NCBI RefSeq assembly: GCF_021531595.1
Contig: NZ_JADYUD010000014.1
Coordinates: 1 to 50,993 of the forward strand
Direction of reading: 5' to 3'
DNA: 50,993 nucleotides
Source of the DNA: Fusobacterium perfoetens
Lineage (GTDB): Bacteria; Fusobacteriota; Fusobacteriia; Fusobacteriales; Fusobacteriaceae
Made by a program: the position numbers and the translations under genes. Below the pieces are notes generated by a model. The model worked only from the letters and a program-made list of their open reading frames with translations. It was not told the DNA's origin and made no database searches. How positions within the stretch are numbered: position 1 is the first letter of the stretch; every line of letters starts with the position of its first letter. Positions 1 through 50,993 of this stretch are shown here, one piece after another.

Positions 1-23
1 GTTAATGTCCTTAGTTATTTGCT

Positions 24-79
24 TTGTCCTGTTTCTCACGGACAAGATGTATAATACCACAATATCTGAAATCCGTCAA
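24..79 (-). promoter_or_regulatory. Strong outward promoter and hairpin leader
   Basis: Read on the minus strand there is a -35 TTGACG (74-79), exactly 17 bp, then a -10 TATTAT (51-56) preceded by TGG. About 10-30 nt downstream lies a hairpin with arms TTGTCC/GGACAA (24-29 and 40-45) and a 10-nt loop. Transcription leaves the window to the left, so the target gene is unseen. The box quality and the TGG-TATTAT form match the tRNA operon promoter near 29.47 kb, which suggests a stable-RNA or ribosomal-protein operon; that target is inference. Confidence 0.65.
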
Positions 80-287
80 TAAAAATTTTTTTATTTTTTA
101 AAATTTATTTTTATTTTTTATATTAAGCGTTTAATTTCAACATTTTTCTTTTAAAAAATTTTTTTATTTTTTTATATCATAAATATTTTTTAATAATTTT
201 TTTATTTTTTTTAAAAAATATTTTATGGACTTACAAGTTAATAAAGTTTATAATAAAATACATAGATTTTTAACCAAGGAGATTTAA
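80..287 (+). promoter_or_regulatory. AT-rich intergenic region with promoter for the zinc-ribbon gene
   Basis: Almost entirely A/T with long T and A runs. Near its right end TGGACT (226-231), 17 bp and TATAAT (249-254) form a plausible promoter for the gene starting at 288, whose ribosome-binding site is AAGGAG. The -35 matches the consensus at four of six positions. Nothing else is recognised here. Confidence 0.45.
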
Positions 288-635
288 ATGAAAAAAATTA
301 TAGTAACATGTCCTTCATGTAAGAAAAAAATGAAAGTTCTTAATAAAGCTGCAAAATATAAATGCCCTTCATGTGGAAATATTTACAAAATTAATTCCTT
401 AACTCTTACAGGACTTAAGATAAAAGGATTTTTTACAGGAATAGGTGATACAGTAAGAGATATTAAAAATAATATTAAATATAAAATTAATTCTACCCGT
501 GCCACATATAACTACATAAAGCAAATGAAAAAAAATATGAAAAATAACCCTGACTGGTCAAATTACCACAAAGAACAAAGAGAGATGAAAAACGCAAATA
601 AGCGTTCTTTCAAAGATTTCTTCAAAAAAAAATAG
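288..635 (+). CDS. Small zinc-ribbon protein of unknown function
   Basis: This 115-residue protein has two Cys-x-x-Cys knuckles at about residues 8-11 and 26-29 (CPSC and CPSC), the spacing of a zinc-ribbon as in MJ0042/DUF-type finger domains. The remaining roughly 80 residues are very basic (many Lys, Arg, Asn) and end in a poly-Lys tail, which suggests binding to nucleic acid or ribosomes, but this is inference. There is no signal peptide or membrane segment. The start is supported by AAGGAG seven bases upstream. It is monocistronic, with its own promoter and a bidirectional terminator shared with the convergent dCMP deaminase gene. No specific family function is recognised. Confidence 0.75.
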   Translation: MKKIIVTCPSCKKKMKVLNKAAKYKCPSCGNIYKINSLTLTGLKIKGFFTGIGDTVRDIKNNIKYKINSTRATYNYIKQMKKNMKNNPDWSNYHKEQREMKNANKRSFKDFFKKK

Positions 636-644
636 CAAAATAAA

Positions 645-700
645 AACTGCTGTATATTAAAAAGTGACAAAACTTTTATAAGTTTACAGCAGTTCTTTTT
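645..700. terminator. Bidirectional terminator
   Basis: Arms AACTGCTGTA (645-654) and TACAGCAGTT (685-694) are reverse complements, followed by a T-rich run on the plus strand and preceded by A's giving U's on the minus strand. An inner AAAAGT/ACTTTT pairing extends the stem. It separates the convergent zinc-ribbon and dCMP deaminase genes. The outer stem resembles other CTGCTG-type terminators in the window (18150, 23480, 27954). Confidence 0.8.
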
Positions 701-703
701 ATT

Positions 704-1195
704 TTAATAATCTTCTTCCCTGAAAGAAAGTTCAAGTTTTTCTCTGTTTGGTTTAAGTTTTCTGTAAGTAACTCCAGCTGCATCAAGCATTCTTTTTGAT
801 GCCTGATCAGACTCTGTTCCATTATACTTATCAGAAAGAAATACTATTTCTTTTATTCCACTTTGAATGATTGCTTTACTACATTCATGACATGGAAAAA
901 GTGCAATATAAATACTGCATCCTTTAAGACTTCTAGTACTGTTTAAAATTGCATTAAGTTCTGCATGACATACAAAGGGATATTTTGTATTAAGAAACTC
1001 TCCTTCTCTTTCCCATGGAAATTCATCGTCACTACATCCCCTTGGAAGTCCATTATACCCTAATCCAACTATCTTTTTATCATCAGTTACTATACATGCC
1101 CCAACCTGAGTATTAGGATCTTTACTTCTTTTAGCTGATAAAAGAGCAACTCCCATAAAATATTCATCCCAATTTATATAATCTTCTCTCTTCAT
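704..1195 (-). CDS. dCMP deaminase (ComEB family)
   Basis: Cytosolic zinc enzyme predicted to convert dCMP to dUMP, feeding dTMP synthesis. Counting from the chosen start, the zinc and catalytic signature is His77-Ala-Glu79 (HAELNA) with Cys102 and Cys105 (PCHEC), as in the CDA-fold deoxycytidylate deaminase family; 163 residues is typical. A longer reading to 1228 exists, but AGGAGG lies eight bases upstream of the ATG at 1195, so I use that start. The N-terminal [19 protein letters not shown] segment is the classic dCMP deaminase signature. It is a single gene, convergent with the zinc-ribbon gene. Confidence 0.93.
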
Positions 1196-1445
1196 AAAAT
1201 TCCTCCTGATTTTGCATATCCTATCCAAAATATTTTTATAATAATTTTTTTATTTTTTAAAACAAAAAACAAACTTCATGATAATTAATTTATCTTCATA
1301 ATTTTATAAAAAATCTGTTAAATATATTTTAAATTTTATTTTTTTAAAAAATTTTTTTATAACTACATAATACATTATTTTCCGTATTTTTCAAAAGGTT
1401 TCTTGATTATTTTTATTTTTATCAAAAAAATTTTTATAATTTTAT
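1196..1445. other. AT-rich intergenic spacer without recognised gene
   Basis: About 250 bp of A/T-rich sequence between the divergent dCMP deaminase gene and the metNIQ promoter. No open frame with a ribosome-binding site and no strong hairpin was found. A promoter for the deaminase must lie here, but I could not pick a convincing -35/-10 pair. Confidence 0.5.
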
Positions 1446-1474
1446 TTGACAAAAAAATTAATTTGGTATATGAT
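1446..1474 (+). promoter_or_regulatory. metNIQ promoter
   Basis: TTGACA (1446-1451), 17 bp, TATGAT (1469-1474). Transcription would begin near 1481, just ahead of the SAM riboswitch. Confidence 0.8.
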
Positions 1475-1496
1475 TAGTCCAACTTAAAAATTTAAT

Positions 1497-1643
1497 ATCC
1501 ATCAAGAGAGACTGAGGGACTGGCCCTAGGACGTTTCAGCAACCTACCTTATCAGGTGTGGTGCTAATTCCAGACAGATGGCAAGAGCTAAACTTGTTGT
1601 ACAGTCAAATCTCTATTACTTGATGGTAATGGAGATTTTTTTT
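1497..1643 (+). promoter_or_regulatory. SAM-I (S-box) riboswitch with terminator
   Basis: The S-box core is clear: ATCAAGAGAG, then GAGGGACTGGCCC, CAGCAACC, and GGTGCTAATTCC. It precedes metNIQ, a classical SAM-regulated methionine uptake operon. The expression platform is a 12-bp stem (1608-1619 with 1626-1637, one G-U) followed by eight T's, an intrinsic terminator. By family knowledge, SAM binding should favour termination. Two details are odd. The usual P4 hairpin is very short or missing between the GGTGCTAATTCC box and GATGG (1577-1581). Also, CCATCAAG (1499-1506) is complementary both to GATGG (five bases) and to CTTGATGG (1619-1626) in the terminator. Confidence 0.92.
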
Positions 1644-1672
1644 ATACAAACATCATGGGGAGGGGCTAACAT

Positions 1673-2680
1673 ATGATTTTAATTGAAAAAGTCAACAAAA
1701 TATACTCAAATGGCTTTCATGCAGTAAAGAATGTTGACTTAGAAATAAAAAAGGGAGATATATTTGGAATTATAGGTCTTAGTGGTGCAGGAAAATCCTC
1801 ACTTATAAGGCTTATTAACAGACTTGAAGAGCCTACAAGTGGAAAAGTAATAATTGATGGAGTGGATATCACTTCTCTTTCAAAAACTGAACTTCTTGAA
1901 AAAAGAAAAAAAATAGGAATGATTTTCCAGCATTTTAATCTTCTTTCTTCAAGAACTGTAGGAGAAAATGTTGCTTTTGCATTAGAGATAGCAAAATGGG
2001 ATAAAAATAAAATTCAAGAAAGAGTAAAAGATCTTTTAGAACTTGTTGAACTATCAGATAAAATAAATTATTATCCTAATCAATTAAGTGGAGGTCAGAA
2101 ACAAAGAGTTGCTATTGCAAGAGCTCTTGCAAATAACCCTGATATTCTTCTTTCTGATGAAGCTACTTCAGCTCTTGATCCAAAAACTACAAAATCTATA
2201 CTTGAACTTATTAAAAGTATTCAAAAAAAACTTGGACTTACTGTTGTAATGATAACACATCAAATGGAAGTTATTAAAGAAATCTGCAATAAAGTAGCTG
2301 TTATGTCTGGAGGACAGATCGTAGAAAAAGGAGGAGTACACCATATTTTCTCAGATCCTCAGTCAGATATTACAAAAGAACTTATCTCATATCTTCCAAG
2401 CACAGATGAAAAAGGAATAGAAGTTATGAAACATAAAGGACAGCATATAGTAAAACTTAAATTCTTAGGAGTAATAGCTGAAGAACCTATCATCTCCCAA
2501 GCTACCAGAAAATTTGATATTGATTTAAATATCATAAGTGGTTCTATAGATAATCTTTCTACAATACAAGTTGGACATCTTTATGTTGAACTTGTAGGAA
2601 ATTTTGAAAAACAAAAACAAGCTATTAAATGGTTTGAAGAATCTGGAGTTATTGTAGAGGTGATATACGATGGTATTTAA
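1673..2680 (+). CDS. metN: Methionine ABC transporter ATP-binding protein MetN
   Basis: ATPase of the MetNIQ importer for methionine. The 335 residues hold Walker A GLSGAGKS at 35-42, the ABC signature LSGGQKQR near 139-146, Walker B with [12 protein letters not shown], and the switch His in ITHQM. From about residue 260 a C-terminal NIL/ACT-type domain follows, which in E. coli MetN binds methionine and mediates transinhibition. The start at 1673 follows a GGGGAGGGG ribosome-binding site. Its last 11 bases overlap metI, indicating translational coupling. It is controlled by the upstream SAM riboswitch. Confidence 0.96.
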
Positions 2681-3398
2681 TATGATTTGGACTTCAACTT
2701 TAGAAACTCTTTATATGGTTTTCTTTTCTACTGTTTTTTCTCTTGCAATAGGTTTTCCTGTAGGAATACTTCTTGTGGTTACAAAAGAAGGGAATATTAT
2801 GGAAAGACCAAAACTTAATCAGTTTCTTGAAATTATTATAAATACTTTAAGATCTTTTCCTTTTATCATTTTGATGATATGTCTATTTCCTCTTTCAAGA
2901 ATTGTAGTGGGAACAACAATTGGAAGCACTGCTGCCATTGTTCCTCTTTCAATATCAGCAGCACCTTTTGTTGCAAGAATGGTTGAAGGAGCATTAAATG
3001 AAATTGACAAAGGTCTTATTGAAGCTGCTTCAAGTATGGGAGCAAGTAATAAAACAATAATTTTTGATGTTATGATTCCTGAGACACTTCCTCATATCAT
3101 ACATGGTATAACTGTTACTGTAATAAGTCTTATAGGATTTTCTGCAATGGCAGGAAGTATAGGAGCAGGGGGACTGGGAGATCTTGCAGTAAGATTTGGA
3201 TACCAAAGATTTAAAACAGATATAATGCTTTATTCTGTGGTTGTAATAATAATTCTTGTTCAAATTTTACAGTCACTTGGAAATTACTTAGCTAAAAAAT
3301 CTGGAACAATGAATAGAAAAAAAATACTACAACATCTAGCTATAATCTTCATTGTCGCTGTTGCTGTAAAATATCTTATAAATTTTTTTAACTTTTAA
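2670..3398 (+). CDS. metI: Methionine ABC transporter permease MetI
   Basis: Inner-membrane permease of the MetNIQ importer, 242 residues with about five to six hydrophobic helices. The conserved EAA loop is visible as [21 protein letters not shown], the contact site for MetN. The start ATG overlaps the end of metN and is preceded by GAGGTG within metN. The C-terminus ends in a hydrophobic helix and a short NFF tail. Third gene of the cluster follows after a 59-bp gap. Confidence 0.95.
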
Positions 3399-3457
3399 AA
3401 ACAGTTTTTAATTTATTTTTAATTATAAATTTTATATTTTTAAGGAGATGGTTATTT

Positions 3458-4249
3458 ATGTCAAACACATTCAAAAGAACTTTACTTTCAACTGCTGCAC
3501 TTTTAATTTTAGGTACTTCTTCTTTTGCTAATACAGTTTTAAAAGTTGGAGCTACTCCTGTTCCTCATGCTGAAATTCTTAATGCTGTAAAAGATAGACT
3601 TGCAAAAGAAGGAATTGATTTAAAAGTTGTAGATTTTACAGACTATGTCACTCCAAATCTTGCTCTTTCTGACGGAGAACTTGATGCAAACTACTTCCAA
3701 CACAAACCTTATCTTGATAAATTCTGTGAAGAAAAAGGTCTTAAACTTAATTCTGCTGGGGGAGTCCATGTTGAACCTATTGGAATTTTCTCTGATAAAC
3801 TAAAATCTATAAATGATATTCCTAACAAAGCTGTTGTTGCTATACCAAATGATCCTTCAAATGGAGGAAGAGCACTTATTCTTCTTCACAATGCAGGAAT
3901 TATTACTTTAAACGATCCTTCAAATTTATATGCAACAGAATTTGATGTTGTAAAAAATCCTAAAAAACTTAAATTCAAAACACTTGAAGCAGCTCAACTT
4001 CCAAGAGTTTTAAAAGATGTTGATTTTGCTGTAATAAATGGAAACTATGCTTTAGAAGCTGGACTTTCTCCAGTTGAAGATGCTCTTCTTCTTGAAGGTA
4101 AAGAATCTCCTTATACTAATATAGTTGCTGTTAAAGCTGGAGATGAAAAAAGAGAAGATATTGTTAAATTAATAGAAGTTTTAAACAGCCCTGAAACTGC
4201 TGAATTTATAAATAATACTTATAAAGGTGGAGTAGTTCCTGCTTTCTAG
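3458..4249 (+). CDS. metQ: Methionine-binding protein MetQ (non-lipidated form)
   Basis: Substrate-binding protein of the MetNIQ transporter (NlpA family), 263 residues. Residues 1-24 form a Sec signal peptide (basic start, LLSTAALLILG core, SSFA cut site) and the mature protein begins NTVLKVGATPVPHAEIL, the NlpA-family hallmark. No cysteine sits at the cleavage site, so unlike most MetQ/NlpA proteins it is predicted to be a soluble periplasmic protein rather than a lipoprotein. The ribosome-binding site is AAGGAG. It is followed by a bidirectional terminator shared with the convergent nhaC gene. Confidence 0.93.
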   Translation: MSNTFKRTLLSTAALLILGTSSFANTVLKVGATPVPHAEILNAVKDRLAKEGIDLKVVDFTDYVTPNLALSDGELDANYFQHKPYLDKFCEEKGLKLNSAGGVHVEPIGIFSDKLKSINDIPNKAVVAIPNDPSNGGRALILLHNAGIITLNDPSNLYATEFDVVKNPKKLKFKTLEAAQLPRVLKDVDFAVINGNYALEAGLSPVEDALLLEGKESPYTNIVAVKAGDEKREDIVKLIEVLNSPETAEFINNTYKGGVVPAF

Positions 4250-4263
4250 TATTATATATTTAT

Positions 4264-4310
4264 AAAAAAACTCCTGAAAAATGAGTAAAATCATTTTCAG
4301 GAGTTTTTAT
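4264..4310. terminator. Bidirectional terminator after metQ and nhaC
   Basis: Stem AACTCCTGAAAATGA paired with TCATTTTCAGGAGTT, flanked by an A run and a T run, lying between the convergent metQ and nhaC genes. Confidence 0.88.
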
Positions 4311-4321
4311 TTTTATATTTT

Positions 4322-5683
4322 TTATACTTCTGTTATAGATTCATGATGTTCTTTTGCTACACGGGCAAATTCTTTTTCCTCAGAAGTTCTTAATAATCCA
4401 AACTTAATTGTTACAAGTGTTGCTAAAATTAAGAATACAGGATAGTATGCAAATTTTAATATATCAAGAGGAGATACATGTCCCATACCTGTCATAATAA
4501 GCATTCCACCATCGTGAGGGCAAAGAGCAAGTGTTCCACAAGCAAAAATATCTATAAGACTTGCAAGTCTTTTTGGTGCAATATGATATTTAGAACCTAT
4601 TTCTTTAGCTATTGGGGCAGATATAATAATTGCAACAGTATTATTTACAAGTGCTGCAGCAAGAGATCCTGCAAGAATTCCTATTCCATATTCAGCTCCG
4701 CTTCTTGTTTTTACTTTAGAAGTTATTTTTTCAATAAGCCATTCAATTCCACCATTTTCTTTAATAACACCAATTATACCTGCAATCAGAATTGCTACAA
4801 TTGTAATTCCCATCATATCTTCCATTCCACCACCAATGGCTTTAATAAATGGAAGGAAACCTACACTTCCTGTTGCAAGTCCCACTATTCCACAAAGAAC
4901 TATTCCTCCCATAAGGACAAGAACAACATTTCCTCCTGCAAGAGCTCCTGCAAGAACAAGAAGATAAGGTACAACTTTTATAAAGTGGAAAGTAAGATCT
5001 CCTTCAATCTCTCCTGCTTTACCTAAAATTGTATAAAGAACTATTGTAATAAGTGCTGCTGGTATAGCTATTAAGAAGTTCATTCTAAACTTATCTTTCA
5101 TTTCACAGCCAACTCCTCTTGTTGCAGAAATTGTTGTATCTGATAAAATTGAAAGGTTATCTCCAAAATATGCTCCTCCCATAACTGCTGCAAGTGTTAT
5201 TGCTACATCCATATTACTTTTTGCTGCAACTCCAACAGCTATTGGTGCCATAGCTGCCATTGTTCCCATTGATGTTCCCATAGCAGTTGCTATGAAACAA
5301 GAAATTAAGAATATTCCTGGAACTATAAATGTTGATGGTATGAAAGTAAGACCTAAGTTAACTACTGATTCAACTCCACCCATAGATTTTGCTGCTCCCG
5401 AAAATCCTCCTGCAAGAAGATAGATAAGACCCATTATCATTACACCTGATGAACCTGCATTTTTAGAAAAAACTTCTATCTTATCATCTATCTTTTTGTT
5501 CTTATTCATAAGAACTGCAACTCCAATAGCTATAAACAAAGCTACATGACGAGGAAATTGGTTAAAAGGTGATGCTGATCCTTTTATTGAAAAAAATACT
5601 CCACTTCCTATATACAATCCTAAAAAAATAAACAGCGGAAGAAACGATATTCCTCCAAGACCTTTTTTGTTATCTGCTGCCAT
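4322..5683 (-). CDS. nhaC: NhaC-family Na+/H+ antiporter-like transporter
   Basis: Polytopic inner-membrane carrier of 453 residues with about 10-12 hydrophobic segments. It carries the NhaC-family motif GDNLSILSDTT near residue 175 and the second half-repeat motif around NNTVAIIISAPIAKEI. The NhaC family includes Na+/H+ antiporters, malate-lactate antiporters and methionine or lysine carriers, so the true substrate is open. It follows the C-S lyase gene by 27 bp under a shared sigma-54 promoter, so import of a sulfur amino acid or export of a lyase product is a reasonable inference. The start is preceded by a GGGG-type ribosome-binding site. Confidence 0.88.
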   Translation of the reverse strand: MAADNKKGLGGISFLPLFIFLGLYIGSGVFFSIKGSASPFNQFPRHVALFIAIGVAVLMNKNKKIDDKIEVFSKNAGSSGVMIMGLIYLLAGGFSGAAKSMGGVESVVNLGLTFIPSTFIVPGIFLISCFIATAMGTSMGTMAAMAPIAVGVAAKSNMDVAITLAAVMGGAYFGDNLSILSDTTISATRGVGCEMKDKFRMNFLIAIPAALITIVLYTILGKAGEIEGDLTFHFIKVVPYLLVLAGALAGGNVVLVLMGGIVLCGIVGLATGSVGFLPFIKAIGGGMEDMMGITIVAILIAGIIGVIKENGGIEWLIEKITSKVKTRSGAEYGIGILAGSLAAALVNNTVAIIISAPIAKEIGSKYHIAPKRLASLIDIFACGTLALCPHDGGMLIMTGMGHVSPLDILKFAYYPVFLILATLVTIKFGLLRTSEEKEFARVAKEHHESITEV

Positions 5684-5710
5684 AAAACTACCCCCTATTA
5701 AATTAAAGTT

Positions 5711-6898
5711 TTATTTATTTCTCCACATTTTTATTGCATTCTCTATTCTTTTCATACCCTCTTCAACCATATATCTTGGGCATGCTATATTCATTCTTTC
5801 AAATCCTGCTCCATTTTCTCCAAACCAGAAACCATCATCAAGAGCAATTTTTGCATCTTTTTGCATAAACATTGAAAGTTCCTCTTTTGTCATTCCAAGA
5901 GCTGAGAAATCAAGCCACATTAAATATGTTCCTTCAGGTTTTCTAACTTTTACTTCTGGAATATTTTCTTTTACAAAGTTTATTACATAATCCATATTTC
6001 CGTCAAGATGAACTAAAAGTTCTTCAAGCCATTCTTCTCCTTTTGTATAGGCTGCTTCAAATCCTACTAAACTGAAAGGACTGTTTCTTTTTACATCTAG
6101 TCTTCCAAGTTCTTCATCAAGCATTTTCCACTCTTCTTCTCTTGGAAGTGTTACAAATGAAGCCTGAAGTCCTGCTATATTAAATGTTTTTGTAGGAGAG
6201 AAACATGTTATTGTATTATACTCTGCCTCTTTGCTTACAGAAGCTGCTGGAGTATGTTTATGCCCTGGCATAATAATATCTCTCCAAATTTCATCTGCAA
6301 TCACTCTTACATTATATTTTAAGCAAAGTTCTGACATTTTTTCAAGTTCTTCTTTTTTCCATACTCTTCCAACAGGGTTATGAGGACTGCAAAGAATGAA
6401 AAGTGTCACTTTTTCATCTGATACTTTTTTCTCAAAATCTTCAAAGTCTATTGTATAATATCCTGTTTCATCTTTCACAAGGTTATTTACTACAAGTTCT
6501 CTGTTATTTTCTTTTACAACTGCTGAGAAAGGATAATATACAGGACTCTGAATAAGAACTTTTTCATCTGCTTTTGTCATAAGTCTAACAAGTATTGATA
6601 GTGTAGGTACAACCCCAGGACTGTTTATTAAAGTTTTCGCATCTATTTTATATCCGAATCTTCTTTCAATCCAGTCAGCTGCACTTTGATAATATGATGC
6701 AGGTCTGTACACATATCCGAATATTCCCTGTTCTAATTTTTCTCTCATTGCATCAATTATTACAGGAGCTGTTTTTAAATCCATATCAGCTATCCACATA
6801 GGCCATAAATCATTAGAGATAAATTTATTTCCCATTTCCTCCCATTTAGCTGAATGGTTGTTGCTTCTGTCAATTTTTTCATTAAAATTATATTTCAT
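5711..6898 (-). CDS. patB: PatB/MalY-type cysteine-S-conjugate beta-lyase
   Basis: Fold-type I PLP enzyme of the MalY/PatB subgroup, 395 residues. The start matches the subgroup (FNEKIDRSNNHSAKWE... and the WIADMD motif near residue 35). The PLP lysine is in SPTKTFNIAGL near residue 235, with the CSPHNPVGRVW and ADEIWRDI motifs before it. These enzymes cleave C-S bonds of cystathionine, cysteine or S-conjugates to give pyruvate, ammonia and a thiol or H2S, a known trait of oral and gut fusobacteria. AAGGAG precedes the ATG. It is the first gene of the sigma-54 driven unit with nhaC. Confidence 0.9.
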   Translation of the reverse strand: MKYNFNEKIDRSNNHSAKWEEMGNKFISNDLWPMWIADMDLKTAPVIIDAMREKLEQGIFGYVYRPASYYQSAADWIERRFGYKIDAKTLINSPGVVPTLSILVRLMTKADEKVLIQSPVYYPFSAVVKENNRELVVNNLVKDETGYYTIDFEDFEKKVSDEKVTLFILCSPHNPVGRVWKKEELEKMSELCLKYNVRVIADEIWRDIIMPGHKHTPAASVSKEAEYNTITCFSPTKTFNIAGLQASFVTLPREEEWKMLDEELGRLDVKRNSPFSLVGFEAAYTKGEEWLEELLVHLDGNMDYVINFVKENIPEVKVRKPEGTYLMWLDFSALGMTKEELSMFMQKDAKIALDDGFWFGENGAGFERMNIACPRYMVEEGMKRIENAIKMWRNK

Positions 6899-6991
6899 TT
6901 TAACATCTCCTTATTAATATAAATGTCATTCTTTTATAAAAAAGTTTTATTTAAGAATTATACATTTCATTTTATTACACAATTTTATATT

Positions 6992-7009
6992 TAGCAATTT
7001 TTATGCCAA
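6992..7009 (-). promoter_or_regulatory. Sigma-54 (-24/-12) promoter of patB-nhaC
   Basis: On the minus strand TTGGCATAAAAATTGCTA carries GG (7007-7006) and GC (6995-6994) exactly 10 bases apart, matching the sigma-54 consensus TGGCAC-N5-TTGCA closely. It lies about 95-110 bp upstream of the patB start, with transcription expected near 6982. The divergent neighbour encodes a sigma-54 AAA+ activator, which makes the assignment much stronger than the motif alone. Confidence 0.85.
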
Positions 7010-7099
7010 AATATAAGTTTTTTATAGATACTTAATTTTAGAGCATCTGACTTAAATTTATTTTTTTTTAATTTTTTTAAATTGGTTTTTTTATTTTTT

Positions 7100-7153
7100 A
7101 ACCTGTTTTTATAGGTTTTTTAGGTTGTAATAACCTAAAAAATATTATAAAAT
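7100..7153. promoter_or_regulatory. Enhancer palindrome overlapping activator promoter
   Basis: A perfect 11-bp inverted repeat TTTTTTAGGTT (7116-7126) / AACCTAAAAAA (7132-7142) with a 5-bp spacer, plus a further AACCT...AGGTT pair at 7100-7104 and 7113-7117. It sits about 115-160 bp upstream of the sigma-54 start, a normal place for an upstream activating site. TTGTAA (7125-7130), 17 bp, TAAAAT (7148-7153) reads as a sigma-70 promoter for the divergent activator, with its -35 inside the palindrome. This suggests autoregulation. Confidence 0.6.
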
Positions 7154-7208
7154 AATAATTATACATTAATCTATCAGTTTTAAATTTTATATAAAAAAAT
7201 AATTTCCT

Positions 7209-9248
7209 ATGGAGGTGTTTAAAATTTCTTTAAAAATTGCAGTTATTTCAGCTGGTAAAGATGTAGGACTTTTTTATAAAAAACAACTTGAATATTTTTT
7301 TGCTGATGCAGTTGAACTTTATACATATTCTATTGAAGATGGAACAGCCTATTCTCCTAAAACAGAGGATATTTTTCTTATAACCACTATTTCTTTTGAC
7401 AGTCATAATGAAGTTTTAAGGTATATTCCTAAAGACAAGCACATTGTTAATGGGACTATTACCGTAAGAAACAGCACCATTGAAAAACTAAAAAAATTAC
7501 CTTCAGGAACAAAAGCCCTTCTTGTAAATTCTACAAAATCCATGTGTGAAGAATCCATTGTTCTTCTTCATCAAAAAGGAATAAACAATATTTCTTTTTC
7601 TCCTTATTATCCTGGATGTAAGGAAAAATATGAAGATATTCCTCTTGCTATAACTCCTGGGGAAGCTCACTTTGCCCCTGCTGGAAAAGAAATTATAGAT
7701 ATTGGAAACAGAGTTCTTGATACAAATACTATCCTGGAAATTATCTCTTTTACAGACTGTGAATACCTTTTAAAAACAGACAGACTTATAAATTACTTTG
7801 ATGAAATTTCTGAAAATAATACTGGAGTAGAGTCTCTTATTTCAAAGATGGAACTTGCCACACAACAATTTAATATACTTTTTCGTCTTTCCAGTGAAGG
7901 AATTATTCTAGTTGATAAAAAAAATAATATTATAATGTGCAATCAAAAAGCAAACGACTTTTTAGAAAAAGGAAGGATAGATATTCTTTATAAGCCAGCT
8001 TCAAGTGCTTTTCAAAATAATATTTTTGAGCAGGCTGCAAAAGATCAGATTACTAAAACAGTTCTTCTTCTTTCCCCTTCCGGAATTAAATTAAAATTAA
8101 AGGTTATTCCTATAGTCAAACATGGAATTTATCTTTCTGGAATAGGGATAATAAATAGAGCAAATCCTGAAGATGAAATAATGACAAGTGCTGTTAACAA
8201 AATCTTAAAAAAGGGACATATTGCAAGATATACATTTGATTCAATTATTACTAAAAGTAAAAATGTAATCAAAATAAAGGAAGTTGCTAAAAAAATGGCA
8301 AAATCAAATTCTGCTGTCCTTATCACAGGAGAAAGTGGAACTGGAAAAGAACTCTTTGCTCATTCTATTCACAACTATTCTTCAAGAAGAGATAAACCTT
8401 TCGTTGCTATAAACTGTGCTGCTCTTGCTGATAATCTTTTGGAAAGTGAACTTTTTGGATATGAAGAAGGAGCTTTTACTGGAGCGAAAAAAGGAGGAAA
8501 AACAGGTCTTTTTGAAATTGCAAATAACGGAACTCTTTTTCTTGATGAAATTGAAGGAATGAGTAAAAATCTTCAGTTTAAACTTCTTCGTGTTATTCAG
8601 GAAAAAGAAATTATAAAAGTTGGAGGAGATGAAATGATTCCTATTGATGTAAGGATTATTGCTGCTTCCAATGAAAATTTAGGAGAACTTGTTGAAAATA
8701 AAGTCTTCAGACAAGACCTTTATTACAGATTAAATACTCTTCCTATAACTATTCCTCCTTTAAGAGAGAGAATAGACGATCTTTATCTTCTTATAGAAGA
8801 TTTTAAGCAGGAAATGGATTTTAATTTTATATTTACAAAAGCATCAAAACATCTTATTGAGAACTATACATGGCCTGGAAATATAAGAGAATTAAGAAAC
8901 TGTATTGAATATCTTGGATGTCTTGGAGAAACTATTATTGAACCTGAAATGTTCCCTCAGAACATGAATTCTTTAAATAAAAACATTACAAAACCATCTT
9001 CTTATGAAGAAAAAAATATTTTCTATGAAACTGCATTTGTTATAGGCGAACTTGAAAAAAAAGGAAAATCTTGCGGAAGAAAAAGTATTTCTGAAGAACT
9101 AAAAAATAAAAATATTTATATTTCTGAAGCTAAAATAAGAAAAATTCTTGAAAATATGAAAAACGACGGACTTATTTCTTCTGGAGAAGGAAGAACAGGA
9201 TCAAAACTTACTTCTTTTGGAAGAAAAAAATTTAATATTTTTGAATAA
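7209..9248 (+). CDS. Sigma-54-dependent AAA+ transcriptional activator
   Basis: Enhancer-binding protein of up to 679 residues. Residues about 8-200 form a sensor domain starting [10 protein letters not shown], loosely reminiscent of PrpR_N-type regulators, followed by a PAS-like segment at about 215-300 ([24 protein letters not shown]). The AAA+ core has Walker A GESGTGKE near 373 and the sigma-54 loop GAFTGA near 420, LFLDEIEGM (Walker B), and the [14 protein letters not shown] helix. The C-terminus (from about 600) is not a Fis-type HTH but looks like a winged helix ([19 protein letters not shown]). The ATG at 7209 lies upstream of GGAGG (7211-7215), so the true start may be downstream, possibly the ATT at 7224. 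It is divergent from patB-nhaC, its probable target. Confidence 0.9.
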
Positions 9249-9254
9249 TAAATA

Positions 9255-9308
9255 TTGACAACTTATTATACGAGGAGTATACTTTAATTGTGCATATGCA
9301 CAATTAAA
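9255..9308 (+). promoter_or_regulatory. Promoter with 26-bp palindromic operator
   Basis: TTGACA (9255-9260), 17 bp, TATACT (9278-9283), then a perfect palindrome at 9283-9308 with half-site TTTAATTGTGCAT. The palindrome starts at the last base of the -10 and covers the expected transcription start, the ideal place for repression. The first gene of the transcript encodes a DUF134 HTH regulator, so autorepression is likely (inference). Confidence 0.85.
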
Positions 9309-9321
9309 CAAGGAGGCTAAT

Positions 9322-9996
9322 ATGCCAAGATGTAAAAAGCAAAGATGTTGCAGAATTTTAGATAATGAAAGAATTTTTAAGCCAACTGGAATTCCTATGT
9401 CAAATCTTAAAATAAATGAAATTGAAATAGATGAATTTGAGGCTATAAGGCTTTGTGACTATGAAGGAAAAAGCCAGATTGAAACAGCTGAAATCATGCA
9501 AATTTCAAGAGGAACTGTACAAAGACTTTTAAATTCAGGAAGAAAAAAAATTCTGGACAGTTTATTACATTTAAAAGCTATAAAATTAAAAAATACAGGA
9601 CAGGAGATGATTTTAATGGCAACTGAAATATTAAGAGTAGGTTTCCCAACAAATGACGGAGTAACTGTAGAAGAACACTTCGGACATTGTGAAAAATTTG
9701 CAGTTTATTCAATAGAAGAAGGAAAAGTAGTTAATAAAGAATTTTTAACTGCACCTGAGCATGCACCAGGAGTTTTCCCAAGATTTATTGCTGCAAATAA
9801 CATAAATGTTGTAATCACAGGAGGAATGGGACAAAGAGCTATTGATCTTATAAAAGCCAATGGAGGACAAGTTATTCTAGGAGCAAGTGGAAGAATAGAA
9901 GATGTTCTTGCTGTTTACTTAGAAGGAAGCTTATATTCAAAAGGTTCTGCTTGTGCTCATCATCACCATGATGACGACCATGAATGTCAACACTAA
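9322..9996 (+). CDS. DUF134 HTH regulator fused to NifX/NifB-type domain
   Basis: A 224-residue fusion. Residues 1-90 are a DUF134 domain with a sigma-70 region 4-like HTH (FEAIRLCDYEGKSQIETAE followed by ISRGTVQRLL). Residues about 105-205 are a dinitrogenase iron-molybdenum cofactor (NifX/NifB) domain (VGFPTNDGVTVEEHFGHCEKFAVY ... VVITGGMGQRAIDL). The tail is a metal-binding-looking stretch HHHHDDDHECQH preceded by ACA. It probably senses or carries iron or an Fe-S cluster and controls the downstream genes through the palindrome just upstream; this is inferred. AAGGAGG precedes the ATG. Confidence 0.88.
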   Translation: MPRCKKQRCCRILDNERIFKPTGIPMSNLKINEIEIDEFEAIRLCDYEGKSQIETAEIMQISRGTVQRLLNSGRKKILDSLLHLKAIKLKNTGQEMILMATEILRVGFPTNDGVTVEEHFGHCEKFAVYSIEEGKVVNKEFLTAPEHAPGVFPRFIAANNINVVITGGMGQRAIDLIKANGGQVILGASGRIEDVLAVYLEGSLYSKGSACAHHHHDDDHECQH

Positions 9997-10018
9997 TTTA
10001 ATAAAATAAAATACAAAC

Positions 10019-10279
10019 AGGAGCTGTTATCTCTCTAAAAAACATTATAAAAATAAAATTTTATCTCATGAAAAATATTTTCTATTTATTTTGTTCGTTT
10101 CACTAAAAATGACAAACTCACTTCGTTCAAACATGTCATTTTTCATCGTTCAACTCACTGCATAAATTAAGAAAATTTTTTCAATCTTCTAAAATTTTAT
10201 TTTTTATAATTGCAAAGTTCTCTATATTTATGAGAGCTGTTTTTCACTAAATGGAAAATAAAAAAACATAACAGCTCCT
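10019..10279. repeat. Triple-nested inverted repeat element (261 bp)
   Basis: The gene-free space between the two NifX-domain genes holds three nested inverted repeats. The outer pair is AGGAGCTGTTAT / ATAACAGCTCCT (10019-10030, 10268-10279). The middle pair is 10044-10063 with 10190-10210 (A/T-rich, one extra T). The inner pair is AAAAATGACA / TGTCATTTTT (10105-10114, 10134-10143). T's follow the outer stem. It may be a MITE-like repeat or an elaborate attenuator within the operon. The middle layer resembles the terminator downstream of the 5S gene at 50.8 kb. Confidence 0.75.
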
Positions 10280-10319
10280 AATTTTTTATACTCTTTAAAA
10301 ATGAAAAGGAGATATCACA

Positions 10320-10688
10320 ATGAAAATAGCAATAGCACTAGAAGAAAATAATTACTCTTCACAAACTGACAGAAGATTCGGAAGAGCAGCTTATTTTATT
10401 TTAATAAATACAGAAACAAATGACTATGAAATAATTGAAAATGAAGCAAAAGATGAAGCTACAGGAGCTGGACTTAAAGCAGTGAGAACACTTGTAAATC
10501 TTGGTGTAAATGAAATTATTGCAGGAGAAATAGGCCCAAAGGCAGCTGTTCTTATTAATGAATTTGAAATTCCTGTTTATAAAATGGGAGATTTAAAAAC
10601 TATTGATGAAATATTAAAGAACTATAAAGATAATAAACTTGAAAAATATGATCTTTCTCCAAAACCACAAGGTCTTAGAATGGCATAA
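10320..10688 (+). CDS. NifX/NifB-domain iron-cofactor protein
   Basis: A 122-residue stand-alone member of the dinitrogenase iron-molybdenum cofactor family: MKIAIALEENNYSSQTDRRFGRAAYFILI, then the conserved TGAGLKAVRTLVNLGVNEIIAGEIGPKA segment. In anaerobes lacking nitrogenase, such proteins occur next to Fe-S MinD-type ATPases and are thought to handle iron or Fe-S units. No catalytic residues are recognisable. An AAGGAG site precedes the start and the next gene begins 11 bp after the stop, so it forms an operon with the two ATPases. Confidence 0.87.
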   Translation: MKIAIALEENNYSSQTDRRFGRAAYFILINTETNDYEIIENEAKDEATGAGLKAVRTLVNLGVNEIIAGEIGPKAAVLINEFEIPVYKMGDLKTIDEILKNYKDNKLEKYDLSPKPQGLRMA

Positions 10689-10699
10689 AGAGGTGAAAA

Positions 10700-11530
10700 A
10701 TGAAAATAGCAGTTTTAAGTGGAAAAGGAGGAACAGGAAAAACTACTGTAAGTACAAACTTAGCTTTTATTTCAAAACTTCCTCTTTTTGATACTGACAT
10801 AGAAGAACCAAATTCACATATCTTTTTAAAAAATAATATAATCAATGAAGAATCAGTATATATGAATTATCCAAAAATTCATATGGAAAAATGTAATCTT
10901 TGTGGGGAGTGTGGGGATTTCTGTAAATTTAATGCTGTTATTCCTGCTAGAAATACAGTTCTTGTCTTTGAAGAAAGCTGTCATGACTGTGGTGGTTGTG
11001 GAATCATCTGTAAGCAAAAAGCAATTTCTTGGGAAAAAAGAGAAATTGGAAAAATTTTTACAGGAAAAACATACTTTGACTCTGATACTGTGTATGGAAA
11101 GTTAAATATAGGAGAAATGTCAGGAGTAAGAATCATAAAGAAAATGTATAAAGATGCAAAATATAAAGACTTCTTAATTGACTGTCCCCCAGGAACTGCT
11201 TGTACAACAGTAGCTGCTGTAGAAGAAGCTGACTTTGCTATAATAGTTACAGAGCCTTCTCCTTTTGGACTTAGTGACATGAAACTTGTAGTAAAACTTT
11301 TAAAAGATATAAAAATACCTTTTGGTATAGTTGTAAATAAAGCTGAAGATGATGAAACAGAACTTAAAAAATACTGTCTTTCAGAAAATATAACTATCTT
11401 AGGGGAAATACCTTTCAGCAGAAAAATTGCAGAAAATTATTCTAAAGGAGAAATAATTTCAGATGTTCTTCCTGAATACAGAAAATACTATGAAAATATT
11501 TGGAAGAAGGTGAAAAATTATGGAAATTAA
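10700..11530 (+). CDS. MinD-superfamily P-loop ATPase with inserted 2[4Fe-4S] ferredoxin domain (first copy)
   Basis: A 276-residue P-loop ATPase of the MinD/Mrp superfamily. The deviant Walker A is KGGTGKTT at residues 9-16. A ferredoxin insertion carries two CxxCxxCxxxC clusters: Cys65/68/71/75 and Cys94/97/100/104. The later part returns to the ATPase fold (DCPPGTACTT, VTEPSPFGLSDM). Proteins of this kind (COG1149) always seem to occur as tandem pairs with NifX-like proteins in anaerobes; an Fe-S carrier or assembly role is inferred. The stop overlaps the second copy by 11 bases. Confidence 0.92.
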   Translation: MKIAVLSGKGGTGKTTVSTNLAFISKLPLFDTDIEEPNSHIFLKNNIINEESVYMNYPKIHMEKCNLCGECGDFCKFNAVIPARNTVLVFEESCHDCGGCGIICKQKAISWEKREIGKIFTGKTYFDSDTVYGKLNIGEMSGVRIIKKMYKDAKYKDFLIDCPPGTACTTVAAVEEADFAIIVTEPSPFGLSDMKLVVKLLKDIKIPFGIVVNKAEDDETELKKYCLSENITILGEIPFSRKIAENYSKGEIISDVLPEYRKYYENIWKKVKNYGN

Positions 11531-12365
11531 AGAAATAGTAGTTATTTCAGGAAAAGGTGGAACAGGAAAAACTACAGTTACATCATCTCTTATTCCTTAT
11601 TTTCAAAATGTTGTCATAGGTGACTGTGATGTTGATGCTCCTAATCTTCAAATACTTTTTAATCCTCAAAATACTGTGAAAGAAGATTTTTTAGGAATGA
11701 AAAAAGCTCTTCTTAATAAAGAGCTTTGTATAAACTGTGGAAAATGTTATGAACTTTGTAAATTTGATGCTGTTGAAAATATTAAAAAGTGCGAAAGCTG
11801 TGGACTTTGTGAATATATATGTCCTGTTGGAGCAATTAAAATGGTTGATAATAAAGCAGGAGAAATTTTTGAATCAGATACAAAATATGGAAAACTTATT
11901 CATGCCTGCCTTTTTCCAGGAGAGGAAAATTCTGGAAAATTAGTTGCCCAAGTGAGAAAAAAAGCAAAAAAAACAGCTGAAGAACAAAATATGGAATATA
12001 TTATTTTAGACGGAGCTCCTGGAGTTGCATGTAATGTCATAAGTTCCCTTACGGGAGTTAAAAAAGCTGTTATTGTAACTGAACCTACTCTTTCAGGACT
12101 TCACGATTTAGAAAGAGTTTTAAATCTTATAGAAAGATTTAGAATAAAGCCTTATTTTATAATAAATAAATATGATCTTTCTCCTGAAATTTCAAAAAAA
12201 ATAGAAGAATTTTTACATAAAAAAGGAACTGAAGTTTCTGTAAAAATTCCTTTTGATAAAAAAATTATAAAATCCATTATAAAAAAATCTATTCCTTCTA
12301 TTGAAGAAAAAGAATTCTTTGAAAAAATTGGCTTTAAAAAACTTGCTGAAGAATTAAAAAAATAA
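11520..12365 (+). CDS. MinD-superfamily P-loop ATPase with inserted 2[4Fe-4S] ferredoxin domain (second copy)
   Basis: A 281-residue paralogue of the preceding ATPase. Walker A is KGGTGKTT at residues 12-19. Two 4Fe-4S motifs are at Cys70/73/76/80 and Cys91/94/97/101, followed by DGAPGVACNV and VTEPTLSGLHDL. The pair may form a heterodimer, which would explain the translational coupling (GTGAAAAATTATGG overlap). Last gene of the cluster; a GC-rich terminator follows. Confidence 0.92.
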   Translation: MEIKEIVVISGKGGTGKTTVTSSLIPYFQNVVIGDCDVDAPNLQILFNPQNTVKEDFLGMKKALLNKELCINCGKCYELCKFDAVENIKKCESCGLCEYICPVGAIKMVDNKAGEIFESDTKYGKLIHACLFPGEENSGKLVAQVRKKAKKTAEEQNMEYIILDGAPGVACNVISSLTGVKKAVIVTEPTLSGLHDLERVLNLIERFRIKPYFIINKYDLSPEISKKIEEFLHKKGTEVSVKIPFDKKIIKSIIKKSIPSIEEKEFFEKIGFKKLAEELKK

Positions 12366-12383
12366 CTTTATTATAATTAAAAA

Positions 12384-12415
12384 ACGGCTCCCTTAACTAT
12401 GGAGCCGTAATTTTA
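12384..12415. terminator. Terminator between Fe-S ATPase and thrS
   Basis: Stem ACGGCTCC (12384-12391) / GGAGCCGT (12401-12408) with a 9-nt loop, A's on the left and T's on the right, serving both convergent transcripts. Confidence 0.9.
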
Positions 12416-14329
12416 TTATTTATTTATTTTTACTTTTGCTTCTTCAACTACATATTTTAAGAAGTCATCAAGTTTCATTGAAACTTGTTCATTTGAACCA
12501 AATCTTCTTACATTAACTTCTCTGTTTTCAACTTCGTTTTTACCTATAATTAACTGCATAGGAATTTTGTATTTTCCATTTGCTTCTCTAATCTTATATC
12601 CTATAGATTCTGCTCTGTCATCAAGTTCAACTCTTAAATCCATATCTTCTAAGATTTGTTTTAATTCTTTTGCATAAGGAACAACATCTTCATTGATAGT
12701 TAAAAGTTTGATTTGAGTAGGAGCAAGCCACATAGGGAATGCACCTGCATAGTGTTCTATTAAGATTCCTATAAATCTTTCAATAGATCCATAAACAACT
12801 CTATGAATCATTACTGGTCTATGTTTTTCCCCATCTTCTCCGATATAGTTTATATCAAATCTTTCTGGAAGGTTAAAGTCTAGCTGAATTGTTCCACATT
12901 GCCAAGTTCTTCCAATAGCATCTTTAATTTTGAAATCAAGTTTAGGTCCATAGAATGCTCCGTCACCAGGGTTAACTTTGTATTCTCTTCCCATTTTCTT
13001 TAAAGCACCTTCAAGTCCTGCTTCTGCTCTGTCCCATATTTCTTGGCTTCCTATTGCTTTTTCAGGTTTAGTTGAAAGTTCTATGCTGTAATCAAATCCA
13101 AAAATTCCTTTATAGAATTTATCAATTAATTCTGTTACTCCTATAATTTCTTCTTCTATTTGTTCAGGAGTCATAAAGATATGAGCATCGTCCTGAGTAA
13201 ATGCTCTAACTCTCATAAGTCCATGTAATGCTCCAGAAAATTCATGTCTATGAACATGTCCTAATTCTCCTACTCTTTCTGGAAGATCTTTGTATGAGTG
13301 AATTTTATTTTTATAGTTTAAAATTCCTCCTGGACAGTTCATTGGTTTAATAGCAAAATCTGTTTCATCAATAGAAGTTGTATACATATTTTCTCTATAG
13401 TTAAACCAGTGTCCTGAAGTTTCCCAAAGTTCTCTGTTTAATATTGTAGGAGTTTGAATTTCAACATATCCTGCTTTTCTATGTTCTTTTCTCCATAAGT
13501 CTATAAGAGTGTTTTTAAGAACCATTCCTTTTGGCATAAAGAATGGGAATCCAGGTCCATATTCACTTACAAAGAATAGTTCAAGTTCTTTTCCAAGTCT
13601 TCTATGATCTCTCTTTTCAGCTTCTTCTAAGAATTTTAAGTAATCTTTTAATCTTTTTTCATCAGCAAAAGCAAGTCCGTAGATTCTTTGAAGCATTTTA
13701 TTATTTGAGTCTCCTCTCCAGTATGCACCAGCTAGAGATTTTAATTTAAATGCTTTTATATAAGATGTAGAAGGTACATGAGGTCCTCTGCAAAGATCCA
13801 TGAAATCTCCTTGTTTATAGAAAGAAAGCATTTCTCCTTGTGCTATATCTTTTATTATTTCAACTTTATAATTTTCTCCAAGAGCCTCAAAATGTTTTAT
13901 AGCATCTTCTCTTGACATTTCAAGTCTTTCTATTTTTATATCTTCTTTTGAAAGCTTTTTCATTTCAGCTTCAATTTTTTCTAAATCTTCAGGAACAAAC
14001 TGAACATTAGGATCAAAGTCATAATAGAATCCATTTTCAATAGCTGGTCCTATTGTAACTTTAGTTCCAGGGAATAATCTTACAACAGCTTGAGCCATAA
14101 GGTGAGCTGCTGAGTGTCTTATGATATGTTCTCCTTCTTCTGAATCTGCTGTTATAAATTCAACTTCAGCATCTCTATCTAGAATATAAGACATATCTTT
14201 TAATTCTCCATCTACTTTTGCTGCAACTGATTTTTTAGCAAGTGAATTGCTTATACTTTTAGCTATCACAAACATATTTTCAGCATTTTCAAATTCTTTT
14301 ATATTTCCATCCATTAATTTTACTTTCAT
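12416..14329 (-). CDS. thrS: Threonyl-tRNA synthetase
   Basis: Class II synthetase of 637 residues that charges tRNA-Thr. It shows an N-terminal TGS domain (1-60), the editing domain with RHSAAHLMAQAV near residue 69 and CRGPHVPST near 180, motif 2 region RVGELGHVHRHEFSGALHGLMRVR, motif 3 GSIERFIGILIEHYAGAFPMWLAP and a C-terminal anticodon-binding domain. A normal-length family member. AAGGAGAGG precedes the ATG. It starts 31 bp after the LptD-like gene, so it is probably cotranscribed; I saw no T-box leader. Confidence 0.97.
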   Translation of the reverse strand: MKVKLMDGNIKEFENAENMFVIAKSISNSLAKKSVAAKVDGELKDMSYILDRDAEVEFITADSEEGEHIIRHSAAHLMAQAVVRLFPGTKVTIGPAIENGFYYDFDPNVQFVPEDLEKIEAEMKKLSKEDIKIERLEMSREDAIKHFEALGENYKVEIIKDIAQGEMLSFYKQGDFMDLCRGPHVPSTSYIKAFKLKSLAGAYWRGDSNNKMLQRIYGLAFADEKRLKDYLKFLEEAEKRDHRRLGKELELFFVSEYGPGFPFFMPKGMVLKNTLIDLWRKEHRKAGYVEIQTPTILNRELWETSGHWFNYRENMYTTSIDETDFAIKPMNCPGGILNYKNKIHSYKDLPERVGELGHVHRHEFSGALHGLMRVRAFTQDDAHIFMTPEQIEEEIIGVTELIDKFYKGIFGFDYSIELSTKPEKAIGSQEIWDRAEAGLEGALKKMGREYKVNPGDGAFYGPKLDFKIKDAIGRTWQCGTIQLDFNLPERFDINYIGEDGEKHRPVMIHRVVYGSIERFIGILIEHYAGAFPMWLAPTQIKLLTINEDVVPYAKELKQILEDMDLRVELDDRAESIGYKIREANGKYKIPMQLIIGKNEVENREVNVRRFGSNEQVSMKLDDFLKYVVEEAKVKINK

Positions 14330-14360
14330 TATATATCCTCTCCTTAGTCATTCTTTTTTA

Positions 14361-17300
14361 TTAATCTATTTCATCTTCAATTTTTATTCCGCTGAATACA
14401 TGTACATCAGGACTTACATTTTCTCCCTCTGCACTTCCTCCTTTAGCTCCAAGACCAAATAATCTCTTATCTGGGAATGTAAGAAGTGTAAATTGAAGAG
14501 CGGCTTTCCATTCGTAATCACGAGTGGTTATACTATATTCTCTCATATATGCAACAGACCATTCATAGTATCCCATTTCTTTTCCTATTTCAACTCCAAC
14601 TCCGTCAAAGAATCTTCTTCCACTTCCATCTCCGTATGGAGTATCAATATTGTCATAGAATTCTATGTAAGTCTTAAGTCTCCATCCTTCACTTGGTCTT
14701 CCAAGTTTTGTGTGGAAACTAAATTCATGTTCTCTCTCTGTTACTTTCCAGTTATCAGGATTTGTACGGTCTCCTCTATAATCAGCTTCTTGTGTAAATG
14801 TATATCCAAGTCCTGTTCTATTTTGTGAATAGAATACAGCTGCTTCTAGTTTTGAAATTGATCCCCAATAATCTTCCTGATGTCTTCTGTCATCATTACT
14901 TTCAAGTGTAAGTCTTGCATCAAAACTTCTTCTGTAATCTCCAAAGTTTACTTTATTGTCCATTACACTATTTAAATTAAATCCAACAGAATTTCTATTT
15001 TCAATAATGCTTCTAATATGGTTTAAATCTTGTGAAGTAAGTTCTCCTGCTTCTTTTCCATATTCTTTTTCTGCATATCTTGAAAGTTCTCTTTCTGATA
15101 ATCTCTTATCTTTGAAACCATATCTTAATGTTATTACATTAGAGTTATAGTCTGTTTTAAATTTGTTTTCATAGCTTCCATATGGTTTATAATTTCCTTG
15201 ATAATCTTCATATTTTACTCCATAAGAGTGTTCAATTTCTCCTCCGTTTAAATATGAAACTGCATAAGTTTTATTATTTATATCAAGAACATCATAATTT
15301 CCAACAGAGGCACTGTCTTTACCTTCTGTATATTGGAAGTTTAATCTGTTTTCATCAAAGCTGTATGTATAACCATATACATTTTCTCTAATTTTTTCAT
15401 CAAGACCTCTTACTAACTGAGCTTCAAAATTACTATCTACAAAATCTATACTTTGATTTTTATAGTAAAACTCATGATTTCCAAAATAGATATTTGCTCC
15501 ATAATCTTTATATCCTAAATCATTTTTATAATTATTAAATAAATCATTAGAGCCATATTCACTTACATATCTGTCATCACTGTTATAATATGCACTGAAT
15601 GCTTTATCTCCGTCAATTAAGAAATCTACTTTATTTTTAAATATCTCTCCTGTTTTTTCATCATTAACAGGTCTTTCTTTTACAGTATATTCTCCAGTAT
15701 AAACAGTTTCAGTATTTCCAAATTCAAAGGCAATTTTATCTCCATATTTATAAACATTCTCTTTATTTATAAATCTTCCATACTCTTGTCTTTCGTTATC
15801 TCCGTCATACTTATAATCCTGCCAGAAGAATGTAAAATCATTGCTAAGTCCAATGTCTGCCCATCTGTCAGCATTTCCTGAGTTATCAAGAAGTGTGATT
15901 CTGTGATTTAAACCACCTTGATATCTTGTAGATTTATCATTGTTTTCTGTATCTCTTCCATCATTTATACCTGAAGTATATTTATCCTGTCTGATATTTC
16001 CAAAAACATCAATTTCTCCAAGATATCCTAATTCTATATTATTTTTATTAATTCCAAATTCATAGAAATCAGAATCATTTTTATAAGTTCTGTAACCTTT
16101 TATTCCGTTTAAACCTTCTCTGTTTACAACAGTTTCTTCAGACTGTCCACCTGCAAAAGTAAAATCTGCAAGTCCTGTATAAAGAGTTGCATAAGCTCTG
16201 TCTTCTCTTGTTTTTTCATAGATAATATTTTCAAATCTATTATACTGACTCCATCTGCTTTTATCTCCAAAAACCTTTACTCTCATTGGGTCATTTTCTA
16301 GATTTAATTCTTTTTCAGAAAAATTAAAATCATATCCTGTCTTAAAAGCTATATTATCCGTCAGCTTATATTCTCCAAAAGCTGTGCTTAATTTACGGCT
16401 GTCATAAATATCATACTGAGATACTGTCCATGGAACATAGTCTGCTTCAAGACCATATCTTCCTGTATGTTTTAAACTACTTAAATCAGGATTTCTTTCC
16501 CAAGAATTAAGTCTTCTGTATTTATCCCCATTTGCTTCATCATAACTGAAAGAGATTTTATTTCTCTTATCTTCAAATCCAAAACCAAAATCTTCTGCTC
16601 TTGACTGAAGATCATTAGGGCTTGATCCTGGATCCATATCGTAAAGATAATTATAATATCCACTGAATTTATAATCTTTATTATCTTTTACTAAAGAAAT
16701 TTCAGAAAATAAATCATTATCAACTTGTGAATCATAACCTAAATCATCAATCTGATCTGTTACTATATATTGATATGCTTTTTTATCATCAGTAAGTTTT
16801 ACTTTAGCATTAAGAGATATGTCTTTTTCTGTTCCAAGTCCCGTCAGTGCAGTATCTAAAGTATAGAAGTTAGAATAATCTCCCATACTTGGAATTTCTC
16901 CTAAATCTCCTTTCACTGTTTTTCCATCTTTTCCTCTATGATTAAATTTTCCTTGGGCATCATAGTCTTCTATAATATCTTTTAAATTTTCATTCATATT
17001 ATAGGTCATACTTTGGACACCAAAATTAAAGTATCCATAATTTCCCTCATAACTATGAGTATAATCTATACTCCATCTATCATCATGACTTGCTTCAGGT
17101 CTTCCTGTTTCTGAATCTATTTTTTGATCTCCTTTTTTATGAACAAGAAGATCTGTTATATTAAGTCTTGACTCTCCATATGTTCCTGTATCATACCAGT
17201 TTTCCATTCTTCCTATTAAGAATCCCATCTGGTCTCCAAATTTAGGTGCAAATCCTCCTCTAAATTTGTTATCTTTACTTTCATACAGAACCCCTGTAGA

Positions 17301-18002
17301 AATAGTCCATCCATAGTCATCTTCATCTCCCCACATTGGGAATAAAGGAACTTCTGAACCTTGTCTTATGTTAAATCTGTACCATGGAAATGTAAAAGGC
17401 ATAACATCGTGATTCTGAATAAATAAATCAGATCCTGTAAGAGTTACTTGTTTATCTGGTTCAATTTTTATTCTCTCACTTTGAAGATAATATCCAAGTC
17501 CCGTCAGATCCCTGTTAGTATTAACTTTTGGATCTGTTGTTAACCAAGCATTTTTTAGAAGAACAATCCCATTATCAAACTTGGTTTTTTCTCCTCCAAA
17601 ATATATTTTGTCATTAGGAGCTTCTGCTCCCGTTACCTTTCCTACCTCCATATATCCAAAGCTTTGCCCAAAAATAGCTTTGCTTCCATCAAGAAGAGCA
17701 ACTCCATCTTTTGACTCCATTCTTATGTCTCCCATAGGCTGATAAGAATCAAGGGTAAAGTCTCCATCTATATACATTCTGTTTTTAGGTTCATCTCTTC
17801 TTACATTGAAAACTTTAAATTTATTATTTCCATAAATTATATCTATCCCATTGGTTGAGGTTACATTCTCATTATCCAGACTTATCTCAACCTCTGTTTC
17901 AGTACTTTTTTTATCTGATTTGCTTTCAACAACTTTATCTTCAGACAAAGCTTTCATACATACAAGCATCAATGCCAGAAGAAGATATATTTTTTTCTTC
18001 AT
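14361..18002 (-). CDS. Large LptD/OstA-like outer-membrane beta-barrel protein
   Basis: A 1213-residue exported protein: Sec signal peptide at residues 1-20 (KKKIYLLLALMLVCMKALS), a charged linker, an OstA/LptA-like beta-jellyroll region at about 50-220, then a motif FTFPWYRFNIRQGSEVPLFPMWG that resembles the LptD junction before the barrel. The rest is many Tyr/Asp/Gly-rich amphipathic strands typical of a barrel. It is longer than typical LptD (about 780 in E. coli). The C-terminus ends in IKIEDEID without the usual terminal aromatic. LPS assembly is the likeliest role; another surface barrel is possible. A GAGGGG site precedes the ATG. Confidence 0.7.
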   Translation of the reverse strand: MKKKIYLLLALMLVCMKALSEDKVVESKSDKKSTETEVEISLDNENVTSTNGIDIIYGNNKFKVFNVRRDEPKNRMYIDGDFTLDSYQPMGDIRMESKDGVALLDGSKAIFGQSFGYMEVGKVTGAEAPNDKIYFGGEKTKFDNGIVLLKNAWLTTDPKVNTNRDLTGLGYYLQSERIKIEPDKQVTLTGSDLFIQNHDVMPFTFPWYRFNIRQGSEVPLFPMWGDEDDYGWTISTGVLYESKDNKFRGGFAPKFGDQMGFLIGRMENWYDTGTYGESRLNITDLLVHKKGDQKIDSETGRPEASHDDRWSIDYTHSYEGNYGYFNFGVQSMTYNMNENLKDIIEDYDAQGKFNHRGKDGKTVKGDLGEIPSMGDYSNFYTLDTALTGLGTEKDISLNAKVKLTDDKKAYQYIVTDQIDDLGYDSQVDNDLFSEISLVKDNKDYKFSGYYNYLYDMDPGSSPNDLQSRAEDFGFGFEDKRNKISFSYDEANGDKYRRLNSWERNPDLSSLKHTGRYGLEADYVPWTVSQYDIYDSRKLSTAFGEYKLTDNIAFKTGYDFNFSEKELNLENDPMRVKVFGDKSRWSQYNRFENIIYEKTREDRAYATLYTGLADFTFAGGQSEETVVNREGLNGIKGYRTYKNDSDFYEFGINKNNIELGYLGEIDVFGNIRQDKYTSGINDGRDTENNDKSTRYQGGLNHRITLLDNSGNADRWADIGLSNDFTFFWQDYKYDGDNERQEYGRFINKENVYKYGDKIAFEFGNTETVYTGEYTVKERPVNDEKTGEIFKNKVDFLIDGDKAFSAYYNSDDRYVSEYGSNDLFNNYKNDLGYKDYGANIYFGNHEFYYKNQSIDFVDSNFEAQLVRGLDEKIRENVYGYTYSFDENRLNFQYTEGKDSASVGNYDVLDINNKTYAVSYLNGGEIEHSYGVKYEDYQGNYKPYGSYENKFKTDYNSNVITLRYGFKDKRLSERELSRYAEKEYGKEAGELTSQDLNHIRSIIENRNSVGFNLNSVMDNKVNFGDYRRSFDARLTLESNDDRRHQEDYWGSISKLEAAVFYSQNRTGLGYTFTQEADYRGDRTNPDNWKVTEREHEFSFHTKLGRPSEGWRLKTYIEFYDNIDTPYGDGSGRRFFDGVGVEIGKEMGYYEWSVAYMREYSITTRDYEWKAALQFTLLTFPDKRLFGLGAKGGSAEGENVSPDVHVFSGIKIEDEID

Positions 18003-18051
18003 AAAAAATACCCCTCAGTTTTTAATGTAATCACACATAATATTTCATTTG

Positions 18052-18060
18052 ATTATACCA
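18052..18060 (-). promoter_or_regulatory. Extended -10 promoter of the LptD-like gene
   Basis: On the minus strand TATGG is followed directly by TATAAT (18052-18057), about 50 bp upstream of the start codon. No good -35 lies 17 bp away, so this would depend on the TGG extended -10. Confidence 0.45.
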
Positions 18061-18149
18061 TATATTTATTTATTTTTATAGAGTTTCAACTTTTTATTTT
18101 AATTATTTTTATTTTCTGACAAATAAATTTTATAATTATAAAAATAAAA

Positions 18150-18186
18150 AAACAGCAGAAAGAATTTTTAATCTGTTCTGCTGTTT
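18150..18186. terminator. Terminator of trxA
   Basis: Perfect 11-bp stem AAACAGCAGAA (18150-18160) / TTCTGCTGTTT (18176-18186), with A's on the left giving U's on the minus strand, right after the trxA stop codon. Confidence 0.88.
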
Positions 18187-18198
18187 AAAATTTATTAC

Positions 18199-18516
18199 TT
18201 ATAATGACTGAAGTTTTCCTGAAAGTTCGCTTTTATGTTTAAGCCCTACGAACTGTTCAACTTTTACTCCATCTTTAAAAACCATCATTGTTGGTATGCT
18301 TCTTATTCCAAACTTTACTGCTAATTCAGTATTTTCATCAACATTGACTTTACATATTTTTACATTAGGAAGTTCTTCTGAAATTTCTTCTAAAATAGGC
18401 AGCTGCATTTTACATGGTCCGCACCATTCAGCCCAAAAGTCTACAAGAACAACTCCTGAGTGTTTTAAAATTTCATTTTCAAAAGAGCCTATATCTACTT
18501 TAATTATATTACTCAT
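18199..18516 (-). CDS. trxA: Thioredoxin
   Basis: A 105-residue cytosolic thiol-disulfide oxidoreductase with the canonical active site WCGPC (Cys32 and Cys35), the buried Asp26, and cis-Pro in the loop [11 protein letters not shown] near residue 75. Single-domain thioredoxin of standard length. AAGGAGGG precedes the ATG. It has its own promoter and terminator, so it is a single-gene unit. Confidence 0.96.
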
Positions 18517-18549
18517 TAAGTTCCCTCCTTAAAAAATAACCCTCTTCAT

Positions 18550-18579
18550 AATCTATCACAGTTTTCATTACTTTGTCAA
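18550..18579 (-). promoter_or_regulatory. trxA promoter
   Basis: Minus-strand TTGACA (18574-18579), 18 bp, TAGATT (18550-18555), about 35 bp upstream of the trxA start. Strong -35, weaker -10. Confidence 0.6.
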
Positions 18580-18707
18580 ACCTTCAATTTTTTTACAAGA
18601 AAATTTTCTTAGTTTCAAAAATTTTTTAAACACTGTGTACTGTTATAGTTTTTTAAGAGAAAGACACTTAAATATACTTTTATAAATTTATAGTAATCTC
18701 TAAAATT

Positions 18708-19388
18708 TTAACTTCTTCTTTCTTTTTCTCTTTCAGCTTGTGCTTTGCTAAGATAGAAAGGCTCCATTGTATAAAGATTATCCTCCATATTTTCTGCAAT
18801 TTCTCCTATTACAGCTCCTCTTGGAAGACTTAAAGATTTTATAGAAAATTTTGCATTTTCTCCCATAATTTCTTCTATAAGAGTTTTATATTTTAATGCT
18901 CCGTCCCCTGTGAAAATTATCTTTTTATCTTTTTTATTTTCTAAATACTCTCTTATTTCCCCTACAGCATATTCTTCTTTTCTTATAATTTTTCCATTTT
19001 CGTAAGCATATCTGCAGAAATATCCTCTTTCTTTTCTCGCATCTATAATAGGAATTATTTCACAGTCTGTCTCACTTATTCCATAAGCTATTGCATCAAG
19101 TTCATTTATTCCTGCAATAGGTTTTCCTGTTGAATAAGCAAGTCCTTTTGCTACTGCAACTCCTATTCTTATTCCTGTAAAAGAACCTGGTCCTGTACTT
19201 ACAGCAAATTTATCCACATCTTTTATTGTATGTTCTGTAAGTTTTAAAAGATTATCTATTGCAATCATTATATTTTCAGAATGAGTTCTTTTTATATTTA
19301 TTGTTATCTCACCAACAAGACCTGTTTCACTGGAATACAGTGCCACAGTTCCTACATTTGTTGATGTATCAATCGCTAAAATTAACAT
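18708..19388 (-). CDS. tsaB: tRNA N6-threonylcarbamoyladenosine factor TsaB
   Basis: A 226-residue ASKHA-fold partner of TsaD and TsaE in t6A37 modification of ANN-decoding tRNAs. Hallmarks are the start MLILAIDTSTNVGTVAL and VSTGPGSFTGIRIGVAVAKGLAY near residue 62-85. The start overlaps tsaE by 20 bases with GGAG upstream. It lies in the rfaE2-tsaE-tsaB operon; tsaD is not in the window. Confidence 0.94.
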   Translation of the reverse strand: MLILAIDTSTNVGTVALYSSETGLVGEITINIKRTHSENIMIAIDNLLKLTEHTIKDVDKFAVSTGPGSFTGIRIGVAVAKGLAYSTGKPIAGINELDAIAYGISETDCEIIPIIDARKERGYFCRYAYENGKIIRKEEYAVGEIREYLENKKDKKIIFTGDGALKYKTLIEEIMGENAKFSIKSLSLPRGAVIGEIAENMEDNLYTMEPFYLSKAQAEREKERRS

Positions 19389-19833
19389 ATTCCAGCATCT
19401 CCTTTTCTTTTGCCTTATTTCCTATATATTCTATTGATACCTTTCTTGTATCATCTCCGTCATATTCTAAAATAATTTCAATATATTCTTTAGGAAGTTC
19501 TGATTTAATTATATCTGCCCATTCAATAAGCATTACCCCATCTCCATTAAGATAGTCTTCATATCCCACTTCATATATTTCTTCAGCTTCTCCAAGTCTA
19601 TACACATCAAAATGATATAGAGGAAGTCTTCCTGAAAAATATTCAAGCACATAGTTAAAAGTTGGGCTTTTTAAATTTTCTTTTACTCCTAAAGTTTCAG
19701 CAAATTTTTTTGTAAAAGTTGTTTTTCCTGTTCCTAAATCTCCAATAAGAGCAATAATATCTCCTGCTTTTACATAATCTGCAAGTTTTTCTGCAAGTCT
19801 ATTTATTTCTTCAAACTTTAATACCTTTTTCAT
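19369..19833 (-). CDS. tsaE: tRNA t6A biosynthesis ATPase TsaE
   Basis: A 154-residue P-loop ATPase (UPF0079/YjeE family) of the t6A complex. Walker A is GDLGTGKTT near residues 31-39, followed by the conserved SPTFNYVLEY and YHFDVYRLGEAEEI segments. AAGGTG precedes the ATG. Its 3' end overlaps tsaB by 20 bases, so the two are translationally coupled, fitting their joint role. Confidence 0.95.
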   Translation of the reverse strand: MKKVLKFEEINRLAEKLADYVKAGDIIALIGDLGTGKTTFTKKFAETLGVKENLKSPTFNYVLEYFSGRLPLYHFDVYRLGEAEEIYEVGYEDYLNGDGVMLIEWADIIKSELPKEYIEIILEYDGDDTRKVSIEYIGNKAKEKEMLEYVNFSD

Positions 19834-19843
19834 TTTTTCACCT

Positions 19844-20305
19844 TTATCCTTGGATTTTCTTTACTATGTTGGTAGTTGATTTTCCTTCAATAAAAGTAAG
19901 AATTCTCACTTCTCCTCCATAGCTTTCAACCACTTTTGTTTCTGGAAGATCGTCTTTTGTATAATCTCCTCCCTTAACATGAATTGAAGGCTTTAATTCT
20001 CCTATTAAACTTTCAGGAGTATCTTCTTCAAAAATCACTGCATAATCAACAGCTTTTAGTCCACAAAGCATTTCAGCTCTGTCATACTGATTATTTATAG
20101 GTCTTGTTTCCCCTTTAAGTCTTTTAACTGACTGATCTGAATTTACACCTATAATAAGAACATCTCCCTGTCTTTTTGCCTCATTAAGATATCTTAAATG
20201 TCCCACATGAAGAATATCAAAGCAACCATTTGTAAATACTACAGTTTTATTTTGTTTTTTTAATTCTTCAACTAATTTTTTTCCAAATTCTCTGTCTACA
20301 AGCAC
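19844..20305 (-). CDS. rfaE2: D-glycero-beta-D-manno-heptose 1-phosphate adenylyltransferase
   Basis: A 153-residue nucleotidyltransferase matching the C-terminal half of HldE (RfaE domain II). It transfers AMP to heptose-1-phosphate to make ADP-heptose for LPS core or glycans. The HxGH signature is visible in TNGCFDILHVGHLRYL near residues 25-40, and the substrate end IEGKSTTNIVKKI is typical. It starts with GTG at 20305, with AGGAGG seven bases upstream. The kinase half (RfaE domain I) is not in this window, so it must be separate. It begins the tsaE-tsaB operon, 10 bp upstream of tsaE. Confidence 0.93.
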   Translation of the reverse strand: MLVDREFGKKLVEELKKQNKTVVFTNGCFDILHVGHLRYLNEAKRQGDVLIIGVNSDQSVKRLKGETRPINNQYDRAEMLCGLKAVDYAVIFEEDTPESLIGELKPSIHVKGGDYTKDDLPETKVVESYGGEVRILTFIEGKSTTNIVKKIQG

Positions 20306-20362
20306 GGGAATCCTCCTGAATACTTTTTTAATTTCATTCTACAATTTTACACCATTTTTTAT

Positions 20363-20371
20363 ATTATAGCA
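20363..20371 (-). promoter_or_regulatory. Possible extended -10 promoter for rfaE2-tsaEB
   Basis: Minus-strand TGC followed by TATAAT (20363-20368), about 58 bp upstream of the GTG start. No good -35. The rest of the 276-bp space up to 20581 is A/T-rich and holds no recognisable gene. Confidence 0.35.
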
Positions 20372-20581
20372 ATACTTACAAACTTTTATTATTTCTTTTT
20401 ATTCTTTTAATTTTTTTTAGCAATAAATCTAGTTTTCCTTTATTTTCAAATACTAAAAATCAAATTTTTATTTCTTTTTTTGAAATTTTTCTTTACTTTC
20501 TTATAGAAATTAAGGTAATATAATATAAACAATGTATTTTTTACAGGTACTTTTTATTATTTCTTTTAGGGGGTTATAAAT

Positions 20582-21415
20582 ATGGAAAAATTATTGGAAC
20601 TTGGATTTAAAAAAATTGGTTTCTGGAAAAAAAGTGAAAAAATTCTTTCTTTTGAGCTTTCTGAATTTAAAGACTCTACAGATATCATCTTTGCCTTTGT
20701 TCAAAATTCCACTGTTGTATATATGGCTTCAGCATCAAGTAATTTTGAAACTTTTTTAAATTCATTTGTAAATCCTTCAAATATAGATCTTGAAAAAACA
20801 GGAATAAAAAATCTTCTTTTAAAAGCACTTGATACAGGAGATATAGCAATATATGCGCTAAGAAATAAAAAATTCTTTGGACTTATGACAAAGTTTTCAC
20901 CTGTTGAAATCGCAAATATAATAAAAGAAATGAACCCTTCTTGGAATTCAGACGACCTTAAAGAGCGTATGAAAAATATTGTAGGAAAAGATAGAAATGC
21001 TGTACTTAAATCTGAGCAACTTAAAGAAAAAGAAGAGAAAGAAGCAAAAGTTTCAGAACAAAATAATTCCTCTTCTGAAACTATTAAAGTTCCTACTAAA
21101 GAAAAATCAAAAAAACAATATGAAACATATATTTTTATTCTTGGAAAAAGCTATTACGAAAGAGGTTTCTTTAATTTAAAAACTTCTTATTCTCACCTTG
21201 TAGGAGAAGATAAAACAGATATTCAAATTATTCTTGAGGGAAAAGAAAAATATACTATTCCAGGAAAGATAAACAGAACTGCAAATACTTCAAAGGCTGC
21301 AAGAATAATTGGAAATAAACCTCTTAAAATGTGGTTTCAGGAAAATGCTCAAGTTAACAGTGAATTAAGAATCACATTTATTTCAAAAAAGAAAATAAAA
21401 TTGGAAGTAGCTTAG
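20582..21415 (+). CDS. Unrecognised two-domain protein (degenerate GIY-YIG-like N-terminus?)
   Basis: A 277-residue cytosolic protein that I do not recognise. Residues 1-130 have the outline of a GIY-YIG nuclease-like fold: a hydrophobic strand IIFAFVQNSTVVYMAS, a later FLNSFVNPS, then LLLKALDTGDIAIYAL. The canonical GIY and YIG residues and the catalytic Arg are not visible, so it would be inactive. Residues 140-175 are a low-complexity Lys/Glu/Ser linker. Residues 178-277 form a second compact domain (GKSYYERGFFNLKTSYSHLV, then INRTANTSKAARIIG and LKMWFQE). A DNA-related role is possible but only inferred. AGGGGG lies just upstream, and it is a single gene. Confidence 0.7.
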   Translation: MEKLLELGFKKIGFWKKSEKILSFELSEFKDSTDIIFAFVQNSTVVYMASASSNFETFLNSFVNPSNIDLEKTGIKNLLLKALDTGDIAIYALRNKKFFGLMTKFSPVEIANIIKEMNPSWNSDDLKERMKNIVGKDRNAVLKSEQLKEKEEKEAKVSEQNNSSSETIKVPTKEKSKKQYETYIFILGKSYYERGFFNLKTSYSHLVGEDKTDIQIILEGKEKYTIPGKINRTANTSKAARIIGNKPLKMWFQENAQVNSELRITFISKKKIKLEVA

Positions 21416-21492
21416 TTTAAGCTACCTCAAATTATTATAAAAGCTGTTGCAGATCAATAAAATATTTATTGATTTTCTTCAGCTTTTATTTT
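21405..21492 (+). terminator. Terminator region after the unrecognised gene
   Basis: Two stems. GTAGCTTAG/TTTAAGCTAC at 21405-21423 overlaps the stop codon. A larger imperfect stem AAAAGCTG (about 21439-21446) / CAGCTTTT (21480-21487) encloses ATCAATAAA/TTTATTGAT and is followed by T's. Confidence 0.75.
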
Positions 21493-21588
21493 TAATTTTC
21501 TGCTTTATTTTTCATATTTTTTTTGAAATTTTTTTATCTGTTATTAAAAAATATATAATGATATAATAAGTTTTAGGAGGAAGATATT

Positions 21589-22473
21589 ATGATATTAGGT
21601 TCTATTGAAGCAGGTGGAACAAAATTTGTATGTGCTGTGGGAGATGAAAATGGTGTTATAAAAGAGCGTGCTTCTTTTCCAACAACAACTCCAGAAGAAA
21701 CAATGAACACAGTTATTAATTTTTTCAAAAATAAAAATATTGAAGCTGTTGGAATAGGATGCTTTGGACCTATCTGCCTTGATAAAAAAAGCAAGGAATA
21801 TGGTTCTATCACTACAACACCAAAACTTTTATGGCAAAATTATAACATTGTAAAAAAATTCAAAGAAAATTTTGATATTCCTATAGGATTTGATACTGAT
21901 GTAAATGCTGCTGCTCTTGGAGAATTTACTTGGGGAGCTGCTAAAGATTTAAACTCATGTTTTTATATGACTGTAGGCACAGGAATAGGAGCAGGAATTA
22001 TTGTTGAAGGAAATATAATCCATGGTCTTCTTCATCCTGAAGCTGGGCATATGATGATATGCCATGAAGAAAGAGATCTTTTTGAAGGTTGCTGTCCTTT
22101 TCATAAAAATTGTCTGGAAGGTATGGCATCAGGTCCTTCCATTGAAAAAAGATGGGGTAAAAAAGCTTATGAACTTGAGCCTGATCATATTGCATGGGAT
22201 ATTGAAGCACATTATCTTTCTGTTGCTTTAATGGATGCTGTTCTTATGATTTCACCTGAAAAAATTATTCTTGGTGGAGGAGTTATGAAACAATCTCATC
22301 TGTTTCCTCTTATAAGAAAAAAAGTTTTAGAAAGACTTAATGGATATATAAAAGTTCCTGAAATTTTAGAAAATATTGACAGCTACATTGTATATCCTGA
22401 GCTGGGAGATAATGCAGGAATCTGTGGAGGACTTGCTCTTGCTCTTAGAGAATTAAAAAAAATTAATAAATAA
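21589..22473 (+). CDS. scrK: ROK-family fructokinase
   Basis: A 294-residue cytosolic sugar kinase predicted to phosphorylate fructose at O-6. The ATP motif IEAGGTKFVCAV is at residues 5-16, the catalytic Asp in GFDTDVNAAALGE, and the ROK zinc site is visible as HPEAGHMM with Cys residues in EGCCPFHKNCLEG. The sequence is closest in feel to ScrK/GmuE fructokinases. GGAGGAAG precedes the ATG. It is followed 22 bp later by manA, so fructose-6-phosphate made here can interconvert with mannose-6-phosphate. The convergent fructose-type PTS lies next door. Confidence 0.87.
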   Translation: MILGSIEAGGTKFVCAVGDENGVIKERASFPTTTPEETMNTVINFFKNKNIEAVGIGCFGPICLDKKSKEYGSITTTPKLLWQNYNIVKKFKENFDIPIGFDTDVNAAALGEFTWGAAKDLNSCFYMTVGTGIGAGIIVEGNIIHGLLHPEAGHMMICHEERDLFEGCCPFHKNCLEGMASGPSIEKRWGKKAYELEPDHIAWDIEAHYLSVALMDAVLMISPEKIILGGGVMKQSHLFPLIRKKVLERLNGYIKVPEILENIDSYIVYPELGDNAGICGGLALALRELKKINK

Positions 22474-22495
22474 TATGGTATTTGGAGGTTGATTT

Positions 22496-23464
22496 ATGTA
22501 TCCTATTAAATTTAAAAAATGCTTTATTGATAAAGTATGGGGAGGAAGAGCTTTTGAAACTGTTCTTGGAATGACTCTTCCTGAAAATAGAAGTATTGGA
22601 GAATCTTGGGAAGTAAGTTCTCATAAAAATGGAATGTCCATTGTTGAAAATGGAGAATTTGCTGGAATGACTCTTGAAGCTCTTAAAGACAAATATGGTG
22701 CTGAAATACTTGGAAAAGATGTCTTTGAAAGATTTGAAGGAAAATTCCCTATTTTAATTAAATATCTTGATGTTAATGACAGACTTTCTGTTCAAGTTCA
22801 TCCAAGTGATGAATATGCACTTAAAGTTGAAGGAGAATTTGGAAAAAGTGAATGTTGGTATATAATAGATGCCAGCGAAGATGCAAAACTTATTCTTGGA
22901 CTAAAGCCTGGAATGACTAGAGAAACTTTTTTAGAAAAAAGTAAAAATAAAGATTTTAAAAATATGTTCAATGAAGTCAGTGTAAAAAAAGGAGATTTTA
23001 TTAATATCACTCCTGGAGTTGTTCATGCCAGCCTTGAAGGAAGTGTTCTTCTTTGTGAAACACAGCAAAACTCAGATACAACATATAGAATTTATGATTT
23101 TGACAGAACTGTAAACGGTGTTCCAAGACCTCTTCATCTTGAAAAAGCTGCTGATGTAATAAATTTTGGAGAAGTTCCTGTTGTTACTAAAGAAAATTCA
23201 AGACAGAATATAAAACTTAGAAACTGTGTAAAACAAGAACTTGTAAGATGTAAATATTTTAATGTTGACAAATTAAGAATAAATGGTATCTTCCATGATG
23301 AAATAAGTGAAAACTTTAAAGTTTATTCTATTCTTGAAGGAGAAGGAGATATTATTTACAATGATATTAAATACCCTGCAAGAAAAGGAGATACTTATTT
23401 TATTCCTGCAAATATGAATGTCTTAGTTGATGGAAATATTGAAATTTTAAAATCATTTATGTAA
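22496..23464 (+). CDS. manA: Mannose-6-phosphate isomerase, class I
   Basis: A 322-residue cupin-fold zinc enzyme that interconverts mannose-6-phosphate and fructose-6-phosphate. The metal site is spread over VQVHPSDEYA (Gln, His) with ECWYII and TPGVVHASLEG (His) further on. The short length is typical of the Gram-positive-type class I enzyme (Bacillus ManA/Pmi), which lacks the insert of E. coli ManA. GGAGG precedes the ATG. It is cotranscribed with the ROK fructokinase. Confidence 0.94.
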   Translation: MYPIKFKKCFIDKVWGGRAFETVLGMTLPENRSIGESWEVSSHKNGMSIVENGEFAGMTLEALKDKYGAEILGKDVFERFEGKFPILIKYLDVNDRLSVQVHPSDEYALKVEGEFGKSECWYIIDASEDAKLILGLKPGMTRETFLEKSKNKDFKNMFNEVSVKKGDFINITPGVVHASLEGSVLLCETQQNSDTTYRIYDFDRTVNGVPRPLHLEKAADVINFGEVPVVTKENSRQNIKLRNCVKQELVRCKYFNVDKLRINGIFHDEISENFKVYSILEGEGDIIYNDIKYPARKGDTYFIPANMNVLVDGNIEILKSFM

Positions 23465-23479
23465 TATAATAATTTAACT

Positions 23480-23545
23480 AAAGGAACTGTTGCATTTTCT
23501 AATTTATAAAATTTTATCTTTATAAATTTACAGCAGTCCCTTTTT
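23480..23545 (+). terminator. Terminator of manA (short member of the nested-hairpin family)
   Basis: Outer arms AAGGAACTGTTGCA and TACAGCAGTCCCTT pair imperfectly; inner arms AATTTATAAA and TTTATAAATT pair perfectly; T's follow. It shares the TTGCATTT start and the TTTATAAATTT/CAGTCCC end with the longer element near 50.81-50.9 kb. Confidence 0.72.
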
Positions 23546-23569
23546 TATTATAAATTTTATAATTTTATA

Positions 23570-23605
23570 AACAAAAAGAGAGGAAAATTCCTCTCTCTTT
23601 TTGTT
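23570..23605. terminator. Terminator of the PTS operon
   Basis: Stem AACAAAAAGAGAGG paired with CCTCTCTCTTTTTGTT, AT-rich on both flanks; on the minus strand it ends the PTS transcript and can also back up the manA terminator. Confidence 0.85.
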
Positions 23606-23623
23606 GTGTAATGTGTTAAAAAT

Positions 23624-23941
23624 CTATTTGTTTGCTTCGTAATGTGCTTTTAATTTATTTACAATAGCTTCTGCTTTTTTTACTGCATCAGTAATAGCAA
23701 CTCTTACTACTTTTTTACCTTCAAATCTTTCTTCATTCTTAATAGCTACTTCTTTAGTAAGAACTACATAATCTGCTGATTTTACATCTTCAGGAGTAAG
23801 AACATTTTCTATTCCAATTCCTCCTTGAGTTTCAATTTTAACTTCTACTCCAAGTTTTTCTCCTGCTTTTTTTAATGCTTCTGCTGCCATATAAGTATGT
23901 GCAACACCAGAAGGACAAGCTGTTACTCCTATTATTTTCAT
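23624..23941 (-). CDS. PTS fructose-type EIIB component
   Basis: A 105-residue cytosolic EIIB domain of the fructose-mannitol family. Phosphocysteine Cys9 sits in GVTACPSGVAHTYMAAEAL, the fructose EIIB signature. It takes phosphate from EIIA and passes it to the sugar bound by EIIC. Here EIIA, EIIC and EIIB are separate genes in the order EIIA-EIIC-EIIB downstream of a PRD regulator. AAGGAG precedes the ATG. The sugar cannot be fixed from sequence; fructose or a mannosyl sugar fits the neighbouring fructokinase and ManA. Confidence 0.94.
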   Translation of the reverse strand: MKIIGVTACPSGVAHTYMAAEALKKAGEKLGVEVKIETQGGIGIENVLTPEDVKSADYVVLTKEVAIKNEERFEGKKVVRVAITDAVKKAEAIVNKLKAHYEANK

Positions 23942-24045
23942 AATCTTTACATCTCCTTATGATTTTTTTACAAATTACTGGCTTATAATAATATCCTACC
24001 ACTAAATCTTAAATTTATCTACTTGAATTTACACAATATTTTTTA

Positions 24046-25104
24046 TTAGAAATCCATTTCTAAGTCTACATCATCATCTGCAGAAGATGCTGCTGCTTCT
24101 CTTTCTTCAACTGGTTTCTTTAATATATTTACAATAATTGCTGTTGTTAAAGCTCCTGCTATTGTTCCAATAATATATCCTGTTTTTCCTTCTACTACAG
24201 GAAGTACAATCCAACCTCCCCAAGGAGCATGGTTAATAACATTCATAAGGAATCCTATAACATTTCCTACTATTCCTCCTGCAACTATTGATGGAAGAAC
24301 TCTTAAAGGATCGTTTGCAGCAAATGGAATTGCTCCTTCTGAAATTCCTACAAGTCCCATAAATATTGCAGCTTTACCTGCTTCTTTTTCACCTTTATCG
24401 TATTTTTTAGGTGCTAATAATGTAGCAAGTCCCATTCCGATTGGTGGAGTACAAATTGCTATTCCAACTCCTCCCATAAGCCATGGTTGAGTTCCAACTT
24501 GTGTTTGAGCAAAAAGAGTTGCAACTTTATTGATTGGTCCTCCCATATCAAATGCTGTCATTCCTCCAAGAATTGCTCCAAGAAGAGCTTTACTTGCTCC
24601 TTGCATAGAAGAAAGCCAACTATTTAAAGCTTCCATCATTAAAGCTATAGGAGTTCCAATTATCCACATAACAACTGCACACACAATAAATGTTCCTACA
24701 AGTGGGAATATAAATATTGTTTTGATTGATTTTAATGAATCTGGAAGTTGAATTTTCTTTAACATATTAACAACATATCCAGCTAAGAATCCAACAACTA
24801 TTGCCCCTAAGAATCCTGTTTTATATTGGCTTACTGCAATCCAAGAACCTATCATAGCTGGTGCAAGACCTGGTTTGTCAGCTATAGAATAAGCAATGTA
24901 TCCTCCTAAAATCATAGGGAAAATTGTAAGACCTGCAATTCCCATATCTGATATATTTTTTAATAACCCTGTTTCAGGAACAGCTCCTTTACCGCTTAAC
25001 ATAACTGCAAGTGAAAGAAGAACACCTCCTGCAACTATAAATGGTATCATGTGGCTAGTTCCAAATAACAAATCTTTTTTAAATTTTGCTAAAGCTTGTT
25101 TCAT
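24046..25104 (-). CDS. PTS fructose-type EIIC permease
   Basis: A 352-residue inner-membrane permease with about nine to ten hydrophobic segments. Family motifs are FGTSHMIPFIVAGG near residue 15, the AFDMGGPINKVA motif near 185, and GISEGAIPFAANDPLRVLPS near 255. AAGGAGGAG precedes the ATG. It sits between EIIA and EIIB with gaps of about 105-120 bp, which is wide for an operon but without a clear terminator. Confidence 0.94.
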   Translation of the reverse strand: MKQALAKFKKDLLFGTSHMIPFIVAGGVLLSLAVMLSGKGAVPETGLLKNISDMGIAGLTIFPMILGGYIAYSIADKPGLAPAMIGSWIAVSQYKTGFLGAIVVGFLAGYVVNMLKKIQLPDSLKSIKTIFIFPLVGTFIVCAVVMWIIGTPIALMMEALNSWLSSMQGASKALLGAILGGMTAFDMGGPINKVATLFAQTQVGTQPWLMGGVGIAICTPPIGMGLATLLAPKKYDKGEKEAGKAAIFMGLVGISEGAIPFAANDPLRVLPSIVAGGIVGNVIGFLMNVINHAPWGGWIVLPVVEGKTGYIIGTIAGALTTAIIVNILKKPVEEREAAASSADDDVDLEMDF

Positions 25105-25222
25105 TTTCTCCTCCTTAACATTTTATATTTTTTATATTTTATTTATTTTTTACTATTTTTGATTTTTATAAAATCTGCTGTTTAGTTTTTTATCTTTATT
25201 TATATAAATAATAATTTTTATA

Positions 25223-25663
25223 CTAGTCATTTATTAAAGCTGCTGCTTCTGCTGCTGTTGCAACTTTTTCAAGTCCTGCTCTAAAATCATCATCAAGTAT
25301 TTTTTTAGATAAATCTACAAGAATATTTATATGTGTAGTTCCTTTTTCTCCATCTGGAATAGCAAGCATAAATACCATTTTTGCATATTCATCTTCCTCT
25401 TCACTCCATAATACAGGATTTTTTAATCTTGCAAATGCAACTGCTGCTCTTTTTACTGTTGTACTTTTTCCATGTGGAAGCCCAACATCATATCCAACTG
25501 CTGTTGCTGAAATTTCTTCTCTTTTTAAAAGAGAATCAAGATATTCTTCATAATTTTCTGCAATTCCTTCATCAGTAATTTTTTTAGCCATCATTTCAAT
25601 GACTTCTCTCTTAGATGTACATTCTGCATCTAAAACAATAAGATTTTCTACTGTTAATGCCAT
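25223..25663 (-). CDS. PTS fructose-type EIIA component
   Basis: A 146-residue cytosolic phosphocarrier of the fructose/Ntr type. Phosphohistidine His64 is in GYDVGLPHGKS, the family active site. It relays phosphate from HPr to EIIB. The ribosome-binding site GAGGAGGG lies in the last codons of the regulator gene and the two genes are separated by one base, so they are coupled. Confidence 0.93.
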   Translation of the reverse strand: MALTVENLIVLDAECTSKREVIEMMAKKITDEGIAENYEEYLDSLLKREEISATAVGYDVGLPHGKSTTVKRAAVAFARLKNPVLWSEEEDEYAKMVFMLAIPDGEKGTTHINILVDLSKKILDDDFRAGLEKVATAAEAAALIND

Positions 25664-25664
25664 C

Positions 25665-27722
25665 TTATTTACCCTCCTCGTTTATAAACTCTTCTATTTT
25701 TTTAAAAATTTTATTTGATGTGTCAAGCTTATCAAATTCCTTTATCAGAGATTTTCTTCTTATTACTCCAAGAAATTCCATAAGTCCATTTAAATGTTCT
25801 CTTTTATCTTTACTTGAAAGTGTAATCACTATTCTTACTTTTTCATTTTCAGGAAATTCTATTGGTTTTTTAAAAAATGTAAGACTTATTCCTGTTTTTT
25901 TAATAGTCTTGCTGTTTCCACTGTGCCCTAAAAATATACCATCCTGCACAACCATATAATTTCCAAAATTATTTATCAGCTCTATTATCTCTTTAGGATA
26001 ACTTTCTCCTACAAATCCTTCTTCTATCATAGAAAGAGCACTTCTTTCTATTGCTTCAGTCCACTCAGAAACTTTATCAACTATTGAAATTCTTGAAGGT
26101 GAAAGCATTTCTAAAAATCTAAGCCCCTTATCCTTTTTCATATCATCTAAAATTTGATGCTTAAATCTTTTTTTCAATTCCTCAGCCATCTCTTCTTCTT
26201 TTAAATTTTCAGAATATTTTTTAGCAATTTCTATTATTTCTGAAAGTTTTATATTTTTAGAAGAAGAAAGTTTTTCTTTTTTAAGTTTTATAATATCTTC
26301 TGTACTTAATATAGGAGAAACTTTTACAACTTTTACATCTCTGAATTTTATTCCTTCTATTGTAGTTACAACTAAATCAATATCTTCATTCTTATAATTT
26401 TCAAGTTCATTATATGGAATAATATTTACTATATTAACATTAAAATGTTCTTTTATACTTGCTGATAAAAATCTTGATGTACTGTATCCTGCACCACAAA
26501 CAATAAGAATATTTTCAAGCTTTCTGCTTTTTATTCTTTTCATTGCAAGTTGAAAGTGCATTGCTATATAAGCCAGTTCATCATCACTTATTTTTATATC
26601 TATCCCTATTTTATTCCATGCCTTTGACACTAGATTTAAAACAAGTGGATAAGTTTCCTTAAACTCATCATAAATCTCACACGGAAGTCTTATTCCTTTT
26701 TTAGCTCTATATATTGCAGGCTTTATATGATTTATTAAATTTTCAAGCAGAAACATATCTTTTTCTAGCTCTTCATATCCACTTTTAGCCACTTCTTTTA
26801 TAAGTTTCATCATAGAAATCTCTATTTGAACCCAGTTCACATAAAAAGAATCGTCTAAATCAAAACTATGACTTCCTAAAAAATATTCTGTCATATTAAG
26901 AATTTCGCTTTTTTCAAATCCATATCCAGAAAAATTTCTTTCTACTATTGCATATTCTTCACTTTTTGTTAAAAAATCCATATTTTTTACAACTTTTAAA
27001 GGATATTTTTCATATCTCTTAAATGCTATTAATATATAGAACAGAAGAACTTTAAAATTTTCATCTCCAATACTTTTTTTGGCTTCATCAAGAGTTCTTT
27101 TTAAAATTTTCATTGCATTTTCAATATTTGTTTGAGAAAAATATTCGTCCATTTTATCCCAACATATAAAGAAACCATATTGATAATTTTTTTCAATCTT
27201 TATTTTTCCGCCTTCAAGATACTTTATATTGTAATTTTTTAAAAGAATATCAAGTATTATTCTTCTTATATTTCTCTCTTCAGCATGATATGTAAGATTT
27301 TTACTGTCTAAGGAAATAATGAATGTCTTCATATAATTTTCAAGAACCTTCAAATCATTTTTTAATGTCAGTTCGCTTATGTCAAGTTTATCCTCAAAAT
27401 TTTCCATTGATATATTTTCATCATTAAAAAATATATCTGTAATAATGATTTTTTCTCTTTCTTCTTTTGTAAAAGAATAAAGAGCCATATTTCCTGCAAC
27501 ACTTTTTACAATTTCTTCAAGAGAGTTTTTTACAATAAGTTCTCTTTTTCTTATTTCTATTTCAGGTAGTCCTAGCAGTTTTAAGTAATAATTATAATCA
27601 TCAATTTTATATCTTAAGTTTCTTTCACTAATACCTATTATATTTGCATTTTCTATTAATGAAGTAACTCCATTTTCTTTAATATTTCTGACCATATCTA
27701 ATAACTTTACTGTTATTGGCAC
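25665..27722 (-). CDS. PRD-domain PTS transcriptional regulator (MtlR/LicR type)
   Basis: About 685 residues: N-terminal HTH domains (1-130), two PRD domains (about 180-400), an EIIB-like domain starting ENILIVCGAGYSTSRFL near 410, and a C-terminal EIIA-like domain with His in GIFLGHSGNS near 620. Such proteins read PTS phosphorylation state and activate the linked PTS operon. The open frame reaches TTG at 27731, but GAGGAGG abuts it, while GTG at 27722 has a 9-base spacing, so I use GTG. It is the first gene of its own operon, followed directly by EIIA. Confidence 0.92.
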   Translation of the reverse strand: MPITVKLLDMVRNIKENGVTSLIENANIIGISERNLRYKIDDYNYYLKLLGLPEIEIRKRELIVKNSLEEIVKSVAGNMALYSFTKEEREKIIITDIFFNDENISMENFEDKLDISELTLKNDLKVLENYMKTFIISLDSKNLTYHAEERNIRRIILDILLKNYNIKYLEGGKIKIEKNYQYGFFICWDKMDEYFSQTNIENAMKILKRTLDEAKKSIGDENFKVLLFYILIAFKRYEKYPLKVVKNMDFLTKSEEYAIVERNFSGYGFEKSEILNMTEYFLGSHSFDLDDSFYVNWVQIEISMMKLIKEVAKSGYEELEKDMFLLENLINHIKPAIYRAKKGIRLPCEIYDEFKETYPLVLNLVSKAWNKIGIDIKISDDELAYIAMHFQLAMKRIKSRKLENILIVCGAGYSTSRFLSASIKEHFNVNIVNIIPYNELENYKNEDIDLVVTTIEGIKFRDVKVVKVSPILSTEDIIKLKKEKLSSSKNIKLSEIIEIAKKYSENLKEEEMAEELKKRFKHQILDDMKKDKGLRFLEMLSPSRISIVDKVSEWTEAIERSALSMIEEGFVGESYPKEIIELINNFGNYMVVQDGIFLGHSGNSKTIKKTGISLTFFKKPIEFPENEKVRIVITLSSKDKREHLNGLMEFLGVIRRKSLIKEFDKLDTSNKIFKKIEEFINEEGK

Positions 27723-27750
27723 TGTTCTCAACCTCCTCTTGACTACATTG

Positions 27751-27779
27751 ATTATACTTTTTTACTACTCTGTGTTCAA
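27751..27779 (-). promoter_or_regulatory. PTS operon promoter
   Basis: Minus-strand TTGAAC (27774-27779), 17 bp, TATAAT (27751-27756), about 30 bp upstream of the regulator start codon. Confidence 0.78.
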
Positions 27780-27953
27780 CTAAAATTCTTTTCATTTTTT
27801 TTTGGAAAATTTTTAATAATTTTAGCATAATTTTCTCAATTCCCATTTTTTCTGCTTTGATGCCTGGTAGATTTTTTTTAATTACTCACATTTCCAAAAT
27901 TTTTTGAAAGTTTTTATATTTTATTGGCTGTTTACTGTGTTTTAAATATACAA

Positions 27954-27988
27954 AAAAGTTGCTGCATATGTAAACTGCAGCAACTTTT
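27954..27988. terminator. Terminator of mscS
   Basis: Perfect 13-bp stem AAAAGTTGCTGCA (27954-27966) / TGCAGCAACTTTT (27976-27988); on the minus strand it follows the mscS stop codon and ends in U's. Confidence 0.9.
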
Positions 27989-28006
27989 ACAAGTAATCTT
28001 ATTCTA

Positions 28007-28876
28007 TTATTTATTATAAATATCAATTTTCTGATAAGGAATTTCAATTCCTTCTTTAGCAAATTCTATAACCACTGTTTCCATCATTGTATAATAAACT
28101 TCCCAGTAGTTTTCTGATTTAGTCCATACTCTGAAATTATAATCAAGAGAACTTGCACTATGAGCATTTAATCTTATTGTATATCCTTTTTCATGAAGTA
28201 CTTTATCATTTCCCTCTGCTATTCTTTGAAGAACAGCTTTAGCTTTTTCAACAGGAGTGTCATAAGATGTTGATATTACCATATCAACTCTTCTTTCAGG
28301 CTCTCTTGAAATATTTGTAACAGCTCCATTAGCAAGCTGTCCATTTGGAATTATAATTCTTTTATTATCAGGAGTTGTAAGAGTAGTATAAAGAATATGA
28401 ATTGCTGTTACTGTTCCTGAACCTGCTCCAGTTGTAATAAATTCACCTTTCAAGAAAGGTCTAAAGAACAGAATAAGAACTCCTCCTGCAAGATTTGCTA
28501 AACTTCCTTGTAATGCAAGACCTACTGCGATACCTGCTGTACCAAGTATTGCCACAAGAGATGTTGCTTGTACTCCTATTCCACTTATAATCATAAAGAA
28601 AAATCCTATATAAACAACTGTTTTAACAAGAGAAACTAAGAATGATTCAAGAAGTGGATCAGCTTTTCCTTTATGAAGAATCGCTCTTAAAGTTTTTATT
28701 ACCATATTTACTACAGGCTTCATTATTGCAAGTAAAAATATTACCCATAAAAGTCTCATTGCTATACTTGGCAAAGCTTTAGCAATACTGTCTAAAATTG
28801 TATTTAAAAATGCATGCATTTTTTTATCTTGCAACACTTCAGCTATCTGTGTTATTTCTGTTACATTTTCTGTCAT
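28007..28876 (-). CDS. mscS: MscS-family small-conductance mechanosensitive channel
   Basis: A 289-residue inner-membrane channel that relieves hypo-osmotic pressure. Two or three transmembrane helices precede the pore helix with GIAVGLALQGSLANLAGGVLI (TM3, Gly/Ala-rich), followed by the soluble beta domain with RPFLKGEFI and IPNGQLANGAVTNIS. The frame extends to a TTG at 28894, but that codon abuts GGAGGA, so the ATG at 28876 (10-base spacing) is chosen. Single-gene unit with its own terminator. Confidence 0.93.
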   Translation of the reverse strand: MTENVTEITQIAEVLQDKKMHAFLNTILDSIAKALPSIAMRLLWVIFLLAIMKPVVNMVIKTLRAILHKGKADPLLESFLVSLVKTVVYIGFFFMIISGIGVQATSLVAILGTAGIAVGLALQGSLANLAGGVLILFFRPFLKGEFITTGAGSGTVTAIHILYTTLTTPDNKRIIIPNGQLANGAVTNISREPERRVDMVISTSYDTPVEKAKAVLQRIAEGNDKVLHEKGYTIRLNAHSASSLDYNFRVWTKSENYWEVYYTMMETVVIEFAKEGIEIPYQKIDIYNK

Positions 28877-28965
28877 AATTTTATATTCCTCCAAATTTTT
28901 TATATATACATTATATCATAACTTACTATTTTAGTATATAAAATCTATATTTAAATTTTATGAGT

Positions 28966-28992
28966 AAAAAAAAGACACAGTATTGTGTCTTG
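28966..28992 (-). terminator. Terminator of the tRNA operon
   Basis: Stem AAGACACA / TGTGTCTT with a 4-nt loop (28972-28991), followed on the minus strand by seven U's, just downstream of tRNA-Asp. Confidence 0.88.
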
Positions 28993-29003
28993 AAGTTTTT
29001 AAA

Positions 29004-29080
29004 TGGCGGGAGTGACGAGATTCGAACTCGCGACCTCCTACGTGACAGGCAGGCGCTCTAACCAACTGAGCTACACCCCC
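29004..29080 (-). tRNA. tRNA-Asp (GTC)
   Basis: 77-nt cloverleaf with encoded CCA. Acceptor GGGGGTG pairs with CACTCCC, anticodon loop CTGTCAC gives GTC, and the TTCGAAT T-loop is present. Last gene of a five-tRNA operon. Confidence 0.97.
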
Positions 29081-29087
29081 ATTTTAA

Positions 29088-29163
29088 TGGTGGTCACAAT
29101 AGGACTTGAACCTATGACCCCCTGCTTGTAAGGCAGGTGCTCTCCCAACTGAGCTATGCGACC
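29088..29163 (-). tRNA. tRNA-Val (TAC)
   Basis: 76-nt cloverleaf with encoded CCA. Anticodon loop CTTACAA gives TAC, T-loop TTCAAGT, acceptor GGTCGCA. Lies 7 bp from tRNA-Asp. Confidence 0.97.
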
Positions 29164-29170
29164 ATATTGC

Positions 29171-29255
29171 TGGTGGTGAGGGAAGGATTTGAACCTTCGA
29201 AAGCTGTGCTGGCAGATTTACAGTCTGCTCCCTTTGACCACTCGGGAACCTCACC
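29171..29255 (-). tRNA. tRNA-Tyr (GTA)
   Basis: 85-nt class II tRNA with long variable arm and encoded CCA. Anticodon loop CTGTAAA gives GTA; acceptor GGTGAGG pairs with CCTCACC. Confidence 0.97.
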
Positions 29256-29290
29256 CTCTAAAATCTATATTAAATTTATTTGTACCTTAT

Positions 29291-29365
29291 TGGTACCCCG
29301 TAGGGGAATCGAACCCCTGTTTCCAGAGTGAAAATCTGATGTCCTAACCGTTGAACGAACGGGGC
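29291..29365 (-). tRNA. tRNA-Glu (TTC)
   Basis: 75-nt cloverleaf with encoded CCA. Anticodon loop TTTTCAC gives TTC; acceptor GCCCCGT pairs with ACGGGGT apart from one G-U. Lies between tRNA-Thr and tRNA-Tyr. Confidence 0.97.
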
Positions 29366-29372
29366 ATAAAAA

Positions 29373-29448
<76 letters not shown>

Positions 29449-29466
29449 ATCTCAGGAACGCATATA

Positions 29467-29495
29467 ATAATACCATAACTTTAAAATCTTGTCAA
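29467..29495 (-). promoter_or_regulatory. tRNA operon promoter
   Basis: Minus-strand TTGACA (29490-29495), 17 bp ending in TATGG, TATTAT (29467-29472). Transcription begins about 12-15 nt before tRNA-Thr. The remaining stretch up to 29703 is A/T-rich with no gene; minE is not there. Confidence 0.88.
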
Positions 29496-29703
29496 ATATT
29501 TTTTTAATTTTTTTTAAAATTTTTTTATTTTATTTTTCTCTATGGTAAAAATCAAAAATAAAATTTTCTTTAAATAAAAATATCTGTTATTTATACAGCT
29601 TATTTTACTAAAAATAATATACTTTTCACACTTTTTAGTATTTAGCTCATAGTATAAATTATACAGATATTTTTAATGCAGAAAATTTTATTTAATTGTC
29701 ATT

Positions 29704-30495
29704 TTAATTTCCAAAAATATTTTTAAGTTTTAACATAAAACTTTTTTTAGTATCAAGTTCAAGGAATGGAGCATCTTTTCCTAAAATTCTTTGAACAATA
29801 TTTTTATACGCTTCAGCTGCAAGAGATTTTCCTCTGTAAACAAGAGGTTCTCCTTTGTTTGTAGAAATTACAATGCTCTCATCATCAGGTATTACCCCAA
29901 GAACCTCTACAGCAAGAATGTCTACAATATCCTGAACACTTAACATATTACCTTGCTTTACCATTTCTATTCTAAGTCTGTTTACTATAAGTTTTATATT
30001 TTTTATTTCATTAGCTTCTAAAAGACCTATTATTCTGTCTGCGTCTCTTACTGCTGAAATTTCAGGAGTTGTTACTACTATTGCTTCATCAACAGAGGCT
30101 ATCGCATTTTTAAATCCCTGTTCAATTCCTGCAGGACAATCTATAACTATAAAATCAAAATCTTCTTTTATTGCATCTATAAGCTCTTTCATCTGCTCTT
30201 CATTTATATCTGTTTTTTCTCTTGTCTGAGCAGCTGGAAGAAGACACAGTTTTTTATTTCTTTTATCCCTTATAAGTGCCTGCTTAATTTTACATCTTCC
30301 TTCTATAACATCTATAAGATCGTAGACTATTCTGTTTTCAAGTCCCATTACCACATCAAGATTTCTAAGACCTATATCTGTATCTATCAAAAGCACTTTG
30401 TAACCTTCAAGAGCCAGTCCTGTTCCTATGTTAGCACTGGTTGTTGTTTTTCCTACTCCGCCTTTTCCTGATGTTACAACTAACACTTTCCCCAT
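29704..30495 (-). CDS. minD: Septum-site determining protein MinD
   Basis: A 263-residue membrane-associated ATPase that positions the division septum with MinC. Deviant Walker A KGGVGKTT at residues 11-18, the LLIDTDIGLRNLDVVMGLE segment, DCPAGIEQGF, and a C-terminal amphipathic membrane-targeting helix (SFMLKLKNIFGN). Two ATGs lie six bases apart; the second (30495) has the better eight-base spacing from AGGAGG, so it is chosen. It follows minC by 12 bp. minE is not adjacent. Confidence 0.95.
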   Translation of the reverse strand: MGKVLVVTSGKGGVGKTTTSANIGTGLALEGYKVLLIDTDIGLRNLDVVMGLENRIVYDLIDVIEGRCKIKQALIRDKRNKKLCLLPAAQTREKTDINEEQMKELIDAIKEDFDFIVIDCPAGIEQGFKNAIASVDEAIVVTTPEISAVRDADRIIGLLEANEIKNIKLIVNRLRIEMVKQGNMLSVQDIVDILAVEVLGVIPDDESIVISTNKGEPLVYRGKSLAAEAYKNIVQRILGKDAPFLELDTKKSFMLKLKNIFGN

Positions 30496-30507
30496 AACCA
30501 TGTCCTC

Positions 30508-31185
30508 CTAACTGTTATTTTCAAGCATAACCTCTAACATATCTTTGTTGTAATTTTCTATAAATATATTTTCTCCATTTACATAAGCTATCTCAAATTT
30601 ACTGTCTTTTTTAGACTTTTTATTATTTTCCATCTGAGGATTTGGGTTTCTTGCTATATAATCTCCTATTTTAAGCTGTATAGGATTCATATATAAAGCA
30701 CCTATAAAAGCATCTTTTCCACTTTCAACACCTGCATAAACTGTTCCGTTCAAATGTCCTAAAACAATTACAGAATCACTTGCTTTTACTATTCCTCCAG
30801 GATTCACATCTCCAAAAATAATAATGCTTCCATCATATTCTAAAAGATTTCCTGATCTTAGTATTCCTTTATAGAATTTTACTTTTCCTTCTCCCTTAAG
30901 AGAATTTAAAACAGCTTTCATCTTAGGATCTGTTTCCCCATTTGAAAATACATAAGTTATTTCCATATCACTGTTTTCTCTTATTATTTTTAAGAGTTCA
31001 TCTTCTTCTTCATCTGAGATAATTCTTTCTGTAAATTCAACAGCTGTTTTTACTTTTCCAACAAAACCTTTTATCTCTGTAATTTTATCTAATAAATTCT
31101 GTTTAATCTGAAAGAAATCTGTTTCTGGATCAAGATATATTTTTAATCTGTCTCTTTTTACTTTTAATGTAACTACATCTTTCAT
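30508..31185 (-). CDS. minC: Septum-site determining protein MinC
   Basis: Division inhibitor of 225 residues that blocks FtsZ assembly when recruited by MinD. The N-terminal MinC_N region (LKVKRDRLKIYLDPETDFFQIKQNLLDKI) precedes the C-terminal beta-helix with GNLLEYDGSIIIFGDVNPGGIVKASDSVIVLGHLNGTVYAG, the MinC_C hallmark. Of two ATGs six bases apart, the second (31185) has better spacing from GAGGGAG. It is the first gene of minCD. Confidence 0.94.
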   Translation of the reverse strand: MKDVVTLKVKRDRLKIYLDPETDFFQIKQNLLDKITEIKGFVGKVKTAVEFTERIISDEEEDELLKIIRENSDMEITYVFSNGETDPKMKAVLNSLKGEGKVKFYKGILRSGNLLEYDGSIIIFGDVNPGGIVKASDSVIVLGHLNGTVYAGVESGKDAFIGALYMNPIQLKIGDYIARNPNPQMENNKKSKKDSKFEIAYVNGENIFIENYNKDMLEVMLENNS

Positions 31186-31214
31186 ATCCATGCTCCCTCT
31201 TTTCTTTTAATTTT

Positions 31215-31243
31215 AGTATACCATACTAGTTTTTATCTATCAA
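31215..31243 (-). promoter_or_regulatory. minCD promoter
   Basis: Minus-strand TTGATA (31238-31243), 17 bp ending in TATGG, TATACT (31215-31220), 30 bp upstream of minC. Confidence 0.78.
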
Positions 31244-31381
31244 TCTTCTTTTATTTTTAAAACTTTTCTTTAAATATTTTTACAATAAATTTTATGTGAT
31301 TTACAAAATAACTAAAAATCTTATTCCTTATATTTATATACCTCATTTTTTCCAAATTTCCAAATTTTATTAAAAGTATTA

Positions 31382-31410
31382 TTGTATTTATTATAATTTT
31401 CTGTTAGACT
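31382..31410 (+). promoter_or_regulatory. Possible promoter of the ArsC-like gene
   Basis: TTGTAT (31382-31387), 17 bp, TAGACT (31405-31410), about 37 bp upstream of the start codon. The preceding stretch from 31244 shows nothing else recognisable. Confidence 0.42.
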
Positions 31411-31446
31411 GAAAATAAAAATCTATCTTAAGGGGGAACTAAAATT

Positions 31447-31806
31447 ATGAAACCTTTATTTGTTAACTATCCTAAATGTACTACATGTCAAAAAGCTAAA
31501 AAATGGCTGGAGGAAAATAATATAGATTTTGAATCAAGACATATTGTTGAAAATAATCCTACAAAAGAAGAACTTAAAGCTTGGCTTACTCTTAGCAAAC
31601 AACCTATAAAGAAATTTTTTAATACAAGTGGTATACTTTATCGTGAAATGAACTTAAAAGAAAAAGTTGCTTCAGAAAGCGAAGATAATCTTCTTTCTCT
31701 TTTAGCAACTAATGGCATGCTTGTAAAAAGACCTATTCTTGTTACAGATGATGTTGTTCTTATAGGCTTTAAAGCTGAAACATGGGCAGAATATTTTAAA
31801 AAATAA
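31447..31806 (+). CDS. ArsC/Spx-family thioredoxin-fold protein
   Basis: A 119-residue member of the ArsC/YffB/Spx family. The redox motif is CTTC near residues 12-15 (YPKCTTCQKAKKWLEENN), and the family end motif KRPILVTDDVVLIGF is present with the conserved Arg-Pro. Family members are arsenate reductases or, in Firmicutes, Spx-type transcription regulators; the presence of CxxC without other ars genes leaves the function open. AGGGGG precedes the ATG. Single-gene unit. Confidence 0.88.
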   Translation: MKPLFVNYPKCTTCQKAKKWLEENNIDFESRHIVENNPTKEELKAWLTLSKQPIKKFFNTSGILYREMNLKEKVASESEDNLLSLLATNGMLVKRPILVTDDVVLIGFKAETWAEYFKK

Positions 31807-31811
31807 AATTA

Positions 31812-31852
31812 AAGGAGCTATTGTAAATTTTTACATTAGCTCCTTTTTATAT
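31812..31852. terminator. Bidirectional terminator
   Basis: Stem AAAGGAGCTA.TGTAAA paired with TTTACAT.TAGCTCCTTT, A's left and T's right, between the convergent ArsC-like and symporter genes. Confidence 0.85.
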
Positions 31853-31857
31853 ATTTT

Positions 31858-33189
31858 TTATTTATGATATACTTCGTGGTCAAACATATTTTCTGTTTTT
31901 GCAACATAAATACTTGCTGCACTGTCTCCTATTACATTAAGAGATGTTACAAGCATTTCAATAGGTCTGTTTATTGCAAGAATTAAAGAGTATGCAAGAA
32001 TTGCTGCATCATTTGTATATCCTAAACCAGAAAGAATAGTAAATAATACAATAGCTCCTGCTCCAGGTGCTGCTGGTGTTCCTACTGATGCTACAAGTGC
32101 AAGAACTCCTATTATGAAAATATTTGCAAGTCCTATTTCATATCCTGCTGTTGTTGCTACGAAAACTGCTGCTATTACTTGCATTATTGCTGTTCCGTTC
32201 ATATTTGTTGTCATTCCAAGAGGAAGAACAAAAGATGCTATATCATCGTGAACTCCAAGCTCTTCCACTGTTGTTTTTTTGTTTAAAGGAAGAGTTGCAG
32301 CACTTGATGAAGTTGAGAATCCAAAAAGAGCTACTTTAGCTGCCTTTCTTATAAAAGGAAATGGATCTAAACGAGTAGATGCTATAATTAAGAATGAATA
32401 TCCAAACACTAAGAATACAAGAAGTGTCACTGTTGTTACACCCATATATACAAGAGCTGGTTTTAAATGTTCTATTCCATAAGAAGCAAAAGTTCTTGTA
32501 AGAAGAACAAATATTGCTATAGGTCCAAATTTATTAATTACAAATGTTAAAAAAGTAATAACAATATCATTTATTTCCTGTAAAACAGGTTTAAGATATT
32601 TTACTTTTCCTTCAAGATAATTTATGCAAAGTCCTGTTGATACTGCTAAAAATACTGTTGCAAGAACTCCACCATTATTTGAAAATGCTGAGAAGATATT
32701 ATTTGGAACAATTCCAACTAAAACCATTAAAGGATTGCTTCCTGATTTCCCTGAAACAACATTTACAGAAGATTTAATATCTATACTGAATGCTCCTGAA
32801 GCTTTTACAGCCATTCCTACAAGTCCTGCAAGAGTAAGAGCAATTACTGATGAAACAAAGAAAAATCCTAAAGTTTTATAAGAAATACGACCTAATTTTT
32901 TAGAGTCACTTATATGACACATTGCAAGTGTAATTGATGTAAATACCATTGGAATTATTATAAGCTGAAGTGAATTTATGAAAAGCTGACCGATTATATA
33001 AAAAATACCAACTGCTTTTTCAGCACCTTTAGCTGAAATATCTTGGAATAAAAATTTATTTATCATTTTCCAAGTTTCACTCTGAGCTCCCACATTTTCT
33101 CTTAAAAGAATACATAAAAATCCTGCTGCGATACCTGCCACAAGTGCGATTGTCATTTTTACCGCAAGTGTGTTTTTACTTTTTACCAT
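31858..33189 (-). CDS. Dicarboxylate/amino-acid:cation symporter (DAACS family)
   Basis: A 443-residue inner-membrane carrier of the GltP/DctA/SstT superfamily (glutamate, aspartate, dicarboxylate or serine uptake with Na+ or H+). It shows eight hydrophobic helices and two re-entrant loop motifs: the Ser-rich FSTSSSAATLPLNKK and the NMNGTAIMQVIAAVFVATTAG (NMDGT-like) segment, then VGTPAAPGAGAIVLFTIL. The frame opens at 33201, but GGAGG is positioned for the ATG at 33189. A promoter and attenuator-like leader precede it, so it is separately regulated. Confidence 0.92.
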   Translation of the reverse strand: MVKSKNTLAVKMTIALVAGIAAGFLCILLRENVGAQSETWKMINKFLFQDISAKGAEKAVGIFYIIGQLFINSLQLIIIPMVFTSITLAMCHISDSKKLGRISYKTLGFFFVSSVIALTLAGLVGMAVKASGAFSIDIKSSVNVVSGKSGSNPLMVLVGIVPNNIFSAFSNNGGVLATVFLAVSTGLCINYLEGKVKYLKPVLQEINDIVITFLTFVINKFGPIAIFVLLTRTFASYGIEHLKPALVYMGVTTVTLLVFLVFGYSFLIIASTRLDPFPFIRKAAKVALFGFSTSSSAATLPLNKKTTVEELGVHDDIASFVLPLGMTTNMNGTAIMQVIAAVFVATTAGYEIGLANIFIIGVLALVASVGTPAAPGAGAIVLFTILSGLGYTNDAAILAYSLILAINRPIEMLVTSLNVIGDSAASIYVAKTENMFDHEVYHK

Positions 33190-33210
33190 TTCTACCTCCA
33201 TACTAAATTT

Positions 33211-33309
33211 AAAAAAAAGCCCTACTTATCAGAAAGATAAATAGGGAATTTAAAACATATTGTATATCAGTACCTTATTGACTTTCTGATAGTGCCAAAA
33301 TTTTTTCCT
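33211..33309 (-). promoter_or_regulatory. Attenuator leader of the DAACS symporter
   Basis: On the minus strand a terminator hairpin CCCTA-TTATC / GATAAG-TAGGG (33220-33246) is followed by T8 or more (33211-33218). Its loop side CTTTCTGATA (33227-33236) is a perfect 10-nt complement of TATCAGAAAG (33282-33291) near the start of the RNA, an antiterminator. That 5' segment can instead pair with CTGATA (33265-33270). These three mutually exclusive pairings are the signature of a regulated terminator. I do not recognise a known riboswitch class. Confidence 0.7.
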
Positions 33310-33315
33310 TTAATG

Positions 33316-33344
33316 ATTATAAGAAATTCAACAGAATATGTCAA
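33316..33344 (-). promoter_or_regulatory. Promoter of the DAACS symporter leader
   Basis: Minus-strand TTGACA (33339-33344), 17 bp, TATAAT (33316-33321), a full-consensus promoter starting about 33309, about 120 nt before the ATG. Confidence 0.9.
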
Positions 33345-33362
33345 AGGTTTTTTTGTTATTTT

Positions 33363-34700
33363 TTATTTTTTGTCTTCTTTTAATTTTTTTTCATAGTCTT
33401 TAAGTGAATCAAAAGCATATTTTCTTAAAGGAATTATAGCAGATATATTCACTATTGCCATAAGACCTAATCCTAAATCTGCAAGTGCCCATACTAAAAA
33501 TGCCTGTTTCATTCCTCCATAAAAAAGCATACAACATGCAAAAATTTTAAAAGCTGTCTGAAGCCAATCTTTATCAGCTATAAAAATAAGATTTGGTTTT
33601 GCATAATAAGTAATGCCAAGAGCTGTACTGAAGGCAAATAAAAAAAGCACAAAAGCAATAAAAATTACTCCCCAGTTACCTACATGATATCTGAATGCTT
33701 CCTGTAAAAGTGTCATTCCTCCAAGACCTGCTGTAATTTTTTCATTTGTTACAAGAACCACAAAAGCTGTTGCTGTACATATTATTAAAGTGTCCACATA
33801 AACTCCCAATGCCTGAATAAGCCCTTGTTTTGCAGGATGATCAACCTCTGCAGCTGCAGCTGCACTTGGAGCAGAACCAGTTCCAGCCTCATTTGAAAAA
33901 AGCCCTCTCTTAACTCCTTCCATTACAACAGCACCAAAACTTCCTCCTATAGCTTGTCTTATTCCAAATGCTTCTTCAAAAATTCTTTTAAAAACATCAG
34001 GGATCAATGTTATATTTTTAACTAATATAAAAGCTACAAGTATAAGATATGCAAATGCCATGAAAGGTACCATCTTTTCAAGAACTCTCACTATTTTATC
34101 TTTTCTTCCAAAAATTACTCCAGCAGCAAGAACTGCAAGTATTCCTGACATAATTTTAGCATCTATTCCAAATGCCACATGAAAAGATTCTGTCACAGAA
34201 TTTGATATAACCTGAAGAACTCCTCCCCAACATATCATTGCAAATACTACAAATATTACACCCAACCATCTTTTATTAAGACCTTTTTGAATATAATATG
34301 CTGCTCCTCCTACATAGTCCCCTCTTTTATCTTTTTCTCTAAAAAGAAGTGCAAGGGTAGCCTCAACAAATGCTGTAGCTGCCCCAAAAATTGCAACTAT
34401 CCACATCCAAAAAACAGAACCTGCTCCCCCTACAGACAAAGCTGCAACAACTCCAACTAAATTTCCTGCTCCCACTCTCGTAGCTGTTGAAACACAAAAA
34501 GCCTGAAAAGAACTTATACCACTTTCACTGTCCTTTGTATTTCTTATAAGTAATCCTGCCATATCTTTTAAAAGTCTTATCTGCATAAATTTCATACTTA
34601 AGGTAAAGAATATTCCTGTCCCTACAAGCATGACTACTATTATATTTTTACCCCATATAATTCCATTTACAAAATCTACAATACTGCTGAAAAAATTCAT
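33363..34700 (-). CDS. alsT: Alanine/glycine:cation symporter (AGCS family)
   Basis: A 445-residue inner-membrane Na+-coupled carrier for alanine or glycine. AGCS motifs are SSFQAFCVSTATRVGAGNLVGVVAALSVGGAGSVFWMW near residue 62 and the SNEAGTGSAPSAAAAAEVDHPAKQG segment near 265. About ten helices. AGGAGG precedes the ATG. It follows the biotin ligase gene in the same orientation; no terminator lies between it and the next promoter. Confidence 0.94.
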   Translation of the reverse strand: MNFFSSIVDFVNGIIWGKNIIVVMLVGTGIFFTLSMKFMQIRLLKDMAGLLIRNTKDSESGISSFQAFCVSTATRVGAGNLVGVVAALSVGGAGSVFWMWIVAIFGAATAFVEATLALLFREKDKRGDYVGGAAYYIQKGLNKRWLGVIFVVFAMICWGGVLQVISNSVTESFHVAFGIDAKIMSGILAVLAAGVIFGRKDKIVRVLEKMVPFMAFAYLILVAFILVKNITLIPDVFKRIFEEAFGIRQAIGGSFGAVVMEGVKRGLFSNEAGTGSAPSAAAAAEVDHPAKQGLIQALGVYVDTLIICTATAFVVLVTNEKITAGLGGMTLLQEAFRYHVGNWGVIFIAFVLFLFAFSTALGITYYAKPNLIFIADKDWLQTAFKIFACCMLFYGGMKQAFLVWALADLGLGLMAIVNISAIIPLRKYAFDSLKDYEKKLKEDKK

Positions 34701-34784
34701 TACTTTCCTCCTATACTACTTTCCTACTAAAAAACAAAACTATTTTTATCATACCTGTAATTCAGAATTTTTTCAACACTTTTT

Positions 34785-35501
34785 TCAGTTGTTTTTTGAA
34801 ATATGAATTTCTCCAATATTAAAAAACTTTTCCCTATCTCCTGTTTTAACCATAAGCTGACCACTTTTATGAATATTTAATGCTATCCCTTCTTCAATAT
34901 TTCCATTTTCAAAACTTATCTCTATATTTTTTCCATAAAGATAGTTTTTAGCATTTAATTCATCTAACATTTTTTCCCAGTTCCCATTGAAATAAAAAGC
35001 TAAATCTTTTTTAAAATTTTCTACTGCTGCAATAATTATTTCTTCAACATTATATTCTTTTAAAGTGATTTTTCCTATTGAAATTGCTGTGTTTCTAGCT
35101 TCTCCTTTTATTTCATTATTAAGATTTATTCCTATACCTATAATGAAATAATCACCTATTTTTTCAACTAAAATTCCACTTATTTTTTTGTCATTTTCAT
35201 AAATATCATTCGTCCATTTAAATTTAAAATTTAAAAATGGTTCTATTTTTTCAAGAGTTTTCATAAGAGAATAACCTGTTACAAGAGGAAGTTTTGTATA
35301 TTCTTCAAAAGCTATATTTCTATCTTCTTTCAAAAGAAAACTGAAATATGCTCCTCCTTTTTCTGAGCACCATTTATTTCCTCTTCTTCCTTTTCCTGAA
35401 GTTTGTACCTCAGCTATAGCTATATCAAAATCATTTTTTTCTTTAATTTCTTTTAAAAATTTATTTGTAGAATCTATTTCTTTAAATCTGAATATTCTCA
35501 C
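34785..35501 (-). CDS. birA: Biotin--[acetyl-CoA-carboxylase] ligase without HTH
   Basis: A 238-residue cytosolic enzyme that attaches biotin to carrier proteins. The active-site loop GKGRRGNKWCSEKGG, the WTNDIYENDKKISGILVE motif and GIGINLNNE are all present. There is no N-terminal HTH domain, so unlike E. coli BirA it is catalytic only. The frame extends to an ATG at 35582 inside the nitroreductase gene, but AAGGAG is positioned six bases before GTG at 35501, and the extra 27 residues come from a duplicated sequence, so I use GTG. Confidence 0.93.
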   Translation of the reverse strand: MRIFRFKEIDSTNKFLKEIKEKNDFDIAIAEVQTSGKGRRGNKWCSEKGGAYFSFLLKEDRNIAFEEYTKLPLVTGYSLMKTLEKIEPFLNFKFKWTNDIYENDKKISGILVEKIGDYFIIGIGINLNNEIKGEARNTAISIGKITLKEYNVEEIIIAAVENFKKDLAFYFNGNWEKMLDELNAKNYLYGKNIEISFENGNIEEGIALNIHKSGQLMVKTGDREKFFNIGEIHISKNN

Positions 35502-35502
35502 T

Positions 35503-35555
35503 CTCTGCTCCTTAAAAATTATTTCTTTATAAACTCCCATTATTTCTTTATAAAC
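35503..35555. repeat. 21-bp tandem duplication across the nitroreductase stop
   Basis: On the minus strand the unit TGGGAGTTTATAAAGAAATA plus a final A occurs twice in direct tandem. The first copy encodes the last six residues (WEFIKK) and the stop; the second copy follows in the spacer to birA. Confidence 0.85.
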
Positions 35556-36319
35556 TCCCAACAGTTTTTGATAAATTTCCATTGTCCTTTAAATCCTTTT
35601 TCTTCTGCTCCCATTTGAAAATGAAGCATAGCTATCCCTAAATCTATCTTCTCAAAACCTGTTTTATTACCTTTACTCTTTATATAAATATTTTCACCGT
35701 TGTATCCAAATATCCATGGCTGACTATTAAGTGCTGAAGGAGCTTTTCTTACACACTCTAAACCATTTTCTATCCACTTTTTATCTTCAGCCTTTACCTT
35801 CTTTATACTGTAAAATAACTCTCCTATACTTTTTCTATTTCTTCCAAAAAATCCAATTACTTTTTCAAAGCTTGTTTTCTCTTTCCCTTCAAGATTTCCA
35901 AGAGCAATAACACAATAAATTTTATCACTGTATTCTGTCTTTATATCCTTAGCAACAGCTTTTTTATCAAAAGTTCCTCCTACCCAGCATGTTCCAAATC
36001 CCATCTGAGTAAGCTTAAGCACAAGATATTCTCCATAATATCCTATTTTTTCTTCAATAGTTTCATCTCTTGAATCTCCAACAAGAGCTGCATAAGAAGA
36101 ACAGCCTTTTATTATTCCATAAGATGCTTTAAGCCCTTCAAAAGCCTCATCTCCATAATTTATACAACATTGAAACTCAAGATTGCCCTCATCGTTTATT
36201 TTCTCAATAACTTTCAGTATTTCAACTTCTTCTTGAACAGTAATGGGTTTTTCTGAAAATCTTCTTCTTGAACATCTCTTTTTTATCTCTTCTGTCAAAA
36301 CTTCATCTATTCTTATCAC
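35540..36319 (-). CDS. Nitroreductase-family protein
   Basis: A 259-residue FMN-type nitroreductase, the two-halves form (TM1586-like). The N-terminal region has RRRFSEKPIT; GFGTCWVGGTFDKKAVAK is the FMN/dimer loop, and RKAPSALNSQPWIFGY near residue 205 recalls the nitroreductase APSxxNxQPW motif. The frame extends to an ATG at 36364, but GGAGGTG sits before GTG at 36319, which I use. Its last codons and stop are part of a 21-bp tandem duplication. It is followed 38 bp later by birA. Confidence 0.88.
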   Translation of the reverse strand: MIRIDEVLTEEIKKRCSRRRFSEKPITVQEEVEILKVIEKINDEGNLEFQCCINYGDEAFEGLKASYGIIKGCSSYAALVGDSRDETIEEKIGYYGEYLVLKLTQMGFGTCWVGGTFDKKAVAKDIKTEYSDKIYCVIALGNLEGKEKTSFEKVIGFFGRNRKSIGELFYSIKKVKAEDKKWIENGLECVRKAPSALNSQPWIFGYNGENIYIKSKGNKTGFEKIDLGIAMLHFQMGAEEKGFKGQWKFIKNCWEFIKK

Positions 36320-36461
36320 AAAAAGCACCTCCTGTGTCTTTCTGTTTCTATTGTAGAATAACATTCATATTTTAACAAGTACTTTATATTTTAAAATTAT
36401 TTTTATATATTAAAAATATATTAATTTTTATAAATAATTTTTCTTTTTTAAAGTTACAAAA

Positions 36462-36494
36462 AAAGAGTAAAAATTTATATTTCTACTCTTTTCC
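36462..36494 (-). terminator. Terminator of the NhaD-EIIA/CBS-NhaD operon
   Basis: On the minus strand AAGAGTA...TACTCTT stem (about 36463-36491) followed by seven U's, downstream of the last gene of the operon. Confidence 0.82.
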
Positions 36495-36535
36495 ATAAAT
36501 TTCAACTATTTTATTCCGCTTTAAACTTATTTTAT

Positions 36536-37819
36536 TTAGTTCATATATCTAATCCACATATAAATTGTTGAAGCTATAAGTGTCTGCACAGATATTAAAA
36601 TACCAAATTTTAAAAATTTAACAAAGTCTATTTTGCATCCTGCTTTTCCTGCTGCTCCAACTGCAACAACATTTGTTGCTGATGCTAGCATAGATATATT
36701 TCCACCAAGACATGATCCAAAAGATAATGCCCACCAGAAAGCTTGAGTGTTTCCTATTTTTTCAAAAGACGGAATCATTACTTCCACTATTTTAGATACT
36801 GTTGCAGCATTGGCAACATTTCCTATTACAGATGTAAACATTGCTGAAAGCCATGTTATTGCAGCAAGAGCCATATTAAAGTTCCCTGCTGTTATGTCAA
36901 TTAACTTTCCTCCAATTACATCAATTATATGAAGATTTTCTATTCCTCTTATCATCATAAACAATCCAATAAAGAAGAACATAGTATCCCATTCAACATT
37001 ATTTAAAACTTCTTTAGGCTCTCTCTTTGCAAGAACAACAAGGATTACCGCTCCTGAAAGTGCTATTACAGCAAGACCTTTATTTATGAAGTTATTTAAA
37101 ATAAATCCTGCAAGTACAAGAATAAATATTACTGCTGCTTCTTTTAAAAGTTTTATATCTTTTAAAGAACGGCTTGAATCAAGTTCCATAATTCTTGCTT
37201 TAAGCTCTCTTGAAACATGCATTTTTCTTCCATAAATAATATATACATTAATTATAAGTATTATCATTGAAACAATAGCCATAGGAGAAGTATTCATAAG
37301 AAATTCATTAAATCCTAAGTGTCCTTCTGAACCTATGATAAGCTGAGTAGGGTCTCCAATAAGAGTTGCTACTCCTCCTATATTAGCTGACATTACTTCA
37401 CTTATAATAAAAGGGAAAGGATCCAGTTTTAACTGATTTGCAAGAAGTATTGATACTGGGGCCATCAAAAGAATTGTTGTCACATTATCAAGAAATGCTG
37501 AACAAAGAGCAGTTACTACAGAAAGAAGAACTATTAATCTGAAAGGTTCTCCTTTTACAAGCTGTGCCACTTTAATTGCAAACCATTGGAAAACTCCTGT
37601 TTCTGAAATTATATGAACTATAATCATCATTCCTACTAAAAGAAATATAATTTCAAGTCTTTCATAAACAGCTTCAAGAGCATTTTCCTCATTTATTATA
37701 CCAATAAGTGCCATTACAAGTCCTCCAAGCATTGTTGCCCATGCATTTGGCACTTTTTCTGTTATCATTAAATAAAATACTGCTAAAAATATTAAAACAC
37801 CTATTATAAGGTAAAGCAT
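36536..37819 (-). CDS. ArsB/NhaD-family ion transporter (copy 1)
   Basis: A 427-residue inner-membrane carrier of the ArsB/NhaD (IT) superfamily, about 11-12 helices. Motifs: SAFLDNVTTILLMAPV near residue 110, IGGVATLIGDPTQLIIGS near 150, and the repeat LGGNISMLASATNVVAVG in the second half. Close paralogue of the gene at 38835. Family members exchange Na+/H+ or export arsenite. It is the third gene of the unit, 63 bp after the EIIA-CBS gene, in which a TTGACA without a good -10 is present. AAGGAGG precedes the ATG. Confidence 0.9.
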   Translation of the reverse strand: MLYLIIGVLIFLAVFYLMITEKVPNAWATMLGGLVMALIGIINEENALEAVYERLEIIFLLVGMMIIVHIISETGVFQWFAIKVAQLVKGEPFRLIVLLSVVTALCSAFLDNVTTILLMAPVSILLANQLKLDPFPFIISEVMSANIGGVATLIGDPTQLIIGSEGHLGFNEFLMNTSPMAIVSMIILIINVYIIYGRKMHVSRELKARIMELDSSRSLKDIKLLKEAAVIFILVLAGFILNNFINKGLAVIALSGAVILVVLAKREPKEVLNNVEWDTMFFFIGLFMMIRGIENLHIIDVIGGKLIDITAGNFNMALAAITWLSAMFTSVIGNVANAATVSKIVEVMIPSFEKIGNTQAFWWALSFGSCLGGNISMLASATNVVAVGAAGKAGCKIDFVKFLKFGILISVQTLIASTIYMWIRYMN

Positions 37820-37882
37820 TTTTCCTCCTTAAGACATCGTAAAATTTTTCCCTTAACACCTTACCATATTTCGTTTTGTCAA

Positions 37883-38812
37883 TTAAATGTGAAGAACTTT
37901 TTTAATTATGTCAGATCTTTTTATTACCCCAAGATATTCCCCGTTTTCTACTACATAAAGTCTTGTTACTCCCTTATTTACCATAATAAAACATATTTCC
38001 ATAATAGGAGCTTTTTTATCAAGAATAATTATATCGTTCTTAGGTCTGTATATTTTTTCTATTGTTGTTGTTTTTTCATTTACAAGATATTCTTCAAAAG
38101 GTTCTCCTACAGTTAGGAAGTTTAAATCTTTCATAAGAGAAAGATATTTAGGCATACCAAATTCTATTAATTCCTTTTCTGTTATCTCTCCTAAAAATTT
38201 TCCATTTTTATCAACTACAGGAAGTCCACTTGCATGTTCAATAATAAGTCTCTTTGCTACTTCTTCAAGAGTTGATTCAGGATATACTGGAGCTATATTA
38301 GGGCTAAGTACATCTTCAGCTGTAATTTTATGCCCTATTTCAATATCAGCTTCCTGTACTGCTTTAAGAATTTCTTCAGGATTTTTAAGAGTTTTTATCT
38401 TATCAGCTATATGAGGATACTTAACTATAAGTTTAGAAACAGCACTCATTATTTTTAAGATATTTTTATTTTTTAAAATATCTGAAATAATTAAAAATAC
38501 TAATTCAACTGTATCCTTTGATGCTGAACCTCCTATTTTTGCTTTAAAAGGAGTTTCTACTACACCAACTGCAACAATAAAATCATTAAAATTTTCTATT
38601 CTTGCATGTGGAATAGCCACCCCATTTCCAATAGCTGTTGATATTTCTTCCTCTCTTTTTATAACACTGGCTGTAATTTCATCTTTTCTGAGATTTACAT
38701 TTTTCTCTTTAGATGCCATCTTTGCCACCATTTCTTTAATTATTTCTTCCATTGATGTTCCTTTTACATCTGTAAAAATTAATTTGGAATCTAAATAATT
38801 AGAAAACTTCAT
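37883..38812 (-). CDS. EIIA(Ntr)-like PTS domain fused to two CBS domains
   Basis: A 309-residue cytosolic protein. Residues 1-155 are a fructose/Ntr-type EIIA domain with phosphohistidine His69 in AIGNGVAIPHARIENF. Residues about 165-309 hold a CBS pair: EDVLSPNIAPVYPESTLEEVAKRLIIEHASGLPVVDKNGKFLGEITEKEL and the second ending RLYVVENGEYLGVIKRSDII. It joins a PTS phosphorylation input and an adenine-nucleotide sensor. Sandwiched between two NhaD-type carriers with 22 and 63 bp spacing, it probably regulates them, which is inferred. Confidence 0.92.
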   Translation of the reverse strand: MKFSNYLDSKLIFTDVKGTSMEEIIKEMVAKMASKEKNVNLRKDEITASVIKREEEISTAIGNGVAIPHARIENFNDFIVAVGVVETPFKAKIGGSASKDTVELVFLIISDILKNKNILKIMSAVSKLIVKYPHIADKIKTLKNPEEILKAVQEADIEIGHKITAEDVLSPNIAPVYPESTLEEVAKRLIIEHASGLPVVDKNGKFLGEITEKELIEFGMPKYLSLMKDLNFLTVGEPFEEYLVNEKTTTIEKIYRPKNDIIILDKKAPIMEICFIMVNKGVTRLYVVENGEYLGVIKRSDIIKKVLHI

Positions 38813-38834
38813 CTTTCCTCCTTTACAGATACTT

Positions 38835-40115
38835 CTAGTATCTTACATAAATATATATTAAACTTAAAATAGTTGACTGAAGTACTACAATTGATCCCCA
38901 TTTAAAAAATTCTTTGAAACTTATTTCTATTCCAACTTTTTTAGCAACTGAAGATCCTACTATATTGGCTGCTGCTCCTACAATTGTCATATTTCCTCCA
39001 AGACATGCTCCAAGGGACAAGGCCCACCAAAGCACCTCTGTATTTCCTTGATATCCTGGAATAATTTCCGCAATAATTTTTCCAAAAGAAAGTGTATGAG
39101 GTATTGATCCTACTATAGGAGATAAAACTGTGGAAATTATAAGAATAAGACTTGAAGTCATCTCAAGATTTCCTTTTGTTATATTAAGTATATGTTCACC
39201 AAGAGCTTTTATAATTCCAAGATTTTCAACTCCCTCTACAAGAACAAAAAGTCCTCCGAAGAAAAATAAAGTTTCCCACTCTATTTTTGCAAAAATCTCT
39301 TCAGGATTTTTCTTACTTATAAATATAAGAATAACAGAACCAAGTATCGCTATTACTGCAAGCCCTATATTTGTTATACTGTTAGTTAAAAATCCAATTA
39401 TTACTATAAAAAATAGAACCATAGATTGTGTTAAAAGTTTTTTATCTTTTATTGTTCTTTTAAGATCAAGTTCCATAATACTTAATTTTAGTTCTCTTGA
39501 AACAACCATTCTTTTTTTGAAATAAAGAGCTGCACTCCCAAGAAGAACCACTGTATTTATTAAAATAATAGGAGTAAGGTTTATAATGAAGTCATTAAAT
39601 CCTATTCCCCCAAGACTTGCTATAATAAGGTTTGGAGGGTCTCCAATCATTGTGGCTGTTCCTCCTATATTTGACATAAAAATTTGAAGCAACACAAAAG
39701 GCTCTGGATCTACTTCAAGCCTTTTTGCAAGAAATATTGTAACAGGAACAACTAGAAGAATTGTTGTTACATTATCAAGGACTGCCGAAAAGAAAGCTGT
39801 TACTATTGAAAGGAAAACCAATATTTTTACAGGATCTCCTTTTACAGCCTGAGCTATTTTTATAGCTACCCACTGAAACACACCTGTTTCAGACATAATT
39901 TCAACAATCATCATCATACCTACAAGAAGAAAAATAACCTCCAAGTTGTATCCTACTGTTTCCAGTGCTTGTTCCTCATCAATAATTCCAGAGACTACCA
40001 TAAGTCCACCACCTATTATTGCTACAACAGATTTAGGATATTTCTCTGATATTATAAAATAAAATGTTACTATAAAAATAGTAATTCCCAAAATCAGTTT
40101 AAATATTTCCATCAT
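38835..40115 (-). CDS. ArsB/NhaD-family ion transporter (copy 2)
   Basis: A 426-residue carrier paralogous to the gene at 36536, in the same register from start to end (IISEKYPKSVVAIIGGGLMVVSGIIDEEQALETVGYNLEVIFLL versus ITEKVPNAWATMLGGLVMALIGIINEENALEAVYERLEIIFLL). Motifs: SAVLDNVTTILLVVPV, IGGTATMIGDPPNLIIAS, and LGGNMTIVGAAANIVGSS. First gene of the three-gene unit. A GGGGGGG tract serves as ribosome-binding site. The two carriers may differ in substrate or ion. Confidence 0.9.
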   Translation of the reverse strand: MMEIFKLILGITIFIVTFYFIISEKYPKSVVAIIGGGLMVVSGIIDEEQALETVGYNLEVIFLLVGMMMIVEIMSETGVFQWVAIKIAQAVKGDPVKILVFLSIVTAFFSAVLDNVTTILLVVPVTIFLAKRLEVDPEPFVLLQIFMSNIGGTATMIGDPPNLIIASLGGIGFNDFIINLTPIILINTVVLLGSAALYFKKRMVVSRELKLSIMELDLKRTIKDKKLLTQSMVLFFIVIIGFLTNSITNIGLAVIAILGSVILIFISKKNPEEIFAKIEWETLFFFGGLFVLVEGVENLGIIKALGEHILNITKGNLEMTSSLILIISTVLSPIVGSIPHTLSFGKIIAEIIPGYQGNTEVLWWALSLGACLGGNMTIVGAAANIVGSSVAKKVGIEISFKEFFKWGSIVVLQSTILSLIYIYVRY

Positions 40116-40135
40116 TCCCCCCCATAAAAATATTT

Positions 40136-40164
40136 TACATAACTGTTTACACCAGTTACTTCAA
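40136..40164 (-). promoter_or_regulatory. Promoter of the NhaD-EIIA/CBS-NhaD operon
   Basis: Minus-strand TTGAAG (40159-40164), 17 bp, TATGTA (40136-40141). The spacer holds AACTG...CAGTT inverted repeat, a possible operator. Moderate match only. Confidence 0.45.
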
Positions 40165-40167
40165 ATA

Positions 40168-40205
40168 ATTAGAGGACTCTTTTCAAACAAAAAGAGTCCT
40201 CCCCC
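40168..40205 (-). terminator. Terminator of the DAK2-DegV gene
   Basis: Stem GAGGACTCTTTT / AAAAGAGTCCTC (40172-40200) just downstream of the DAK2-DegV stop. The U-tract is weak, so it may be only partly efficient. Confidence 0.7.
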
Positions 40206-40213
40206 AAACCTTT

Positions 40214-42730
40214 TTATCTTATCTTATCCATTACTCCCATACCATAAACAGGACCTGTATGAGAACCTAATGTTGCTCCTATTTCTACTCTTCCTCTGTA
40301 ATCCACTCTCTTTATTTTTTCTGCTGCATTTCTCAAAGCATCTGCATTTGCTAATTCACTTTGAGTTCCACCCCATGCAGTATATAAAATAATTGAGTTT
40401 TTACTATTCTTAAGAAGTTTTTCCATATGAAGCATAGCTCCTCTTTCTCCTATAGCTTTTGCCTCAACAGATACTTCTCCGTTTTCAACTTTAAGAACAG
40501 GTTTAAGTTTTAGAATACCTCCCACAACAGCTGACGCTCTTCCGATTCTTCCACCTTTTTGAAGAAATTCTAAGTCTTTAACAACAAAGTATACTTTCAT
40601 GCTTTCTTTAGTTTCTTCTATCCAGTCTATAATCTCTTTAAAGCTTTTTCTCTCTTTTGCAAGTTTTGCTGCTTCTGTTACAATATGACCAAGAGCAAAA
40701 GTTGTTGTTTTAGAATCTATTATTGCAATATCTCCCTCTCTTGATGTCATACCTTTTCCAACTCTTGCAGCCTGCTGTGTTCCACTTAATTTTCCTGAAA
40801 TGTGAATAGATATAATTTTCTTATATCCTTTTGCAAAAAGTTTTTCATACATAGCTTTAAACTCTGCAGGTGAAGGCTGTGATGTTTTTGGAAGCTGTCC
40901 TTCTGTAAGAAGTTTTCTCCAGAATTCTCTCTTACTTATATCAACTCCCTCTCTGTAGTAGTTATTTCCATCAAGCTTAATCTTAAGAGGTACTATTTCA
41001 ACATCAAGATCTTTAATAAGTTCTGGTGTAAGATCTGATGTAGAATCTGTAACAATTGCTATTTCAGCAAGTTTAGGATCTCTGTTTTCTATATAAATAT
41101 AATAGTGATAATTATTTTGGTTTCCTTCTATATCGCTGTAAGATCTTTCTTCTCCTATTTCTCTAAGAAGAGCCAGACTTTCTTTATCTGCATCTTTACC
41201 TACTGAAACAAATACATTTAAAGTATATTCTGTAATATAATTTTCTTTTATTATTTCAACAAGTTCAGAAAGAGAAGAAGCTTTTTCTTTAATTTTACCA
41301 TTTATCATGGCAATAAAATCTCCTTCATTTATCTCAAGATTGTTTACTTTTGTATTTCTTACAGCTTTTGTTATTTCAACAGATGAATTTCTGTTAAGAT
41401 TTTTAGCTAGTTTTTCCATGTTAAGTTCTTTGTTCTTTACAATATAAAGTCCTCCAAGCATACTTGTAGTTTCAAGAACTGTAACATCTTTATCTGATCT
41501 TTCAGCTGCTATTTTAGCAGATGAAATTATATTCTTGTTATTTGGAAGAATAACAACTGACTGAGCTTCTATTTTTTTAAGTCCCTCTTCTATATCTGCA
41601 ACACTTGGATTTTGTGTCTGCCCTCCAAGAAGCGCTGCTGAAGCTCCTGAATTAAGGAAAAGTTCTCCTATTTCTTTATTGTCAGCTATTGCAAAATATG
41701 CAACAGGTCTGCTGTTTTCATTTCTTACAAGAATTTTATTTTTACTTTCTTCAACTTTGTAAGCATCATCAGCAAACATCATATTTTTATGCTGTTGAAG
41801 TTCCATGTTGTCTATTTTTATATTTGATAAATTTCCAAGTTTCCCTGCAATTTCAAGAACAAGCCCTGGATTGTTTGTATGGATATGTGTCTTTGTCTTT
41901 TTAGAAGTCTGAGCACATACCATTGAATCTCCAAGAACTCCTATTTCTGCTTTATAAGAATCAAGATCAAATTTTCCATTTTCAATAATAAATTCTGTAC
42001 AATACTTAAATTTAATCTCTTCCATTATAACAGCATTTGCATCAAGTCTTTCCTGTCTTTTTGCCTGAGACTGAACTATTCTTTCAAGATCTTCAAGCAT
42101 TTGAGGATCACTTATAGATTTTTCAAATCCTTCAAGAATATAGAATATACCCTTTCCTCCAGCATCTACAACGCCAGCTTCTTTTAATTTTGAAAGAAGT
42201 TTAGGTGTTTCTTCTACAGCTTCTGCTGCTACATTTTTAAGATAAATAAGAAATGGGACGAAATCATTTTTATCCCCTTCATATGCTTTTGCTCCTTCGG
42301 CAACTCTTCTTATTACTGTAAGCATTGTTCCTTCAACAGGATTACTTACAGCTTTATAAGCTTTTGCTCTTGCAAGTTCAAAAGCAGCTATTGTGTCTTC
42401 CACTGTAGCTTCTTCTTTATCTCTTATTCCGTCTAAAAATCCTTGTATTATCTGAGATAAAATTGTTCCTGAGTTTCCTCTTGCCCCTAAAAGAATAGCT
42501 TCTGATACTGTATCACAAAGTTCTTCCATATCAGGCTCATAACTTAATTTTATCAGTTGGTTTTCTACTGACTGCAATGTCATTGACATATTTGTTCCTG
42601 TATCTCCGTCTGGTACAGGATAAACATTAAGGTCATTTAATATGTCTGCATGTCTTGAAAGCCATCTGCTCGCAGCAATCAGAAGTTTTGTCATTCTCAT
42701 TGCATTAAGCACATTTACCTTTATATCCAT
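40214..42730 (-). CDS. FakA-FakB-like fusion (DAK2 kinase + DegV fatty-acid binding)
   Basis: An 838-residue fusion. Residues 1-210 are a DAK2 ATP-binding domain with the metal site DLNVYPVPDGDTGTNM near 34-49 and ARGNSGTILSQIIQG near 98-112. A middle region to about 545 corresponds to the FakA YloV-type part. From about residue 555 a full DegV domain begins (IAIVTDSTSDLTPELI, SQPSPAEF, ISGKLSGTQQAA, GLEF-type LEFLQKGGRIG). In Gram-positives FakA and FakB are separate subunits that phosphorylate free fatty acids; here they appear covalently joined. GGAGGAG precedes the ATG. Confidence 0.93.
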   Translation of the reverse strand: MDIKVNVLNAMRMTKLLIAASRWLSRHADILNDLNVYPVPDGDTGTNMSMTLQSVENQLIKLSYEPDMEELCDTVSEAILLGARGNSGTILSQIIQGFLDGIRDKEEATVEDTIAAFELARAKAYKAVSNPVEGTMLTVIRRVAEGAKAYEGDKNDFVPFLIYLKNVAAEAVEETPKLLSKLKEAGVVDAGGKGIFYILEGFEKSISDPQMLEDLERIVQSQAKRQERLDANAVIMEEIKFKYCTEFIIENGKFDLDSYKAEIGVLGDSMVCAQTSKKTKTHIHTNNPGLVLEIAGKLGNLSNIKIDNMELQQHKNMMFADDAYKVEESKNKILVRNENSRPVAYFAIADNKEIGELFLNSGASAALLGGQTQNPSVADIEEGLKKIEAQSVVILPNNKNIISSAKIAAERSDKDVTVLETTSMLGGLYIVKNKELNMEKLAKNLNRNSSVEITKAVRNTKVNNLEINEGDFIAMINGKIKEKASSLSELVEIIKENYITEYTLNVFVSVGKDADKESLALLREIGEERSYSDIEGNQNNYHYYIYIENRDPKLAEIAIVTDSTSDLTPELIKDLDVEIVPLKIKLDGNNYYREGVDISKREFWRKLLTEGQLPKTSQPSPAEFKAMYEKLFAKGYKKIISIHISGKLSGTQQAARVGKGMTSREGDIAIIDSKTTTFALGHIVTEAAKLAKERKSFKEIIDWIEETKESMKVYFVVKDLEFLQKGGRIGRASAVVGGILKLKPVLKVENGEVSVEAKAIGERGAMLHMEKLLKNSKNSIILYTAWGGTQSELANADALRNAAEKIKRVDYRGRVEIGATLGSHTGPVYGMGVMDKIR

Positions 42731-42771
42731 TCTCTCCTCCGCTTTTTTTCGTCTTTTTTATTCAGTCATAA

Positions 42772-43320
42772 TTAGAATGTAGGCGGTGTTACCACCCATA
42801 TAGCTTTTGTTAATTTTTTACCATTATTTTTAAATCTATGATTTAATGATGATTTAAAATAAAAACTATCCCCTTCATTAAGAGTTGTAAGCTGATCTTC
42901 AATATATATATCCAAAGTTCCCTCTATTATATATATAAATTCTTCACCATTATGGTTAAAAAATCCTCTTCCACTCTCTCCTCCAGGTTTTATTTCATAC
43001 ATAATAGGTTCCATATTCTTCTCAATTTTTGAAGAAGTTAAAAGAGCTATTGATGTTTTTGAATCAATACTTTCTACATACTTTCTATCCTCTTTTTTAA
43101 TATGGAAAGAACCCAGAGATTCATCTTCCTCTTCAATAAGATAACTTACTTTTACTTCAAGATAATTAGCTATTTTTTTTAGATTTTCTATTGAAGGAGA
43201 TGCCTTTCCCTGCTCTATCTGAGATAGAAAACTTGCTGATAAATCTACCTTAGCAGCCAGTTCCCTCAAAGAAAAATCTTTCTCATTTCTCTTCTTTTTA
43301 ATTCTTTCTCCTATCGTCAT
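42772..43320 (-). CDS. XRE-family regulator with C-terminal cupin
   Basis: A 182-residue repressor-like protein. Residues 1-65 are an XRE HTH (GERIKKKRNEKDFSLRELAAKVDLSASFLSQIEQGKASPSIENLKKIA). Residues 105-180 are a cupin_2 domain with GEEFIYIIEGTLDIYIED and GDSFYFKSSLNHRF, a possible metal or ligand site. Such proteins control amine or amino-acid catabolism in other bacteria, but the ligand here is unknown. It lies between cinA (4 bp) and the DAK2-DegV gene (41 bp) in the same direction. GGAAG precedes the ATG. Confidence 0.9.
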   Translation of the reverse strand: MTIGERIKKKRNEKDFSLRELAAKVDLSASFLSQIEQGKASPSIENLKKIANYLEVKVSYLIEEEDESLGSFHIKKEDRKYVESIDSKTSIALLTSSKIEKNMEPIMYEIKPGGESGRGFFNHNGEEFIYIIEGTLDIYIEDQLTTLNEGDSFYFKSSLNHRFKNNGKKLTKAIWVVTPPTF

Positions 43321-43324
43321 CTGT

Positions 43325-44527
43325 TTACTTCCTTTTTAACATTTTATTTAAGCAGAATAAACTATGTAGAACTGCTCTTTCTCTAATTTTCCTTCTGGAA
43401 CCTTTAAAGATTTTTTTCTCAATCTGAATTTCTTTTCCGTTTCTTATTCCCATATATACAAGACCTACTGGTTTTTCTTCTGTTCCTCCCAAAGGTCCTG
43501 CTATTCCTGTAACAGATATTCCTGTATCAGTTGTAAGACCTAAAACCATTTCTCTTGCAGTTTCTTCACTCACTGCCCCATAATTTTCAAGAGTTTCTTT
43601 TTTTACTCCCAGCCTTTTTATTTTAGCATCATTTGAATATGTTACTATTCCTTCCATAAATACTTCAGATGCCCCTGAAACATTTACAAAACTATCTGCA
43701 AGAAGTCCACCTGTACATGACTCAGCTACGGAAAGTGTCTTTTTTTCTTCTTTTAATCTTTTTATTATAAGTGTTTCAAGTCTATCGGAATCTTCTCCGA
43801 AAATATTGTCGCCTACTCTATTATATATCTTTTCAACGATTTTTTCCACTATGTTTTTATTACTCAATTTACTTTGCAATCTTACTATTATTCCAAAATC
43901 TTTTACAAGAAATTCATATTCTATTCCTTTTTCGGTAAAAATATCGCTTATCAGGCTATCTAGATGGGATTCTGCAATTCCATAAGTTATTAAATCTTTT
44001 ATAAAAATTTCATCTGATTTTAATTTTTTTTCTTCTGAATACCATTTTAAAAATTTTGGAAACATATCATAAAGTTCTATTGGCACACCTGGGAAGCACA
44101 CTATTCCATCAATATAAACAGCTGGTGCCATTCCTGCTCCATTCTTAAATGTAACTGCTCCCTCTGGTTTTTCAACTTCTTTTATATTATTTGATATAAA
44201 CTTTAAATTTCTTTCTCTGAACTTTTCTTTAAGTTCTAAAAGTTCTTCTTCATCAACAACTATTTTTTTATTTAAATATTTTGCAACAGCATCTTTTGTT
44301 ATGTCATCTATTGTAGGCCCAAGACCTCCTGAAGTTATAATAAGATCACAATTTTTTCTTCCAAATTCAATAGCTTTTATTATATCTTCAATATCATCTT
44401 TTACGGTCATTTTTGAGTAAATTTCTATTCCATATTTATTAAGTTCCTCTGCCATGTAAAGACTATTTGTATCAATCATGCCCCCATTTAAAAGTTCTGT
44501 TCCAATCAAAATAAGCATTGCTTTCAT
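43325..44527 (-). CDS. cinA: CinA-family nicotinamide-nucleotide amidase
   Basis: A 400-residue protein of the competence/damage-inducible CinA family. The N-terminal MoaB/MogA-like domain has IGTELLNGGMIDTNSLYMAEEL and TSGGLGPTIDDITKDAVA; the C-terminal PncC amidase domain has SVAESCTGGLLADSFVNVSGASEVFMEGIVTYSNDAK and GISVTGIAGPLGGTEEKPVGLVY. It recycles NMN to NaMN in NAD metabolism and clears ADP-ribose. GAGGAG precedes the ATG. A repeat-rich gap separates it from pgpA. Confidence 0.95.
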   Translation of the reverse strand: MKAMLILIGTELLNGGMIDTNSLYMAEELNKYGIEIYSKMTVKDDIEDIIKAIEFGRKNCDLIITSGGLGPTIDDITKDAVAKYLNKKIVVDEEELLELKEKFRERNLKFISNNIKEVEKPEGAVTFKNGAGMAPAVYIDGIVCFPGVPIELYDMFPKFLKWYSEEKKLKSDEIFIKDLITYGIAESHLDSLISDIFTEKGIEYEFLVKDFGIIVRLQSKLSNKNIVEKIVEKIYNRVGDNIFGEDSDRLETLIIKRLKEEKKTLSVAESCTGGLLADSFVNVSGASEVFMEGIVTYSNDAKIKRLGVKKETLENYGAVSEETAREMVLGLTTDTGISVTGIAGPLGGTEEKPVGLVYMGIRNGKEIQIEKKIFKGSRRKIRERAVLHSLFCLNKMLKRK

Positions 44528-44559
44528 TTTAATTTCTCCTCAAAATGTCTATTTTATCC

Positions 44560-44778
44560 CTGCATTAAAAACATTTTATCCTTATTTTCATATATTTTTC
44601 CTGCATTGAAAAATAATTTGTAATTAATGCAGTGAACAAAGCTTAAAAATTCATATGTCTGAGGGTAAAACCCGAGTTTATGAATTTTAGCTTTGAGAAC
44701 AAAATTAATAAAATTATTTTTCGTAGCAGGACAGGTTTCTTTTGGTTACTTTTCTTTGCTTGTACAAAGAAAAGTAAC
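44560..44778. repeat. Gene-free repeat element between pgpA and cinA
   Basis: About 220 bp holding three inverted repeats. An outer GCATTGAAAAATAATTTG / TAATTAATGCA-type pair lies near 44603-44632. A strong hairpin AAAGCTTAAAAATTCATA / TATGAATTTTAGCTTT (44638-44655, 44679-44694) has GGGTAAAACCC in its loop. A terminator-type stem GTTACTTTTCTTTG / CAAAGAAAAGTAAC (44745-44758, 44765-44778) follows directly after the pgpA stop on the minus strand. No coding frame is supported. It looks like a dispersed repeat. Confidence 0.72.
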
Positions 44779-44782
44779 TAAT

Positions 44783-45286
44783 TTACCTATAAAATAAAAA
44801 TGTCCATATACATGCAAGAAGAAAATTTCCTATTATTCCTGCAAGAAAATCATCTATTACAACTCCAACACCATGTCCCATAAATTGAGATTTATATATT
44901 GGTCCTGGTTTTGTAATATCAAAAAATCTAAAAATTACAAAAGCAAGTCCTACTGCTGTAAGTGTCTGAAACCATCCTACAGGATTTATTAAAAACAGTG
45001 TTGTAAGATATCCTAAAACTTCATCTATTACAACATTTTGAGGATCTTTCTTATGATAAATTTCTCTTTCACATATATCTGAAACATAAACAGCTACAAC
45101 AAAGAATGTCATAAGGAACATAAAATAAAATGAATTGTAAAGCATATAATTAGGGAATAGTTTTCTCAAAAGAAGCAAAGCTATATAAATCGGAATTCCC
45201 CCAAGTGTTCCAAAAGTTCCAGGTGCTTTAGGCATATCTCCCAGCCCAAAACATGTTGCTAGATTTTTTACTAAAGATTTTTTCAT
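44783..45286 (-). CDS. pgpA: Phosphatidylglycerophosphatase A
   Basis: A 167-residue inner-membrane lipid phosphatase making phosphatidylglycerol from PGP. The family signature GLGDMPKAPGTFGTLGGIPIY is at residues 15-35, and DPQNVVIDEVLGYLTTLFL and DDFLAGI near 150 supply acidic metal ligands. Four hydrophobic helices. The start codon shares its first A with the U32 stop (TAATG), so translation is coupled. Confidence 0.95.
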   Translation of the reverse strand: MKKSLVKNLATCFGLGDMPKAPGTFGTLGGIPIYIALLLLRKLFPNYMLYNSFYFMFLMTFFVVAVYVSDICEREIYHKKDPQNVVIDEVLGYLTTLFLINPVGWFQTLTAVGLAFVIFRFFDITKPGPIYKSQFMGHGVGVVIDDFLAGIIGNFLLACIWTFLFYR

Positions 45287-47451
45287 TAAAATACACCTCT
45301 TTCATAATTATAAGGACTGTATGCATTTTCTTTTTTATCAATATTCTTAATAAGGAATCTTATTTCTTCTTCTGTTTCATCAAGAAGTTCTATTACAACT
45401 TCATCTATTCCTATTTTTCCAAGTCTTTTAACCTGACTTAGAATATTAAGTGGTTTTTCAAAATAAATTTCATCATTTCCTAATTCATTTTTACGGATTA
45501 CAAACTTATCTCCCTGTTCATTTGTAATAATCTCACCATTTTTAAAAACAGGAAGCTCTAGATACATCCCTTTTAACTTACTATATCCTAAAAGTGCTTT
45601 CCTTACAGGAACTTTCCCTATATTTTCTATCTGCTCAAAGCTAAGTTCTGGAGTTATTATAACTGTTTTAACATTAGGAATTTTTGAATATTCATTAAGT
45701 GAATAAATATTTCCAACATTAAGATTCCATCCTACAGTAACATCTCTATTTTTATTTTTTAAAACCTGATAAAGATTAACTGCAAGTTCACTGTTTAAAT
45801 CCATCTTTTCTAAATTATTTTCTCTTGCAATATCAAATCCTCTTTTATAAATTTTCTTTATTCCAAGTTCTCTTACAATTTTTTCTTGTATATCATTTGT
45901 TACCATAACAGATACTTCGCAATGTTTAAGCTCATCTTTTTCAATCGGTATTCTGAAGATTTCTGTCGTTTTTAAATTTCTTCTATGACTTTCCACAAGC
46001 TTTATTCTAAGTTCTTCAAGAGCATCTCTTCTAAGCTGCTTTAAAAGAGAAAGAGGAATAAAAATATTATTGTCTATATACACATTACATTCTTTTACTT
46101 TGAATACTGTATCTCCTGTTTCTGAAAGTTTTTCAATTATATTTTCTTTTTCTGCACCTCTTTTAGCTGCTTTTTCTATTAAGCTTTCTCCTTTTATTGT
46201 AACAACTATTTTTTTTCCTTGATTATTTACTGCAGAAACTTTTAATAGAGGATATTCTCCCTCTCTTCCTATGAATTCCATAGAAATCTCTTTTTTCTTA
46301 CTGCTGTTCTTTAGTTTTGATTCTATATCATCATTTACTTCTTTGTCATAATTTTTAAAAACATACTTTGCACCTTTAGGAGCATTTATTAAAATTATTC
46401 TGTCTCCTTTTTCAGCAGTTTTAAATTTTTCTTTTCTATTTTTCTTTTCTATTCTGTTAATATAATCTCCACCAAGAGTTTCATAATCTTTTGAAAGATA
46501 AATTATACCATCTCCAAGCATAATATTTTCTTCAAGAGTAAGCTCTTTTCCTGAAATTATTCCTATAGGTTTCCCCATATTTGCTGGATAATTTCTATTC
46601 ATTACAGAGTCTCTTTTTTCATAAAAATATCCTTTTGAATAGCCTCTATTAAATATTGAAGAAACTCTTTCTTCTGCTTTTATGCCATTTATCAGATTTT
46701 TAAAATAATTAACAGCTTCAAAAACATAAGTTTTTTCTTTCATTCTTCCTTCAATTTTAATACTGTTAATCCCTATCTCTTTAAGCTTTTTTATCTCTTC
46801 ATATCCCATAAGCTGATCTTTAGGACTTAAAAGATATCCTGCATCTCCTTCTGAAGATGTATATATCTTTCTGCATGGCTGAGCACACATACCTCTGTTT
46901 CCACTTCTTCCCCCTATAAAACTGCTCATATAACAGTTTCCTGAGTAACATATACATAAAGCTCCTGAAACAAATATTTCAAGTTCTATTTCTGTGTTTT
47001 CTCTTATTTTTTTTATTTCTTCAAAACTCATTTCACGGGGAAGAACAACTCTTTTAAATCCTAACTTTCTTAAATATTCAGCTTCTACATGATTAGCAAC
47101 TGTCATTTGAGTGCTTCCATGATAGTCTATATCTGGAAAGTTTTCTTTTAAAAATCTAAAATATCCTAAATCCTGTACTATTACAGCATCAAGTCCATGT
47201 TCATAAAGTGCTTTAAAATTTTGATATAAAAATTCTATCTCTACATTTTTCATTAAAGTATTAAGAGTAAGAAATATTCTTACACCTCTTTCATGGGCAT
47301 AATCAAGTGCTTGTTTAAATTCTTCAAGAATAAAATTTTCAGCATTTCTTCTTGCTCCAAATCCTTTAAGCCCCATATATATTTCATCAGCACCTGCATT
47401 TACTGCAGAATAAAATCTCTCCATATTTCCAGCGGGAGCAACTATTCTCAT
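45286..47451 (-). CDS. U32-family peptidase-like protein (RlhA/YhbU type, long form)
   Basis: A 721-residue cytosolic protein of the U32 family. The N-terminal TIM-barrel shows MRIVAPAGNMERFYSAVNAGADEIYMGL, and the conserved Cys-rich segment GALCICYSGNCYMSSFIGGRSGNRGMCAQPCR near residue 165-195. U32 members hydroxylate 23S rRNA or tRNA with prephenate, and the historical collagenase name is doubtful. The long C-terminal half with a second barrel-like domain is typical of the 700-residue form. AAGGAG precedes the ATG inside the coaE tail. Confidence 0.92.
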   Translation of the reverse strand: MRIVAPAGNMERFYSAVNAGADEIYMGLKGFGARRNAENFILEEFKQALDYAHERGVRIFLTLNTLMKNVEIEFLYQNFKALYEHGLDAVIVQDLGYFRFLKENFPDIDYHGSTQMTVANHVEAEYLRKLGFKRVVLPREMSFEEIKKIRENTEIELEIFVSGALCICYSGNCYMSSFIGGRSGNRGMCAQPCRKIYTSSEGDAGYLLSPKDQLMGYEEIKKLKEIGINSIKIEGRMKEKTYVFEAVNYFKNLINGIKAEERVSSIFNRGYSKGYFYEKRDSVMNRNYPANMGKPIGIISGKELTLEENIMLGDGIIYLSKDYETLGGDYINRIEKKNRKEKFKTAEKGDRIILINAPKGAKYVFKNYDKEVNDDIESKLKNSSKKKEISMEFIGREGEYPLLKVSAVNNQGKKIVVTIKGESLIEKAAKRGAEKENIIEKLSETGDTVFKVKECNVYIDNNIFIPLSLLKQLRRDALEELRIKLVESHRRNLKTTEIFRIPIEKDELKHCEVSVMVTNDIQEKIVRELGIKKIYKRGFDIARENNLEKMDLNSELAVNLYQVLKNKNRDVTVGWNLNVGNIYSLNEYSKIPNVKTVIITPELSFEQIENIGKVPVRKALLGYSKLKGMYLELPVFKNGEIITNEQGDKFVIRKNELGNDEIYFEKPLNILSQVKRLGKIGIDEVVIELLDETEEEIRFLIKNIDKKENAYSPYNYERGVF

Positions 47452-47453
47452 AA

Positions 47454-48041
47454 TTATTTTTCTCCTTTTAATTCTCTATAAATAGTTTCTGATTTTTCTC
47501 TTAAATCCTCAAGTGTCCCGTTATTCTCAAGGTGAATTTGAGATTTATTTAATTTTTCTTCAAGACTCATCTGAGAATTTATAATTTTTTCAGCCAATTC
47601 CTCTGTAATTCCATCTCTTTCTAACATTCTTTTTATCTGGATTTTTTTATCTGTAAAAACAAGAATTATTTTATCACACATTTTATCCATTCCAGACTCA
47701 AATAATAGAGGAACATCAAATATTATTATATCATTTTTACTTTTATTTTCCTTTATTTTTTTAAACTCCTCCATTACTTTAGGATGAATTAAATCATTTA
47801 ATTTTTTTAATTTTTCTTTATTATTGAAAACTATCTCTTTTATTTTTAATCTATCTATTTTTCCTTCACTATTTATTACTTCTTTTCCAAAAATATTTCC
47901 TATCTCTTTTACAACATCTTCTCTTTCAGAAATTTCTTTGGCTTTTATATCTGCATCTATAATTTCTGCTCCCAATTCTCTGAAAATCTTACTCACAGTT
48001 GATTTTCCAGAAGCAATTCCTCCTGTAAGACCTATTATCAT
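47454..48041 (-). CDS. coaE: Dephospho-CoA kinase
   Basis: A 195-residue P-loop kinase for the last step of coenzyme A synthesis. Walker A GLTGGIASGKST near residues 5-16, the conserved IIDADIKAKEI, FDVPLLFESGMDKMCDKIILVFT, and Arg-rich lid MLERDG. Two ATGs lie six bases apart; the second (48041) has better spacing from AGGAAGG. It starts the run coaE-U32-pgpA. Confidence 0.95.
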   Translation of the reverse strand: MIIGLTGGIASGKSTVSKIFRELGAEIIDADIKAKEISEREDVVKEIGNIFGKEVINSEGKIDRLKIKEIVFNNKEKLKKLNDLIHPKVMEEFKKIKENKSKNDIIIFDVPLLFESGMDKMCDKIILVFTDKKIQIKRMLERDGITEELAEKIINSQMSLEEKLNKSQIHLENNGTLEDLREKSETIYRELKGEK

Positions 48042-48073
48042 CTTCATACCTTCCTGTTATTTTATTTTTATTT

Positions 48074-48102
48074 ATTTTAAGACTTTTTCCAAAGTTTTTC
48101 AA
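48074..48102 (-). promoter_or_regulatory. coaE-U32-pgpA promoter
   Basis: Minus-strand TTGAAA (48097-48102), 17 bp, TAAAAT (48074-48079), about 30 bp upstream of coaE. Confidence 0.55.
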
Positions 48103-48127
48103 TATTTTAATTTTCATTAAAAGAGAA

Positions 48128-48149
48128 AGGACGGCATTTCTGCCGTCCT
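48128..48149 (-). terminator. Terminator of the outer-membrane protein gene at 48.2 kb
   Basis: Perfect 9-bp stem AGGACGGCA / TGCCGTCCT with a 4-nt loop, the most GC-rich hairpin of the window, with U-rich sequence downstream on the minus strand. Confidence 0.88.
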
Positions 48150-48200
48150 CATTTATTAAGATTTAAAAGTTAGCTTTCTATTTATTTAAGATTTTTTAAA

Positions 48201-49142
48201 CTAGAATGTATATTTCCATCCTACTATAATATCTTGGAATCCTTCTTGTGAGTGATTATTTTTATCAGCTAGCCATGCTTTTTCTGTTGTATTTTCATAT
48301 GACCAGTCTCTGAATTCATATCCATATTTTCCATAAACATTTAAGTTTTCAGTAACTTGATAAGAAGCTCCTAAGTATATTCTATTTCTTCCAAAATCAT
48401 CAAACACTCTGTATCCTTTTTTTGTTCCATTTGCATTATCTTTATAATCAGCATCTGTATGTAAAGAAACTCTTGCTTCTGTTGTTATAGATAATTTTTC
48501 TCCTTTGTAAAGAGTTGCATAAGCTCTTATTTGATGTTCTAAATAAGATTCTTGTTCTCCTGCACTGATATCACCTATATATTTTATTCCATCCATGAAA
48601 TATCCAACTTTAAAAGGTCCATATTGAAGTCCAATAGGGAACCATTCCATTTCAAAATTGTCTGTTTGTCCTCCTGCTACTTGGTTTGTAGCTTGATACC
48701 AGAAATCCCCTGCTGACCATAAAATTCCATTGCTATAATCATATCTTAGAACATATCTGTCATAATCTTTTTGTCCTCTGTATCTTACTCCTAGTTTTAA
48801 ATTATCTGTTGTTTTTTTCCAAGCATCTAAAACTAATCTATGGTTATCTGAATGTATTCCATTATCAAAATCTACATTCCATTGTTTAGCTGCTGTTAAA
48901 CCAAATGTCCAATCCTCATATTTTAATCCAACTGTATTAAATAACCATGTATCATCAAAATCATCTGTTCCATTTGGATTTTCTATTTCAATTTCTTGTC
49001 CTACATGTGTCACTGTTAATTTTGGTTGTTCCTTAATTTCTTCAACAACTACAACTTCTTCTACTGTTGGAATTACTTCTTTTGCATAAGCAACTGAAGA
49101 TACAAGTGATAATGCTCCTAATAAAAGTAATGCTTTTCTCAT
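48201..49142 (-). CDS. Fusobacterial outer-membrane beta-barrel protein (copy 1)
   Basis: A 313-residue protein with a Sec signal peptide (residues 1-20, KALLLLGALSLVSSVAYA) then KEVIPTVEEVVVVEE, the short acidic Pro-Val-rich mature start seen in fusobacterial porin-like proteins. The body alternates polar and hydrophobic residues with many Tyr/Trp, and the C-terminus ends in WKYTF with the terminal aromatic that BAM recognises. A porin or adhesin-like barrel is likely; no specific substrate can be given. Paralogous to the gene at 49442. Upstream: its own promoter and a leader hairpin. Confidence 0.85.
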   Translation of the reverse strand: MRKALLLLGALSLVSSVAYAKEVIPTVEEVVVVEEIKEQPKLTVTHVGQEIEIENPNGTDDFDDTWLFNTVGLKYEDWTFGLTAAKQWNVDFDNGIHSDNHRLVLDAWKKTTDNLKLGVRYRGQKDYDRYVLRYDYSNGILWSAGDFWYQATNQVAGGQTDNFEMEWFPIGLQYGPFKVGYFMDGIKYIGDISAGEQESYLEHQIRAYATLYKGEKLSITTEARVSLHTDADYKDNANGTKKGYRVFDDFGRNRIYLGASYQVTENLNVYGKYGYEFRDWSYENTTEKAWLADKNNHSQEGFQDIIVGWKYTF

Positions 49143-49200
49143 AAATTACTTCCTCCTTAAAATAATTTCTCTTTCTTCAAAAAAAATCAATTCTTTCTTA

Positions 49201-49261
49201 ATGTTCGCGAGAACATATTTCCCTCATTCATTATGATACACGATTTTTATTTTTTTGTAAA
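49201..49261 (-). promoter_or_regulatory. Promoter and leader hairpin of the outer-membrane gene copy 1
   Basis: Minus-strand TTTACA (49256-49261), 17 bp, TATCAT (49233-49238). About 10 nt into the transcript lies a hairpin ATGTTC / GAACAT (49201-49216) with a TCGC loop. The ribosome-binding site AAGGAGG follows. The rest of 49262-49376 is A/T-rich without recognised features. Confidence 0.68.
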
Positions 49262-49383
49262 TAGTTTTTTCAGTTTTTTGTATTTTTTTTAATTTTTTAA
49301 TTCTCATACAGAACATTTTATATATAATAAAAATAATATATTTTTTAATAATCTTGGAGTTTTAAATGTTTAAAAAGCAAAAA

Positions 49384-49407
49384 AAGAGAGACTTAAAAGT
49401 CTCTCTT
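49384..49407 (-). terminator. Terminator of the outer-membrane gene copy 2
   Basis: Stem AAGAGAGACT / AGTCTCTCTT with a 4-nt loop, and seven U's on the minus strand, 35 bp after the stop. Confidence 0.88.
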
Positions 49408-49441
49408 AAAAATTTTATTATTTTTAATTTACTAGATTAAA

Positions 49442-50350
49442 CTAGAATGAATAAGTCCATCCAACACAGAATTCTCCATAATAATCGTCATGTTTTGCTT
49501 CTTTTTTGTCATGAGCTTCATATTTATTCCATTCATATTGATAATATCCATTGATAGATAAATTATCAGTTAATGCATAGTTTGCACCAAGAATAGCTAT
49601 ATGTCTGTTATTTTCATCCCAACCTTGTTTTTTCACATATTCTTGATCATGAGCAAATTGATATCTATATTGTCCATCTAAAGATAATTTTTCTCCATTA
49701 TAAATTGGGAAGAATACTCTTACTTGATGTAAAGCTTCTTCTTTCATATCCCAACCATCTTTTCCTTTTGGTTTATCAGAAGTTCCATTATATTTAGAAT
49801 ATTCAAAATAATATCCAACTTTAACTGGTCCATAAGAAACAGCTACTGGCATACCTTCAGCATAGAAATAATCATTAGCATCATTATTCATAAATTTATA
49901 ACCAGCCATTAAATTTCCAGAGAACATTCCATAGTTATATTTAACTCTTGCTAAATATCTATCAGAATCAGATTCTCCTCTCCAAATTGCTCCAACTGAG
50001 AAGTTTTCATAGTTTTTCCAGAAATCTAATTCCATTCTGTGTCCGTTTGAATGAATTCCATCATCTGTATCCATTGACCAAGCTTTTCTAGCCATTAATC
50101 CAAATGTCCAGTCTTCATATGCTAATCCAACAACATTGGCAAAATGAACTTTTTCTCCAATGTCTGCTCCACCAGAAGTGTTGTCAACTTCTATGTATTG
50201 TCCTATGTTTGTAACTGTTAATGCAGGTGCTGCAACTGGTGCTGCTTCTTCAACAACTACAACTTCTTCTACTGCAGGTACAACTTCTTTTGCATAAGCA
50301 ACTGAAGATACAAGTGATAATGCTCCTAATAAAAGTGCTAACTTTTTCAT
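49442..50350 (-). CDS. Fusobacterial outer-membrane beta-barrel protein (copy 2)
   Basis: A 302-residue protein with signal peptide MKKLALLLGALSLVSSVAYA and mature start KEVVPAVEEVVVVEEAAPVAA, then beta-strand-rich sequence ending VGWTYSF with a terminal Phe. The frame opens upstream at 50404, but AAGGAGGAG is positioned before the ATG at 50350 and the following residues are the signal peptide, so that start is used. The signal-peptide DNA is nearly identical to copy 1. A 5' leader with two identical-loop hairpins precedes it. Confidence 0.87.
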   Translation of the reverse strand: MKKLALLLGALSLVSSVAYAKEVVPAVEEVVVVEEAAPVAAPALTVTNIGQYIEVDNTSGGADIGEKVHFANVVGLAYEDWTFGLMARKAWSMDTDDGIHSNGHRMELDFWKNYENFSVGAIWRGESDSDRYLARVKYNYGMFSGNLMAGYKFMNNDANDYFYAEGMPVAVSYGPVKVGYYFEYSKYNGTSDKPKGKDGWDMKEEALHQVRVFFPIYNGEKLSLDGQYRYQFAHDQEYVKKQGWDENNRHIAILGANYALTDNLSINGYYQYEWNKYEAHDKKEAKHDDYYGEFCVGWTYSF

Positions 50351-50389
50351 AATAAAATCTCCTCCTTGAATAAATTTCTCATTTAGATA

Positions 50390-50448
50390 ATTATGCTTTC
50401 TCAAGGCATAATATTTTTCTTATTCTCTTGTGCTTTCTCAAGGCACAA
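50390..50448 (-). promoter_or_regulatory. Two tandem hairpins with the same loop in the outer-membrane gene leader
   Basis: Hairpin A: stem ATTATGC (50390-50396) / GCATAAT (50406-50412). Hairpin B: stem TTGTGC (50428-50433) / GCACAA (50443-50448). In the RNA (minus strand) both loops are the same nine bases, CTTGAGAAA. The stems differ by one pair that covaries (A-T versus G-C), so the structure appears conserved. The first hairpin is about 40 nt upstream of the start codon. Confidence 0.8.
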
Positions 50449-50458
50449 TCATATTATC

Positions 50459-50487
50459 TTTATAACTCATTTTTTGTATTTTGTAAA
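50459..50487 (-). promoter_or_regulatory. Promoter of the outer-membrane gene copy 2
   Basis: Minus-strand TTTACA (50482-50487), 17 bp, TATAAA (50459-50464). Transcription starts about 50452, so the double-hairpin begins at the 5' end of the RNA. Confidence 0.75.
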
Positions 50488-50809
50488 TACTTTTTAAAAA
50501 ATTATTTTTTTTGATCTATTTCCATATATTTTTTTATCTTTTTTTCTATTTCCGTACTCAAAAAAATTCCCAAATTTGAAATTATATCCATTTTCTGTAA
50601 AGCAGAAAATCAATTTTAAAGCCTGTTTAAGATTAATTGTATTTTTAAAAGTAAATTTTATACTTTATTTTTAATATTTTTTAGTCCTGTTTTAATATTT
50701 TTATTACTGAATTAAAACTATTTTTTTGAAATTTTATATAAAAATTTTGTTCAAATTATCTTCTTTTTTCTAAAATTCTTTATTTTTTTATAAATAAAAA
50801 AAGGTTGTT
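50488..50809. other. AT-rich gene-free stretch
   Basis: About 320 bp of A/T-rich sequence with no supported coding frame. The only notable structure is a small stem TTTTCTG/CAGAAAA near 50592-50609. Confidence 0.55.
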
Positions 50810-50905
50810 GCATTTCTTAATCTATAAAAACAAAATTTTATATTATGAAAATATTTTCCATATCTTAAAATTTTATTTTTATAAATTTGCAACAATCCCT
50901 TATTT
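50806..50905 (-). terminator. Large nested-hairpin terminator of the rRNA operon
   Basis: Outer arms GGTTGTTGCA (about 50812-50821) and TGCAACAATCC pair on the minus strand, enclosing an A/T-rich middle stem with AAAACAAAATTTTAT / TAAAATTTTATTTTTATA, and ending in seven U's. It lies just downstream of the 5S gene and shares its middle sequence with the 10.0-10.3 kb element and its outer ends with the 23.5-kb terminator. Confidence 0.75.
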
Positions 50906-50918
50906 TTGTGCATAAAAA

Positions 50919-50993
50919 AAGATTGGCAAGTTCCTATCCTCCCAAAGGGCTGCCCCCTAAGTACTTTCAGCGTTTACAGGCTTAACTTCTAGG
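50919..50993 (-). rRNA. rrf: 5S rRNA, 3' part (truncated by the window)
   Basis: The minus strand reads CCTAGAAGTTAAGCCTGTAA, then GCTGAAAGTACTTAGGGGGCAG, GGGAGGATAGGAACTTGCC, the conserved core of bacterial 5S rRNA. Only about 75 of some 115 nt are inside; the 5' end and the rest of the rRNA operon lie beyond the right edge. Confidence 0.95.

What the first reader, a model, noticed from the sequence alone, without database searches (positions are those of the whole stretch)
6899..7208. A complete sigma-54 switch for a C-S lyase and NhaC-type carrier
The sequence shows a -24/-12 promoter with the exact GG-N10-GC geometry (7007-6994) ahead of patB-nhaC, a divergent AAA+ activator with GAFTGA, and a palindrome with AGGTT/AACCT half-sites (7100-7142) at the right upstream distance. 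The palindrome also covers the -35 of the activator's own promoter. Taken together this predicts that cysteine or S-conjugate degradation, and hence H2S and pyruvate output, is switched on by sigma-54 in response to a ligand of the activator. The carrier may import the lyase substrate.
Basis: partly seen in the sequence, partly recalled or inferred. Interest (0 to 1): 0.72.

Follow-up and report, generated by a model that had tools for sequence, protein, structure and literature searches.

The report
Sigma-54 switch for sulfur amino-acid lyase
In an anaerobic bacterium, probably of the phylum Fusobacteriota, an enzyme that cuts carbon-sulfur bonds and its partner carrier sit behind a sigma-54 promoter and a dedicated activator; the arrangement is genuine and recurs in relatives, it is a new variant of a known kind of switch, and what it senses is still unproven.

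Summary
Window 7009-6993(-) is a perfect -24/-12 box, one of five perfect sites in a 2.06-Mb genome that encodes RpoN. Four AACCT/AGGTT half-sites lie at 7100-7136, and the divergent activator has Walker A and GAFTGA.
Comparison supports one working unit. All 10 patB loci (62% identity or more) beside this activator family have the box; none of 13 without it does. In a sister species lacking the adjacent activator, box and half-sites are gone while flanks stay nearly identical. Half-sites are enriched at activator-linked patB promoters in two phyla, not at other sigma-54 promoters.
Corrections: the half-sites are a cluster of variable geometry, not one palindrome; the -35 overlap is at chance level; the carrier is not an NhaC orthologue; the activator ends in a winged helix, not a Fis-type HTH. 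Most patB-nhaC orthologues lack the box and several adjoin a MocR-type regulator, so sigma-54 control looks acquired. A sulfur amino-acid signal is inferred from linked genes, not shown.
Closest parallels: CdsR-cdsB and MdeR-mdeA-metT of Clostridia. Verdict: real, a new variant of a known kind.

The parts
6993..7009 (-). -24/-12 (sigma-54) promoter TTGGCATAAAAATTGCT; GG-N10-GC at 7007-6994; predicted start near 6982
   Evidence: perfect consensus match, 5 perfect sites in 2.06 Mb; present at all activator-adjacent patB loci
7122..7136 (.). inverted half-site pair AGGTT-N5-AACCT, part of the putative upstream activating sequence
7100..7117 (.). second pair AACCT-N8-AGGTT of the putative upstream activating sequence
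   Evidence: tandem AACC with 9-bp spacing recurs at C8, G030, G031
5711..6898 (-). patB: PatB-family PLP-dependent C-S lyase, 395 aa, PLP-lysine motif SPTK (K237)
   Evidence: TIGR04350 454 bits, cut-off 340; PDB relatives 4dgt (2e-155) and PatB 6qp3; motif
4322..5683 (-). nhaC-like carrier, 453 aa, Na_H_antiporter family, second gene of the operon
   Evidence: PF03553 110.9 bits; 27-bp gap to patB; pair conserved in many genomes
7209..9248 (+). sigma-54 activator (listed from ATG 7209; probable true start ATT 7224): unassigned N-terminal domain, PAS (about 209-325), AAA+ with GAFTGA, C-terminal winged helix
7211..7226 (+). Shine-Dalgarno GGAGG (7211-7215) plus candidate ATT start codon (7224-7226); the aligned ATT is kept in relative G032 (L042), where an in-frame TGA excludes an upstream start

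Best explanation
patB-nhaC is transcribed by sigma-54 RNA polymerase from the box at 7009-6993(-). The divergently encoded one-component activator binds the AACCT/AGGTT cluster at 7100-7136 (centre about 136 bp upstream of the predicted start) through its winged helix, is switched by a small molecule sensed by its N-terminal/PAS region, and uses its AAA+ GAFTGA motor to open the promoter. The carrier moves an amino acid or thiol compound across the membrane (most simply, it imports the lyase substrate) and PatB splits its C-S bond, giving pyruvate, ammonia and a thiol or sulfide. Shown by sequence and comparison: the box, RpoN, the activator and its motifs, half-site conservation, and the coupled presence or absence of activator and box. 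Inferred: direct binding, start site, inducing ligand (L-cysteine/cystine or a cysteine conjugate, about 0.5), and direction of transport. The confidence given is for the sigma-54/activator/site switch, not for the ligand.
For: Perfect box and RpoN. All 10 patB loci (62% identity or more) next to this activator family have the box 36-110 bp before the ATG; 0 of 13 without it do (Fisher 9e-7, ignoring shared ancestry). Natural experiment: G031 and G033 patB loci have near-identical flanks and PatB, but G033 lacks the adjacent activator and has lost box and half-sites while keeping RpoN. GGTT/AACC: 35 observed against 12.6 expected at 12 activator-linked patB promoters (0 of 2000 shuffles) and 2 against 4.7 at 12 other sigma-54 promoters; recurrent offset -85/-86. 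The same activator-box-patB linkage occurs in Bacillota, including Clostridium sp. OS1-26, Tissierellales and Sedimentibacter. The carrier beside PatB belongs to different families in different loci (NhaC-like, SDF, amino-acid permease), as expected if it serves the lyase. Linked genes include CyuA homologues and a D-cysteine desulfhydrase-family enzyme.
Against: No transcript, binding or transport data. A sigma-70-like string TTGGCA-N16-TAAAAT overlaps the box, though most relatives lack that -10. Half-site geometry varies and locus L150 has none. The CyuA homologues next to patB2 have Val in place of a catalytic Cys, which weakens the cysteine inference. Other activators of the wider family sit beside lysA, M20 peptidase or DcuC genes, so one ligand for the whole family is unlikely. 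Most patB-nhaC orthologues have no sigma-54 box.
Confidence: 0.87

Rival explanations
1. patB-nhaC is expressed from a sigma-70 promoter (TTGGCA from 7009, TAAAAT ending at 6982, 16-nt spacer) and the activator regulates something else.
For: 10 of 12 consensus match at 7009-6982.
Against: Such strings are as common in shuffles (24 vs 24.3). In the 14 other activator-linked promoters compared, the -24/-12 box is kept while a 5-of-6 match to the -10 at 16-18 nt is seen in only two. The box disappears with the activator in G033.
Confidence: 0.06
2. The switch is real but responds to something other than cysteine-type sulfur compounds (for example a general amino-acid cue or a non-sulfur beta-substituted alanine), and PatB and the carrier act on that compound.
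For: Family members adjoin lysA, M20 peptidase/DcuC and CoA-transferase genes. The patB2-linked CyuA homologues lack the catalytic Cys. PatB-family lyases accept many substrates (general knowledge).
Against: PatB, CyuA homologues, a D-cysteine desulfhydrase-family enzyme and carriers recur in the closest relatives' loci. Another perfect sigma-54 site of the same genome precedes a CyuA homologue with all catalytic residues, although its upstream repeats differ.
Confidence: 0.35
3. The AACCT/AGGTT cluster is not the activator's site but AT-rich chance sequence or a site for another regulator.
For: Geometry differs between loci; L150 lacks it.
Against: Enrichment only at activator-linked patB promoters across two phyla and recurrent position; loss together with the activator in G033.
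Confidence: 0.08

Closest known systems
CdsR-cdsB of Clostridioides difficile (PMC5767170)
   Same: Sigma-54 plus a one-component activator encoded next to its target; sulfur amino-acid degradation; upstream inverted repeats; cysteine-induced in the known case.
   Different: CdsR is 591 aa, PAS-AAA-Fis; the window activator has an extra N-terminal domain and a winged helix. The target here is PatB plus a carrier, not a CyuA/CdsB-type desulfidase, and induction is untested.
MdeR-mdeA-metT of Clostridium (PMC6615313)
   Same: Predicted sigma-54 control of a sulfur amino-acid lyase together with its carrier.
   Different: Methionine catabolism by MdeA; upstream motif TGT-N10-12-ACA instead of AACCT/AGGTT.
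OrdR-ord...nhaC of Clostridiales (PMC6615313)
   Same: An nhaC gene in an amino-acid catabolic operon predicted to be under sigma-54 control.
   Different: Ornithine pathway; other enzymes and upstream motif.
DVU0151 of Desulfovibrio vulgaris (PMC4641369)
   Same: Sigma-54 activator whose C-terminal DNA-binding domain looks like a winged helix, with a long N-terminal region, divergent from its target.
   Different: GAFSEA instead of GAFTGA; transport target; no link to C-S lyases reported.
CyuR-cyuPA of Escherichia coli (PMC9040844)
   Same: Importer plus desulfidase controlled by a dedicated cysteine-responsive activator.
   Different: CyuR is not a sigma-54 activator (general knowledge); the enzyme is Fe-S CyuA rather than PLP-dependent PatB.

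Membership tests
sigma-54-dependent promoter | GG-N10-GC within TGGCAYR-N4-TTGCW | tested here: met
   0 mismatches
sigma-54-dependent promoter | genome encodes RpoN | tested here: met
   PF04552 E 1e-40, 421-aa open frame
sigma-54-dependent promoter | candidate activator site about 80-200 bp upstream of the start | tested here: met
   half-sites 7100-7136, predicted start 6982; enrichment. Binding itself not tested
sigma-54-dependent promoter | transcript starts about 12 nt downstream of the -12 element and needs rpoN | not testable with these tools
   needs RNA work
bacterial enhancer-binding protein | AAA+ domain with Walker A and GAFTGA | tested here: met
   PF00158 231 bits; GESGTGKE and GAFTGA
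bacterial enhancer-binding protein | Fis-type C-terminal HTH (common, not universal) | tested here: not met
   no Fis-type match in Pfam; predicted winged helix (H-H-H-E-E-H), pLDDT 84, best matches LmrR/DtxR/IdeR-type folds, Z about 10-11 over about 75 residues
CdsR | PAS-AAA-Fis architecture of about 590 aa | tested here: not met
   679 aa, extra N-terminal domain, winged helix
CdsR | controls a CyuA/CdsB-type cysteine desulfidase | tested here: not met
   window target is patB-nhaC; the paralogous activator of the same genome adjoins patB2-cyuA
CdsR | induced by cysteine | not testable with these tools
   needs an expression assay
MdeR | upstream motif TGT-N10-12-ACA and mdeA target | tested here: not met
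   AACCT/AGGTT half-sites; PatB, not MdeA
PatB C-S lyase (TIGR04350) | score above the curated cut-off | tested here: met
   453.9 vs 340 bits; PLP-lysine motif SPTK K237
NhaC Na+/H+ antiporter (TIGR00931) | score above the curated equivalog cut-off | tested here: not met
   78.8 vs 370 bits; only the broad Pfam family PF03553 is met
PrpR N-terminal domain (PF06506) | profile match of residues 1-205 | tested here: inconclusive
   no Pfam match in any of 11 members; hhalign with the E. coli PrpR N-terminus, probability 0.1%
CyuA L-cysteine desulfidase (linked loci) | homology to E. coli CyuA plus catalytic Cys and Glu and three cluster cysteines | tested here: inconclusive
   33-35% identity over full length; the Cys is Val in patB2-linked copies, intact in the G000:C9 and L151 copies

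The most novel reading that the evidence does not exclude
An undescribed family of sigma-54 activators (unassigned N-terminal domain, PAS, AAA+, winged helix, AACC/GGTT half-sites) controls C-S lyases and their carriers across Fusobacteriota and Bacillota, and in this lineage it took the place of a MocR-type regulator at the patB-nhaC operon, converting the operon to strict sigma-54 control.
Probability: 0.5. Interest if true: 0.5.

Novelty: new variant of a known kind. Interest (0 to 1): 0.4.

Why it matters
Fusobacteria are notable hydrogen sulfide producers (PMC9600241), yet sigma-54 control in the phylum is little described (Fusobacterium nucleatum ATCC 25586 has no RpoN, PMC3162934), and I found no description of this switch in the papers searched. 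If right, it gives a defined activator, site and promoter for turning a sulfur amino-acid lyase on and off, shows that this control can be gained and lost at an otherwise stable operon, and offers a testable activator family shared with Clostridia.

Tried and rejected
The single-protein scan of genome contigs with the activator found nothing; a profile of its N-terminal part found the Bacillota relatives. PrpR-type N-terminal domain: no support. Residues 1-205 were not folded alone and PAS matches filled the fold lists, so their fold stays unassigned. No solved structure matches the carrier by sequence. The idea that the window activator is a recent copy of the genome's own patB2 activator was rejected: it groups with G032 and L051, apart from the patB2 clade. 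Loss of MocR regulators from the whole genome is not supported: MocR-type proteins persist elsewhere in G000, only a neighbouring one is missing. The activator's own promoter could not be told from chance.

Full report
1. What is there. Between patB (5711-6898, -) and the divergent activator gene (7209-9248, +) lie 310 bp of 15% G+C DNA. On the patB strand they hold TTGGCATAAAAATTGCT (7009-6993), an exact -24/-12 element, and upstream of it two half-site pairs: AACCT-N8-AGGTT (7117-7100) and AGGTT-N5-AACCT (7136-7122). The perfect 16-mer is expected 0.036 times in the window and essentially never in the intergenic region, and is seen once. In the whole genome it occurs 5 times against 1 for the reversed control; at one mismatch 69 against 4, though most one-mismatch hits begin TGGAA and are probably coding-sequence noise. 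Across the seven genomes of the genus there are 26 perfect sites against 2 in controls. RpoN is encoded in all seven.

2. The genes. PatB exceeds the PatB-family cut-off and is closest among solved structures to 4dgt and PatB 6qp3. The carrier belongs to the broad Na_H_antiporter family, far under the NhaC equivalog cut-off, so 'NhaC-type' should be read loosely. The activator has a full AAA+ domain with GAFTGA, a PAS domain (predicted structure and Pfam), an N-terminal region of about 205 residues that matches no Pfam family, and a C-terminal winged helix rather than the Fis-type HTH found in most such proteins (PMC6615313). One published precedent for a winged helix is DVU0151 (PMC4641369).

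3. Comparative test. Homologues of the activator and of PatB were located in 98 genomes of the phylum and their neighbourhoods fetched. Exact synteny (activator divergent from patB-nhaC) occurs in G032 (L042), with a one-mismatch box and five AGGTT/AACCT half-sites. In eight more loci (L043-L050), including a second copy in this genome (C8), a paralogous patB stands in tandem upstream of the activator, again with a box 36-60 bp before the patB start. In the window the box starts 110 bp before the patB ATG. Thirteen further patB loci (62% identity or more; two at 53% left out) without the activator have no box; their best sites have at least three mismatches. Ten of ten against none of thirteen gives Fisher p 9e-7, which overstates independence because several loci are closely related.

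4. Natural experiment. G031 and G033 are in the same genus and their PatBs are nearly identical. Upstream DNA is nearly identical up to about 115 bp before the box, and again from the Shine-Dalgarno on; the half-site and box segment between is largely deleted or rewritten in G033, which also lacks the adjacent activator but keeps RpoN. This is the strongest single piece of evidence that activator, half-sites and box are one unit.

5. Upstream sites. The half-site core AACC recurs at -85/-86 (relative to the T of TGGC) in C8, G019, G026, G027, G028, G029 and G031, and tandem AACC with 9-bp spacing in window, C8, G030 and G031. At 12 activator-linked patB promoters, including four from Bacillota, GGTT/AACC counts are 35 against 12.6 expected (0 of 2000 shuffles); at 12 other sigma-54 promoters 2 against 4.7. 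A Sedimentibacter locus has a 49-bp palindrome with perfect 20-bp arms built of these half-sites. Geometry varies and L150 lacks them, so 'palindrome' should be read as a half-site cluster. The motif and the groups were chosen after looking at the sequences, so these P-values are descriptive.

6. Evolution. Orthologous patB-nhaC operons in G019, G023, G029 and G052 sit beside a divergent MocR-type regulator (GntR plus aminotransferase domain), G026 has a same-sized divergent neighbour that was not scanned, and none has a sigma-54 box. In the PatB tree the window protein falls near these, while its activator groups with that of G032 (96/92) and apart from the patB2 activators. The simplest reading is that the operon exchanged a MocR regulator for a sigma-54 activator in this lineage; G035 of the same genus has neither next to the operon. 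Branch support around the window PatB is moderate (84-89), so the direction of change is inferred.

7. What it senses. Loci of related activators contain homologues of L-cysteine desulfidase CyuA (33% identity to E. coli CyuA for the C8 copy, none to serine deaminase TdcG), a D-cysteine desulfhydrase-family enzyme and amino-acid carriers of several unrelated families. This points to cysteine-type compounds. Against it, the CyuA homologues next to patB2 have Val in place of a Cys whose replacement by Ala cut activity to 0.4% in an archaeal enzyme (PMC12647591), and more distant family members adjoin other amino-acid genes. I give a cysteine/cystine/conjugate signal about 0.5.

8. Comparison with the known. 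The logic is that of CdsR-cdsB (PMC5767170) and MdeR-mdeA-metT (PMC6615313): sigma-54, a neighbouring one-component activator, a sulfur amino-acid lyase, and in the second case a carrier. It is not a member of either group, because architecture, target and upstream motif differ. I found no description of it among the papers searched, but most subscription literature is not held.

9. Verdict. A real and well-supported regulatory unit, a new variant of a known kind, of moderate interest; the mechanism rests on sequence and comparison only.

Noticed in passing
window 7209-7226; L042 around 6191-6265: The activator probably starts at a rare ATT codon (7224) behind GGAGG (7211-7215); in G032 the aligned ATT is again the best candidate, because an in-frame TGA lies just upstream and no ATG/GTG/TTG precedes the conserved first strand. 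Conserved ATT initiation could hold the activator at a low level.
   Followed up: partly
L122:7608-8948 (G000:C9): A perfect sigma-54 box precedes a CyuA homologue with all catalytic residues and no activator next to it; upstream are repeated TTTTCAAAATGAAAA palindromes, apparently a different activator's site.
   Followed up: partly
L123:10226 (G000:C7): A perfect sigma-54 box precedes an amidohydrolase and xanthine/uracil-type permease operon, with ATCAAAATGAT palindromes upstream.
   Followed up: no
L044:8974-9286, also L045, L046, L047, L049: A second perfect sigma-54 box downstream of the activator gene precedes a small (83-aa) protein without Pfam match, followed by carrier and lyase genes; a terminator-like hairpin lies where an upstream site would be expected.
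   Followed up: no
L043:5303-6580, L048, L049, L050, L135: CyuA-like proteins linked to patB2 have GVTEP in place of GCTEP and an extra CGC motif; their substrate may differ from L-cysteine.
   Followed up: partly
L060:11022-12781 (G000:C7): An activator gene with GAFSGA appears split into two reading frames, possibly a frameshift or a decaying gene.
   Followed up: no
window 1673-4249: A MetNIQ-type ABC transporter lies just beyond the carrier gene, convergent with it; in G030 (L048) a metNIQ set stands directly upstream of patB2 and the activator.
   Followed up: no
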